This document shows, piece after piece, positions 1-45,403 of a stretch of 45,403 nt of DNA (positions are counted from its first letter, which is position 1; every line of letters starts with the position of its first letter). Origin of the DNA: an uncultured Cytophagales bacterium (GTDB lineage Bacteria; Bacteroidota; Bacteroidia; Cytophagales; Thermonemataceae); contig CALEMF010000007.1 in the NCBI GenBank assembly GCA_937911505.1, forward strand, positions 1 to 45,403. The letters run 5' to 3'. The notes under the pieces were generated by a model. That model made no database searches. It was not told the DNA's origin and was given only the letters and a program-made list of their open reading frames with translations. The translations under genes and the position numbers were made by a program.

Positions 1-52
1 TTGGTTCGTTTTAACTTCGTTGAGCTCGCCAGAGGCTCGGTTGTGTCAAGAC

Positions 53-930
53 AAAATGAACATATAAGTACATAACAATAACTCACTTATTTCAATAGTG
101 AAATAAATCTAAAAGGTTCTGACAGAATTAGCTTCATTGCATTCGCAAGCTCGGTTGTGTCAAGAAATGGAACAAAGTGGAACACAGCGTATTTACCAAA
201 TGAACATCCAACAATAGCCCTATTAACTTCATTAAGAAAGCAAAGACGTTTTCGGAAAAAATAATACAAGGAAGAGTAAAAGACTATATAGGCGAGAAAG
301 GCTTACTAGTGATTACCTGTTTGTAGGACTGATCTCGTGTTAAGTCTGAAGACTTACGTCATAGTTACCCACAAGTCTCCGCTGCGCTCAGACTTGCGGT
401 AGTAGATAGAGAAAGGCTTGCTAGTGATTACCTTCTTGTAAGACTGACCTCTCGTGTTATGTCTAAAGACTTCATTATGGTGACCCACAAGTCCCCGCTG
501 CGCTCAGACTTGCGGTAGTAGAGGGGACGGGAGGAGTGAATCAATGAAGTTCTACTGGTGCAAGGTAGCGCTTGTTAGATAGCTGAGTAAAAAAGCGCGT
601 AGGGCTGGCCTCTCGCGAGGGTGTGCAAGCCAGTGGGCGGCAGCATGAGAGGGCTTGACTTTTTGGTTCGTTTTGTGTCAAGACAAAATGAACATCCAAG
701 TATATATCAATAACTCACTTATTTCAAGAGTATAATAAAGCTGAAAACTTATGAAAAAGTTATCTTCGTCGTACTTGCAAACTTGGTTGTGTCAATAACT
801 GGAACTCAGTGCAGCTAAAAAAATGAACATCCAAACACATATCATGAACTCACTTATTCCAAGAGTAAAATAAAGCCAAAAACTTCCGACAAAGTTAGCT
901 TTGTTGCACTCACAAACTCAGCTACATCAA
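53..930. repeat. Degenerate ~135-bp repeat family, three copies plus a fragment
   Basis: Related units start at about 53, 685 and 820, with a partial unit at 198. Each begins with AAAATGAACAT(CCAA), then AACTCACTTATT (at 80, 712 and 847), an AAATAAA tract, a TTAGCTT-like stretch and GGTTGTGTCAA. The units at 685 and 820 are in tandem with a 135-base offset. TTCGTTTTGT and ACAAAATGAA around 666-692 form an imperfect hairpin. No protein family is recognisable in any frame. This could be a decayed non-autonomous mobile element or a dispersed intergenic repeat of this genome. The reading of the copies is direct; the mobile origin is inference. Confidence 0.6.
294..523. repeat. Tandem ~115-bp repeat, two copies, each with a hairpin
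   Basis: Copy 1 starts at 294 and copy 2 at 409, both with GAGAAAGGCTT followed by CTAGTGATTACC. Each ends with an AAGTCC-type stem, a CGCTGCGCTC loop and GACTTGCGGTAGTAG. The inverted repeat CAAGTCT (372-378) / AGACTTG (390-396) recurs in copy 2 at 488-493 / 507-512. The block is non-coding as far as can be seen. It lies inside the ~135-bp repeat family, so 1-1017 as a whole is a repeat island with no supported gene. Confidence 0.6.
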
Positions 931-1017
931 ATCCCATACTCCCTCCATACCCTTCCATTAGGTCAATAACACTGATCTACGTATATTATGAAATATTTCA
1001 AAAAGAAACATTGACCA

Positions 1018-1392
1018 ATGCGCTACACCATCCTTACCTATGTCATTGCCCTTGTTTGGCTCATTAACGGACTCTACTGTAAAGTACTCGATGGTGTACC
1101 ACGCCACCAGCAGATTGTAGCGCGCATTATAGGAGAAGCCTATGCCCGCCCCTTTACCATACTCATTGGCTTGGCAGAGATAGTGATGGCTTTTTGGGTA
1201 GTAAGTAGGTGGCGCCCGCAGCTCAACGCTTGGATGCAAATAGGGGTAGTAGCGACCATGAACCTGCTAGAGTTTATACTTGTACCCGACTTGTTACTCT
1301 GGGGAAGGTGGAATGCACTATTTGCCTTTTGCTTTATTTTGCTCGTCTATTACCAAGAGCACCTAAGAAAAAAACGTAAACTAACCGCTTGA
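1018..1392 (+). CDS. DoxX-like small membrane protein
   Basis: The 124-residue protein has four predicted membrane spans (about 5-22, 45-63, 73-92 and 98-116) and a basic C-terminus. The stretch LYCKVLDGVPRHQQIVARI after the first span is typical of the DoxX-like family (DoxX_3), whose biochemical role is mostly unknown. The gene stands alone between the repeat block and convergent trmH. A second, only distantly similar DoxX-type protein lies at 42962-43342. The family call is fairly secure; no substrate can be named. Confidence 0.8.
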   Translation: MRYTILTYVIALVWLINGLYCKVLDGVPRHQQIVARIIGEAYARPFTILIGLAEIVMAFWVVSRWRPQLNAWMQIGVVATMNLLEFILVPDLLLWGRWNALFAFCFILLVYYQEHLRKKRKLTA

Positions 1393-1404
1393 GAGAATGG
1401 TGTA

Positions 1405-1423
1405 CTTATATTAAGTATATAAG
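1405..1423. terminator. Weak hairpin between convergent genes
   Basis: CTTATAT (1405-1411) and ATATAAG (1417-1423) form a 7-bp AT-rich stem just after the DoxX-like gene, which converges with trmH. It has no clear T-tract, so a terminator role is only possible. Nothing else is seen in 1424-1606. Confidence 0.25.
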
Positions 1424-1606
1424 ATAAATAGAAGACCATTACGTTTCATCTAGATTATTGAACAGTTCATTCAAAAAAATGCCCTAATAATAAAACAAGG
1501 AGGTCAATTATTTCCCTTTAGCAAAGAATAGTGTATATTAGCAATCTATACTAATCGGAATAGATCGTTCTTTGAAGGGCGAAAAGTTGTCAAAGTAGAA
1601 TATTCA

Positions 1607-2293
1607 TTAAGAAGATTCCTCTTCGAGAAAGCGCCGGAGTAATTTTTTCCCGTGCTTAATACATTTCAAAGCCCACTCTATACGTAAGTCTAATTGCTCT
1701 TCTTCTGAAAGTTGCCAGTCAACCGCCGAAGAACGAAGCTGTTGGGTGAGATAGTGGAGCAGTATAGCCACTGCTACAGAAATATTATAGCTTTCTGTAA
1801 AACCATAGAGGGGGATTTTCAAAAAACCATCCGCCTGCTTTAAAACCGTCTCGGATAGACCGAATTGCTCTGTCCCAAAAAAGAAAGCAGCTTTTTGGTT
1901 GATGTCGAAATCCTCTAGAAAAACATCCTCTTTATGAGGAGTAGTGGCGATAATCTGGTAATGCTGCGCCTTTAAAACCTCCAAACAAACTTGCGTATTA
2001 TTGCGGTGTTCTTGACTGTAGATATGCACGTTCATCCATTTGTGCGAACCTTTCACAATCCCTTTTGAAAGTTTGTACAAGCTGGTAATGCCATTGTTCA
2101 CAATGTGTACATCCTGAATGCCCAGGCACTCAGCCGTCCGTACCAGCGCGCTTGCGTTGCGCTCATCGAAAGTATCTTCTGCGGCAATTGTAAAATATCT
2201 AGTACGATTAGCCAGTACGTTTTCAAACAGTTGTTTCTTGTTTTCTGTCAGAAAGCTTGATAAGTATTGCCAGATTACGCGTTTGTTTTGCAT
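1607..2293 (-). CDS. trmH: SpoU/TrmH-type tRNA 2'-O-methyltransferase
   Basis: A SPOUT-fold enzyme expected to transfer a methyl group from SAM to a ribose 2'-OH, probably of G18 in tRNA. All three SpoU motifs are visible: NASALVRTAE (46-55, with the conserved Arg52), FFFGTEQFGLSE (137-148) and IPLYGFTESYNISVAVA (160-176), which forms the knot binding SAM. The length of 228 fits bacterial TrmH. The gene diverges from the TetR gene, 82 bases away. Target specificity within the TrmH/TrmL/RlmB group is inferred from length and a short C-terminal tail. Confidence 0.88.
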   Translation of the reverse strand: MQNKRVIWQYLSSFLTENKKQLFENVLANRTRYFTIAAEDTFDERNASALVRTAECLGIQDVHIVNNGITSLYKLSKGIVKGSHKWMNVHIYSQEHRNNTQVCLEVLKAQHYQIIATTPHKEDVFLEDFDINQKAAFFFGTEQFGLSETVLKQADGFLKIPLYGFTESYNISVAVAILLHYLTQQLRSSAVDWQLSEEEQLDLRIEWALKCIKHGKKLLRRFLEEESS

Positions 2294-2375
2294 AAATGAA
2301 CGAAATAACTGTAAGATTCGTGACTCTTAAATTTAAAATATACTTAAAAAAACAGATTGTAAAATAGTAAAACAA

Positions 2376-3065
2376 ATGGTAACAACCACATCCAAGAGAG
2401 AACTCTCTAAAATCAAAAAAAGAAATGCTATTATAGACGCTGCCGAAAGAGTCTTCTTTAAAAAGGGAATGCATCAAGCCACTATGGACGATGTAACCCA
2501 AGAAGCTAAATTTAGTAAAGCTACTGTGTATGCTTACTTTAATAGCAAAGATGAACTCTTTTTAGCGATTGGCATGAGAGGAAAGGACATCCTTGTAAAG
2601 ATGTTCAAAGAAGCAGTAAGTAAACGTGAGAAAGGCGTAGACAAGGTACGAGCCATAGGGCTTACGTACTTTGAGTTTGCCGAAAAACATCCTAACTATT
2701 ATCGATTTATTGCCTACTTGATGTCAAGAGATGATCTTGATATTAGTGAAGAGCAAGAAATACAGATGCTAGAAATGGATAAAATGATGGTAGAAAGCAT
2801 CAAGATAGGCATAGAAGATGGCTCTTTGAAAAAAGGACTAGACGCCGAAGTGATCTCCAAGTGCTTTTGGGCTATGGGAATCGGTGCGCTCCAAATGCTT
2901 TTCCAGAAGGGAAAACACCTACAAGAGCACTTCAGTATCTCTAAAGAAGCTTTCATCACCACTTTTTTTGTTCTGGCAGAAGAAAGCCTCGTGAGCCAAA
3001 GTATGTTCAGTGAAAATGTACGTATCAATGAGCAATACCAACAGGCAAAAGCCAAAGGAAAGTAA
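2376..3065 (+). CDS. TetR/AcrR-family transcriptional regulator
   Basis: The 229-residue protein has an N-terminal helix-turn-helix (about 16-60), with the typical IIDAAERVFFKKG opening and KATVYAYFNSKDELF recognition helix. It is followed by an all-helical ligand/dimer domain. TetR proteins usually repress a nearby efflux or metabolic gene until an effector binds. The neighbour is a convergent MacB-type permease ending only 15 bases downstream; whether it is the target is not shown. No clear operator palindrome was found in the 82-base gap to trmH. Confidence 0.88.
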   Translation: MVTTTSKRELSKIKKRNAIIDAAERVFFKKGMHQATMDDVTQEAKFSKATVYAYFNSKDELFLAIGMRGKDILVKMFKEAVSKREKGVDKVRAIGLTYFEFAEKHPNYYRFIAYLMSRDDLDISEEQEIQMLEMDKMMVESIKIGIEDGSLKKGLDAEVISKCFWAMGIGALQMLFQKGKHLQEHFSISKEAFITTFFVLAEESLVSQSMFSENVRINEQYQQAKAKGK

Positions 3066-3080
3066 GCTTTTATGTGCTGT

Positions 3081-4331
3081 TTAGGTACGTATGGCCTCTA
3101 CGGGGTCTAGCCTAGCCGCGATAAAAGCAGGAATAAGCCCGGAGACAATCCCCACACCTACGGAAATAAGTAAGCCAAAGGTGATATTAGAAAACGAAAG
3201 TGTTACTTCTAGGATGTCTCCGGGAATAATTAACGTAAACAAGAAAACCAGCAACAGCCCCGCCATTCCACCAATTACACTTAAAAAGATGGCCTCTAAG
3301 AGAAATAGATATAGGATAAAGTAGTTTTTGGCTCCTAGCGATTTCTGCACCCCAATAATAGGCGTACGCTCCTTCACCGATACAAACATAATGTTGGCAA
3401 TCCCAAAGGCGCCAACCAAAATGGCAAAGCCGCCAATGACTACCCCCGCTAAGTTGAGCACACTAAAGATACTACTTACCTGATTGGCGATCATTTCAGG
3501 GCGATTCAAAGCAAAGTTATCTTCCTGTTTTGGCTTGAGGGCACGCTTGGCACGCATCAAGCCTGTTAGTTCATCTTCTAGTTGTATGAGACCGACATCA
3601 TTAGGATAGCCTTTTATAGAAATAGTAGGCTCTATGCCTACCTTGCCTGTCTTATAAATTTTGGTAAAGTAAAGGTAGGGAACCATACAGAGTACATCGG
3701 CGCTGGGCCCTCCAAGAAAGTTCTCGCCTTCTTGTTCTAATACGCCAATCACGCTTAGCTTGCGCCCTTTTACACGTATCTCTTTGCCTAGTGGGCTACT
3801 GGTAGGAAACAGCGACTGCGCCACTTCATAACCAATGATTACCACGGGCTGGTTGCGCTCTATTTCTTGTAGAGAAAAATACCGCCCTTCGGCTATGTTT
3901 ACCTCCGATACGCCCGAGTAGCCGTAGCTGACACCCATTAAAGTGGCCTTTTCGAGGCTATTATTGTTGTATTTGGCTAGTACATTGCTTCTAGAAGCGA
4001 AAATGGCTACTGCCGAAGCTTCTTCGAGGCTTTTTTCTAAAAACTTAAACTCTTCATAATCTGTGACAGGGCGACTTAGGTATTTCCACCAAGGATAGTT
4101 CGGACCAAAGCTCCAAGGCCATTTCTGTACATAAATGACTTCGTCGCCTAGAAAGCTCAAACTACTTCTAATACTCTTTTCGAGTGAATTGACTACGGTA
4201 AGTACAGCAATAATAGCAAAGATACCTACGGTTACCCCTAATAATGAGAGGATAGTACGTAAAAGATTAGCGCGAAGTGCCCGCCAAGCAAAACCGAAAC
4301 TCTCCCATACTAAACGAATGTATATTTCCAT
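3081..4331 (-). CDS. MacB/FtsX-type ABC transporter permease
   Basis: The 416-residue protein has the MacB layout: an N-terminal membrane span (about 20-50), a large extracytoplasmic MacB_PCD domain (about 50-270), then three C-terminal spans of the FtsX domain (about 290-410) ending in PVEAIRT. Such permeases work with a LolD/MacB-type ATPase to move lipoproteins or peptides or to drive mechanotransmission. No ATPase or membrane-fusion partner is adjacent, so it is an orphan half-transporter. Its promoter sits back to back with that of queA. Confidence 0.87.
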   Translation of the reverse strand: MEIYIRLVWESFGFAWRALRANLLRTILSLLGVTVGIFAIIAVLTVVNSLEKSIRSSLSFLGDEVIYVQKWPWSFGPNYPWWKYLSRPVTDYEEFKFLEKSLEEASAVAIFASRSNVLAKYNNNSLEKATLMGVSYGYSGVSEVNIAEGRYFSLQEIERNQPVVIIGYEVAQSLFPTSSPLGKEIRVKGRKLSVIGVLEQEGENFLGGPSADVLCMVPYLYFTKIYKTGKVGIEPTISIKGYPNDVGLIQLEDELTGLMRAKRALKPKQEDNFALNRPEMIANQVSSIFSVLNLAGVVIGGFAILVGAFGIANIMFVSVKERTPIIGVQKSLGAKNYFILYLFLLEAIFLSVIGGMAGLLLVFLFTLIIPGDILEVTLSFSNITFGLLISVGVGIVSGLIPAFIAARLDPVEAIRT

Positions 4332-4391
4332 AAAGAAAAACTTTAGGGAAATGTTACTAAAAAAAATTTACATATGCTATAGAAATCGAAA

Positions 4392-4408
4392 CAAATATAG
4401 TACTTTTG
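4392..4408. promoter_or_regulatory. Back-to-back -7 boxes for the ABC permease and queA
   Basis: CAAATATA at 4392-4399 reads TATATTTG on the minus strand and serves the permease gene. TACTTTTG at 4401-4408 reads forward and serves queA. Both match the Bacteroidota -7 consensus TAnnTTTG exactly and are one base apart. The -33 boxes are weak or absent, so assignment rests on the -7 boxes and on spacing to the start codons (4331 and 4443). Confidence 0.55.
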
Positions 4409-4442
4409 CTCCTTTGAATTCTTAATAGCACATCAGCATACT

Positions 4443-5501
4443 ATGAGTGTAAAACTATCCGATTACAAACTAGAATTACCAACCAATTTGTTAGCGCTGT
4501 ACCCTGCCATCAACCGCGATGAGTCTCGCCTGATGGTGATTGACAGAGAAAAGCAAAGCATTACACATAAAACGTTCAAAGATTTAATCGACTACTTTGA
4601 GGATGGAGATGTGCTAGTGGTAAACGACACCAAGGTGTTTCCAGCAAGGCTTTACGGCAATAAGGAAAAAACAGGTGCAGATATTGAAGTATTCCTTTTG
4701 AGGGAACTTAACCCTGAATCACACTTGTGGGATGTATTGGTGGATCCTGCACGAAAAATAAGAGTGGGGAATAAGCTTTATTTTGGTGAAGGAGAGCTGG
4801 TAGCAGAGGTAATAGATAACACCACCAATCGTGGAAGAACCATTCGCTTTCTTTGGGACGGTGAACAAGAAGAATTTTATAGATTGATCAACAGCTTGGG
4901 CGAAACCCCCTTACCGAAGCTTATTAATAAAAGAAGAAAAACAGAGCCAGAAGACAAGGAGCGTTTTCAAACCATCTTTGCTAAAAATGTAGGGGCGGTG
5001 GCGGTTCCTACGGCTGGTTTACACTTTACCAAGCAGTTGGTAAAGCGACTCGAGATAAAAGGAGTAGATATAGAAGCCATTACCTTACACGTAGGGTTGG
5101 GTACTTTTCGGAGTGTAGATGTAGAAGACCTTACCAAGCACAAAACCGACTCGGAGAATTTTGGTATTCTAGAACCGGCTGTTAAAAGAGTAAATGAGGC
5201 GCTCGATACTAAAAAAAGGGTATGTGCAGTAGGGGCGAGCGTAGTACGTGCTTTGGAATCTTCTGTATCTGCCAATAATCGCCTTAAAACAGCCAACGGC
5301 TGGACAGATAAATTTATCTTCGCCCCGTATGAGTTTAAGATTCCCAATGCCATGATTACCAACTTCCACCTGCCAGAATCTACGCTGCTGATGACAGCTT
5401 GTGCTTTTGGAGGGTACGATCTTGTGATGGAAGCTTACCATATGGCTATCAAGGAAGAGTACCGCTTCTTTACTTACGGCGATGCGATGTTAATTATATA
5501 A
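4443..5501 (+). CDS. queA: S-adenosylmethionine:tRNA ribosyltransferase-isomerase
   Basis: QueA moves the ribosyl part of SAM onto preQ1 in tRNA (Asn, Asp, His and Tyr anticodons) to make epoxyqueuosine. Family hallmarks in the 352 residues include ESRLMVIDR (near 22-30), [14 protein letters not shown] (near 60-73), [10 protein letters not shown] (near 184-193), [10 protein letters not shown], and [12 protein letters not shown] near the C-terminus. Length matches the family. The stop codon is followed after one base by the ispD start, so the two are very probably co-transcribed; this pairing is chance organisation rather than a shared pathway. Confidence 0.96.
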
Positions 5502-5502
5502 C

Positions 5503-6171
5503 ATGAAAAAATACGCGCTTATTGTGGCTGGTGGTAGCGGGCAACGTATGCAACGCAAAACACCCAAACAGTTTTTACTGCTCGCAGATAAGCCTATTTT
5601 GATGCATACTTTGGCTAAGTTTTACCAGTATGATCCGCAGATAATCATCATTTTGGTATTGCCAAAAGATATGCTATCACGATGGCAGCAACTATGTATC
5701 CAGTATACTTTTACGATTCCGCATCAGGTAACAATAGGTGGCGATACGCGATTTCAATCTGTTAAGAATGGGCTAGCCACCATACAGCAAGAGGGTTGGG
5801 TGGCGATTCACGACGGTGTACGCCCCTTGGTAGCAGTTCCTACCATTCAAGAGAGTTTTCGAATAGCCCAGAAGCATGGGAATGCTGTCACTGCTGTGCC
5901 ACTCAAAGATTCTATCAGAAAAGTAATAGGTAAAAAAAGTGAAGCGCTACATAGGCAGCGGTACCGTTTGGTACAGACACCACAGACCTTCTCTGTATCA
6001 TTGATTAAAGAGGCTTACCAGATAGAGGAGACGCTCGATCTGACAGACGATGCAAGTGTAGCAGAAAAAGCAGGTTTTTCTATACATCTCCTAGAGGGTA
6101 CTTATCAAAACATCAAAATTACTACCCCAGAAGACCTGCTTATTGCAGAGGCTCTTTATAAAACCCCATAA
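5503..6171 (+). CDS. ispD: 2-C-methyl-D-erythritol 4-phosphate cytidylyltransferase
   Basis: IspD joins MEP with CTP to give CDP-methylerythritol in the non-mevalonate isoprenoid pathway. The nucleotide-binding loop IVAGGSGQRMQ with TPKQFLLLADKPI lies near the N-terminus (7-30), WVAIHDGVRPLV near 99-110 and LTDDASVAE near 180-188. At 222 residues it is close to the usual length and has no IspF fusion. It is the second gene of the queA-ispD unit and is followed at once by a strong terminator. Confidence 0.94.
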   Translation: MKKYALIVAGGSGQRMQRKTPKQFLLLADKPILMHTLAKFYQYDPQIIIILVLPKDMLSRWQQLCIQYTFTIPHQVTIGGDTRFQSVKNGLATIQQEGWVAIHDGVRPLVAVPTIQESFRIAQKHGNAVTAVPLKDSIRKVIGKKSEALHRQRYRLVQTPQTFSVSLIKEAYQIEETLDLTDDASVAEKAGFSIHLLEGTYQNIKITTPEDLLIAEALYKTP

Positions 6172-6174
6172 TAG

Positions 6175-6208
6175 ATAAGGGCTTGAAGCGTATACTTCAA
6201 GCCCTTAT
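6175..6208. terminator. Strong bidirectional terminator
   Basis: A perfect 14-bp stem, ATAAGGGCTTGAAG (6175-6188) with CTTCAAGCCCTTAT (6195-6208), around a 6-base loop, sits between convergent ispD and the DUF2795 gene. A/T-rich flanks on both sides fit intrinsic termination of both genes. Confidence 0.8.
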
Positions 6209-6228
6209 TACTTTATAAATAAGAAATG

Positions 6229-6450
6229 CTAATACTCATCTTCATTAAAGAAGAAATCTTCTTTGGTAGGATAGTCTGGCCAAATCTCCTCAATACTTTC
6301 GTACGGCTGGCCGTCGTCCTCCAACTCTTGCAAATTTTCCACTACTTCAGTGGGCGCTCCAGAACGTATTGCATAATCAATCAGCTCATCTTTTGTGGCT
6401 GGCCAGGGAGCGTCTTCCAAATAGGAAGCTAATTCGAGTGTCCAGTACAT
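6229..6450 (-). CDS. DUF2795 family small protein
   Basis: The 73-residue, very acidic protein begins MYWTLELASYLEDAPWPATKDELIDYAIRSG-like, the recognisable DUF2795 core, in which a short helix-turn pattern resembles small DNA-interacting proteins. It ends in a run rich in Asp, Glu and Phe. The function is unknown. It lies 90 bases downstream of the DUF349 gene on the same strand, an order seen in other Bacteroidota to my knowledge, so the two may share a transcript. Confidence 0.82.
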   Translation of the reverse strand: MYWTLELASYLEDAPWPATKDELIDYAIRSGAPTEVVENLQELEDDGQPYESIEEIWPDYPTKEDFFFNEDEY

Positions 6451-6540
6451 AGTCTCTCTACTTAAAATTAAAAATTGACATGATTATCGCAAATAGTAAT
6501 TAAAATTACAAGTAAAAGGTTCAAATTTCTCTCAACTTTT

Positions 6541-7797
6541 TTAAAAGTTCTTAAGTCCTTCTTCAAACTCGTAGAGCATAATTTTCTTTACCTGTAATTT
6601 ACGCTTCTGTGTACTCAAGTTGTATTTGTTTTGCTTTTCTTCAGGAAGCTTACCCGTTTCGGCCAAGTGAATAGACTGTTCTTCTCTTCTGATCAACTCC
6701 CGCATGTAGCTTGTTTTGATCTTGTATTGCTGAAAAGGAGGTTTATTGTCAAAATCGGGATACTTGTGCTTAATCAAGCGAATGAGGTAGCCTTCTTCAA
6801 AAATTCTATCACATACCAATCGGAAACGTCTTGCTAAAGCTTTATCAATGTACTTGGGATTAGAAGTAGTTTTCTTCCACTGCATCAGCAAGCTTTTGGC
6901 TTCTCCTAGGGCTTCTTGTGTATTGATACCTACTAAGGACTCTGCCTTTTTGCACAAGTTTTCTTGTCTTATTTTTGAAGCCTCAGAAGGGTTAAAAGGC
7001 TTAATGACACTAGCACCAGACTTGTACTGCTTGTAACGATAGAAGAAGTCGTTGTTAATTTTCTTAAAACGATCCCACAATTTCTTCATTTTAGAATGAG
7101 GTACTTTCCCTACTTTTTTCCATTCTGCCTGTAGCTTCTTTAAAGTGACTGCGGAGTCATCAAATTTATCACTGTACTTAAGCTTATTGGCCTGGTCAAT
7201 AATTCTTTTATAAGCCGAAATCTTTTCTTTAATTTCGTTATTACGCTTTTTGTAATATTGCTTACGATTGTTGAAAAAGGTTTTGAAAGCCTCGTTGAAG
7301 CTGTTTTCAAGCGCTTCGGTATGCTCCTTGCTAGTAGGGCCCGTTTTGATCCAGCGTTGCTTAATATCTTGCAACTTTTTGGTGGTGTCCTCCCAGTTGG
7401 TATCATTCATAATGGCTTCTGCTTCTTTGATAAGCTCTTGCTTAATCTGCAAGTTTTTCACCCTATTTTGTGCTACCAGGCCTTGAAGTTCTTCTTCTAC
7501 CTCGTCGAGCACCTCAAAAAGGGCGGGAAAATCTCCCAATCCTTTGAACTCGGCTAGGTAAGTACGCATGTGGATCAGTTTCATCAGGTATGAGCCTTTA
7601 TTTTCGGCTTCTGCTACAAGCTTTTTGAGCTCTTCTACCTTTTCTTTGGCGTTTTCATAGCGTTTTTCAAAGTATTCAATAGCAGCTTCGTCTGTTTCTT
7701 TCACTACACCAATCTGCCTTTCTGGAAAATCCAGATAACTTTTCAAAAACACCTTACCGTCTTCAACATAACCATAAGCTGTCTCTTTAGTTCTCAT
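6541..7797 (-). CDS. DUF349 domain protein, coiled-coil rich
   Basis: The 418-residue, highly charged helical protein has repeated DUF349 units. Each shows a W-K-x-x-G core (WIKTGPTSKEHTEALENSF; WKKVGKVPHSKMKKLWDRF; and a third weaker one near LLMQWKKTTSNPKYIDKAL). An N-terminal coiled coil (about 35-115) precedes them. The molecular role of the family is not established. Its leader carries a candidate promoter and two inverted repeats. Confidence 0.85.
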   Translation of the reverse strand: MRTKETAYGYVEDGKVFLKSYLDFPERQIGVVKETDEAAIEYFEKRYENAKEKVEELKKLVAEAENKGSYLMKLIHMRTYLAEFKGLGDFPALFEVLDEVEEELQGLVAQNRVKNLQIKQELIKEAEAIMNDTNWEDTTKKLQDIKQRWIKTGPTSKEHTEALENSFNEAFKTFFNNRKQYYKKRNNEIKEKISAYKRIIDQANKLKYSDKFDDSAVTLKKLQAEWKKVGKVPHSKMKKLWDRFKKINNDFFYRYKQYKSGASVIKPFNPSEASKIRQENLCKKAESLVGINTQEALGEAKSLLMQWKKTTSNPKYIDKALARRFRLVCDRIFEEGYLIRLIKHKYPDFDNKPPFQQYKIKTSYMRELIRREEQSIHLAETGKLPEEKQNKYNLSTQKRKLQVKKIMLYEFEEGLKNF

Positions 7798-7889
7798 ATG
7801 TTTTATAATTTAAAATTAAAGTGTAATTGCTGGGTTTTGGTATTGATAACAATAGTCTTTAGGATATCTTCGATTTCTATGGTACAAGC

Positions 7890-7914
7890 AATTATCGTTC
7901 AAAGAGCGATAATT
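7890..7914 (-). promoter_or_regulatory. Leader hairpin of the DUF349 gene
   Basis: AATTATCG (7890-7897) and CGATAATT (7907-7914) are perfect inverted repeats around a 9-base centre. They lie between the candidate promoter near 7959-7989 and the start codon at 7797, so they would be in the 5' untranslated RNA or act as an operator. Confidence 0.35.
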
Positions 7915-7958
7915 AGATGATATTTTCGTGTTTAAAAGCTTAGATTTAAACGAGTTTG

Positions 7959-7994
7959 CAAATATAATATTGTTTTACAAACATACAATATTAT
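7959..7994 (-). promoter_or_regulatory. Candidate promoter of the DUF349 gene with an inverted repeat
   Basis: CAAATATA (7959-7966) reads TATATTTG on the minus strand, an exact -7 box, with ATTG 19 bases upstream (plus 7986-7989). The inverted repeat ATAATATTG (7964-7972) / CAATATTAT (7986-7994) spans the space between the boxes and could be an operator. The gap 7798-8140 otherwise holds only the ettA promoter. Confidence 0.45.
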
Positions 7995-8046
7995 GATTAT
8001 AAATACTTCTTGAGAGAACTTAGTTCACTATCTTGGAGAAAATATT

Positions 8047-8054
8047 TACCTTTG
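8047..8054 (+). promoter_or_regulatory. ettA -7 box
   Basis: TACCTTTG matches TAnnTTTG exactly, and transcription would begin near 8060. That lies downstream of the earliest in-frame start-like codon (8033), which is one reason to place the ettA start at ATG 8141. The -33 box is weak. Confidence 0.5.
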
Positions 8055-8140
8055 AATGGATATTACAAAGAAGGAGTCTACAGACAAAGCTTGGGCTGCT
8101 TCAACACTTAAATCTTTACACAGATACTAATACATACCTT

Positions 8141-9805
8141 ATGAGCGACGAAAAAGTTATTTTTTCTATGGCGGGCGTTTCCAAAATATTCCCACCACAA
8201 AAACAAGTACTTAACAACATATACTTATCCTTTTTTTACGGGGCTAAAATTGGTATTCTAGGTTTAAACGGCTCGGGAAAATCTTCTCTCCTTAAGATTA
8301 TTGCAGGAATAGACAAAGACTACCAAGGAGAGGTAGTTTTTTCGGCTGAGTACAGTGTGGGGTATCTGGCGCAAGAACCCTTACTAGATAAAACCAAGAC
8401 CGTCAAGGAAGTAGTAGAAGAAGGTGCCCAAGAAACTGTGCAATTACTGGCCGAGTTTGAACGTATTAATGTAGCCTTTGCCGAACCAGATGCTGACTTT
8501 GACAAACTGCTAGCCCAACAAGCCGACGTACAAGAGCGCTTGGAAGCACTTGACGCCTGGACACTTGACAATCGGCTAGAAAAAGCCATGCAAGCCTTGC
8601 GTTGTCCACCACCAGAAACGCCTATCGAGCACCTATCAGGAGGGGAGAAGCGCCGAGTAGCGCTATGTCGTTTACTAATACAACAGCCTGACGTATTACT
8701 GCTAGATGAACCCACTAATCACCTAGACGCAGAATCAGTACATTGGTTAGAGCGTCACCTACAAGAATATGAAGGGACGGTTATTGCCGTTACCCACGAC
8801 CGTTACTTCTTAGATAATGTAGCTGGCTGGATACTAGAACTCGACCGAGGTGCGGGTATTCCTTGGAAGGGCAACTACTCTTCTTGGCTTGAGCAAAAAC
8901 AAAAGCGTTTGGCCCAAGAAGAGAAGCAAGCCTCTAAACGACAAAAAACCTTAGAAAGAGAGCTAGAGTGGGTGAATATGACGCCTAAAGCCCGTCAGGC
9001 AAAATCGAAAGCCCGTTTGGGTAATTACGAGAAATTGCTCCGTGAGGAAGGGAAAGAAAAAGAAGCCAAGTTAGAACTATTTATTCCACCTGGGCCACGT
9101 TTGGGCAATAAGGTGATCATTGCCGAGAATATTTCAAAAGCTTATGGCGACAAATTACTCTTTGAACAGTTGAGCTTTTCACTACCTCCTGCAGGCATTG
9201 TGGGAATCATTGGGCCCAATGGAGCAGGAAAGACGACGCTGTTTAAGCTGATTACAGGCAAGGAGAAGCCAGATACAGGTGCTTTTGAGATTGGAGAAAC
9301 CGTTGAAATGGCTTATGTAGACCAAGAGCATCATAGCTTACAAGCTGACAAAACCGTTTACGAGACCATTGCTGAGGGCAATGAATTGCTTCAGCTTGGT
9401 AATATGCAGATTAACGCCCGCGCTTACGTGAGTAAATTCAACTTTAGTGGAGCAGATCAAGAAAAAAAACTAGGGGTGCTTTCTGGTGGAGAAAGAAATC
9501 GGGTGCACCTAGCGATGACGCTCAAGCAGGGCGCTAACTTGTTGCTACTCGATGAGCCTACCAACGACTTGGATGTCAATACACTGCGGGCTTTGGAAGA
9601 GGCGCTCGATAATTTTGGAGGCTGTGCAGTTATCATCTCACACGATCGCTGGTTTTTAGACCGGGTTTGTACACACATATTGGCCTTTGAGGGGAATTCG
9701 CAAGTGTACTTTTTTGAAGGAAATTTTAGCGATTATGAGGAAAACCGTAAGAAACGCTTGGGTAATGAAGCCCCACAACGCATTAAATACAAAAAACTTA
9801 CGTAG
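8141..9805 (+). CDS. ettA: ABC-F translation factor, EttA type
   Basis: Starting at ATG 8141 gives 554 residues, almost the length of E. coli EttA, and a matching N-terminus. Two ABC ATPase domains are present: Walker A GLNGSGKSS (41-49) and GPNGAGKTT (second domain), signatures LSGGEKRR and LSGGERNR, and Walker B LLLDEPTNHLD and LLLDEPTNDLD. The linker between them includes the charged P-site tRNA interaction motif region. EttA binds the ribosomal E site and gates early elongation according to energy state. An upstream TTG (8033) would add 36 residues but lies before the predicted transcription start. Confidence 0.92.
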   Translation: MSDEKVIFSMAGVSKIFPPQKQVLNNIYLSFFYGAKIGILGLNGSGKSSLLKIIAGIDKDYQGEVVFSAEYSVGYLAQEPLLDKTKTVKEVVEEGAQETVQLLAEFERINVAFAEPDADFDKLLAQQADVQERLEALDAWTLDNRLEKAMQALRCPPPETPIEHLSGGEKRRVALCRLLIQQPDVLLLDEPTNHLDAESVHWLERHLQEYEGTVIAVTHDRYFLDNVAGWILELDRGAGIPWKGNYSSWLEQKQKRLAQEEKQASKRQKTLERELEWVNMTPKARQAKSKARLGNYEKLLREEGKEKEAKLELFIPPGPRLGNKVIIAENISKAYGDKLLFEQLSFSLPPAGIVGIIGPNGAGKTTLFKLITGKEKPDTGAFEIGETVEMAYVDQEHHSLQADKTVYETIAEGNELLQLGNMQINARAYVSKFNFSGADQEKKLGVLSGGERNRVHLAMTLKQGANLLLLDEPTNDLDVNTLRALEEALDNFGGCAVIISHDRWFLDRVCTHILAFEGNSQVYFFEGNFSDYEENRKKRLGNEAPQRIKYKKLT

Positions 9806-9834
9806 AGGAATTACTATACAAAAAATACCTAGTA

Positions 9835-9866
9835 TTTGGTGTATGTAATAAAAAGTTCTATCTTTG
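9835..9866 (+). promoter_or_regulatory. greA promoter
   Basis: TTTG (9835-9838) lies 20 bases before TATCTTTG (9859-9866), an essentially ideal Bacteroidota promoter. Transcription would start near 9871, about 95 bases before the greA ATG. Confidence 0.7.
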
Positions 9867-9892
9867 TAGGATATACCCCCTTGAAAAAGGTG

Positions 9893-9925
9893 AGAACGGT
9901 CTCAGTTAATCGACCGTTCTTTTTT
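9893..9925 (+). terminator. Intrinsic terminator inside the greA leader
   Basis: The 9-bp stem AGAACGGTC (9893-9901) / GACCGTTCT (9912-9920) is followed at once by six T residues. It lies about 20 bases after the predicted greA start site and about 40 bases before the greA ATG. It can act as the ettA terminator, as an attenuator of greA, or as both. Confidence 0.7.
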
Positions 9926-9964
9926 ATTCTGTTTACCTTAATAATATTAAAAGATAATTGGTGT

Positions 9965-10438
9965 ATGGCAAAGGTTTCTTATTATACAGCAGAAGGACTC
10001 GAGAAGTTAAAGAAGGAGTTACACGAGCTAAAAACGAAAGGACGCGCTGACATGGCACGTCAAATACAAGAGGCAAGAGATAAAGGTGATCTTAGCGAGA
10101 ATGCAGAGTATGATGCCGCAAAAGATGCGCAAGGATTACTTGAATTGAAGATATCAAAGCTTGAGGCGCTGCTCAGCAACGCACGGCTCATTGACGAAAG
10201 CAATATTGATACCTCTAAAGTATCCATCCTTTCTAATGTAAAGATCAAGAATCAGAAAAATAATATGGAATTTACCTACACCTTGGTAGCAGAAGAAGAG
10301 GCTGACTTGAAGACAGGTAAGATTTCGGTGGAATCGCCCATTGGTAAAGGCTTGCTAGGGAAGAAAGTAGGCGATGTAGCAGAAATTAAGATTCCTGCTG
10401 GACTTGTGGCGTTTGAAGTACTAGAGATTAGCCGATAA
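9965..10438 (+). CDS. greA: Transcription elongation factor GreA
   Basis: From ATG 9965 the protein has 157 residues, the standard GreA length. The N-terminal coiled coil carries the acidic tip GDLSENAEYD (41-50, with Asp42 and Glu45), which reaches the RNA polymerase active site and triggers cleavage of backtracked RNA. The C-terminal FKBP-like domain ends with SPIGKGLLGKKVGD and a GLVAFEVLEI strand. A longer frame from 9836 exists, but it would begin at or before the promoter and cross the leader hairpin, so it is rejected. Confidence 0.95.
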   Translation: MAKVSYYTAEGLEKLKKELHELKTKGRADMARQIQEARDKGDLSENAEYDAAKDAQGLLELKISKLEALLSNARLIDESNIDTSKVSILSNVKIKNQKNNMEFTYTLVAEEEADLKTGKISVESPIGKGLLGKKVGDVAEIKIPAGLVAFEVLEISR

Positions 10439-10456
10439 GATAACATTGATCGACTA

Positions 10457-10498
10457 AAAAATGGGCAATAGTCATAGTAATGGCTGTTGCCCATTTTT
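10457..10498 (+). terminator. greA terminator
   Basis: AAAAATGGGCAA (10457-10468) pairs with TTGCCCATTTTT (10487-10498) across an 18-base loop, 18 bases after the greA stop. Confidence 0.75.
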
Positions 10499-10510
10499 AT
10501 ACAAACCTTA

Positions 10511-10542
10511 CTTGATAGCGGTGATGGATTTCTGTAAATTCG
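10511..10542 (+). promoter_or_regulatory. Promoter of the HIT gene
   Basis: CTTG (10511-10514) is 20 bases before TAAATTCG (10535-10542), which matches seven of eight positions of the -7 consensus. The start would be near 10547, just before ATG 10575. Confidence 0.5.
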
Positions 10543-10574
10543 TTGTTAGTAAAAGCACATAAATTACAACGCAC

Positions 10575-10970
10575 ATGGCTTCTATTTTTACTAGAATTGT
10601 GGCAGGTGAGATTCCTTGCCACCGCATTGCTGAAAGTGAAAGGTTTCTAGCGTTTCTAGATATTTCTCCTGTAGCAAAAGGGCATACCTTGGTAATTCCT
10701 AAGCAAGAAATAGATTATATCTTCGACTTGGCCGATGACCTTCTGGGTGATATGATGATTTTTGCTAAAAAAGTAGCAAAAGGCATTGAAAAAGTAGTTG
10801 ACTGCGAGCGCATAGGTGTAGCAGTAGTGGGTTTGGAAGTACCCCACGCCCATATTCATCTTATTCCTATCAACCAAATCTCAGATATGAATTTTGCCAA
10901 TAAGCTATCGCTTTCTCAAGAAGCTTTGGCAGCCGTGGCCGAGCAGATTCGTGAGCAACTTTCATTTTAA
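10575..10970 (+). CDS. HIT family nucleotide-binding hydrolase
   Basis: The 131-residue protein has the histidine triad PHAHIHLIPI (His91, His93, His95) and the N-terminal FTRIVAGEIPCHRI typical of the Hint/HinT branch. Such proteins hydrolyse nucleoside phosphoramidates or related adenylates. The central region SPVAKGHTLVIPK is also conserved. It has its own promoter, separated from greA by a terminator, so it is probably a single-gene unit. Confidence 0.93.
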   Translation: MASIFTRIVAGEIPCHRIAESERFLAFLDISPVAKGHTLVIPKQEIDYIFDLADDLLGDMMIFAKKVAKGIEKVVDCERIGVAVVGLEVPHAHIHLIPINQISDMNFANKLSLSQEALAAVAEQIREQLSF

Positions 10971-11007
10971 AGGCATTTTCGTCTCATTTTGACCTTCGTA
11001 TAGGCAG

Positions 11008-12114
11008 TTACTGCTCTTGTCGCTGTTCTGCCGCTGCTTTTTGTGCACGGTAGATAGAATCTTGTTTCTCTCTGAGTCGCTTAAGTGCTAAGCGCTCTCG
11101 CAACTGTTGGTAGTATCCTCTGGCGTTCAGGTCACGTGGATCTTGCTGAATTGCTTTACGATACGCGTTGAGGGCTTCTTGGGCGCGTCCTAGCCGCTGT
11201 AAACATACTCCTTCATAGAAATATAGTTTAGGAAGCGAACGATTAAACTTTTTCACGTGCTGAATGTAGCGGTAAGCAATTTTATATTGCTGCCTCTTGA
11301 AGGCTATCCGAGCGAGTTCGTAGCTAGCTGTGTAGAGGTTATAGTTGCGTCGGTAGGCTTTTTCGAAGGCTACTTTAGCACTATCTGTATTTTCTAACAT
11401 TAAAAAGGCATGGCCTTTTTGTAAATGCAGGCTATCGCCAACAGTGGTGTACTGTAGACCTTTATTCGCATAATGAATTGCTTGCTCAGGTTGCTCCATA
11501 TAATTGTAGAGCCGCGTAAGTTGATTGTAGGTAGGAAGATAGTTAGGACGTAGGCGCAAGGCGCGATGGAACTGGACGCTTGCATCGCTGGTGTCTTTTA
11601 AGGCAAAGGCTAGTTGTCCTTTCAGGTGAGGTACAACCGCTTCATTGGGTAGGAGAGGCGTCAGTTTACGCAACATTTGCTTTGTTGTAGTGTAGCGTTT
11701 TTCAGCCAGCCCAATGTGGGCAAAAATAGCGTAGGCTTGCCAATTGGACGAGTCGAGACGAATAGTACGACGAAGTAGTGGTTTTGCTTCATTATATTGC
11801 TTACCTTTGGTGTACAGACTTGCCGCAAAAACCAAATAGGTAGTTTGGGTAGGTGCCAGTTCGAGCGCCCTTTTCGCGTGGCGAAGCGCATTGTTGGGTT
11901 GCTTTTTCTTGGCATAAATACGCGCAAGATTGTAATGTGCAGATGCACTAGGTTCGTTTTCAATGGCATCTTCTAAGAGTTGAACACTTGTATTGCCATA
12001 AAAATCGTTTGGGTTGGGGATGTGTTGCATAGTATCACTTTTGGGTTGATAGTAATTGCAACTTAAGCTCCAAAGCAATATACACCAGCGAAGACAGCGA
12101 AAATGTTCCCTCAT
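11008..12114 (-). CDS. TPR-repeat lipoprotein
   Basis: A short basic N-terminus, a hydrophobic stretch and Cys19 in the context LWSLSC suggest a lipoprotein signal peptide. The rest is a series of about eight tetratricopeptide repeats (from residue 45 to about 340, for example ASAHYNLARIYAKKKQPNNA and AQEALNAYRKAIQQDPRD), ending in a charged helix. It probably sits in the envelope as a scaffold for protein contacts. No enzymatic domain is seen. It diverges from the sensor gene at 12248, with 133 bases between them. Confidence 0.75.
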   Translation of the reverse strand: MREHFRCLRWCILLWSLSCNYYQPKSDTMQHIPNPNDFYGNTSVQLLEDAIENEPSASAHYNLARIYAKKKQPNNALRHAKRALELAPTQTTYLVFAASLYTKGKQYNEAKPLLRRTIRLDSSNWQAYAIFAHIGLAEKRYTTTKQMLRKLTPLLPNEAVVPHLKGQLAFALKDTSDASVQFHRALRLRPNYLPTYNQLTRLYNYMEQPEQAIHYANKGLQYTTVGDSLHLQKGHAFLMLENTDSAKVAFEKAYRRNYNLYTASYELARIAFKRQQYKIAYRYIQHVKKFNRSLPKLYFYEGVCLQRLGRAQEALNAYRKAIQQDPRDLNARGYYQQLRERLALKRLREKQDSIYRAQKAAAEQRQEQ

Positions 12115-12247
12115 TTACACAACTATTTTTTGCGAAGTTAAGTACAATACTATAAAAGTTTTTAGTTATTTCGTTTTTTTTGTAAAATAGGTGCTATGAA
12201 GTTGAATTGTGCTTTCAGGATACAACCGCTATGTTAATTTAATTTAA

Positions 12248-14377
12248 ATGATATCAGTGAAAGAAGGACAAAGTATGCAACTGTTGTTCCAAGCGATTAC
12301 AGAGGTGCAACAAGCATACATTTCTGGTAAATACACGCCTGAAAGGCTTTTTGAAAATCTATTGCATGCTTTGTTATCTACAACGGGAAGTCAATGTGGC
12401 TTTATAGGTAAAGTAACCAAGGCAGTTGATACACAAAGGCATGCGCCCACCTTAGAAATGTACACAGTGGTACAAGCACAGGACGATGCCTGCCCAACCG
12501 ACAAACAGGGCATACATACGCTTGTACAGCAATATTGCCAGCAAATAGTAGTTTCGCAGCAAGTATTGATACAGCAAAATATAAAAGTACCCAACGCTAA
12601 AGCTACCTGTATCGCAGCGCTTAAAGAACTAGTCTGCATACCATTGGTAGTAGAAAATGAAGTGATAGGCATCTATGGGGTAGCTCATAAAACTACAGGG
12701 TATACCAGAGAAGAGATTGACTTGCTAGCACCACTCACAGCTACTTGTGCTATGCTTGTAAAGGGTATAGAGCAGCAAAGACAGTTGAAACGACAGCGCC
12801 TTAATGATAACAACTATTATTTAGAACAAACACTCTTACAACTCAAAAAACATCAAGTTAATTTTAAGAAGGTAAAGAAGATTGCCAAACTAGCCCACTG
12901 GGAGTGGTATCCAGAAACAAGTAAGGTTGTGTGGTCAAGGCAGGCTTATCATATTTTTGAGGTAGATTTCTTCACTTTCGAACCTACCCTTGACAATATT
13001 CTCGCCTACATCGACAAGGAAGATGTGCCAAAAGTATTTCAAAAAAATGAAAGATTAATCAAAGAAGGCGTTTGTGAACCAGACACGATTAAAATCATTA
13101 CCCAAAAAGGGAATGTAAAATACCTCCATACAGAAGCAGTAGAAATTAAAAAGAATATTGACGGCCGCGTAATCAAACTGCTTGGTATTATGCAAGACAT
13201 TACCCATCAAAAAACCCAAGAGATACAACTGAAGGAAAACCTGGCCAAAACACAAGAACTGAACGAACAACTACTCATTAAAGAGAACGAACTAGAGAAA
13301 AACTACTCCCAGCTAGGAAAATACACAAAGTTTTTAGAAGAAACCCGGCAAAAGCTGAAAGTGAGCGAGCAGAAATATAAGTATCTTTTTGATAAAAATC
13401 CGTTGCCTATGTTGGTAGTGGATAGTGAAACGCTCCAATTTCTGAATGTAAACCGGGCAGCACGTACGTTGTATGGATACACTGTAAAAGAATTCAAACA
13501 AATGACGGCCCTCGATATAAGACCCAAAACTGTTGAGAAGGATTTTCTGAGCATTTTGAATCATCTGAATAGTCGTAGAAAACTTACCCACAATGGTATT
13601 TGGCAACATCTTACTAGAAAAAAGAAGATTATTGATGTGGAGATTTTCTCACACAGCTTAGAGTATGAGGGGAAACTGGCCACCTTGTTTTTGGTCAATG
13701 ATGTTACACAACGGGTACTGATGCAGCGAAAACTCTCTGAGAGTCAGGCTCATCTACAATCTATCTTAGATGCCACCTATCAAGCCTATCTGTTGATAGG
13801 CGTCAATCACAAGGTACTTAAGTTTAATAGAGTAGCTGACCAGATGGTAAAACGCTACTTTTATAAGAAGATAATAGAGGGAGATTCTATACTAGACTAC
13901 GTGGGAGAAATGAATAAAGAGGACTTTAAGGATCATTTTCAACGGGCTTTCAACGGTGAAAAAGTATTGATTCAGCGTCCGCTTAACATCAATGAGTACC
14001 AAGCCTACGTAGATGTACAATACTTACCAGCGTATAACAAATATGGAAAAATTTTCGCCGTGGCCTTTGTCTTAACAGATATCACCGAGCGAAAAAAAGC
14101 AGAAGAAGAGCGACAAGAACTACTGAAAAACTTGGCTAACTTCGCTTTTATTACCTCACACAACTTGCGCCGTCCACTCGCCAATGTATTGGGGTTAGTA
14201 TCACTTTTTGACACAGAAGACGATGATTTTAACAGAATGCTCATCGAGAAGTTGAAGTACTCAGCCAGAGAACTTGACAAGATCATCTACGACATGAACG
14301 ACCTGCTCAAGCACAAAGAGCTGAAGGGGTTTATGCCTCCTTTGAGTAGCCGAGAATCACCTGATAACATTCCCTAG
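12248..14377 (+). CDS. GAF-PAS-PAS-PAS sensor with HisKA-like domain but no ATPase domain
   Basis: The 709-residue protein has a GAF domain (about 15-175), a short coiled coil, then PAS units at about 205-320, 375-495 and 505-620. The ITERKKAEEERQELL linker leads to a DHp-like pair of helices with SHNLRRPLANVLG (His638). Only 71 residues follow the histidine, covering the second DHp helix and a short tail. The N, G1 and G2 boxes of the catalytic ATPase domain are missing. The last 21 bases overlap the 3' end of dnaG on the other strand. No signal peptide or membrane span is seen, so it is cytoplasmic. It may be phosphorylated in trans or be a truncated kinase. Confidence 0.85.
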   Translation: MISVKEGQSMQLLFQAITEVQQAYISGKYTPERLFENLLHALLSTTGSQCGFIGKVTKAVDTQRHAPTLEMYTVVQAQDDACPTDKQGIHTLVQQYCQQIVVSQQVLIQQNIKVPNAKATCIAALKELVCIPLVVENEVIGIYGVAHKTTGYTREEIDLLAPLTATCAMLVKGIEQQRQLKRQRLNDNNYYLEQTLLQLKKHQVNFKKVKKIAKLAHWEWYPETSKVVWSRQAYHIFEVDFFTFEPTLDNILAYIDKEDVPKVFQKNERLIKEGVCEPDTIKIITQKGNVKYLHTEAVEIKKNIDGRVIKLLGIMQDITHQKTQEIQLKENLAKTQELNEQLLIKENELEKNYSQLGKYTKFLEETRQKLKVSEQKYKYLFDKNPLPMLVVDSETLQFLNVNRAARTLYGYTVKEFKQMTALDIRPKTVEKDFLSILNHLNSRRKLTHNGIWQHLTRKKKIIDVEIFSHSLEYEGKLATLFLVNDVTQRVLMQRKLSESQAHLQSILDATYQAYLLIGVNHKVLKFNRVADQMVKRYFYKKIIEGDSILDYVGEMNKEDFKDHFQRAFNGEKVLIQRPLNINEYQAYVDVQYLPAYNKYGKIFAVAFVLTDITERKKAEEERQELLKNLANFAFITSHNLRRPLANVLGLVSLFDTEDDDFNRMLIEKLKYSARELDKIIYDMNDLLKHKELKGFMPPLSSRESPDNIP

Positions 14378-16282
14378 TGCTTGGGCGATCTCCCTTTCTG
14401 TGTTTTTAAGGGTTTGGTGAATGTGCAAAAAACGCTCTTGTTCTTCATCGTTGGTAGCCTTTAGGAGCTTTGCTTTATTTTCTTCAATCATTTTCTGCAC
14501 AAACCGAAACTTCAGCCGCATCAAATGGGTGTAAGTTACTTCTTGTAAAACCTCATCCTTCTGAGGGATTCTTGCCTTTTTTTCTTTCCAATGCTCACTC
14601 AACACGTGCCGATCGCTGATTAGGTCAATCACGGCTTTTTTAATAGCAGGATTGTCGTGGGTTTGAATAAAGAAGTCAGCATTTAAGACCTCTCCACGCC
14701 TTAAAGCCTCTTTATAAATCGTCAAAATCTCTTGATAGAGCGGTGTTTCGAATTGTATATCGCCTAGCTCTTCTAGTAGGTAATGCACCAGATAGCGGGT
14801 ATCATCGATAGGTTGGTCGGCATAATGCAGTAACAAACGGATACTTTCTTGTTCTTGTAGTATAAGTGTATTGAAAGAGGTAGTTTTGTCTTCAGAGACC
14901 TTTTCATCTGGTAGCTTTTGTACTTCTGCCGTTTCTTTTTGGGTGGTATTTTTGAATTTCTTTTGTTGCCTGATAAGCTTATTCCCTTCGCTGATGAGCA
15001 CTTGCTCTTCTACCCGAAACTGCTCACTACAGGCCTTAAAAAAGACCATTCGATGAATAGCATCTGGAATTTTAATAATGCTACTCACTACCTCTTTGAT
15101 GGCTTGAGCACGCTTAAAGGGATCATCCGCCACACCTTTTAGTAAAAGCTTAGTTTTAAACGTGATGAAGTCTTCTTGCTCCTTTTGAATAAACGTTTGA
15201 AAAGCATTCGTTCCTACTTTTTGTAGATAACTGTCGGGGTCTTCGCCTGCTGGGAATATAACAATGCGTACTTGTAAGCCTTCTTCGAGGAGTAGATCAA
15301 CGCCTCGTAGTGAGGCCTGTAGTCCCGCTTCGTCTCCGTCGTAGAGCAGCGTTACCTGTTTGGTAAACCTACGGAGTAGGCGAATCTGTTCGGTAGTAAG
15401 CGATGTACCCGAAGAGGCTACTACATTTTCGATGCCTGCTTGGTGCAGGGCTACTGTATCGGCATATCCCTCAACCAAGTAGCAGCTATCTACCTGGCGA
15501 ATGGCCTGCCTCGCTTGGTATAGCCCATAAAGCACTTGGCTTTTCTGGTAGACGGCCGTTTCGGGAGAGTTAATGTACTTGGCGATGTTTTTATCCTTGC
15601 GTAGGGTACGCCCGCCAAAACCCACTACGCGCCCCGCTACATTATGAATAGGGAAAATAACCCGGTCACGGAAACGATCGAAGTATTGGTCTTTTCCTTC
15701 TCTTTTGATGACCAATCCTGCTTTCTCGAGAATGGCAGGTTTGAAGTGCTTTTGGGTAAGATGCTGGAAGAGAGCTTCCCACGCTTCAGGGCTGTAGCCC
15801 ATCTCAAAACTTTTAAGCGTTTTCTCTTGAAAGCCTCTTTCCTTAAAGTAATTGAGTCCAATATTTTTCCCTTCTTCGGTTTCAAAAAGCTGCTGCTGGA
15901 AGAAGACTTTGGCTTGCTCAAGTGCGATAAGCAGGCTATCCTTTTCGTTTTGGGCCTGCAATTCTTCATCGGTAGGGGGTTGGTAAGCCTCTTCAGGAAT
16001 CTCAATTTGGTATTTCTTGGCCAAGTACTTGAGTGCCTCTACGTAGCCTACGCTCTCTATCTCCATTACAAAAGTGATGGCATCGCCGCCTTTTCCACAG
16101 CCAAAGCACTTAAAAATATTGCGCTGCGGCGAGACAGAGAAAGAAGGGGTTTTTTCGTTATGGAAAGGACAGCAAGCTTTGTAGTCTTTCCCTTTCTTCT
16201 TCAGGTTAACAAAGTCACCTACTACCTCTACAATGTCGGCGGCTTGTTGTATTTCTTGTATGGTACTGGATGGAATACGCAT
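14357..16282 (-). CDS. dnaG: DNA primase
   Basis: DnaG makes RNA primers for replication. The CHC2 zinc finger has Cys38, His41, Cys59 and Cys62. The catalytic core has the RVIFPIHNVAGRVVGFGGR segment and the Toprim motifs YLVEGYADTVALH (near 265-277) and LLYDGDEAG. The C-terminal region, about 430-641, is the helicase-interaction domain, which is typically divergent. At 641 residues it has normal length. It is convergent with and overlaps the sensor gene by 21 bases and is 13 bases downstream of a lipoprotein gene on the same strand. Confidence 0.95.
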   Translation of the reverse strand: MRIPSSTIQEIQQAADIVEVVGDFVNLKKKGKDYKACCPFHNEKTPSFSVSPQRNIFKCFGCGKGGDAITFVMEIESVGYVEALKYLAKKYQIEIPEEAYQPPTDEELQAQNEKDSLLIALEQAKVFFQQQLFETEEGKNIGLNYFKERGFQEKTLKSFEMGYSPEAWEALFQHLTQKHFKPAILEKAGLVIKREGKDQYFDRFRDRVIFPIHNVAGRVVGFGGRTLRKDKNIAKYINSPETAVYQKSQVLYGLYQARQAIRQVDSCYLVEGYADTVALHQAGIENVVASSGTSLTTEQIRLLRRFTKQVTLLYDGDEAGLQASLRGVDLLLEEGLQVRIVIFPAGEDPDSYLQKVGTNAFQTFIQKEQEDFITFKTKLLLKGVADDPFKRAQAIKEVVSSIIKIPDAIHRMVFFKACSEQFRVEEQVLISEGNKLIRQQKKFKNTTQKETAEVQKLPDEKVSEDKTTSFNTLILQEQESIRLLLHYADQPIDDTRYLVHYLLEELGDIQFETPLYQEILTIYKEALRRGEVLNADFFIQTHDNPAIKKAVIDLISDRHVLSEHWKEKKARIPQKDEVLQEVTYTHLMRLKFRFVQKMIEENKAKLLKATNDEEQERFLHIHQTLKNTEREIAQALGNVIR

Positions 16283-16295
16283 ATCGTGTACTAAC

Positions 16296-17045
16296 TTACT
16301 TTACCTGTGGTATAATTTTTCCTTCTTTTAATTGCAGAACAATTTCTTGGTTCGTATCGTCCACTTTTACCATTAGTTTTTCAGAAGCGATCGTACTTTT
16401 ACTCAGTGCGGCATTGGCTTGTGTATATACATTAATTACGATTACCTGAGTGCCCTCCGCCAAATAAAGACCAAAAGATGATTGTATACCTTTGGTGCTT
16501 TGATAGTTGAGGTCTTGGTTGAGCTGGAGAGAAACAACAAAGTCAGTTTTTCTGAGCGACGCATCAAGCGTCAGCGTAATAGGAATTTTCTGGGCTTGTA
16601 GGGGAGGTGTTACGATGGCCCAGATGCCCTCTAAGATATTATCGAAGGCTATTTTATCTTGACCTTCTATAAATAGTTGTCCGGCATCAGCTTTGGTAAC
16701 GCGCTTTCCGTTGTACCGCAAGTCAATGGTAGCACCTCCTCGATCAGAAACATCTTCTTGCCGCATCTTGATCTCCTTAAAGTTATTTTCTTCAAAGAGT
16801 CGATAAATGGCCAAAAACTGTTCTGAAGATAGTGTAAAGCTAACACTGCGCATTACGTCGTAGGTACTTACCTCTTCGTAGCATTCTTCAGGAGAGAGCT
16901 GTAGCTTTTTATAGCGGGGCAACATACCATCCGTTTGATTAACCACTACTGAAAAACCTTCTGGAAGCGTGGCAGATCGGTTGGCCTTTTGACACCCCAA
17001 GGTGCTGCTAATAAAAATTATCAGATAACTTAAATACTTTATCAT
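16296..17045 (-). CDS. Lipoprotein, paralog of the next gene
   Basis: A signal peptide of MIKYLSYLIIFISSTLGCQ form with the lipobox Cys18 marks an outer-membrane or periplasmic lipoprotein of 249 residues. It shares the central pattern VSFTLSSEQFLAIYRLFEENNF, a KI(A)F(D/H)-type segment and a C-terminal strand ending QEIVLQLKEGKIIPQVK with the neighbouring gene, so the two arose by tandem duplication. I do not recognise the family. The gene ends 13 bases before dnaG and could be co-transcribed with it. Confidence 0.72.
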   Translation of the reverse strand: MIKYLSYLIIFISSTLGCQKANRSATLPEGFSVVVNQTDGMLPRYKKLQLSPEECYEEVSTYDVMRSVSFTLSSEQFLAIYRLFEENNFKEIKMRQEDVSDRGGATIDLRYNGKRVTKADAGQLFIEGQDKIAFDNILEGIWAIVTPPLQAQKIPITLTLDASLRKTDFVVSLQLNQDLNYQSTKGIQSSFGLYLAEGTQVIVINVYTQANAALSKSTIASEKLMVKVDDTNQEIVLQLKEGKIIPQVK

Positions 17046-17125
17046 AAAGATGTATTTTGAAGATAAAGATATGTCTGCTTTATCCTTTATTAATTTCTCA
17101 ACGCTATAACCCCCATGGACTGCCT

Positions 17126-17929
17126 CTATTTTACTTGTGCTACAATTTTACCTCCTACTAACTCAAGTATAATTTCTTGGTGGGTATTATTTACGTCTAC
17201 AAACAGCTCTTCTGAGATGGTAGTGGTACGTTTAGTGTCATTCTGAGTAGGCATACTCACGCTGATCTCAAACAGGTTTTTACCCGCTAAAAAATATTCG
17301 ATGAAAGATTTGGGCCAACTGTCTTTAGCACTGTAGTGATAGTAAAAGGTATGGTCTATCAGCATCAAGGTAACAGAATAGTTATTACTGGTCATCGATT
17401 CACCTAAGGTCACTTTGATTGGAATGAGCTGTGTTTTTAAATTGGGATAAATAATTCCCTCAAGATCACTAAAAATCTTATGAAAAGCTTTTTTAGCCTC
17501 CTGATCTTTTACTTGTCTTTCGTTTACTTTTTTAATCGTCTTTCTATCATATTTCATTTCAATAGAAAAGGCAGGCCTAAAGAAGAGAACGTCATTGTGT
17601 ACATTAAGGTCCTCAAAATTATTTTTTCTGAGGAACTGATAGATGGCCAAAAGCTGCGCTGATGTTAAGGTAAAATTGACTTTACGGATAATCTCCTCAT
17701 CTTTAGAATTCATTTCAGCTTCTTCTAGGTAACATTCTTTATCAGAAACATATAACTCTGTATAAGAGAACCATCCCGGTTTAAGTAATTTTACAGAAAA
17801 GTTTTGAGGAAGGGTATCAAATCGATCTGTTTTTTGAGGGAGAGTATCAATTTGCGTGGTCTTCTCCTCAAGCTCTGTTGTTTTTTCAGCTGGCAGGCCC
17901 AAGTATTGCCAATAACCAAGAACAAACAA
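17126..17929 (-). CDS. Paralogous lipoprotein body with signal peptide out of frame
   Basis: This frame encodes 267 residues that align with the neighbouring lipoprotein (VNFTLTSAQLLAIYQFLRKNNF; QEIILELVGGKIVAQVK). In this frame the N-terminus is not a signal peptide. In the neighbouring frame, from ATG at 17946, the codons give MVKYLGCLFLVIGNTWACQ, with a lipobox Cys18-Gln19 exactly as in the paralog. One extra A in the A6 run (plus-strand T run 17881-17886) would join the two. It is therefore a frameshifted gene, a sequencing error or a slippage-dependent gene. Two LPQ(K/N)-type short repeats follow the junction. Confidence 0.65.
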   Translation of the reverse strand: MFVLGYWQYLGLPAEKTTELEEKTTQIDTLPQKTDRFDTLPQNFSVKLLKPGWFSYTELYVSDKECYLEEAEMNSKDEEIIRKVNFTLTSAQLLAIYQFLRKNNFEDLNVHNDVLFFRPAFSIEMKYDRKTIKKVNERQVKDQEAKKAFHKIFSDLEGIIYPNLKTQLIPIKVTLGESMTSNNYSVTLMLIDHTFYYHYSAKDSWPKSFIEYFLAGKNLFEISVSMPTQNDTKRTTTISEELFVDVNNTHQEIILELVGGKIVAQVK

Positions 17930-17986
17930 CCTAGGTACTTTACCATAGAAATGTACTTAAAGGTGGTATCATTACCGTAGACTTTG

Positions 17987-18361
17987 TTAGCCTTTTATAA
18001 TCCCCCAAAGCAATAATCCCCAGCCGATGATAAAGGCCAAGCCACCCAGAGGGGTAATGGCGCCTAAAAAAGAGTAGTTCGTCAGGCAAAGGACATACAA
18101 CGAGCCTGAAAAGATGAACGTACCTGCCAAGATAAACCAACCCGATAGGTCGATGAATCGCCCAGGCATATGAATCTGGAGGATACCAATGATTAGAAGC
18201 CCGAGCGCGTGATAAAATTGGTATTTTACCGCAATTTCAAAGGTATCCAAGCGTTGTGTACGAGTAAGCATCTCTTTCAGTCCATGCGAACCAAAAGCAC
18301 CAATCGCTACCGCCAGGCCTGCTAAAATAGCCCCAGCGATCAAGAAAGTTTTATTTATCAT
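17987..18361 (-). CDS. DUF423 family membrane protein
   Basis: The 124-residue protein has four membrane spans and begins with AGAILAGLAVAIGAFGSHGLK, the diagnostic DUF423 (YgdD) opening. It ends with TPLGGLAFIIGWGLL. The function is unknown. It lies 12 bases downstream of the pyrophosphatase gene and is probably co-transcribed with it. Confidence 0.88.
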   Translation of the reverse strand: MINKTFLIAGAILAGLAVAIGAFGSHGLKEMLTRTQRLDTFEIAVKYQFYHALGLLIIGILQIHMPGRFIDLSGWFILAGTFIFSGSLYVLCLTNYSFLGAITPLGGLAFIIGWGLLLWGIIKG

Positions 18362-18373
18362 ATTAAATGCGCC

Positions 18374-18922
18374 TTACTTCTTATCAGTTGCATTGGTTTG
18401 GAGGCTAGTACTTTTGTTCTTCCACTTGCTCTCTATGTAGAGTTGGTGAGCATCTTTGATGGCCTCAAAAGCGGCTTCGCGGTTGTCCCAACCTTCAATC
18501 CCTACTTTTTTCTTCTCTAAATCTTTGTACACTTGGAAGAAGTGCTCTATTTCTAACTTAAGATGAGGAGGCACTTGGTCAAGTTTATAAATATGATTCC
18601 AGATGGGATCTTTGACAGGAACACAAAGAATTTTCTCATCAGGCCCTTTTTCGTCTTTCATTTTGAATAAGCCAATAGGGCGTACTTCAATGAGACAACC
18701 CGGAAAAGTAGGCTCTGTTACCAACACTAAGGCATCAAGGGCATCCCCATCTCTGGCCAAGGTTTCAGGAAAAAAACCATAGTCGCTTGGGTAGTGTACA
18801 GAAGAGAAAAGCATACGATCATAGCGAATCATTTTCTTATCGTAATCGTACTCGTATTTATTACGACTTCCTTTAGGGATTTCTACGACGGCATCGATGG
18901 TAAAGTCTGTAAATTCTTGCAT
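18374..18922 (-). CDS. ppa: Inorganic pyrophosphatase (family I)
   Basis: Ppa splits pyrophosphate to drive biosynthesis. The metal-site signature DGDALDALVL is clear (about 60-69), preceded by the nucleophile-region SVHYPSDYGFFPET, and EIPKGSRNKYEYD lies near the N-terminus. A Lys/Asp set VCVPVKDP follows. At 182 residues it matches soluble bacterial enzymes. It is the first gene of a two-gene unit with DUF423. Confidence 0.95.
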   Translation of the reverse strand: MQEFTDFTIDAVVEIPKGSRNKYEYDYDKKMIRYDRMLFSSVHYPSDYGFFPETLARDGDALDALVLVTEPTFPGCLIEVRPIGLFKMKDEKGPDEKILCVPVKDPIWNHIYKLDQVPPHLKLEIEHFFQVYKDLEKKKVGIEGWDNREAAFEAIKDAHQLYIESKWKNKSTSLQTNATDKK

Positions 18923-19078
18923 GGTTTCTTTTATATTTAATGGAGTTTTACCTCAAGTGGAAAGTCTTTTGTGTCTCACTTGTTTTTCAATAAACAGGGG
19001 TAGCTTTATGTACTAAACCAGCCCAATATCTACAAAAAATGCTATAAAAACAAGGTTTTAGCTTTGTCATATTTTTCC

Positions 19079-19086
19079 TACATTTG
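19079..19086 (+). promoter_or_regulatory. -7 box of the MATE gene
   Basis: TACATTTG fits TAnnTTTG exactly. The start site would be near 19091, about 35 bases before the TTG at 19126. Confidence 0.45.
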
Positions 19087-19125
19087 CTTTAGCGACTTTC
19101 TACAGGCAACCAAGTTGATACACAA

Positions 19126-20502
19126 TTGAGCTTTCCAAAATGGCAGGTATATCGTCTTGAAGTAAAAAAAATGCTTCAACTAAGCTTCCCCATTATCATT
19201 GCACAAATAGGGGCTGTACTGATGGGTATTACCGATAATATCATGGTAGGTGACTTGGGGGCAGCACCCTTGGCCGCAGCGGGTGTGGCCAATCCTATTT
19301 TCTTTTTGATTGCCAGTATTGGCATTGGGGTTTTTGCGGCCATGTCTCCTATGGTAGCAAAGGCGCGTAGCCAGCGCAAACACCAAGAGTGTGGCTTAGT
19401 GCTTTATGCAGGGATGAAGCTCTCTTTTACGCTGGGGTTATTACTGACGGTTGTCCTTTTACTCATTGCCAACTACTTTGAGATCTTTCAGCAAAAGCCA
19501 GCCGTAGAGGGCTTGGCCAAAAGCTATTTGCGCGTATTGGCTACTTCTACCATTCCGATGATGTTTTTTCTAGCAGTAAAGCACTTTAGTGATGGTTTGG
19601 GTATGGCGCGACCCGCCATGATTGTGACGGTAATAGGGCTTGCCATCAATGTGTTTTTTAATTGGATACTGATTTATGGTAATTTAGGATTTAGCGCCAT
19701 GGGGCTGTATGGATCTGGGCTTGCTACTCTGGTAGCCCGTGTGATTATGGCCTGTTTGATGATCGTTTATGTACTAGAATCACGTTTCTTCCAGCGCTAT
19801 TTACCCAACATTCTAGAAAACCATTCGACCAAAACGTTTACCAAGAAAATTTTACAATTGGGCTTGCCTAGCGGCTTTCAATATTTCTTTGAGTTAGGGG
19901 CTTTTTCAGGGGCAGCGGTGATTGTAGGATGGCTGGGGGTACAAGAGCTTGCCGCACATAATATTATATTTAGTATTGCTACTTTTACTTATATGATTGC
20001 CGCGGGTGTTTCATTTGCAGGAGCTATCTCGGTGGGTGATGCTATGGGGACGAGTAATCGCGCAAAAATACTTAAAGCAGGGATCGTAAGTTTAGGACTT
20101 GTCGCCATCTGCATGCTATTTAGCTCAATAAGCCTCTTGATTTTTGTAGATCAGGTTATTAATCTCTACAACAAAGAAGAGGAGGTACTCAATATTGCAA
20201 TGTCTTTACTGTTTATATTTGCTTTTTACCAACTGTCAGATGGTATCCAAGCCGTAGGAGTAGGGATATTGAGGGGCTTATATGATGTCAATATTCCTAC
20301 GCTCATTGCTATATTGGCTTATTGGGTGGTGGGCCTACCGATGAGCTACATTCTTAGCAATGCACTAGAATGGGGCGTGCAAGGCGCTTGGATAGGGCTT
20401 TCTTTGGGGCTGACGGTTTCGGCTACGTTACTTACGATTCGTTTCTTTATACTAGCAAGACAACGCGAAAAACCTACCCTCAACAGCGAAATGGTGGGCT
20501 AG
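19126..20502 (+). CDS. MATE family efflux transporter
   Basis: The protein has twelve predicted membrane spans and the family motifs FPIIIAQIGAVLMGITDNIMVG (first span and loop) and GIFAAMSPMVAKARSQ-type second-helix region, and is a cation-coupled exporter of the NorM branch. Length is 458 residues if translation starts at TTG 19126. The first in-frame ATG (19171) would leave only two residues before the first span, so the TTG start is preferred, with low certainty. Substrate cannot be inferred. Confidence 0.9.
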   Translation: MSFPKWQVYRLEVKKMLQLSFPIIIAQIGAVLMGITDNIMVGDLGAAPLAAAGVANPIFFLIASIGIGVFAAMSPMVAKARSQRKHQECGLVLYAGMKLSFTLGLLLTVVLLLIANYFEIFQQKPAVEGLAKSYLRVLATSTIPMMFFLAVKHFSDGLGMARPAMIVTVIGLAINVFFNWILIYGNLGFSAMGLYGSGLATLVARVIMACLMIVYVLESRFFQRYLPNILENHSTKTFTKKILQLGLPSGFQYFFELGAFSGAAVIVGWLGVQELAAHNIIFSIATFTYMIAAGVSFAGAISVGDAMGTSNRAKILKAGIVSLGLVAICMLFSSISLLIFVDQVINLYNKEEEVLNIAMSLLFIFAFYQLSDGIQAVGVGILRGLYDVNIPTLIAILAYWVVGLPMSYILSNALEWGVQGAWIGLSLGLTVSATLLTIRFFILARQREKPTLNSEMVG

Positions 20503-20975
20503 CAAAGCTTCCAGTCACTAAAATAAACGGTATAAATAGCCAGCAGTTGGTAAATTTCTTTGGCGTTGGTAGTGCTACCTTGCCAAGTAGCGATGGTATC
20601 ACCTTGCATATTCTGAATAGTATACTGGGTAATGATGCCACACTTGTTGGCGAGTGAATTTTCAATTTGTAAGGTTTGATCATCTTGCCAAGAAAGTGTT
20701 TTTAAGACTTTACGCTTATCTTTGGCCAGTAATTGGTCGGCCTGTAGCCATCCTTTGGTAAATTGACTTCTTCCCACTAGAATCTCTCCATTGCTATTGA
20801 GCATACCTACGCAAATACCTTTTTTGTAGAAACAAATCTTGTTATTTTCTTTACTAATTTTTGCAATTTCTTTATCCTGCTCGTAAATACGTACAGTGGT
20901 CTGGTAAGTAGTAGAAGAGGGACTACCTAACCAAGTAAACCAACATAGTAGGTAAGAAATATAAATCATACGCAT
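20499..20975 (-). CDS. Small secreted protein of unknown family
   Basis: The 158-residue protein begins with a signal-peptide-like stretch (about 1-22). The mature part is strand-rich with several cysteines (positions near 48, 54, 112 and the final residue) and ends in DWKLC. It overlaps the 3' end of the MATE gene by 4 bases in convergent orientation. No family is recognised. The -7 box TAAATTTG on the minus strand (20995-21002) supports this start. Confidence 0.6.
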   Translation of the reverse strand: MRMIYISYLLCWFTWLGSPSSTTYQTTVRIYEQDKEIAKISKENNKICFYKKGICVGMLNSNGEILVGRSQFTKGWLQADQLLAKDKRKVLKTLSWQDDQTLQIENSLANKCGIITQYTIQNMQGDTIATWQGSTTNAKEIYQLLAIYTVYFSDWKLC

Positions 20976-20994
20976 TTTGTATTGGTTGCAGCGA

Positions 20995-21002
20995 CAAATT
21001 TA
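20995..21002 (-). promoter_or_regulatory. -7 box of the small secreted protein gene
   Basis: Plus CAAATTTA reads TAAATTTG, an exact -7 match, 20 bases before the ATG at 20975. The -33 box is not clear. Confidence 0.45.
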
Positions 21003-21063
21003 CGTATTTTTCCTTTACAAAAGAATGACCTATTGTAAAACTGGATTTGGTAAAGCCTGCATT

Positions 21064-22515
21064 ATGAAAAAAACTATTTACTTTTCCTTTTACGTAAAGC
21101 TTACTATCTATCTTGTAAGTTCTTTTTTATTGACAACTGAAGCCTCGGCACAAGCCGTTAAAACGACCATAGATACTACTTGGTTGAAAAAGCGCATTCC
21201 TGAAATGATGGACAGTGCAGCTGTAACAGGGCTTTCAGTAGCGGTGGTACAACAAGGTAAATTTGTATGGCACAAAGGGTTTGGACGTAGTAATAACCAA
21301 ACCCGCCAGCCGGTAACTGCTGCTACGCTATATGAAGCGGCCTCACTAAGCAAGGTAGTGTTTAGCTACATTGTATGGCAACTCGTTGATCAAGGAGTGC
21401 TTACGCTTGATAAGCCATTAGTCGATTACGTACCATTAAGCCATATAGAAGAGGTATTTGTAAAAGGTAAAGTAACAGATGCACGTTTTCATAAGATTAC
21501 AGCGAGGATGTGCTTGGGGCATGCGACGGGTTTTCCTAATGGCCGTTATGGTTCCTTGAAAATAGGCTTCAATCCTGGAAGTAATCTTTCTTACTCAGGC
21601 GAGGGCTTTACTTATTTACAGCGTGTTGTAGAGTACTTGACCAAGAAGAATCTAGAACAGTTGGCCGTTGAGTATGTTTTTGGCCCTCTCCAAATGCATC
21701 ACAGTAGTTACCGATGGCAAGAGCGCTTTACGCCTCATATGGCGGATGGACACGGTAGCCAAGGTACTGTTGTAAAACATCGTAAGCAGCCAGAAGCAAG
21801 AGCAGCTTACAGCTTAGTGTCTACTGCCGAGGATTTAGGAAAATTCTTGACGGCTGTTCTCAATCAAGAGCGCCTTAGTGCCACTATTTTTCAGGAAGCG
21901 ATCACCCCTCATAGCAAAGCAAAATCAGGAATGCTCAAACCGCTTTCTTGGGGCCTAGGAGTAGGCGTTTTTGAAACTACTGAAGGGAAGGGTTTCTGGC
22001 ACTGGGGCGATTATGGTACTTTTAAAGCTTATTTGGTGGGCTTTCCAGCACAGCAAACGGGCTTAGTACTCCTTACCAACAGTGCCAACGGGCTTAACTT
22101 AGGATTGGCACTATCGGAGATCACGGTAGGAGGGGATCACGTTCCTTTCTATGTGCTACCCTTTAAGCAATATACCAATCCAGAAAATCAAATCTACAGG
22201 GCAGTAGTAGACTATGGCGTAGAGGTGGCCTTGGAAGTATATAATTATTACAAACTTAAAAAAGATAGAAGACTGACTGAGAAGACATTGAATAATATTG
22301 GTACAAAGCTATTAAAAGGAGGTAAAAGAGAAGATGCTTTGCAAATGCTCAAGATGAATAGCTTGCTGTATCCTAGTAGTTATCAAGTATATGATAGCCT
22401 AGGGGAAGTCTACTTAGCACTTGGTAACAAGATAGCTGCCAAAGAATATTTTAGCAAGTCGCTCTCGCTCAATCCCCAAAACTGGAATGCTGCCCGAAAG
22501 CTTCGTTATTTATAA
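21064..22515 (+). CDS. Secreted serine hydrolase (class C beta-lactamase fold) with C-terminal TPRs
   Basis: ATG 21064 opens a clear signal peptide ending near ASAQ (30), giving 483 residues; the longer frame from 20977 would bury it. The catalytic motif SLSK is at 94-97, a YSG replacing the usual YxN motif lies near 178, and an HWG triad replacing KTG lies near 316. These fit periplasmic esterase or peptidase relatives rather than a true lactamase. Residues about 400-483 form two TPR units (EDALQMLKMNSLLYPSSYQVYDSLGEVYLALG). It acts in the periplasm; the substrate is unknown. Confidence 0.85.
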   Translation: MKKTIYFSFYVKLTIYLVSSFLLTTEASAQAVKTTIDTTWLKKRIPEMMDSAAVTGLSVAVVQQGKFVWHKGFGRSNNQTRQPVTAATLYEAASLSKVVFSYIVWQLVDQGVLTLDKPLVDYVPLSHIEEVFVKGKVTDARFHKITARMCLGHATGFPNGRYGSLKIGFNPGSNLSYSGEGFTYLQRVVEYLTKKNLEQLAVEYVFGPLQMHHSSYRWQERFTPHMADGHGSQGTVVKHRKQPEARAAYSLVSTAEDLGKFLTAVLNQERLSATIFQEAITPHSKAKSGMLKPLSWGLGVGVFETTEGKGFWHWGDYGTFKAYLVGFPAQQTGLVLLTNSANGLNLGLALSEITVGGDHVPFYVLPFKQYTNPENQIYRAVVDYGVEVALEVYNYYKLKKDRRLTEKTLNNIGTKLLKGGKREDALQMLKMNSLLYPSSYQVYDSLGEVYLALGNKIAAKEYFSKSLSLNPQNWNAARKLRYL

Positions 22516-22581
22516 AAGTATTTTGTGCCAAAGGTGTTTTTACCAATTGAAACTACGAAGTTGGATAGCTCCTAAAAATAA

Positions 22582-22605
22582 AGATACCAATTTCTATTGG
22601 TGTCT
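22582..22605 (+). terminator. Probable terminator of the serine hydrolase gene
   Basis: AGATACCAAT (22582-22591) pairs with ATTGGTGTCT (22596-22605) across a 4-base loop with one G-U pair. The following T-tract is weak. In the rest of 22516-22883 I see no gene, only AT-rich sequence leading into the next start. Confidence 0.5.
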
Positions 22606-22883
22606 TCTCTAACATATTCATATTATTTTATTTGCTTTATTTATTATTTTATAATCGTTATTTTCCTGCTCGTTAAGAATGATTGATCTCTTTTTGCTCT
22701 ATCGCACTTGCCACCCGTAGGGATTGTACCACCGCCTAATAATGATAATCTTATCTCTTGGATAGTTGTTGTGTAATCATACATTGTACCGACTGCCTGC
22801 TAATATGAAGTGATACTTGAGCAGTTGATTTTATTTGTTAATTTAGAGTGTAATGTAGTAGCTTGCTTGAAGTCTCTTAAAAA

Positions 22884-23447
22884 ATGAATACACTTACCCA
22901 AAGAATCAAAGCGTTGTCTGGTGCTTCAGACGAAGAAATAGAAATTTTTTATAATGCCTCAAAGGTCGTTGATTTATCCAAAGGAGAAGTACTCTTAGGT
23001 GCAGGGAAGCTATGTAATCACTACTACTTTATTGAAAGTGGGGTAATTAGAATCTACTACGAAAAAGAGGGAAAGGAGCACACGCTCTGGTTTGCCTCCG
23101 CAGGAGAGATGTTTACCCATTGGGATAGCTACAATAATCAAGTCCCTTCTTACCATATTTACAAAGCGTTAGAATCCACGAGGGTAAGGATTATTTCCAA
23201 AACAGCAAACGAGCGATTAGCTAAAGAGTATCCATTTTATAATACATTACTTAGAAAAAACCTGGAGGAAGTACACATCCATACTTGTAAAAACATAAGT
23301 GCTTACCAGAGTGACTCTGCTCTAGAACGCTACGAAAAGCTTGAAGTGCAACACAATTGGTTATTAAGATTTCCATTAAAGTACATTTCTAGTTTCCTGG
23401 GAGTTACAGAAAGCTCGCTAAGTAGAATAAGAAAGACTAGAAAGTGA
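22884..23447 (+). CDS. Crp/Fnr-type regulator, short form
   Basis: The 187-residue protein has a cyclic-nucleotide-binding-like beta barrel (about 20-115; VLLGAGKLCNHYYFIESGVIRIYY). A C-terminal helix-turn-helix ends at LKYISSFLGVTESSLSRIRK, the usual compact form in Bacteroidota. The Arg and Glu contacts for cAMP are not evident, so the ligand is unknown. It lies immediately upstream of the NmrA-type gene in the same direction, 76 bases apart. The protein at 33970-34500 is of the same type. Confidence 0.85.
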   Translation: MNTLTQRIKALSGASDEEIEIFYNASKVVDLSKGEVLLGAGKLCNHYYFIESGVIRIYYEKEGKEHTLWFASAGEMFTHWDSYNNQVPSYHIYKALESTRVRIISKTANERLAKEYPFYNTLLRKNLEEVHIHTCKNISAYQSDSALERYEKLEVQHNWLLRFPLKYISSFLGVTESSLSRIRKTRK

Positions 23448-23487
23448 TTTTTTGCCATAGATCAATTTTTTTTAGCTTGGCGTGCTT

Positions 23488-23495
23488 TAAATTTG
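23488..23495 (+). promoter_or_regulatory. -7 box of the NmrA-type gene
   Basis: TAAATTTG is an exact -7 match, 28 bases before ATG 23524. Inverted half sites GATCAA (23460-23465) and TTGATC (23493-23498) flank and overlap it and could bind the adjacent Crp-like regulator. Confidence 0.45.
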
Positions 23496-23523
23496 ATCCA
23501 TTCTTTTAAATGTAACTTTCAAA

Positions 23524-24375
23524 ATGGATAATATCTTTATTACAGCCGCTTCGGGTAATATTGGTGCTCACCTAGTTGAGCAGCTCTCGAGTACAACCTC
23601 AAATATCACTGCAGGATTCTCTCAAAAACCTACAATACCACTCGCTTATTCTTACGCGGTTATTGATTATGGCGATATGGCTTCTTTAGTAGAGGCTTTC
23701 ACAGGTATGGATACCGTCTTCCTTCTTTTTCCCGCACAGGATGCCTTGTTAGAATGGGCAAAAAATGCCATTGAGGCCGTCAAAAAGGCAAACGTAAAGC
23801 ACGTGGTAAGATCGAGTGCATTGGGTGCAGACATCCATTCAGACTACCCCTTACTACAAGCACACGGGCAAATTGATACTTGGCTTAAAGAAAGTGGTAT
23901 TCGTTACACCATTACTCAACCTGCGAGTTTTATGCAAAACTATGTGGGCTTTTTAGGGCGAAGTGTCAAACAAGGAACTGTTTATACCTCTGTGGGAGAG
24001 GGAAAAAATGCTTGGATTGATGTAAGAGACATCGCCGCGGTCAACGCCAACATTTTACAAAACCCTAGTGATCATACTAATAAAACTTATATTCTTACGG
24101 GTAGCGAAGCCTTTTCAATTCACGAAGGAATTGGCAAGATTGGTCAAGCACTTCATAAAGAGATCAACGTTATTGATATTTCTCAAGAAGAAATGAACAA
24201 AACCCTGAAGCAGTACGGAATGTCAGAGAAGGCCGTTCAGTATATTGCTAGTTTCGAAATGGCCACAAAGGCAGGGGTTTTAAGTAAAGTTACCAAAGAT
24301 GTTGCACATATTTTATCACAAAAGCCACGTTCTTTCGATGCGTTTATGGCAGAAAACTTGGATGCTTGGCGGTAA
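23524..24375 (+). CDS. NmrA/QOR2-type NAD(P)-binding oxidoreductase
   Basis: The 283-residue protein has an N-terminal Rossmann loop ITAASGNIGAHLVEQL (6-21) and the NmrA-like segments VKHVVRSSALGAD, YTITQPASFMQNYVGF and AWIDVRDIAAVNA. It belongs to atypical short-chain dehydrogenases that use or sense NADPH, such as quinone oxidoreductase 2. The substrate cannot be told. The preceding Crp-like regulator probably controls it. Confidence 0.87.
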   Translation: MDNIFITAASGNIGAHLVEQLSSTTSNITAGFSQKPTIPLAYSYAVIDYGDMASLVEAFTGMDTVFLLFPAQDALLEWAKNAIEAVKKANVKHVVRSSALGADIHSDYPLLQAHGQIDTWLKESGIRYTITQPASFMQNYVGFLGRSVKQGTVYTSVGEGKNAWIDVRDIAAVNANILQNPSDHTNKTYILTGSEAFSIHEGIGKIGQALHKEINVIDISQEEMNKTLKQYGMSEKAVQYIASFEMATKAGVLSKVTKDVAHILSQKPRSFDAFMAENLDAWR

Positions 24376-24506
24376 TTGTCAAAAGAAGAATTACTAAACA
24401 AGAGGTGTTGTTTTGATCCAGAAGCTTACTTTTAAGAACTGAAAGCTACGCAAAGCATACAATGGGCTTCATTAAAAACCTCAAAATAGTTGTCATTTCA
24501 TTACAA

Positions 24507-24565
24507 GTAACTAGGTCACCGAATGAATCAAAAGGGTCACCGAAAAGGGACACCTTTCAATTCAT
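24507..24565. repeat. GGTCACCGAA repeats, possible IS21-type end remnant
   Basis: AGGTCACCGAA occurs around 24513-24523 and GGGTCACCGAA again around 24533-24544. They are enclosed by GAATGAAT and ATTCATTC and followed by GGGACACC. GGTCACC-rich ends with internal repeats remind me of IS21-family ends. No transposase is present. The stretch 24376-24656 has no other feature apart from this and a 15-base match to 44562-44576. Confidence 0.3.
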
Positions 24566-24656
24566 TCTTTACAAACTTGACAACAGTGATGAGGTATTAA
24601 AACCCCTTACAGGGCTGCGGAATCGCTATTGTTGGACTAACGAGCGTTAGTGGATG

Positions 24657-24738
24657 TACCCGGGGCCGGGGTCGAACCGGCACTCCTTGCGGAACACGAG
24701 TTTGAGTCGTGCGCGTCTACCAATTCCGCCACCCGGGC
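24657..24738 (-). tRNA. tRNA-Leu (anticodon CAA)
   Basis: Read on the minus strand, the acceptor stem is GCCCGGG with CCCGGGT and discriminator A. The D arm contains GGAATTGGTAGACGC. The anticodon stem is CACGA/TCGTG with loop CTCAAAC, so the anticodon is CAA (decoding UUG). There is a long variable arm with TCC/GGA and a T arm GCCGG-TTCGACC-CCGGC. The long variable arm is expected for leucine. CCA is not encoded. Confidence 0.95.
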
Positions 24739-24753
24739 ATTTGAATTGGGGTA

Positions 24754-24785
24754 CAAATATAGGCGCTATCGCATAGCTTCCCAAG
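24754..24785 (-). promoter_or_regulatory. tRNA-Leu promoter
   Basis: Plus CAAATATA (24754-24761) reads TATATTTG. CTTG lies 20 bases upstream on the minus strand (plus 24782-24785). The start would be near 24748, ten bases before the tRNA. GCTAT/ATAGC (24765-24777) is a small inverted repeat between the boxes. Confidence 0.6.
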
Positions 24786-24870
24786 AAAAATGCTATTTTT
24801 TTACGAGTGTAACCAAGAATGATAAGGCAAAACACAGAGTACTTCAACTTACGTTAAAATCTTACAAGTG

Positions 24871-24896
24871 GTAGAGATAAGTTATTTTATCTCTAC
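24871..24896. promoter_or_regulatory. 26-base perfect inverted repeat upstream of a small gene
   Basis: GTAGAGATAA (24871-24880) and TTATCTCTAC (24887-24896) are perfect 10-base arms around GTTATT. The element ends 19 bases before the -7 box at 24916, so it would overlap the -33 region. That suggests an operator; a terminator is less likely because no gene ends here on either strand. Confidence 0.45.
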
Positions 24897-24915
24897 ATTC
24901 TAAAATGAATTTTCC

Positions 24916-24923
24916 TACATTTG
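24916..24923 (+). promoter_or_regulatory. -7 box of the 101-residue protein gene
   Basis: TACATTTG matches TAnnTTTG exactly. A start near 24928 gives a leader of about 45 bases to ATG 24974. Confidence 0.5.
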
Positions 24924-24973
24924 AATGAGTACTAATTGATAAAAGTCTATTATAATAACCAAACTATACTACT

Positions 24974-25279
24974 ATGCGAATGCGTAATTTGGAGCATAAG
25001 GGCCTATCACGTATGCAGCTTTACGAAGCAGAGATGATTCAAATTGCCCATCAGATGTTCAGAACACTTTTGAAATATAATATGTACAGTAAAGAAAGAA
25101 TCCTAGAACTATACGATAGGCTCTTGTACTTTCCCCCTAACTTTACCGTGCCCACGCAAACCACTCACCGTAATGCCTTTGAAGGCGAGGACGTGGCTAT
25201 TCGTTTCAATGACAACGAAAATATCCCCAAAGCACAAACGGCTACTTGGCAAGAGGCTAATGAAAGAGCTGGTGAATAA
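24974..25279 (+). CDS. Small protein, paralog A (unknown family)
   Basis: The 101-residue protein shares LSRMQLYEAEMIQIAHQMF, a TLLKYN segment and SKERILELYDRLL with the 69-residue protein at 25989. Both have a helical core of about 50 residues with the pattern L-S-x-x-Q-x-YE-x-EMI. After the core, paralog A adds a 40-residue polar tail. No signal peptide or membrane span is seen. The 3' end overlaps the convergent gene at 25257 by 23 bases. The function is unknown. Confidence 0.7.
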   Translation: MRMRNLEHKGLSRMQLYEAEMIQIAHQMFRTLLKYNMYSKERILELYDRLLYFPPNFTVPTQTTHRNAFEGEDVAIRFNDNENIPKAQTATWQEANERAGE

Positions 25280-25856
25280 GCTGATCAAATGGGAGCGCTT
25301 TTTTATAAAGCCTGTCTGTGTAAAGGGTAGCAACGTACTTAATATAGCTAGGCTGGTTGTCAACCCAAGTGTGTTCTATGGAGATATTTCCATAAAGCTG
25401 ATCAATAGGGGGCGTCAACTGCTCGCTTTTTAAGGGAGGTTTAAGATAATATTTATCAACTGTTTCCACAAATACCAATTTATCGGTAAGCTTGGTAGTG
25501 GCATCCACCAAGGTATATCCTAGGTGGATGCTTCTGTCTTTTAATAGCTCAAAAATAAACTGAAACTCTTGAGAAGAGAACTCCGAAGGGTAAGAGATGG
25601 CAAAACCATTCGCATAGGGCATCTGTAGCAGATGAACTGCCCAAGTAGCCTCTTCTTTTTCACGCTTCTTCCAATAGGCATTTTCGATCGCATTGAGCGC
25701 ATTTTGGTACTCATGTCCGTTTAACCACTTGAAGTAACTTTTTTTGAAGTCATCTCCCCTTACAAGGAGCTTCTTGTGGGTAATGACCTTCTGACGCTCA
25801 TTTGATTCAGCCAAAAAGAGTTTTTTGAACAGCTTATTGAAGAAATCGTTGGCCAT
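25257..25856 (-). CDS. Hypothetical protein, 199 residues
   Basis: No family is recognised. The protein looks soluble and mixed alpha/beta, with a positively charged N-terminus (NDFFNKLFKKLF) and a central LLQMPYANGFAISYPSEFSSQEFQFIFELL that looks like a core strand-helix unit. It is rich in aromatic residues. It lies between the two small paralogous genes on the opposite strand, and its 3' end overlaps the first by 23 bases. Confidence 0.6.
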   Translation of the reverse strand: MANDFFNKLFKKLFLAESNERQKVITHKKLLVRGDDFKKSYFKWLNGHEYQNALNAIENAYWKKREKEEATWAVHLLQMPYANGFAISYPSEFSSQEFQFIFELLKDRSIHLGYTLVDATTKLTDKLVFVETVDKYYLKPPLKSEQLTPPIDQLYGNISIEHTWVDNQPSYIKYVATLYTDRLYKKALPFDQLIHQLFH

Positions 25857-25988
25857 ATCTTTATTTTTTTAGCAAAATATTACATCCTACAAATGATAGA
25901 TGCGACAATATACATAACTTATACCTACTGAGTACCGTATATCCAACACAATCAATCTTTTTTTATACCACTTTAAAATTAGACTGTT

Positions 25989-26198
25989 ATGAAATTACGC
26001 CGCATTACTTTAGATACATTGTCGCCCATACAAGCATATGAGTTGGAGATGATTAAGATGACAGAGAAAATGGTGAAGACGCTCATGAAGCACAACTTAC
26101 AAAGCAAAGAGCAGATTCTAAACATATACGATAAAATGTTGGACTTCTCTGAGAAAGAAAACGTTAATATGGGAATGAAGAGTAGCATGGCTGCATAA
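25989..26198 (+). CDS. Small protein, paralog B (unknown family)
   Basis: The 69-residue helical protein aligns with paralog A: LSPIQAYELEMIKMTEKMV, TLMKHN, SKEQILNIYDKMLDF. It lacks the tail of paralog A. A convergent terminator hairpin follows directly (26207-26229). The family is unknown; the shared core suggests duplication around the gene at 25257-25856. Confidence 0.7.
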   Translation: MKLRRITLDTLSPIQAYELEMIKMTEKMVKTLMKHNLQSKEQILNIYDKMLDFSEKENVNMGMKSSMAA

Positions 26199-26206
26199 AA
26201 GAGCAG

Positions 26207-26229
26207 AAAGACTAGTATTGCTAGTCTTT
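26207..26229. terminator. Bidirectional terminator overlapping the accA stop codon
   Basis: AAAGACTAG (26207-26215) pairs with CTAGTCTTT (26221-26229) across a 5-base loop, with T residues following on the plus strand and A-rich sequence before it. The accA stop codon (26221-26223) lies in the stem. Confidence 0.7.
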
Positions 26230-27180
26230 TTCGTTGTATACACCCATTTTACAGAACTTGTCAATTCGCTGCGCGATTCGCTCTTCCACCTCAAGCTTAT
26301 CAAGTTTTTTCAACTGATCTAGTATAGCTTTTTTCACTACATCGTACATTTTTTCAGCTTGTGTATGTGCACCGCCTAAAGGCTCCTTAATAATACCATC
26401 TATCAACTTATTTTTCTTCATATCCTCTGCCGTCAAGCAAAGGGCTTCTGCTGCTTGCTCTTTGTATTCCCAGCTACGCCATAGAATAGATGAACAAGAC
26501 TCAGGAGAGATGACGGAGTACCAAGTGTTTTCTAGCATCAAGACCCTATCGCCAATAGCAATGCCCAAAGCACCGCCTGAAGCACCTTCCCCGATGATAA
26601 TACAGATAATCGGGACTTTTAACATAAACATCTCTCTAAGATTGTGCGCGATGGCTTCTCCTTGTCCTCTTTGCTCAGCTTCTATCCCTGGAAATGCTCC
26701 TGGGGTATCAATCAAGGTTACAATGGGCTTGTTAAATTTTTCGGCAAGCTTCATTAAGCGGAGCGCTTTGCGATAGCCCTCTGGGTTAGCCATGCCAAAG
26801 TTACGCATTTGCCTTTGTTTGGTATTGCGTCCCTTTTGCTGTCCTACAAATAAGAGCGTTTGTGTTCCTATGCGTCCAAACCCTCCAATCATGGCCTTAT
26901 CGTCTCTTACGGTACGATCTCCGTGAAGCTCTATGAACTCCTCACATATGCCTTTTATGTAATCCAAAGAATAAGGACGATCAGGATGACGGGAGAGTTG
27001 TACACGTTGCCAACGGGTAAGATTACCGTAGGTTTCTTTTTTGAGTTCTTTTAGTTGTTCTTCAAACTTGCCAATAGCATCTTTTAAATCTACTTTCTTT
27101 TCACTGGCAATCTGCTTCATTTCGGCGAGTTTAGCCTCAAAATCAGCGATGGGTTTTTCAAAATCTAAGTAACTAGTCAT
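26221..27180 (-). CDS. accA: Acetyl-CoA carboxylase carboxyltransferase, alpha subunit
   Basis: AccA forms, with AccD, the carboxyltransferase that makes malonyl-CoA for fatty acids. From ATG 27180 the length is 319 residues, the same as E. coli AccA, and begins [11 protein letters not shown]. Conserved stretches include [51 protein letters not shown] and [12 protein letters not shown]. An upstream in-frame ATG (27276) would add 32 residues but lies before the -7 box at 27204-27211. Confidence 0.95.
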
Positions 27181-27203
27181 ACATTCAAGTTGATAGAAAG
27201 CTA

Positions 27204-27211
27204 CAAATTTA
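27204..27211 (-). promoter_or_regulatory. accA -7 box
   Basis: Plus CAAATTTA reads TAAATTTG, an exact -7 match, 24 bases before the chosen ATG. This supports the start at 27180. Confidence 0.5.
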
Positions 27212-27321
27212 ATAGAATTCGTGTGAGCATGGGCAATATTTTGGTAAGATTCTCTAGGATGACGTTTCTGAGACATTTAATAGCATTTTATTAGATATTT
27301 GATACCTTTATTATTCAAGCC

Positions 27322-27480
27322 CTCTTTGTATTTTAAAGTTTAATTAGCATAGTGTCAAGTATCAAACACAGGTAAAAAGCGTAAAAATAATACGTTTTTA
27401 TCTTTCAGTTTCTTTTACCATCTTTGCGTCTTAAAGTTCAATCGGTACAGTTGTAAGTATCGAAAACACGTAAAAATTTG
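27322..27480 (+). repeat. 98-base-offset duplication of the thrS promoter and leader
   Basis: Two segments, about 27322-27380 and 27420-27478, match at a constant 98-base offset. About 42 of 59 positions are identical by hand count. Shared landmarks are TCTTTG (27323/27421), TTAAAGTT (27333/27431), AAGTATC (27357/27455) and GTAAAAA (27372/27470). Each copy starts with a -7-like box (CTCTTTG and CATCTTTG). The second copy, with CATCTTTG at 27419-27426, is the likelier promoter of thrS at 27488. Confidence 0.65.
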
Positions 27481-27487
27481 ACCTCGT

Positions 27488-29449
27488 ATGAGTGATATAC
27501 AAGTAACTTTGCCCGATGGGGCCCTGAAAACTTTTCCAAAAGGAACAACCGCTATGGAAGTAGCCCTCAGCATTAGTGAAGGGTTGGCGCGCAATGTTTT
27601 AGCAGCAGAGGTTAACGGAAAAGTACAAGATGCAGACTTACCTATTGAAAAAGATGCACTTGTAAAACTACTGACTTGGCAAGACGACCAAGGAAAAAAT
27701 ACCTTCTGGCATTCTTCCGCACACTTATTGGCAGAAGCTTTAGAAGCCCTTTATCCAGGCGTGAAGTTTGGCATAGGACCTCCTATAGAGAATGGCTTTT
27801 ACTATGATATAGATTTAGGAGAACGCACCCTTACCCACGACGATTTTGCCAAGATAGAACAGAAGATGAAAGAGTTGGCACGGCAAAAAAATACGTATCA
27901 ACGCACAGAAGTAAGTAAAGAAGAAGCGATTCGTTACTTTAAAGAAAAAGGCGACGAATACAAACTTGAATTGATTGATCGGCTTGAGGATGGAGAGATA
28001 ACGTTCTATCAGCAAGGGAATTTTGTAGACCTCTGCAAGGGGCCTCATATTCCACATACAGGTTATATCAAAGCGATTAAATTGATGAATGTGGCGGGCG
28101 CTTACTGGCTAGGAGATACAGATCGTAAGCAACTGACCCGTATTTATGGCATTACTTTCCCTAAGGAGAAAGAGCTCAAAAGCTACCTACACCTTTTAGA
28201 AGAGGCGAAGAAGCGAGACCATCGTAAAATAGGACAAGCCTTAGAACTTTTTGCTTTTTCTGAAAACGTAGGTAAAGGGTTACCGCTCTGGCTGCCGAAA
28301 GGTACTTTACTAAGAGAGCGGTTAGAGCAATTCCTACGCAAAGCGCAAGTAAAAGCAGGCTATGAACCTGTAGTAACGCCTCACATTGGGAGTAAAAAAC
28401 TTTACCAGATTTCTGGTCATTGGGAAAAGTACGGAGAAGATTCTTTCCAGCCCATTCATACACCTGAAGAGGATGAGGAGTTTCTACTTAAACCTATGAA
28501 CTGCCCACATCATTGCGAGATTTATAAAGTCAAACCACGCTCTTACAAGGAGTTACCTATACGATTAGCGGAGTTTGGTACAGTATACAGATACGAGCAA
28601 AGCGGTGAACTCCACGGACTCACTCGTGTAAGAGGATTTACCCAAGATGATGCCCATATCTTCTGTCGTGGGGATCAGGTAAAAGAAGAGTTTGCCAAAG
28701 TGATTGACTTAGTATTATATATATTTAAAGCACTTGGCTTTGATGAATATACCGTTCAAGTATCGCTCAGAGATAACAGTCCAGAGAAGAAAGATAAATA
28801 CATTGGAAAAGATGAAGATTGGGAACGAGCCGAAAAAGCCATTCAGGAAGTAGCGGTAGAAAAAGGACTCAAAACGGTTGTAGAAAAGGGAGAAGCTGCC
28901 TTCTATGGCCCTAAGCTCGACTTTATGGTGAGAGATGCCTTGGGCAGAAAGTGGCAACTCGGTACCATACAGGTAGACTACCAACTGCCAGAACGCTTTG
29001 AATTGGAGTACATTGGTGCTGATAACCAAAAGCATCGCCCTGTGATGATTCACCGCGCGCCTTTTGGTTCTCTTGAGCGCTTTGTAGCCGTACTTATTGA
29101 ACACTGCGCGGGTAATTTCCCCTTATGGCTTGCGCCTGACCAAATGATTATTCTACCCATTTCAGAGAAATACCACGACTATGCCCATCAGATCAAAAGC
29201 CACTTAGAGGCTGCAGATATACGAGGCGCTATTGATGAGCGTGATGAAAAAATCGGTCGTAAAATACGGGATGCAGAAGTAAAGAAAATTCCTTACATGT
29301 TGATTGTAGGTGAAAAAGAGCAAGCCGATAACCAAATGGCGGTGCGTAAACACGGTGAAGGCGATGTGGGGAGTTTTACTATAGAGGATTTTGTAACACA
29401 ATTCAAAGAAGAGACGGCGGTTGCCTCCCAAGGTATAGAGGTCTTGTAA
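27488..29449 (+). CDS. thrS: Threonyl-tRNA synthetase
   Basis: ThrS charges tRNA-Thr. The 653 residues hold a TGS domain (1-63), the editing domain with [16 protein letters not shown] (near 76-91), the class II core with zinc-binding [10 protein letters not shown], motif 2 [17 protein letters not shown] and motif 3 [13 protein letters not shown], and an anticodon-binding domain (about 545-640). Length is normal. It is not followed by infC directly; a DUF3817 gene and a Nudix gene intervene. Its promoter region is duplicated. Confidence 0.97.
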
Positions 29450-29455
29450 TGGTTA

Positions 29456-29479
29456 CCTCAGGAATACTTATTCCTGAGG
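29456..29479. terminator. Bidirectional terminator at thrS / DUF3817
   Basis: CCTCAGGAA (29456-29464) pairs with TTCCTGAGG (29471-29479), with extension to TA pairs inside. The stem encodes the last codons and stop of the DUF3817 gene on the minus strand. Confidence 0.65.
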
Positions 29480-29782
29480 CTTCTCTCTTTGCAATTGCTT
29501 TTCTAATACAAAAGTCCCAAAAGGAAGAAAAGCAGCTATGCTAGCCCACGCTGTCTTTTTCCAAGGCCAACTTTGCTCTATGGCGAGGGGTACTAGTAAG
29601 AAAAAGTAGAGGATAAATAAAAGGCCGTGTGCCCATCCTACGTATCGGACGGCAAGTGGTTGTTCCCAAATGTATTTGAGGGGCATCGCGACACCTAAAA
29701 GCAGAAGGAAAGAAATACCTTCTAATAAAGCTACCAAACGAAACCTACCTAGTGGCGTATTTTCTATTCTTTTTGATCCCAT
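29468..29782 (-). CDS. DUF3817 membrane protein
   Basis: The 104-residue protein has three membrane spans and the typical GRFRLVALLEGISFLLLL opening and VRYVGWAHGLLFILYF central motif. It carries the arginine and glutamate pairs that mark DUF3817. The function is unknown. It faces thrS tail to tail and diverges from the Nudix gene. Confidence 0.87.
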   Translation of the reverse strand: MGSKRIENTPLGRFRLVALLEGISFLLLLGVAMPLKYIWEQPLAVRYVGWAHGLLFILYFFLLVPLAIEQSWPWKKTAWASIAAFLPFGTFVLEKQLQREKPQE

Positions 29783-29858
29783 TACCTATACCTATTAATG
29801 AATAATTTGTATTTTGAGCGAATTTAATGGCTAAGTATCAATATCTCAATAAAATTTT

Positions 29859-30512
29859 ATGGAAAGCTTAGAAGAATCACTGAAGTTTCGTCAGTGGAAA
29901 GCGAGTCTGGTACATCATCAAATTGAAGTACAAAAGATTACCCCTTTACATCTTGTACACAAGCCAAACGGAGAGCTGCTCTTTGCGCTAGTAAATATAC
30001 AAGGCAAAGCACCTAACGGCGAATCAGTATTGCCCGTCGCTATGCTGAGAGGCTATTTTGTGATGGTCGTTACGGTACTCATTGAGCAAGAAACCCAGCA
30101 GAAATATTTACTACTAGTAGGGCAGCGTCGTATCGCAAATGGGGCTTTATTCTATGAGCACCCTGCAGGGATGTGTGATAGCGAAACAGACCCCTACGAA
30201 GTAGCACTAAAGGAAGTAAAAGAAGAAACCACCTTATCGGTAAGTAGAGAAGAGCTGGTGCCGCTGAGTGACCAACTACTTTACTCTTCTCCAGGCTTAC
30301 TGGACGAAGGCGGGTATTTTTTCTATTGCGAGAAGAAACTATCCAGTACCGAAATAGCGGCATTTCAAGGCAAAAAAACAGGCGCTGAAGGAGAACGTGA
30401 ACATATTCAAACCCAAGTAGTTCCTATAGAGAAGGCCATGGAAAAAATGACCAATGCACTTGCACGATTGAGCCTATATATGTATCTCGACACGGCAGGT
30501 AAGAAAGTGTGA
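29859..30512 (+). CDS. Nudix hydrolase, NUDX14-like (ADP-sugar diphosphatase type)
   Basis: The 217-residue protein has a Nudix box GMCDSETDPYEVALKEVKEE (about 104-123). The first Glu of the consensus is Thr and the closing Gly is also changed, but the catalytic KEVKEE glutamates remain. Downstream FQGKKTGAEGEREHIQTQVVP resembles the NUDX14-type family that splits ADP-ribose or ADP-glucose. The similarity is by eye, so substrate assignment is tentative. Confidence 0.8.
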   Translation: MESLEESLKFRQWKASLVHHQIEVQKITPLHLVHKPNGELLFALVNIQGKAPNGESVLPVAMLRGYFVMVVTVLIEQETQQKYLLLVGQRRIANGALFYEHPAGMCDSETDPYEVALKEVKEETTLSVSREELVPLSDQLLYSSPGLLDEGGYFFYCEKKLSSTEIAAFQGKKTGAEGEREHIQTQVVPIEKAMEKMTNALARLSLYMYLDTAGKKV

Positions 30513-30531
30513 ATTTTCTGATATTAAAGTC

Positions 30532-30562
30532 TTTCTGATGAAGGCTTTTTTTTGCATCTTTG
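30532..30562 (+). promoter_or_regulatory. infC promoter
   Basis: TTTC (30532-30535) is 19 bases before CATCTTTG (30555-30562), seven of eight positions of the -7 consensus. Transcription would start near 30567, leaving a leader of about 45 bases before the ATT start. Confidence 0.5.
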
Positions 30563-30601
30563 CAAAACAATCGACAATTTTTTATATCTAAAACAAAATT
30601 C

Positions 30602-30614
30602 GGAGGTTACCATT
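30602..30614 (+). promoter_or_regulatory. Strong Shine-Dalgarno and ATT start codon of infC
   Basis: GGAGGT (30602-30607) is followed by four bases and ATT (30612-30614). A strong Shine-Dalgarno is unusual in this window, where most genes lack one, and here it selects the non-canonical start. Confidence 0.75.
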
Positions 30615-31172
30615 AGCAGAATAAACAACAGAAATAGAAGAAATTACAGAGGGAAGAAAGAAGAACCCTATAGAGTAAATAAAAAAATTAGAGTACCGCA
30701 AGTACGTTTGGTAGGCGACAACGTAGAGCAAGGCATCTATAATACAGAAGACGCCTTAAAAATTGCCCAAGACTTGGGGCTTGATTTAGTAGAGATTTCT
30801 CCTAAAGCTGATCCCCCTGTTTGTCGTGCGACAGATTATTCGAAATTCAAGTACGAACAAAAGAAAAAACAAAAGGAACTCAAGGCTAAAACCCAAAAAG
30901 TGGTCGTAAAAGAAATACGCTTTGGGCCTAATACGGATGATCACGACTTTAATTTTAAACTGAAGCACGCAGAGAACTTCTTAAAAGAAGGGGCCAAAGT
31001 GAGGGCTTATGTACAGTTTGTAGGACGTACAATTGTATTTAAGGATAGGGGTTTCAACTTGCTCAAACGTTTTATAGGAGAACTAGAGGAGCTCGGAAAA
31101 GTAGAGCAAGCGCCAAAACTAGAAGGAAAGAAAATGTCTGTGATTCTTACACCTAAAGCAGGTAAAAAGTAA
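30612..31172 (+). CDS. infC: Translation initiation factor IF-3, AUU start
   Basis: The 186 residues from ATT 30612 begin with [22 protein letters not shown] and contain the IF-3 N-domain ([24 protein letters not shown]), the lysine-rich linker and the C-domain ([21 protein letters not shown], and [13 protein letters not shown]). IF-3 checks start codons and keeps subunits apart. A frame starting at TTG 30552 lies before the predicted transcription start. AUU is the known autoregulatory start of infC in E. coli. No rpmI/rplT follow. Confidence 0.93.
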
Positions 31173-31204
31173 TATAAAGACAATATATAACCATAATTTG
31201 GAAT

Positions 31205-31233
31205 AACCCTATGCTGCCAAGCAACATAGGGTT
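31205..31233 (+). terminator. infC terminator
   Basis: AACCCTATG (31205-31213) pairs with CATAGGGTT (31225-31233) and is followed by TTCTGCTTTT. A second small hairpin AGTGCT/AGCACT (31246-31260) follows. Confidence 0.7.
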
Positions 31234-31344
31234 TTCTGCTTTTGTAGTGCTGTAAGCACTATGTTATGTAAAGGCTCATTGAAGTGAGGCAGCGAACCTG
31301 TTTTCGTAATTATCTTGCAGCTTCTATATAACTTGTTTTGCTCA

Positions 31345-32586
31345 TTACTGCTTTACAATTTTCTCTTGTAAAATCACGCCCTTCCTCCCTACAACTTTTA
31401 GAAGATAAATACCACTTTCTATCCTAGGTAAGGAGAGTACCACCACTGATGTATTTTCCTGTAAGAGGTGTGTATGGATAACCTTTCCCACCATATCCGT
31501 GATGATTATCTCTCTAGCAAGTGCTTTGCTATCCAAAGTAATGGTTAAATTCGTGTGAAAAGGATTAGGACTCATAACAAATTGAGAAGAATAAGGAAAT
31601 ACAGCTTGGGGTTGGCTGTAAGTGACTTCTCCACTAGCCGCTACGATTTTTAAACGATAATAGGTAATACCTTCTGTAGGAAGCGCTGTCTCCTCAAACG
31701 TATACACTTCTTGCGAATGGTAGGCTACTTGATGGATCGTCTCGAAGGTAAGTAGGTCAGTGGCTTTTTGTACCTCGAAGTGGGTAATCTGGGAGGTTGG
31801 GTTTAGTTGCCAAGTGAGTTGTACTGCGTTAGGGAGTGCCTGTACTTGAAAAGATACTAAAGTAATAGGCAAGGGTACAAAAGGCTCGATAGAGACATCA
31901 TCAATGAAAACATCGGCACCAGTACCACCGTTTGTGTGATCTTCTACTGGCTCCCAATAGCCGAGCATCATGTATTGCTCCCCTCCACTAGCCGTGTAAA
32001 TGCCTTCTATCTTTGTCCAGTTATCTGTATCAGTGATGTAGTTACCTGTAGCGTTTCTAAATTGCGGTACAGGCGCTGGAGAGGGTAAACCGAAACCACT
32101 AGGTACATATTTAGTAGGAGAGAAGTAAATACCTAAGCCGTCAGAAGCATCTGCACTTTCAGAACGACTCGCCCAAAAACTCACTACGTAGGATTGTCCT
32201 GCCTGTAAAGGTGCTTTAAGCCGCACACCGATGTAATCTGCCAACCAGTAACAGCGCATCCAGATACAATGACGACCCGTGCGTGGGGTCTGATTGGCCG
32301 ATGTATTGTAACCATCACAGGCAAAGGTACCAGTACCAGTAGGGGCACAATCACAAATGCTAAAGAGATCAGGAGACATCCCCCCTTGGTACCAATCGCT
32401 AAGGCGATCTTCTAGCTTGTCACCGAAGCCTGTTACATAGCTCGTCCAAGCACAACCATCATTAAACGTGCTACCATCGAAAGAGACGTTATCCTCAAAG
32501 CTAGGATTAGGAACAAGATTTTGGGCAGGAGTAGAAAAAGTGAAGAATAAAAAAATGAAAGATAAACATAAGGAACGCGTAAGCAT
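31345..32586 (-). CDS. T9SS-secreted protein with type A sorting domain
   Basis: The 413-residue precursor has a signal peptide ending near TPAQ (22). An N-terminal jelly-roll-like domain (NLVPNPSFED, then a cysteine-rich stretch at about 74-112 and LQAGQSYVVSFWASRSES) is followed by a short Fn3-like module starting LPITLVSFQVQALPNAVQLTW and a type A C-terminal domain (NPFHTNLTITLD through to the end). It is exported by the Sec system, then across the outer membrane by T9SS, where the sorting domain is cleaved and the protein anchored. It is preceded by a cobalamin riboswitch, which is not expected for this family. Confidence 0.88.
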   Translation of the reverse strand: MLTRSLCLSFIFLFFTFSTPAQNLVPNPSFEDNVSFDGSTFNDGCAWTSYVTGFGDKLEDRLSDWYQGGMSPDLFSICDCAPTGTGTFACDGYNTSANQTPRTGRHCIWMRCYWLADYIGVRLKAPLQAGQSYVVSFWASRSESADASDGLGIYFSPTKYVPSGFGLPSPAPVPQFRNATGNYITDTDNWTKIEGIYTASGGEQYMMLGYWEPVEDHTNGGTGADVFIDDVSIEPFVPLPITLVSFQVQALPNAVQLTWQLNPTSQITHFEVQKATDLLTFETIHQVAYHSQEVYTFEETALPTEGITYYRLKIVAASGEVTYSQPQAVFPYSSQFVMSPNPFHTNLTITLDSKALAREIIITDMVGKVIHTHLLQENTSVVVLSLPRIESGIYLLKVVGRKGVILQEKIVKQ

Positions 32587-32601
32587 ATCTACTTAATTTT
32601 T

Positions 32602-32623
32602 AGTGTGAAAAAAACGCCACACT
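32602..32623 (-). promoter_or_regulatory. Hairpin just before the start of the riboswitch-controlled gene
   Basis: AGTGTG (32602-32607) and CACACT (32618-32623) form a stem about 15-37 bases before the ATG at 32586. It could shield the ribosome-entry region in one state of the leader. No T-tract, so a terminator is unlikely. Confidence 0.35.
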
Positions 32624-32772
32624 TTACGCATTCTCCATGAAGGGTGCTTCAAATCTACAAGCAACTGTATTAACCCTACCTTAGGGAAGGTACACAGTCG
32701 TATTTGACTATCTACTTGATAAATATCGAAGACAACAGCTCTAGAGCGCGAAAGCGTGGTCTATGAATGCGA

Positions 32773-32960
32773 TAGGCAGGTCTCCTGGCTTACCTCACTT
32801 TTACTTACCTTCCCATTTCTGAAGAAACAGTGGTTTGCGGTGCAAAAGCATTTGTTGAAGATCAACGCGAGGTTTACAGTTGCGCGTCAGCTCGTGATTT
32901 ACACACGATTCCCTTTTAAGGGGTTGTTACACCCCACCCATACAAAAGTAAAGGTAACCG
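32773..32960 (-). promoter_or_regulatory. Adenosylcobalamin (B12) riboswitch
   Basis: On the minus strand the conserved elements occur in order: AAAAGGGAAT (plus 32908-32917), GCTGACGCGCAACTGTAAACC (plus 32871-32891 read in reverse), ACCACTG (32828-32834), GGGAAGG (32808-32814) and the B12 box GCCAGGAGACCTGCC (32775-32789). A GGGG/CCCC helix (32920-32935) sits near the 5' side. The leader then runs about 190 bases to the ATG at 32586. CCTTCCC at 32684-32690 (reverse) is perfectly complementary to GGGAAGG. The 5' edge is approximate. Confidence 0.93.
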
Positions 32961-33018
32961 AAAAATGCTTACAAAGTAGTAATAATGCGCTACTTTATAT
33001 AAAATAGATTTTCTTGAA

Positions 33019-33903
33019 TTAGGGTATTACTAAAACTAAGTCCTTTTCGAGCCGCTCCAATGATTGAGGATCGTGAGAAGGTAAATATACCATCGGGTGT
33101 TGGTGGGCATACTTTTTTATGGCTTGGTAGGCTTTTTTAGCCTGTTTGAAGCTTTGATGGGCACCTGCCAAAACATTATTGACAAGCTGGTTTTGATCGT
33201 AGGTGGCGTCGCCTGCTAGTAAATAATGAAGCGACGCAGACTGAACTAGTACAGAGCAATGCCCCATCGTATGACCGGGGGTGTGTACAAGCTGTATTTC
33301 GCCCGATTGTGTAAGGGCTTTTGATAAAGAAAAGTGAGAATACTCAGAAGAAAGCGTTGCTAACTTCGGTGTAAACCAGTCAGGATATAGACTGGGTAAT
33401 GTAAAACTAGGCTTTTCCCATTCTAAGCGATTGATTAGTATATCATTATGCTCGAAATAGTGGAGCCCGTCAAAGTGATCTAGGTGTAAGTGGGTAAGAA
33501 TTACTTGCTTAATATCAGAAAGTGTATAGCCCAAAGCGGTAAGTTGTGGCCCTACCTCTTCTTCAGACTTTATCTGAAACTGAAAAGGTTTCATCTTAAG
33601 ATAATGGAGTAAGAACCCCTCGAACTTAAAGAACCCTTCTTCTTTGAAATAGTCTTCCTCAAGTACTTTGATATTTTCTCCTGTATCGACTACAAAAACA
33701 CCCTCTGGGTGATCAATCACCCAAACGAGAATGGGGAGTGGCATCGTCCAGTGGGTATCAAGTAAGAGATTGAGCATCGCAAAAGGTTCGCTACCTTTGG
33801 CTGTTTTGAAAGTCGTTTTCACACGTACTGTTCCAGTAGAAAAACCGTGGAGATAGCCTTCTCCTTCTAAAAATCTTAATGGCTTTGAATATACACGTTG
33901 CAT
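33019..33903 (-). CDS. Metallo-beta-lactamase-fold hydrolase, AHL-lactonase-like
   Basis: The 294-residue enzyme carries HLHLDH (His138, His140, Asp142, His143), HTPGHTMGHCSV, LLAGDATYD and a terminal YLPSHDPQSL: the dinuclear zinc ligands of the AiiA/AttM lactonase branch. Those enzymes open the lactone ring of acyl-homoserine lactones; other lactones or esters are equally possible here. No signal peptide, so it is probably cytoplasmic. It follows a Crp-like regulator gene on the same strand by 66 bases, with a palindrome between. Confidence 0.85.
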   Translation of the reverse strand: MQRVYSKPLRFLEGEGYLHGFSTGTVRVKTTFKTAKGSEPFAMLNLLLDTHWTMPLPILVWVIDHPEGVFVVDTGENIKVLEEDYFKEEGFFKFEGFLLHYLKMKPFQFQIKSEEEVGPQLTALGYTLSDIKQVILTHLHLDHFDGLHYFEHNDILINRLEWEKPSFTLPSLYPDWFTPKLATLSSEYSHFSLSKALTQSGEIQLVHTPGHTMGHCSVLVQSASLHYLLAGDATYDQNQLVNNVLAGAHQSFKQAKKAYQAIKKYAHQHPMVYLPSHDPQSLERLEKDLVLVIP

Positions 33904-33929
33904 AAGCTTATAAATAGATGATTATAAGA

Positions 33930-33937
33930 CAAAGCAA
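33930..33937 (-). promoter_or_regulatory. -7 box of the lactonase-like gene
   Basis: Plus CAAAGCAA reads TTGCTTTG, seven of eight matches to TAnnTTTG, 26 bases before ATG 33903. No good -33 box is seen, as expected for an activator-dependent promoter. Confidence 0.4.
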
Positions 33938-33958
33938 CCTATAAACTTTCGGAGGTAA

Positions 33959-33974
33959 CTTGACCTAGATCAAG
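33959..33974. promoter_or_regulatory. Candidate Crp/Fnr-type operator
   Basis: CTTGACCTAGATCAAG is a 16-base palindrome with one mismatch in each half centre, of the TTGA-N6-TCAA form used by Crp/Fnr proteins. Its centre is about 40 bases before the predicted start of the lactonase-like gene, the class II activator position. It overlaps the stop codon of the adjoining Crp-like gene. Confidence 0.55.
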
Positions 33975-34500
33975 AAATAATTGATTTTCTTATCCGACTC
34001 AAGGTTTCTGGCCGCATACCTAAATAGCTAGCGATGTGCTTGAGCGGTGCTTTTTCTATTACCGCTGGTTGCACCTCCGCCAACCAGAGATAACGCTCTC
34101 TGGCATCGAGCTTTAGCATTTTCGAAATGCGAACATCTTTACTAATACAAGTCTTCTCTATTGACTTTCGGCAGTATTGGTTCACAGCCAAGCTATCTTC
34201 GAGGAGTGTCTGCAAGGTGTCATAACCAATTATTTTCAAGCGAACCGTTGTGAGCGCTTCTATATGTTCGAAAGAAGGTGCTTGCTCGTAAAAACTGTGG
34301 AAGGCACTACAAAAACTACCTTTTACAAAAAAATTAGTGGTGACTTCTTCTCCATGATAATCTATCTGATAACTACGCAGTAGGCCCGTTTCTACGAAAG
34401 CGAGGTATTTTGCTATCTGTCCTTCTTCTACAAAGCTATCACCAGGGTTGAGTCGCTTTTGTTGAAGCTTCTCTGTAATATAATCGGGTAGTGGGAACAT
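33970..34500 (-). CDS. Crp/Fnr-type regulator, short form
   Basis: The 176-residue protein has a cNMP-binding-like barrel (about 18-110; FVEEGQIAKYLAFVETGLLRSY) and a C-terminal helix-turn-helix LKHIASYLGMRPETLSRIRK. It is first in a two-gene arrangement with the lactonase-like gene and is likely to act on the palindrome at 33959-33974. Its ligand is unknown. Confidence 0.85.
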   Translation of the reverse strand: MFPLPDYITEKLQQKRLNPGDSFVEEGQIAKYLAFVETGLLRSYQIDYHGEEVTTNFFVKGSFCSAFHSFYEQAPSFEHIEALTTVRLKIIGYDTLQTLLEDSLAVNQYCRKSIEKTCISKDVRISKMLKLDARERYLWLAEVQPAVIEKAPLKHIASYLGMRPETLSRIRKSIIS

Positions 34501-34565
34501 AACTCAGGCTAATAAAAGACGAGATAATGAATATAGTTAAAAAACTTCTATCAAGAAAGGGGCAA

Positions 34566-35261
34566 CTACTCTTGTAGTAAGAGGGGACGCAGTACCGTCC
34601 ATACATTATTAGCAATGATTTGCTGTCCTGCTGCTGTAGGGTGTATCCCATCGGCTTGGTTGAGGGTAGGAATACCGCCCACGCCTTCTAAGAGAAAAGG
34701 AATCAAGATAGCATTATTTTCCTCAGTAAGCGTTTTATACAGCTCTCTGAAGTCGCTTGTGTATTCTTCACCCATATTGGGCGGAAGTTGCATCCCAGCA
34801 ATCACAAGCTGTGCTTTTGGGTAAGCCTTTTTTACTTGATCGATAATGGCTTGTAAGTTTTGTCGAGTAGCTGTTAGGGGTAAACCACGCAAGCCATCAT
34901 TGGCACCTAGTTCAAGGACAAAAATCGACACGGGCTCTTCCAGCAACCAAGTGATACGTTCTTTCCCTCCTGCAGAGGTTTCGCCACTAAGTCCTGCATT
35001 AACTGCTACGTAAGGCAAGCCTAATGAATCAATTTTCTGCTGAATAAGTGCTGGAAAACCCTCTGAAGGATCAAGCCCATAAGCTGCTGTGAGGCTATTC
35101 CCAAAGAATAAAATTCTTTTCTGTACCTCCGTAGAGGTTTCCTTATTGTTAGAAGGCGGTCCTGCGGTAGAAGAGGTCTTTTCTGCCGTACTTGGACGAT
35201 CGCTACAACTGGCTATAATGAAGTGAAGGCTGATAAAAAAAGCCATCCATCGGAAAGGCAT
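34566..35261 (-). CDS. tesA: SGNH/GDSL arylesterase, TesA-like lipoprotein
   Basis: The 231-residue lipoprotein has Cys19 in IIASC. The SGNH blocks are FFGNSL (Ser56, nucleophile), an AGLSGETS block with Gly, GANDG with Asn, and DGIHP with the Asp/His pair. TesA has thioesterase, protease and lysophospholipase activities in E. coli. It faces away from ybbA/ybbP, just as in E. coli. The substrate here is not known. Confidence 0.88.
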   Translation of the reverse strand: MPFRWMAFFISLHFIIASCSDRPSTAEKTSSTAGPPSNNKETSTEVQKRILFFGNSLTAAYGLDPSEGFPALIQQKIDSLGLPYVAVNAGLSGETSAGGKERITWLLEEPVSIFVLELGANDGLRGLPLTATRQNLQAIIDQVKKAYPKAQLVIAGMQLPPNMGEEYTSDFRELYKTLTEENNAILIPFLLEGVGGIPTLNQADGIHPTAAGQQIIANNVWTVLRPLLLQE

Positions 35262-35365
35262 AAAATAAAAGTAAATAAGTCAATAATATGAATGCTACTA
35301 CGTTTGATAAACAAGAAACCCAAGAAAGAGTTCTTACCTACAGCTATAAAATATAATTTAAAGAT

Positions 35366-36067
35366 ATGTCGGAGACAGCCATCCTTCAAGTAGAGCACCT
35401 TACCAAAACTTATCATACACAAGGAGAAGCACTGAACGTGCTCAAAGATATCCATTTTCAAGTGCAAAAAGGAGAGACTTTGGCATTAGTAGGGGCTTCG
35501 GGCAGCGGTAAAACCACCTTATTAGGTTTGTGTGCAGGCTTAGACCAGCCCTCTAGCGGACAGGTGGTACTTCACTACACTGCGCTCGATCAACTGACAG
35601 AAGACCAACGTGCACGATTGCGCAATGAACACGTGGGATTCATTTTTCAGAATTTTCAGTTACTTCCTACCCTGACTGCCCTCGAAAATGTGATGGTTCC
35701 TTTGGAATTGCTAGGTCATAAAAAAGTACAACCTTTGGCAGCAGAACTGCTAGAAAGGGTAGGATTAGGCGATCGCCTCAAGCACTATCCCTCTCAGCTC
35801 TCAGGTGGAGAGCAACAACGGGTGGCGCTGGCCAGAGCTTTTATCAATACTCCTAAAATTATCTTCGCCGATGAGCCTACGGGAAATTTGGATGAGGCAA
35901 CAAGTCAGAAAATAGAACAGTTACTTTTTGATATGAATCAAGAACACCAAACTACCTTGGTAATTGTAACCCACGACCAAACCTTGGCACGGAAAACCCA
36001 GCGAATTATTCAACTAAAGGGGGGTAAAATCGGCTCAGATCAACCCAATCCTACCACTACAGCTTAA
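35366..36067 (+). CDS. ybbA: ABC transporter ATPase, YbbA/LolD-like
   Basis: The 233-residue ATPase has Walker A GASGSGKT (43-50), signature LSGGEQQR, and Walker [13 protein letters not shown]. This is the LolD/MacB/YbbA subfamily. It is followed 12 bases later by the large permease, clearly co-transcribed. Together they are placed next to tesA. Confidence 0.93.
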
Positions 36068-36079
36068 AAACGGAACATT

Positions 36080-38599
36080 ATGTGGATTTTACAAATGGCT
36101 TGGCGAGATGCACGCCGTAAAAAAACACAATTATTTATCTTTGTTTTGGCGATCACCGTAGGTTTAGCAGCGATGGTAGCGATCAATACCCTCGGAAACA
36201 ATGTAAACAAAGATATTGAGCGCTACGCCAAAGAACTACTAGGTGCTGATCTTTTAGCAAGAAGCAACAAAGCACCTGATAGTACCCAACAACAACTGTT
36301 AGAAAGTATAGAGGCTGAAAAGGCAAAAGAATGGGCCTTCAATGCAATGGCCTACTTTACTAACAATGAAGGCACCCGCTTTGTAGACGTAAAAGCGCTA
36401 GAGGGAGACTTCCCTTTCTATGGAGAGATAGAAACGGCACCAGCACAAGCAGAGGAGCGCCTAAAGGCAACAGGTAGCTTCGCATTAGTAGATCAGGTGC
36501 TGATGTCGCAATTTGATGTACAAGTAGGCGACTCAGTACGTATAGGGAAGCAGTATTTTACCATTGCTGGACGCTTATTACAGGTACCTGGGCAAGCTAC
36601 CATCGCTTCTTCTGTGTTACCTAGTATTTATATTTCACTCCGCCAAGTACCTGCTACTGAGCTGGTACAAGTAGGGAGTCGGGTACGTTACAGGTATTAC
36701 TATCAGTTTCAGAAGGCGCTTGAAGCAGAAGAAGCTGCTAGTTTTCTAGAGAAGCGTTTGGCTAAAGAGGGCTTTAGGGTAGAGACGGTGGCAAGTAGAA
36801 AGGAAACGCTAGGAGAGACGTTCGAAAATTTCACAGACTTTCTGGCGCTGGTAGGTTTCATAGCCCTGCTTTTAGGGTGCTTAAGTGTAGCAAGTGCCGT
36901 CAATATTTACCTAAAAGATAAGCAAAAAGACATCGCCACGTTGCGTTGTCTGGGAGCAAGTAGTACCCAAGCCCTCTTGATTTATTTCGTACAAATGGTA
37001 GCTATGGCGATTGTAGGGAGTTTACTAGGGGTAGTGTTGGGAAGCTTACTACAGTTTATATTACCCAGTTTGTTACAAAGCTTTATTCCTTTTGAGGTGA
37101 GTATAGCACTCTCTTGGGTAGCTATTGGGCAAGGCCTACTGATAGGTATTGGAATGGCACTACTCTTTGCCTGGTTGCCACTACTTTCTATTAGACAAAT
37201 TACCCCCTTACAAGCCCTACGAGTAGAGGTGCAAACTGCCTCTACTCGCTGGGATCGCAGCAAAGTTGTGAGCTATCTGGCGGTTCCGGTGGTGATCATG
37301 CTACTGGCACAGTTGCAACTACAAGATTGGACGGCGAGTGCTTTGTTTACACTCTTTTTGGTGTTTACCTTAGGGGTGATTGCCTTCAATGCTTGGTCAT
37401 TACGCTGGTTGCTTCGCCGATTCTTTCCTACGCGTGGCCCTTACACCTTGCGCCAGAGTATTGCCAATCTATACCGGCCACAAAACCAGACGCTCCAACT
37501 TATGATTATCATTGGGCTAGGAACTGCCTTTATGGCTACGCTTTTCTTTTCTCAGCAGCTCCTTACGAAACGCTTCAGCCTTTCTATGCGTAAGGGAGAG
37601 CGCCCCAACGTGATTTTGTTTGATATTCAACGCTCGCAAGCAGCTAGTCTCAAGCAGTTGGTACAGGATTATAAGATGCCTGTTATTCAACAAGTACCCA
37701 TTGTGACGATGCGCTTGGCCTCCATGAAAGGGCGCGACATTGCACAAATACAACAAGATAGTACTTCCCAAACACCCGACTGGGTACTGACCAGAGAGTA
37801 CAGAAGTACCTACAGCGATACCCTCACTGCCAATGAAAAGCTCTCAAAAGGACAACTAAAGCCTTACAAAGGTGATACAGTATGGGTGTCAGTAGAGCAA
37901 CGTATGACAGAACAAGCAGACTTACAACTTGGTGATCCGCTTGTCTTTAATGTACAAGGACGTAAACTTACTACTTACGTAGGAAGTATACGCGTCGTCA
38001 ACTGGCAGGCCATGCAAACGAACGTACTTGTATTGTTTCCTACTGGTGTCCTAGAAAACGCCCCACAACAGCAAGTAATGCTCACTCGTCTACCTAACAC
38101 AGGTCAAACCCGTTTGGCTTTCCAACGTGCTGTAGTACGCCAATTTCCTAATGTATCAGTGATAGACTTGCAAGCCATTATCAGCACAGTAGACGAACTA
38201 ACGGACAAGATCAGTTTTGTAATCCAATTTATGGCCTTTTTTAGCATCTTTGCAGGCTTTTTAGGCTTACTGAGTGCCTTGCAACTGAGCCGCTACCAAC
38301 GCCTACAAGAAAACGTATTGCTGCGTGTACTCGGTGCTTCCGCTCGTACCATTACAAAAATCAACGCGTTGGAGTATGTATTTTTGGGGACACTAGCGGC
38401 CATCAATGGCTTGCTCTTGGCTATCCTGGCTACTTGGCTGCTTGCCATTTATGCTTTCAGTGTTCCTTTTCAACTTTCTTGGGGCGCTGGACTAGGCATT
38501 TGGTTAGTAATTACGAGCATCACGTTGGTCATGGGCCTACTCAATAGTTGGCAACGCACACAACGTACTCCTTTAGAAGCTTTGCGCATGGAAAGGTAA
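36080..38599 (+). CDS. ybbP: Large FtsX-type ABC permease, YbbP-like
   Basis: The 839-residue protein has two MacB/FtsX units: N-terminal span, periplasmic domain (about 45-245), spans at about 253-275, 305-335 and 345-370, then a middle pair of spans and a second periplasmic domain (about 500-690), and three more spans to the C-terminus ending TPLEALRMER. This two-copy architecture of about 800 residues is that of YbbP. It forms a complex with the upstream ATPase; the cargo is not established. Confidence 0.9.
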   Translation: MWILQMAWRDARRKKTQLFIFVLAITVGLAAMVAINTLGNNVNKDIERYAKELLGADLLARSNKAPDSTQQQLLESIEAEKAKEWAFNAMAYFTNNEGTRFVDVKALEGDFPFYGEIETAPAQAEERLKATGSFALVDQVLMSQFDVQVGDSVRIGKQYFTIAGRLLQVPGQATIASSVLPSIYISLRQVPATELVQVGSRVRYRYYYQFQKALEAEEAASFLEKRLAKEGFRVETVASRKETLGETFENFTDFLALVGFIALLLGCLSVASAVNIYLKDKQKDIATLRCLGASSTQALLIYFVQMVAMAIVGSLLGVVLGSLLQFILPSLLQSFIPFEVSIALSWVAIGQGLLIGIGMALLFAWLPLLSIRQITPLQALRVEVQTASTRWDRSKVVSYLAVPVVIMLLAQLQLQDWTASALFTLFLVFTLGVIAFNAWSLRWLLRRFFPTRGPYTLRQSIANLYRPQNQTLQLMIIIGLGTAFMATLFFSQQLLTKRFSLSMRKGERPNVILFDIQRSQAASLKQLVQDYKMPVIQQVPIVTMRLASMKGRDIAQIQQDSTSQTPDWVLTREYRSTYSDTLTANEKLSKGQLKPYKGDTVWVSVEQRMTEQADLQLGDPLVFNVQGRKLTTYVGSIRVVNWQAMQTNVLVLFPTGVLENAPQQQVMLTRLPNTGQTRLAFQRAVVRQFPNVSVIDLQAIISTVDELTDKISFVIQFMAFFSIFAGFLGLLSALQLSRYQRLQENVLLRVLGASARTITKINALEYVFLGTLAAINGLLLAILATWLLAIYAFSVPFQLSWGAGLGIWLVITSITLVMGLLNSWQRTQRTPLEALRMER

Positions 38600-38699
38600 A
38601 ATACCTCTTCTGTCACCCGTGTAAAACAATTTACTCCTGTTCTCTCTTTAAATAGTGATAAAATCAATCACAATCTTTACAACATAACCACATTTTTTT

Positions 38700-39464
38700 A
38701 TGGGAAGATTAAAAGATAAGAAAGTCTTAATTACAGGGGGCTCAGGCGGGATCGGCTCCGAGACGGCTCGTCATTTTTTACAGCAAGGCGCCCAAGTATT
38801 TTTAGTAGATGTAGATGAAGAAGGCTTGAAGAAAACAGTCCAAACACTCAACAATGAATCAGTAGGTTTTCAGGCAGCCGATGTCACCCAGCCTGATCAG
38901 GTAGAGGCTTACGTAAAAGCGGCCAAAGCACATATGGGTGGTATTAATGTCTTCTTCAATAATGCTGGTGTTGAGGGAAAGGTAGCGCCTATTGCACAGT
39001 ATGAGGTAGAGGAGTTTGAAAAGGTGATGGCTGTGAATGTAAAAGGCATGTTTTTAGGGATGAAGTATGTGATGCCTGTGATGCAAGAAAGTGGGGGAGG
39101 TAGCATTGTTATTACCTCTTCGGTAGCTGGTTTACAAGGTACCCCACAAGTAGTAGCCTACACTACCAGTAAACATGCGGTCATTGGTATGATGCGCGTA
39201 GCAGCACTTGAAGGTGCCGCCATGGGTATTCGTGTCAACACGGTTCATCCTTCACCCGTAGATAACCGCATGATGCGTTCTCTAGAAAGTGGTTTTAGTC
39301 CGGATGATCCTGAGGGTGCTAAGAAAAATTTTGAGCAAACTATCCCTCTGGGGCGTTATGCCAACGAGGAAGACGTAGCCAAGCTGGTACTTTTTCTAGC
39401 CAGTGATGAAAGTGCCTTTATTACTGGCTCTACCTATACCGTAGATGGAGGACTGACCGCATAA
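38700..39464 (+). CDS. Short-chain dehydrogenase/reductase
   Basis: The 254-residue classical SDR has the cofactor loop GGSGGIGS (13-20), NNAG (87-90), catalytic Ser near 141, Tyr154 and Lys158 in YTTSK, and the closing ITGSTYTVDGG. An Asp at about 39 after the second strand suggests NAD rather than NADP. It is probably a single-gene unit with its own terminator. The substrate is unknown. Confidence 0.9.
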   Translation: MGRLKDKKVLITGGSGGIGSETARHFLQQGAQVFLVDVDEEGLKKTVQTLNNESVGFQAADVTQPDQVEAYVKAAKAHMGGINVFFNNAGVEGKVAPIAQYEVEEFEKVMAVNVKGMFLGMKYVMPVMQESGGGSIVITSSVAGLQGTPQVVAYTTSKHAVIGMMRVAALEGAAMGIRVNTVHPSPVDNRMMRSLESGFSPDDPEGAKKNFEQTIPLGRYANEEDVAKLVLFLASDESAFITGSTYTVDGGLTA

Positions 39465-39484
39465 TAGAAGCATGACAATCACAT

Positions 39485-39517
39485 AAACCTCAAAGGCCTC
39501 TAAGACCTTTGAGGTTT
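39485..39517 (+). terminator. SDR terminator
   Basis: AAACCTCAAAGG (39485-39496) pairs with CCTTTGAGGTTT (39506-39517) across a 9-base loop, with T residues at the end. It could also serve ribF on the other strand. Confidence 0.8.
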
Positions 39518-39552
39518 TATATTGTACGTTACGCATTTACTTTTCCATAACT

Positions 39553-40506
39553 TCAAGAAGTTTTAAGCAAGCCATCTCGCTTGGCTGAGGCAAACAAGGC
39601 TCGTGTGGCTGCCCGATCCTCTTGAAGTTGTTTTTTCAAGGCGTCGAGTCCATCAAGCTTTAAGTCGCCTCGAATGTAGTCAAATAAGACGATGGTAGCT
39701 GTTTTACCATAGATATCTTCTTCAAAATCAAAGATATTGACCTCTATTCTCTGTTGTAGTGTATTTTCTATGGTAGGGCGTGTACCAATGTAAAGCATAC
39801 CTTGGTAGGTATGGGTAGCCAGTTGAATGTACACCGCGTAAATGCCTTCTGCGGGAATCAACTTATAGTGTTCCTTTACATGAATGTTAGCAGTAGGGAA
39901 GCCTAGCGTTCTACCGATTTTATTCCCGTGTACTACTTCTCCTGTAAAGCTGTAAGCCCTGCCCAAGTATTGATGAGCGGTAGTGATTTCACCCGTAAGG
40001 AGTGAGGTTCTTATTTTTGTGGAGCTTACACCAATGTTATCAATATCTTGCCGAGAAATTTCTTCGATGGTAAAGGGGTATTGCCCCAAACGTTCGTGTA
40101 AGTAGTCAAAATTACCCGCCCGATTCTTCCCAAAGTGATGATCATAGCCAATGACTAGCTTCTTTGTACCGATGGCTTCAATGTATATTTTTTGTACAAA
40201 GTCTTCTGGGCTCATCTGTGCAAATTCTTTTGTAAAAGGAATGACCACCAAGTGATCAACCCCATTCTGTTTGAGTAAATCCGCTTTCTCCTCAAGCGTA
40301 GAGAGCAACTGTACAGGCTGCTCCAAGACAATACGTGGATGAGGCCAAAAAGTAATCACTACCGTTTCACCTTGATGTTGTCGCGCTAGCTGCTTGAGGC
40401 GTTGTAAGATTTGTTGATGCCCTATGTGAACACCATCGAACGTACCACTGGTAACGATGGCGTGTTGAAGCGTAGGAAAACGATCGATATGGTGATGAAT
40501 CTGCAT
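39553..40506 (-). CDS. ribF: Bifunctional riboflavin kinase / FAD synthetase
   Basis: RibF phosphorylates riboflavin to FMN and adenylates it to FAD. The 317-residue protein has the nucleotidyltransferase part with GTFDGVHIGH (21-30) and the flavokinase part with GRTLGFPTANI (about 200-210). A -7 box on the minus strand (plus 40530-40537, TAAATTTG) supports this start. Length is normal. Confidence 0.95.
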   Translation of the reverse strand: MQIHHHIDRFPTLQHAIVTSGTFDGVHIGHQQILQRLKQLARQHQGETVVITFWPHPRIVLEQPVQLLSTLEEKADLLKQNGVDHLVVIPFTKEFAQMSPEDFVQKIYIEAIGTKKLVIGYDHHFGKNRAGNFDYLHERLGQYPFTIEEISRQDIDNIGVSSTKIRTSLLTGEITTAHQYLGRAYSFTGEVVHGNKIGRTLGFPTANIHVKEHYKLIPAEGIYAVYIQLATHTYQGMLYIGTRPTIENTLQQRIEVNIFDFEEDIYGKTATIVLFDYIRGDLKLDGLDALKKQLQEDRAATRALFASAKRDGLLKTS

Positions 40507-40529
40507 AGCTTGCTGATAAATTTAATAAT

Positions 40530-40537
40530 CAAATTTA
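40530..40537 (-). promoter_or_regulatory. ribF -7 box
   Basis: Plus CAAATTTA reads TAAATTTG, an exact match, 24 bases upstream of the ribF ATG at 40506. Confidence 0.5.
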
Positions 40538-40598
40538 TACAATATCGAGTAATAAGTGTAAATTGCCGCCTAAAAATATCACAAATACCACCGAATTA

Positions 40599-41462
40599 AT
40601 GCAAGTTAAAAAATACCTTTTGTATACACTTACAAGCTTACTCGCTGGGTGTCTACCTGAACTTGATATACCACCTACTAACAGCCGCACCGCTGATTTA
40701 ATGCCTGAAACGATACATTTAGACTTGGGCAATCCTACCAATGCTACGGTAAATGCTAGCCAGTCACAAAACTACTTGATTGTAAGAGAACAGTACGCCC
40801 TTTCTTACAACAGGGAAAAAGGTACTGCCAACTGGGTGGCTTGGTATCTTGACCGCGCTTGGATAGGAGACGTTGCACGACAAGATGATTTTAGAGCGGA
40901 CACTGCCTTACCAGGTGTTTGGTACAGAGTAGATGACGACGACTATGTAAACAGCGGCTTTAATCGAGGACATTTGTGTCCTTCTGGCGATAGAACCAAT
41001 ACCCCTGTAGACAACTCTGCTACTTTTCTGATGACCAATATCATTCCGCAAGCACCTGACAACAACCAAGGTCCTTGGCGAGACTTTGAAGAATACACCA
41101 GAGACTTAGTCACGGGAGAGAATGATAATGAAGTATATGTGTACAGCGGCGTGTATGGCAGAGGAGGAGAGGGCTCTGATGGAACAAAAGAGACCATTGC
41201 AGAGGGTAATGTAGTAGTACCTACCAATTTGTGGAAAGTAGTAATTGTCTTACCACAGGGAGAAGATGACTTAAATAGAATCGACGAAAATACTCGGATC
41301 ATTGCTATTGATATTCCTAATGAACAGGGGATAAGAAGTGCAGATTGGCAAGACTACCGCGTGTCGGTAGATGCTATAGAGGCCAATGCTGAAGTGGATT
41401 TTCTGGCAGACTTATCAGAAACCCTTCAGGAAACATTAGAAAGTCGCGTAGATACACAATAG
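40599..41462 (+). CDS. Secreted DNA/RNA non-specific endonuclease lipoprotein
   Basis: From ATG 40599 the protein has 287 residues with a lipoprotein signal ending LLAGC (Cys18). The bba-metal nuclease motif NRGHLCPSGDR gives the general base His125, and MTNIIPQAPDNNQ gives the metal-binding Asn. The domain spans about 70-280. It probably degrades nucleic acids at the cell surface for nutrition. An earlier TTG (40563) would bury the signal peptide. Confidence 0.9.
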   Translation: MQVKKYLLYTLTSLLAGCLPELDIPPTNSRTADLMPETIHLDLGNPTNATVNASQSQNYLIVREQYALSYNREKGTANWVAWYLDRAWIGDVARQDDFRADTALPGVWYRVDDDDYVNSGFNRGHLCPSGDRTNTPVDNSATFLMTNIIPQAPDNNQGPWRDFEEYTRDLVTGENDNEVYVYSGVYGRGGEGSDGTKETIAEGNVVVPTNLWKVVIVLPQGEDDLNRIDENTRIIAIDIPNEQGIRSADWQDYRVSVDAIEANAEVDFLADLSETLQETLESRVDTQ

Positions 41463-41483
41463 TACTAGCAACAAACTACATTT

Positions 41484-42563
41484 ATGCTAACAAAACAACA
41501 ACTTATTGCGCAATTCGATGCCAACGATGTGGGAGAGGTTGGGCAATTGTTTGGAATTCCTTTTACACCTGAAACTGCAGAAGTAGTGATTATTCCTGCT
41601 GCTTGGGATGTAACGGTTTCTTACCAGGCAGGCACTTGTTTTGGCCCAGAAGACATCCTGTATGCTTCTTCCCAAGTTGATCTTTTTGATCTTGATATTC
41701 CCCACGCTTGGCAACTAGGTGTGGCCATGTTGCAAGAAGGAGAAGAATGGCTGGAAGCCAGCGAAACCTTGCGTACAGAGGTCACAGATTATACCGATTG
41801 GCTTGAGTCAGGACGCCCCTCGAAACCTGATGTAGCCTATCTGAAAAAAATTCCAGGAATTGTGAACGAGGAGGGAAAAAAGTTTAACGAATGGGTAAAA
41901 CAAACGGCGCTTACTTGGCTGGAAAAGAAAAAGATGGTGGCTTTGGTGGGAGGGGACCACAGTACTGCTTTAGGCTTATTACAAGCGCTCGCCACCCAAC
42001 ACGATACTTTTGGTATTTTACAAATTGATGCCCACGCCGATTTGCGTGAAGCTTACCAAGGTTTTACCTATTCTCACGCCTCTATTATGTACAATGCCCT
42101 TGCCATTCCTCAAATGAGTAAATTGGTACAAGTAGGTATTCGTGATTATTGTGAAGAGGAGTACCAAAGAATACAAGCGAGTAAAGGGCGTATTGTGACT
42201 TTCTTCGATCAAGATTTAAAAGAAGCCACTTACGAAGGAGCCACTTGGAAAACCTCCTGTGAGCAGATTATTGCACAACTGCCCGATAAGGTTTATATTA
42301 GCTTTGATATAGACGGTCTCGATCCTAAACTTTGCCCACATACGGGAACGCCTGTAGCTGGCGGATTCGATTTTCATCAAGTGGTGTATCTATTGAAAAA
42401 AATGATCCAAGCTGGAAAGAAAATCATCGGCTTTGATCTGGTAGAGGTGGCCAATAGCCCAGATACTACCGACGAATGGGATGCCAATGTAGGCGCAAGG
42501 CTCCTTTATAAACTTTGTAATTGGATGGCCGTTTCGCAGGGAAAACTTACGACAAACGCATAA
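41484..42563 (+). CDS. Agmatinase/arginase-family ureohydrolase
   Basis: The 359-residue enzyme shows the binuclear manganese motifs GGDHS, DAHAD and SFDIDGLDP, with VEVANSPD later. These are ligands of the arginase/agmatinase/formimidoylglutamase fold. An N-terminal 100-residue portion with an unusually long insert (about 75-130) and the Bacteroidota agmatinase-type layout make agmatinase the best guess, but the substrate is not proven. Confidence 0.87.
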   Translation: MLTKQQLIAQFDANDVGEVGQLFGIPFTPETAEVVIIPAAWDVTVSYQAGTCFGPEDILYASSQVDLFDLDIPHAWQLGVAMLQEGEEWLEASETLRTEVTDYTDWLESGRPSKPDVAYLKKIPGIVNEEGKKFNEWVKQTALTWLEKKKMVALVGGDHSTALGLLQALATQHDTFGILQIDAHADLREAYQGFTYSHASIMYNALAIPQMSKLVQVGIRDYCEEEYQRIQASKGRIVTFFDQDLKEATYEGATWKTSCEQIIAQLPDKVYISFDIDGLDPKLCPHTGTPVAGGFDFHQVVYLLKKMIQAGKKIIGFDLVEVANSPDTTDEWDANVGARLLYKLCNWMAVSQGKLTTNA

Positions 42564-42571
42564 ATAGGCTT

Positions 42572-42943
42572 ATGGTATTTATACTAATTCTTATTCTTAC
42601 AATCGTTGCACAGTTATTTTTTGCCTGGTGGACGATGCCGCTCGTTTGCTTCTTAGTAGGCTTACTGGGTAGAAGAGCTTGGGGAACGTTTTTTTCTGGT
42701 TTTTTCGCCGTTTTCTTTGTGTGGTCGGTAAAAGCGTTCTGGGCAGACATACAAAATGACCAAATTCTTTCCAATCGTATTGGCGCTATGGTAGGGCTTG
42801 GTACAGGTGAGTGGCTCTTTGTATTTACCGCTTTGATTGGAGCAATGCTAGGGGCTTTAGCCACCTTAGCAGGCTACTATACCAAAGCAATTTTTGTGAG
42901 TAAAAAGGCCAAAGTTTCCACACATCGTGCTACGTATAAATAA
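42572..42943 (+). CDS. Small membrane protein
   Basis: From ATG 42572 the protein has 123 residues with four hydrophobic segments (about 2-20, 24-48, 68-85, 90-115) and a lysine-rich tail. The longer frame from 42521 overlaps the preceding gene and adds no conserved part. I do not recognise the family. It follows the agmatinase gene by only 8 bases, so co-transcription is likely. Confidence 0.65.
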   Translation: MVFILILILTIVAQLFFAWWTMPLVCFLVGLLGRRAWGTFFSGFFAVFFVWSVKAFWADIQNDQILSNRIGAMVGLGTGEWLFVFTALIGAMLGALATLAGYYTKAIFVSKKAKVSTHRATYK

Positions 42944-42961
42944 CGGTACTTGCTAAAATCT

Positions 42962-43342
42962 CTACACAATTACTCGCTTCGTTTTCCCCACTTGTACAAT
43001 CCAATAAATCAAAAATACCTGTAGGAAGAGACGAAAGATATAAACAGCATAAGGAAGCGCTACAGGCGGCTTAAACAAATGCCCTACGTGTACTAGGTAG
43101 AAGAGCAGTAGCATGGCTACAATAAGCCAAGCACTTATTTTTCTGGTAGCTATAAATACCAACCCAATCGCCAACATAATCTCTGCTACTCCTGCTATTT
43201 GATTAATTAGTGCAGGGTAAGGTAAAAAATCAGGGGTGAGTTGTAAGTAAAACTGGGGCATCACAAAGTGATTGATACCCGCTACCAGATAAAAAATAAT
43301 AGCACCCCACAGGGCTGTTTTAGAAGAAAGAAGCGTACGCAT
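42962..43342 (-). CDS. DoxX family membrane protein
   Basis: The 126-residue protein has four membrane spans with VAGINHFVMPQFYLQLTPDFLP and the conserved INQIAGVAEIMLAIGL motif typical of DoxX. It is downstream of the PaaE-like reductase on the same strand (30 bases), so the two may be co-transcribed. Role unknown; some DoxX proteins work with redox enzymes. Confidence 0.83.
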   Translation of the reverse strand: MRTLLSSKTALWGAIIFYLVAGINHFVMPQFYLQLTPDFLPYPALINQIAGVAEIMLAIGLVFIATRKISAWLIVAMLLLFYLVHVGHLFKPPVALPYAVYIFRLFLQVFLIYWIVQVGKTKRVIV

Positions 43343-43372
43343 AGAAACGTGTTTTGGTGATGATATAATCCT

Positions 43373-44419
43373 TTACGAAGGAATGTCTATTTCGATAACC
43401 TCACTTACTGGGCGTGCAGTACAGGTTAGAATCCAGCCTTCTTTTAAATCTCTATCAGTAAGTACTTCATTTTTTACCATTTGTACTTCTCCCTTCTTAC
43501 ACAAGGCATTACAGGCAGAACAGCGCCCGCCACGACAGCTATAAGGTAGTTGCAAGTCTTGTGATAAAGCTACCTGTAAAATAGTACGATGAGCAGGTAC
43601 TTCCAGATGATGTACATTCCCTGCATAAGTAATCTTTACTTGGCTAGGAGTAGTATTCTGCTTTACAGGGGTAGCTTCTTCTAATGGTTTGATGACGTAA
43701 TCTTCTTGAAAAATTTGAGAGGGGGTTACGCCCATAAATCCCAAGGTAAGCCTTACAAGCCGCATAAGTGAAAAAGGGGCACAGAGGTAAAATTGACTTT
43801 TAGAAAGTCCGTGTTGGCTGTATTTATTTACTAGTTGCTCTATCTGGTAGTTATTGAGTCGTTTAGCACCACTTTGCCAAGCGGTACTCGGCTGGCTAAA
43901 GATAGGGATCAAATGAAAGAAGTCGTATTGTGCTGCCCATTGCTGAAGAGGTTCCCAAAAAATAGTTTCTTGCTCGTTGCTACTACTGTAAATCAAGATG
44001 ATGCGGTTGCCGCGTGGGTCATGAAGTAGCGATTGCAACATAGAAAAGATAGGGGTGATACCGCTACCACCCGCTATAAAGAAGATATCTTGAGGGCTGT
44101 GCTGTTCCAGGTCTCTTAAAATAAATTTGCCAGCCGGTGGAAGGCTTTTGACAATGTCGCCTACTTGTAGATGATCAAGCATCCAGCGAGAAATCTCTCC
44201 GTTGGCTACTCGCTTTACAGTAATGGCTAAGTCGGTATTGAAGGTAGGGTGAGAACTGAGCGAGTAGGAGCGTCGCACCGTGCTACCCTCGCGAGAGAAA
44301 ATAAGCGTTAAAAACTGCCCCGCTTGGTACGTTACGGGCGCTTCGTTCGTGGGGGCAAGTACATAAGTGTTGGTGTCAGTAGTCTGTGGAATAATGGCTT
44401 TAATTTGGAGTGATAGCAT
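43373..44419 (-). CDS. Ferredoxin-domain flavin reductase, PaaE-like
   Basis: The 348-residue protein has an FAD domain with RRSYSLSS (about 49-56), an NAD(P) domain with GGSGITPIFSML, and a C-terminal plant-type [2Fe-2S] domain with Cys295, Cys300, Cys303 and Cys333 (C-x4-C-x2-C-x29-C). It passes electrons from NAD(P)H through FAD to the cluster and then to an unknown oxygenase partner. No PaaABCD genes are nearby, so a phenylacetate role is not supported. Confidence 0.9.
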   Translation of the reverse strand: MLSLQIKAIIPQTTDTNTYVLAPTNEAPVTYQAGQFLTLIFSREGSTVRRSYSLSSHPTFNTDLAITVKRVANGEISRWMLDHLQVGDIVKSLPPAGKFILRDLEQHSPQDIFFIAGGSGITPIFSMLQSLLHDPRGNRIILIYSSSNEQETIFWEPLQQWAAQYDFFHLIPIFSQPSTAWQSGAKRLNNYQIEQLVNKYSQHGLSKSQFYLCAPFSLMRLVRLTLGFMGVTPSQIFQEDYVIKPLEEATPVKQNTTPSQVKITYAGNVHHLEVPAHRTILQVALSQDLQLPYSCRGGRCSACNALCKKGEVQMVKNEVLTDRDLKEGWILTCTARPVSEVIEIDIPS

Positions 44420-44717
44420 AATTCTGTGAATATAGAATTCAGGTAGACTTTTTATTTTTGATCGAAAATGAACGAGAACCTGACCAGATGAGGCGCTTTT
44501 TGAAGGTTATAGCAGCGCTATGGACAAGAAAAATAACGAAATATGGATGAATTCTAGTCATTTTTAAGAACTGAAACGAAGTGGAGTTTCGTAGCTAAAA
44601 TAGAAAAAGTTTAAACACCTTCATAGCATAAATGGGTAATCTATATAGCTAAACTCTCCACACTTTTGCTTAGTTTAGGGATACTTTACAAAATCTTACT
44701 ATAAAGTGCGTATAGCT

Positions 44718-45374
44718 ATGCAACAGTCCATTAAAAATCTGGTAGAAAGTGAGCGGTTTGTACAAGCAGTAAGCATAGCCATCATTGGTTGTTCTGTTCT
44801 GCTGGGTGTAGAAACTTTCTTTCCACCCAACGTTCCTGTGCTCGTAGCCTTAGATATTTTCTTTGTTATTTTCTTTCTTATAGAAATTATCCTACGATTT
44901 ATTGCAGAGGGAAGCTTCTTCGAGTTCTTTAAGCTATTCACTTGGAAGCAGATAAAAGATATTCAAGGAAAGGAAAAGCGAAAAATCGTATTTTTAGAGA
45001 AGGGTTTTTGGAATTGGTTCGACTTCATCATTGTGGTATTGAGTAGTAGCAGTGTGTTTGTACATATCTTTGAGCATCCAGAGTTTTTGGTCGTAAGTCG
45101 TTTGTTCAGAGTACTACGTATTCTTCGTTTGCTGGAAGTAAGTGAAGAACTCAAGGCTGTAGAGCGAAAGATTGTCAGCATTATCCCCACTGTATTTTCT
45201 TTTGTACTACTTATTGGCATCTTGCTTTACATCTATGCCATTGTAGGAATCTACCTATTTGGTCATCATCAATACGAGCAAGCTGATTTTAGAGATTTGG
45301 GTGCAGCACTGCTGACGCTCTTCCAAATGATGACCCTCGAAGGGTGGCCGATAAATCGAAGGTTTTGCTCATAA
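44718..45374 (+). CDS. Voltage-gated-type ion channel, broken after the selectivity filter
   Basis: From ATG 44718 the 218-residue product has S1 to S4 (S4 with SRLFRVLRILRLLEV), S5 and the pore loop ending MMTLEGWP (filter T206-L-E-G-W210). The frame then runs into INRRFCS and stops, so the S6 helix and the C-terminal domain are missing. TLEGW resembles bacterial sodium or calcium channel filters (NaChBac: TLESW). The remaining 29 bases show no S6. The break may be a mobile-element insertion, a frameshift or an assembly edge. Confidence 0.82.
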   Translation: MQQSIKNLVESERFVQAVSIAIIGCSVLLGVETFFPPNVPVLVALDIFFVIFFLIEIILRFIAEGSFFEFFKLFTWKQIKDIQGKEKRKIVFLEKGFWNWFDFIIVVLSSSSVFVHIFEHPEFLVVSRLFRVLRILRLLEVSEELKAVERKIVSIIPTVFSFVLLIGILLYIYAIVGIYLFGHHQYEQADFRDLGAALLTLFQMMTLEGWPINRRFCS

Positions 45375-45403
45375 TCCCTGCTCCTGCCTTTTGTCCATCG
45401 AGC

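Follow-up and report, generated by a model that had tools for sequence, protein, structure and literature searches.

The riboswitch locus

The DNA analysed here, referred to as the window, is a stretch of 45,403 nucleotides from an uncultured Cytophagales bacterium. Within it, positions 32587-33018 are exactly the space between two minus-strand open reading frames, 33019-33903 and 31345-32586, as the first-pass annotation had delimited it. That annotation had also placed a cobalamin riboswitch on the minus strand of this gap, and the covariance search bore this out: the RF00174 match (cmscan of the window, 32956-32758, minus) scored 99 bits against a gathering score of 31.5 (E 1.1e-23) and covered the Cobalamin model end to end, from position 1 to 189 of 189. 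The aptamer contains the B12 box AGCCAGGAGACCTGCC, and its outer flank helix shows poor pairing in the RF00174 alignment. In 51 of the 79 riboswitch loci surveyed, the 70 nt following the B12 box contained a GCTTTCG motif, compared with 37 of 4800 random 70-mers; the corresponding element of the window is presumably the L13 side of the kissing loop.

A passage of PMC9723704 quotes TAnnTTTG as the promoter consensus of Bacteroidota. A predicted box of this type, TACTTTTG, is located at the 5' border of the Rfam match, and its sequence overlaps with the initial bases of the outer helix; a TAnnTTTG box is found at the same aptamer edge in two of the homologous leaders described below (L036 and L039) and in the other riboswitch leader of the window genome. 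With the box in this position, transcripts from these leaders may lack the outer helix. At the other end of the leader, a hairpin is predicted around the start codon: the 90-nt stretch containing it folded with a z of -3.01, and 1 of 200 shuffles was equally stable. The five homologous leaders gave, near their starts, z values of -1.70, +0.85, -2.45, -2.48 and -2.06, that is, four of the five folded better than their shuffles, the start-codon fold of the L035 leader (z +0.85) being without support in this shuffle test.

The next gene on the strand of the switch encodes P0001, and beyond it lies a convergent ORF on the plus strand (30552-31172); P0001 is therefore the sole adjacent gene that the switch can serve. 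The earlier reading of this only controllable gene as a T9SS type A protein was likewise upheld, since the tail scored above the cut-offs of both Pfam (PF18962, 34.9 bits versus 27) and NCBIfam (TIGR04183, 44.5 versus 23). On the other side of the gap, 33019-33903 encodes an MBL-fold protein whose best NCBIfam matches, AHL lactonases, are below their cut-offs, and elsewhere the window holds a tRNA gene (24657-24738, RF00005, 52.6 bits). The features are collected in Table 1.

Table 1. Features of the window and of the operon in genome G1320 (locus L263)
Feature	Position	Strand	Basis
Cobalamin riboswitch aptamer, RF00174	32758..32956	-	Covariance match, full model; one of 2 in the genome
Predicted -7 box TACTTTTG, Bacteroidota promoter TAnnTTTG	32943..32950	-	Consensus match; prediction only
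TTTG, 21 nt upstream of the TACTTTTG box	32975-32972	-	Read from the leader sequence
Downstream element with GCUUUCG, after the B12 box	32747..32758	-	Motif enrichment in surveyed loci
Predicted hairpin around the start codon, stem GAAUGCGUAA / UUACGCGUUC	32573..32633	-	Fold and shuffles
P0001, 413 aa: hydrophobic N-terminus, CBM-like jelly-roll, FnIII, T9SS tail	31345..32586	-	ORF, Pfam/NCBIfam, fold model
N-terminal jelly-roll domain, residues 22-235	31882..32523	-	Predicted
T9SS type A sorting domain, residues 340-413 and stop	31345..31569	-	PF18962, TIGR04183
DUF4430 gene in riboswitch-metE operon	L263:449-826 (G1320)	-	31.5 bits versus cut-off 23.8

The protein P0001

The N-terminus of P0001 is hydrophobic, ends in ...TPAQ and forms a helix (residues 4-17) in the fold model. 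The domain that follows had been described at first pass as cysteine-rich. It does contain six cysteines, and only C45 and C78 are invariant in an alignment of 11 sequences (A2), so the description was a mild overstatement. This N-domain was modelled as a beta-sandwich from a 93-sequence input (an earlier six-sequence fold was poor, pLDDT 53.7), and the closest folds in the fold search were carbohydrate-binding modules. At the level of sequence, CBM_4_9 (PF02018) reached 15 bits, below the Pfam cut-off of 25.9, and a search of PDB sequences with P0001 at E up to 10 returned only 8glk_D, on the C-terminal part. P0001 differs from CBM4, CBM16 and CBM22 proteins in scoring below the Pfam cut-off, in standing behind a cobalamin riboswitch and in having no enzyme domain.

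P0001 could also act in B12 remodelling, as a secreted enzyme or chaperone, or be switched on by B12 and not off. We consider this quite improbable, as the fold match is one common to many carbohydrate-binding modules.

Recurrence of the pairing between switch and gene

With P0001 alone as the query, the protein scan confirmed no relative in the genome contigs; a profile of 19 homologs led to 78 loci in these contigs. An Rfam scan of 11 of these loci found RF00174 in five, directly upstream and on the same strand (89-100 bits), starting some 340-395 nt before the family gene: L034 from a Chitinophagales MAG, L035 from a Flavobacteriales MAG, L036 and L039 from Chitinophagaceae and L040 from a Crocinitomicaceae MAG. 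The pairing annotated at first pass held up in this neighbourhood comparison, with homologs in Chitinophagales/Chitinophagaceae and Flavobacteriales/Crocinitomicaceae sharing the upstream switch before the same gene and not beside btuB.

A covariance model, R1, was built from the five homolog aptamers, that of the window and the other switch of the window genome; its structure has only 22 base pairs, so the model leans on sequence. As a positive control, it detected 49 of 49 riboswitch loci (all of L112-L140, six from the five homolog genomes, 13 of the 40 loci L168-L207, and L263). Run over all 78 homolog loci, R1 found only the same five, plus two matches of 14-16 bits; over 19 further loci, only the window's own switch, plus two matches below 11 bits; and over 30 loci from the order of genome G293, only the own switches of L034 and L036. 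The weak matches of 10-16 bits, in L097, L070, L026 and L162, were set aside. The remaining switches of the five homolog genomes precede, by eye, btuB (L145 and L147, a plug domain being matched in the L145 receptor), metE (L141 and L143) and unclassified secreted proteins (L142 and L144). A by-eye reading of L142, L144 and L198 as propellers was dropped when no Pfam propeller match was found.

A sixth case came from genome G1320, in which a riboswitch (RF00174, 100.1 bits), metE, a family gene of 421 aa and a DUF4430 gene follow one another on the minus strand, the three genes being separated by 55 and 65 nt (locus L263). The switch lies outside the first 3.7-kb locus, which had a 1.5 kb flank, and it was seen only after the flank was widened. 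The pairing thus occurs in six other Bacteroidota loci, in one of them by way of a metE operon. The DUF4430 domain is located, in a passage of PMC4350170, at the C-terminus of TCN proteins (transcobalamins), and the L263 protein is a possible bacterial transcobalamin-like B12 binder; a search of PDB sequences with it returned nothing meaningful, transcobalamin not being among the matches either. G1320 has one DUF4430, and the other six of the seven family genomes have none.

Other neighbours of the family genes were also recorded. Directly after the family gene, L036 (7245-11723) and L039 (7235-11740) encode a protein of about 1500 residues with VWA, SBBP, GEVED and CHU_C domains. A gene resembling 4HBT acyl-CoA thioesterases follows the family gene in L035 (7206-7592) and L040 (8430-8813), and a gene of this kind also stands directly behind another cobalamin riboswitch (L207:741-1238); it may serve to ease an acyl-CoA build-up while a B12-dependent mutase is idle. 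Two genes upstream of the family gene, L035 contains a PF01497 periplasmic-binding-protein gene (4255-5037), a candidate that could be BtuF-like. TPP and SAM-II riboswitches lie near homologs as well (L036:2192-2297 and L037:141-199).

The first-pass annotation had left room for a relic, that is, the switch of a lost uptake gene that now stands by chance before an unrelated gene. Such an origin would agree with the observation that, among the matches listed, seven genomes of the same taxonomic family (G001-G007) match P0001 only C-terminally, so that the gene may have been gained recently. Against it stand the presence of the same pairing in five other genomes and in the metE operon, the intact state of both aptamer and ORF, and the distance from the end of the aptamer to the start of P0001, which at 171 nt is near the 146-155 nt of L034, L036 and L039. 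A relic is, on this evidence, very improbable.

In the aptamer tree, the window switch was not closest to the switches of the homologs, its nearest neighbours by path being L138 and L144; L034 came first only when the initial 52 bases were compared by edit distance. The segment CGCGCAAC is not exclusive to the family either, as it is also found in L114, L141 and L170. Since the aptamer tree does not group the window with the switches of its homologs, we do not conclude from the RNA that switch and gene were inherited together.

A riboswitch-linked clade of N-domains

The N-domains were placed in a tree of 138 rows, in which the bootstrap was not fully settled. It contains a clade of 19 rows (support 100/98) made of seven riboswitch rows, the window protein among them, and 12 of unknown context; no riboswitch-negative row falls in it, and the riboswitch label needs a single change among the rows with context. 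An earlier tree lacking L263 gave the clade 18 rows (97/86), with the window protein inside. Each of the seven members whose neighbours are known stands under a cobalamin riboswitch, directly in six cases and via metE in L263. Outside the clade, none of 118 rows (90 loci) has a switch in the scanned flank, and in 111 of the 118 the DNA before the domain amounts to 500 nt or more. This flank extended up to 6 kb for L034-L111 where the contig allows and about 1.5 kb for the rest, and was widened for L263 alone, so operons of the L263 type could escape in the short loci. When both groups were judged equally, by a switch in the first scanned flank, the count was 6 of 7 in the clade, with L263 taken as negative, versus 0 of 118 outside. 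The outside rows are N-domain proteins of the NLVPNPSFE type from Bacteroidota (T9SS, CHU_C or OmpA types), which belong to the same N-domain superfamily and, unlike the P0001 clade, have no cobalamin riboswitch in the scanned flank. Two of them (L164 and L166) come from the window genome itself: neither has a riboswitch in its locus, and both group away from the clade.

The tree restricted to the 124 rows with context, at the stage before L263, did not place the window row with the other five riboswitch rows, so that the label needs two changes there; a single clade had a p-AU of 0.48 in this tree, which neither rejects nor shows it. Among the residues that mark the clade are aromatics at window positions 54, 66, 96, 112, 115 and 116; a B12 site, if there is one, may tentatively be placed at the loop of residues 112-118 and the strand of residues 65-69, which contain such aromatics. 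The window protein keeps Y66, has F in place of Y54 and carries W114 one column off the clade's Trp, the other three aromatics being absent; the clade-marking residues F96, F112, Y116 and R223 are not found in it. Its identity in A2 is 34-36%, its end branch measures 1.2-1.3 in the trees, and the sequence most similar to it in the tree alignments, at 42-43% identity, is the clade member P0019.

These features raise an alternative in which the family does acquire B12, but the copy in the window has drifted into a different role at the surface and kept its switch. The long end branch, the loss of several clade-marking residues and the unstable placement of the protein fit such a drift. However, the aptamer, the GCUUUCG element, the ORF and the T9SS tail are all intact, and the closest sequence is still one from the clade. 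We regard a drifted role as improbable.

Distribution among Bacteroidota

The riboswitch-linked clade is rare among the genomes searched. In the 348 genomes of the order of G293, matches above 300 bits were limited to G291 and G293, two of the profile's own sources, the next scoring 150.9 bits; in the 379 genomes of the order of G292, an E of 1e-45 was reached only by the source G292 and by G1320 (165.6 bits); and in 395 genomes of the phylum, the window scored 285 bits and the next match 114.1. The order of the window, that of G293 (including G291) and that of G292 appear to be different, because the genomes listed for the draws do not overlap.

A survey of cobalamin riboswitches in the window's order comprised 69 loci (29 plus 40), taken from the top of the score list and thus biased to high scores, and none of them holds a family member at E 1e-3. 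For four of the 40 no ORF was called, and in the 65 left the first gene behind the switch looks, by eye, like a TonB receptor in 52 cases; the rest resemble metE, cob genes, a reductase, a thioesterase, a T9SS protein or unknowns. In L184, L187 and L206 the switch stands before what is, by eye, an apparent ribonucleotide reductase small subunit. DUF4465-like proteins occur on the strand of the riboswitch in six loci of this order, with Pfam confirmation in L191 and L193 and by eye in L175, L177, L181 and L195.

The window genome has, besides the switch described here, a second cobalamin riboswitch, followed by a TonB-dependent receptor and a DUF5074 protein, which makes an ordinary-looking uptake locus; the best NCBIfam match of the receptor is the B12 receptor model, below the cut-off (102.6 versus 599.7). 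Three proteins of this genome have a B12-binding domain, which suggests that the organism uses B12. No match to DUF4465 (PF14717) was found in it.

Relationship to known B12-capture proteins

P0001 resembles BtuG in its proposed capture of B12 at the surface under a cobalamin riboswitch, and is unlike it in its predicted fold, its T9SS tail and the lack of a btuB partner gene. DUF5074 is taken here as the Pfam type of BtuG, a beta-propeller surface lipoprotein; the absence of a DUF5074 match in P0001 (Pfam, E up to 10), together with a predicted beta-sandwich and not a propeller, ruled out P0001 as a relative of BtuG. BtuH is presented in a passage of PMC8941943 as a B12-binding lipoprotein of Bacteroides from riboswitch-linked loci, with Ig-like domains and one globular domain. 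P0001, also riboswitch-linked, has an Ig-like domain plus one globular domain, a likeness of domain layout that need not mean homology. In BtuH, however, the binding domain is C-terminal, after PKD domains, whereas P0001 has its globular domain at the N-terminus and ends in a T9SS tail.

A precedent is DUF4465, described in an excerpt of PMC13398666 as a B12-binding jelly-roll. Like the P0001 family with its predicted fold and export, DUF4465/BtuJ proteins (PF14717, augmented jelly-roll) are secreted beta jelly-rolls in cobalamin-riboswitch loci, and the one in L193, a riboswitch-btuB locus of the window's order, has a T9SS tail above the Pfam cut-off. Unlike them, the P0001 family is nearest to CBM4/16 folds, and its gene is the first behind the switch or follows metE, not btuB. 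PF14717 was absent from the matches of 11 family members at E up to 1, hhalign gave the family probabilities of 0.2% and 0.5% against DUF4465 profiles, and no loop motif of the NTPAYF type was seen by eye in A2 or in the alignment A3; homology with DUF4465 was rejected on the profile comparison. The fold list contained neither BtuJ nor BtuH, an absence that carries no weight. DUF4465 was not found in six of the seven family genomes and is present in G1320; as this genome has both, the family is not a strict replacement for DUF4465.

A proposed role in B12 capture

Cobamide riboswitches are stated, in a passage of PMC8941943, to repress downstream genes when the vitamin is present. By analogy, the switch of the window would repress P0001 when B12 is plentiful and allow it to be made when B12 is scarce. 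Repression would be translational, probably through the hairpin that hides the start codon. T9SS export would then bring the protein to the cell surface and anchor it there, so that it may bind B12 and help to hand it to the BtuB uptake system, acting like BtuG, BtuH or BtuJ on a fold of CBM4/16 type, with the T9SS tail in place of the lipoprotein anchor. Three considerations argue for B12 as the ligand: most genes behind the surveyed switches look like B12 uptake, synthesis or B12-independent enzymes; one operon joins a family gene to metE and DUF4430; and DUF4465 jelly-rolls bind B12, according to the excerpt of PMC13398666, one of them (L193) bearing a T9SS tail behind a riboswitch. The first-pass annotation had suggested a B12-capturing protein functionally similar to BtuG, and the recurrence of the pairing, with the metE-DUF4430 operon, speaks for this idea indirectly. 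P0001 is best read as part of the B12-acquisition regulon and probably binds B12 in the manner of BtuG or BtuJ, though it matches neither family. The full scheme, a B12-repressed, T9SS-exported surface jelly-roll that binds B12 and helps to pass it to BtuB, we hold just above an even chance.

The main rival is an adhesin made under B12 starvation, whose jelly-roll would bind glycans and no B12, so that low B12 leads to attachment to B12-rich particles or to B12-producing neighbours. The closest folds of P0001, being carbohydrate-binding modules, fit an adhesin equally, and the VWA/SBBP/CHU_C partner gene in the L036 and L039 operons hints at adhesion. On the other hand, DUF4465, as described in PMC13398666, shows that a jelly-roll can bind B12, one operon places the family gene with metE and a DUF4430 gene, and CBM_4_9 remains below its cut-off. 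An adhesin appears unlikely, and B12 capture is the reading that we prefer.

The family may be named, as a tentative proposal to which we give a little less than an even chance, a further class of B12 capture: a T9SS-exported CBM-type jelly-roll with no recognisable relationship to BtuG or DUF4465, encoded in a riboswitch-gene cassette across three Bacteroidota orders and once paired with a transcobalamin-type DUF4430. In the literature consulted, no report was recognised that links a T9SS-tailed CBM-like protein to a cobalamin riboswitch; a passage of PMC2211319 mentions two similar genes of unknown function behind B12 elements in metagenomes.

BtuG, BtuH and BtuJ have been characterised mainly in gut Bacteroides, as lipoproteins, and environmental Bacteroidota that use the T9SS must compete for B12 too. 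The family described here is a small, concrete candidate for B12 capture in some of these T9SS-using environmental Bacteroidota. If B12 binding is confirmed, jelly-roll scaffolds would have been put to use for B12 on more than one occasion, and L263, through its DUF4430 gene, would connect a transcobalamin-type domain of bacteria to the B12 regulon.
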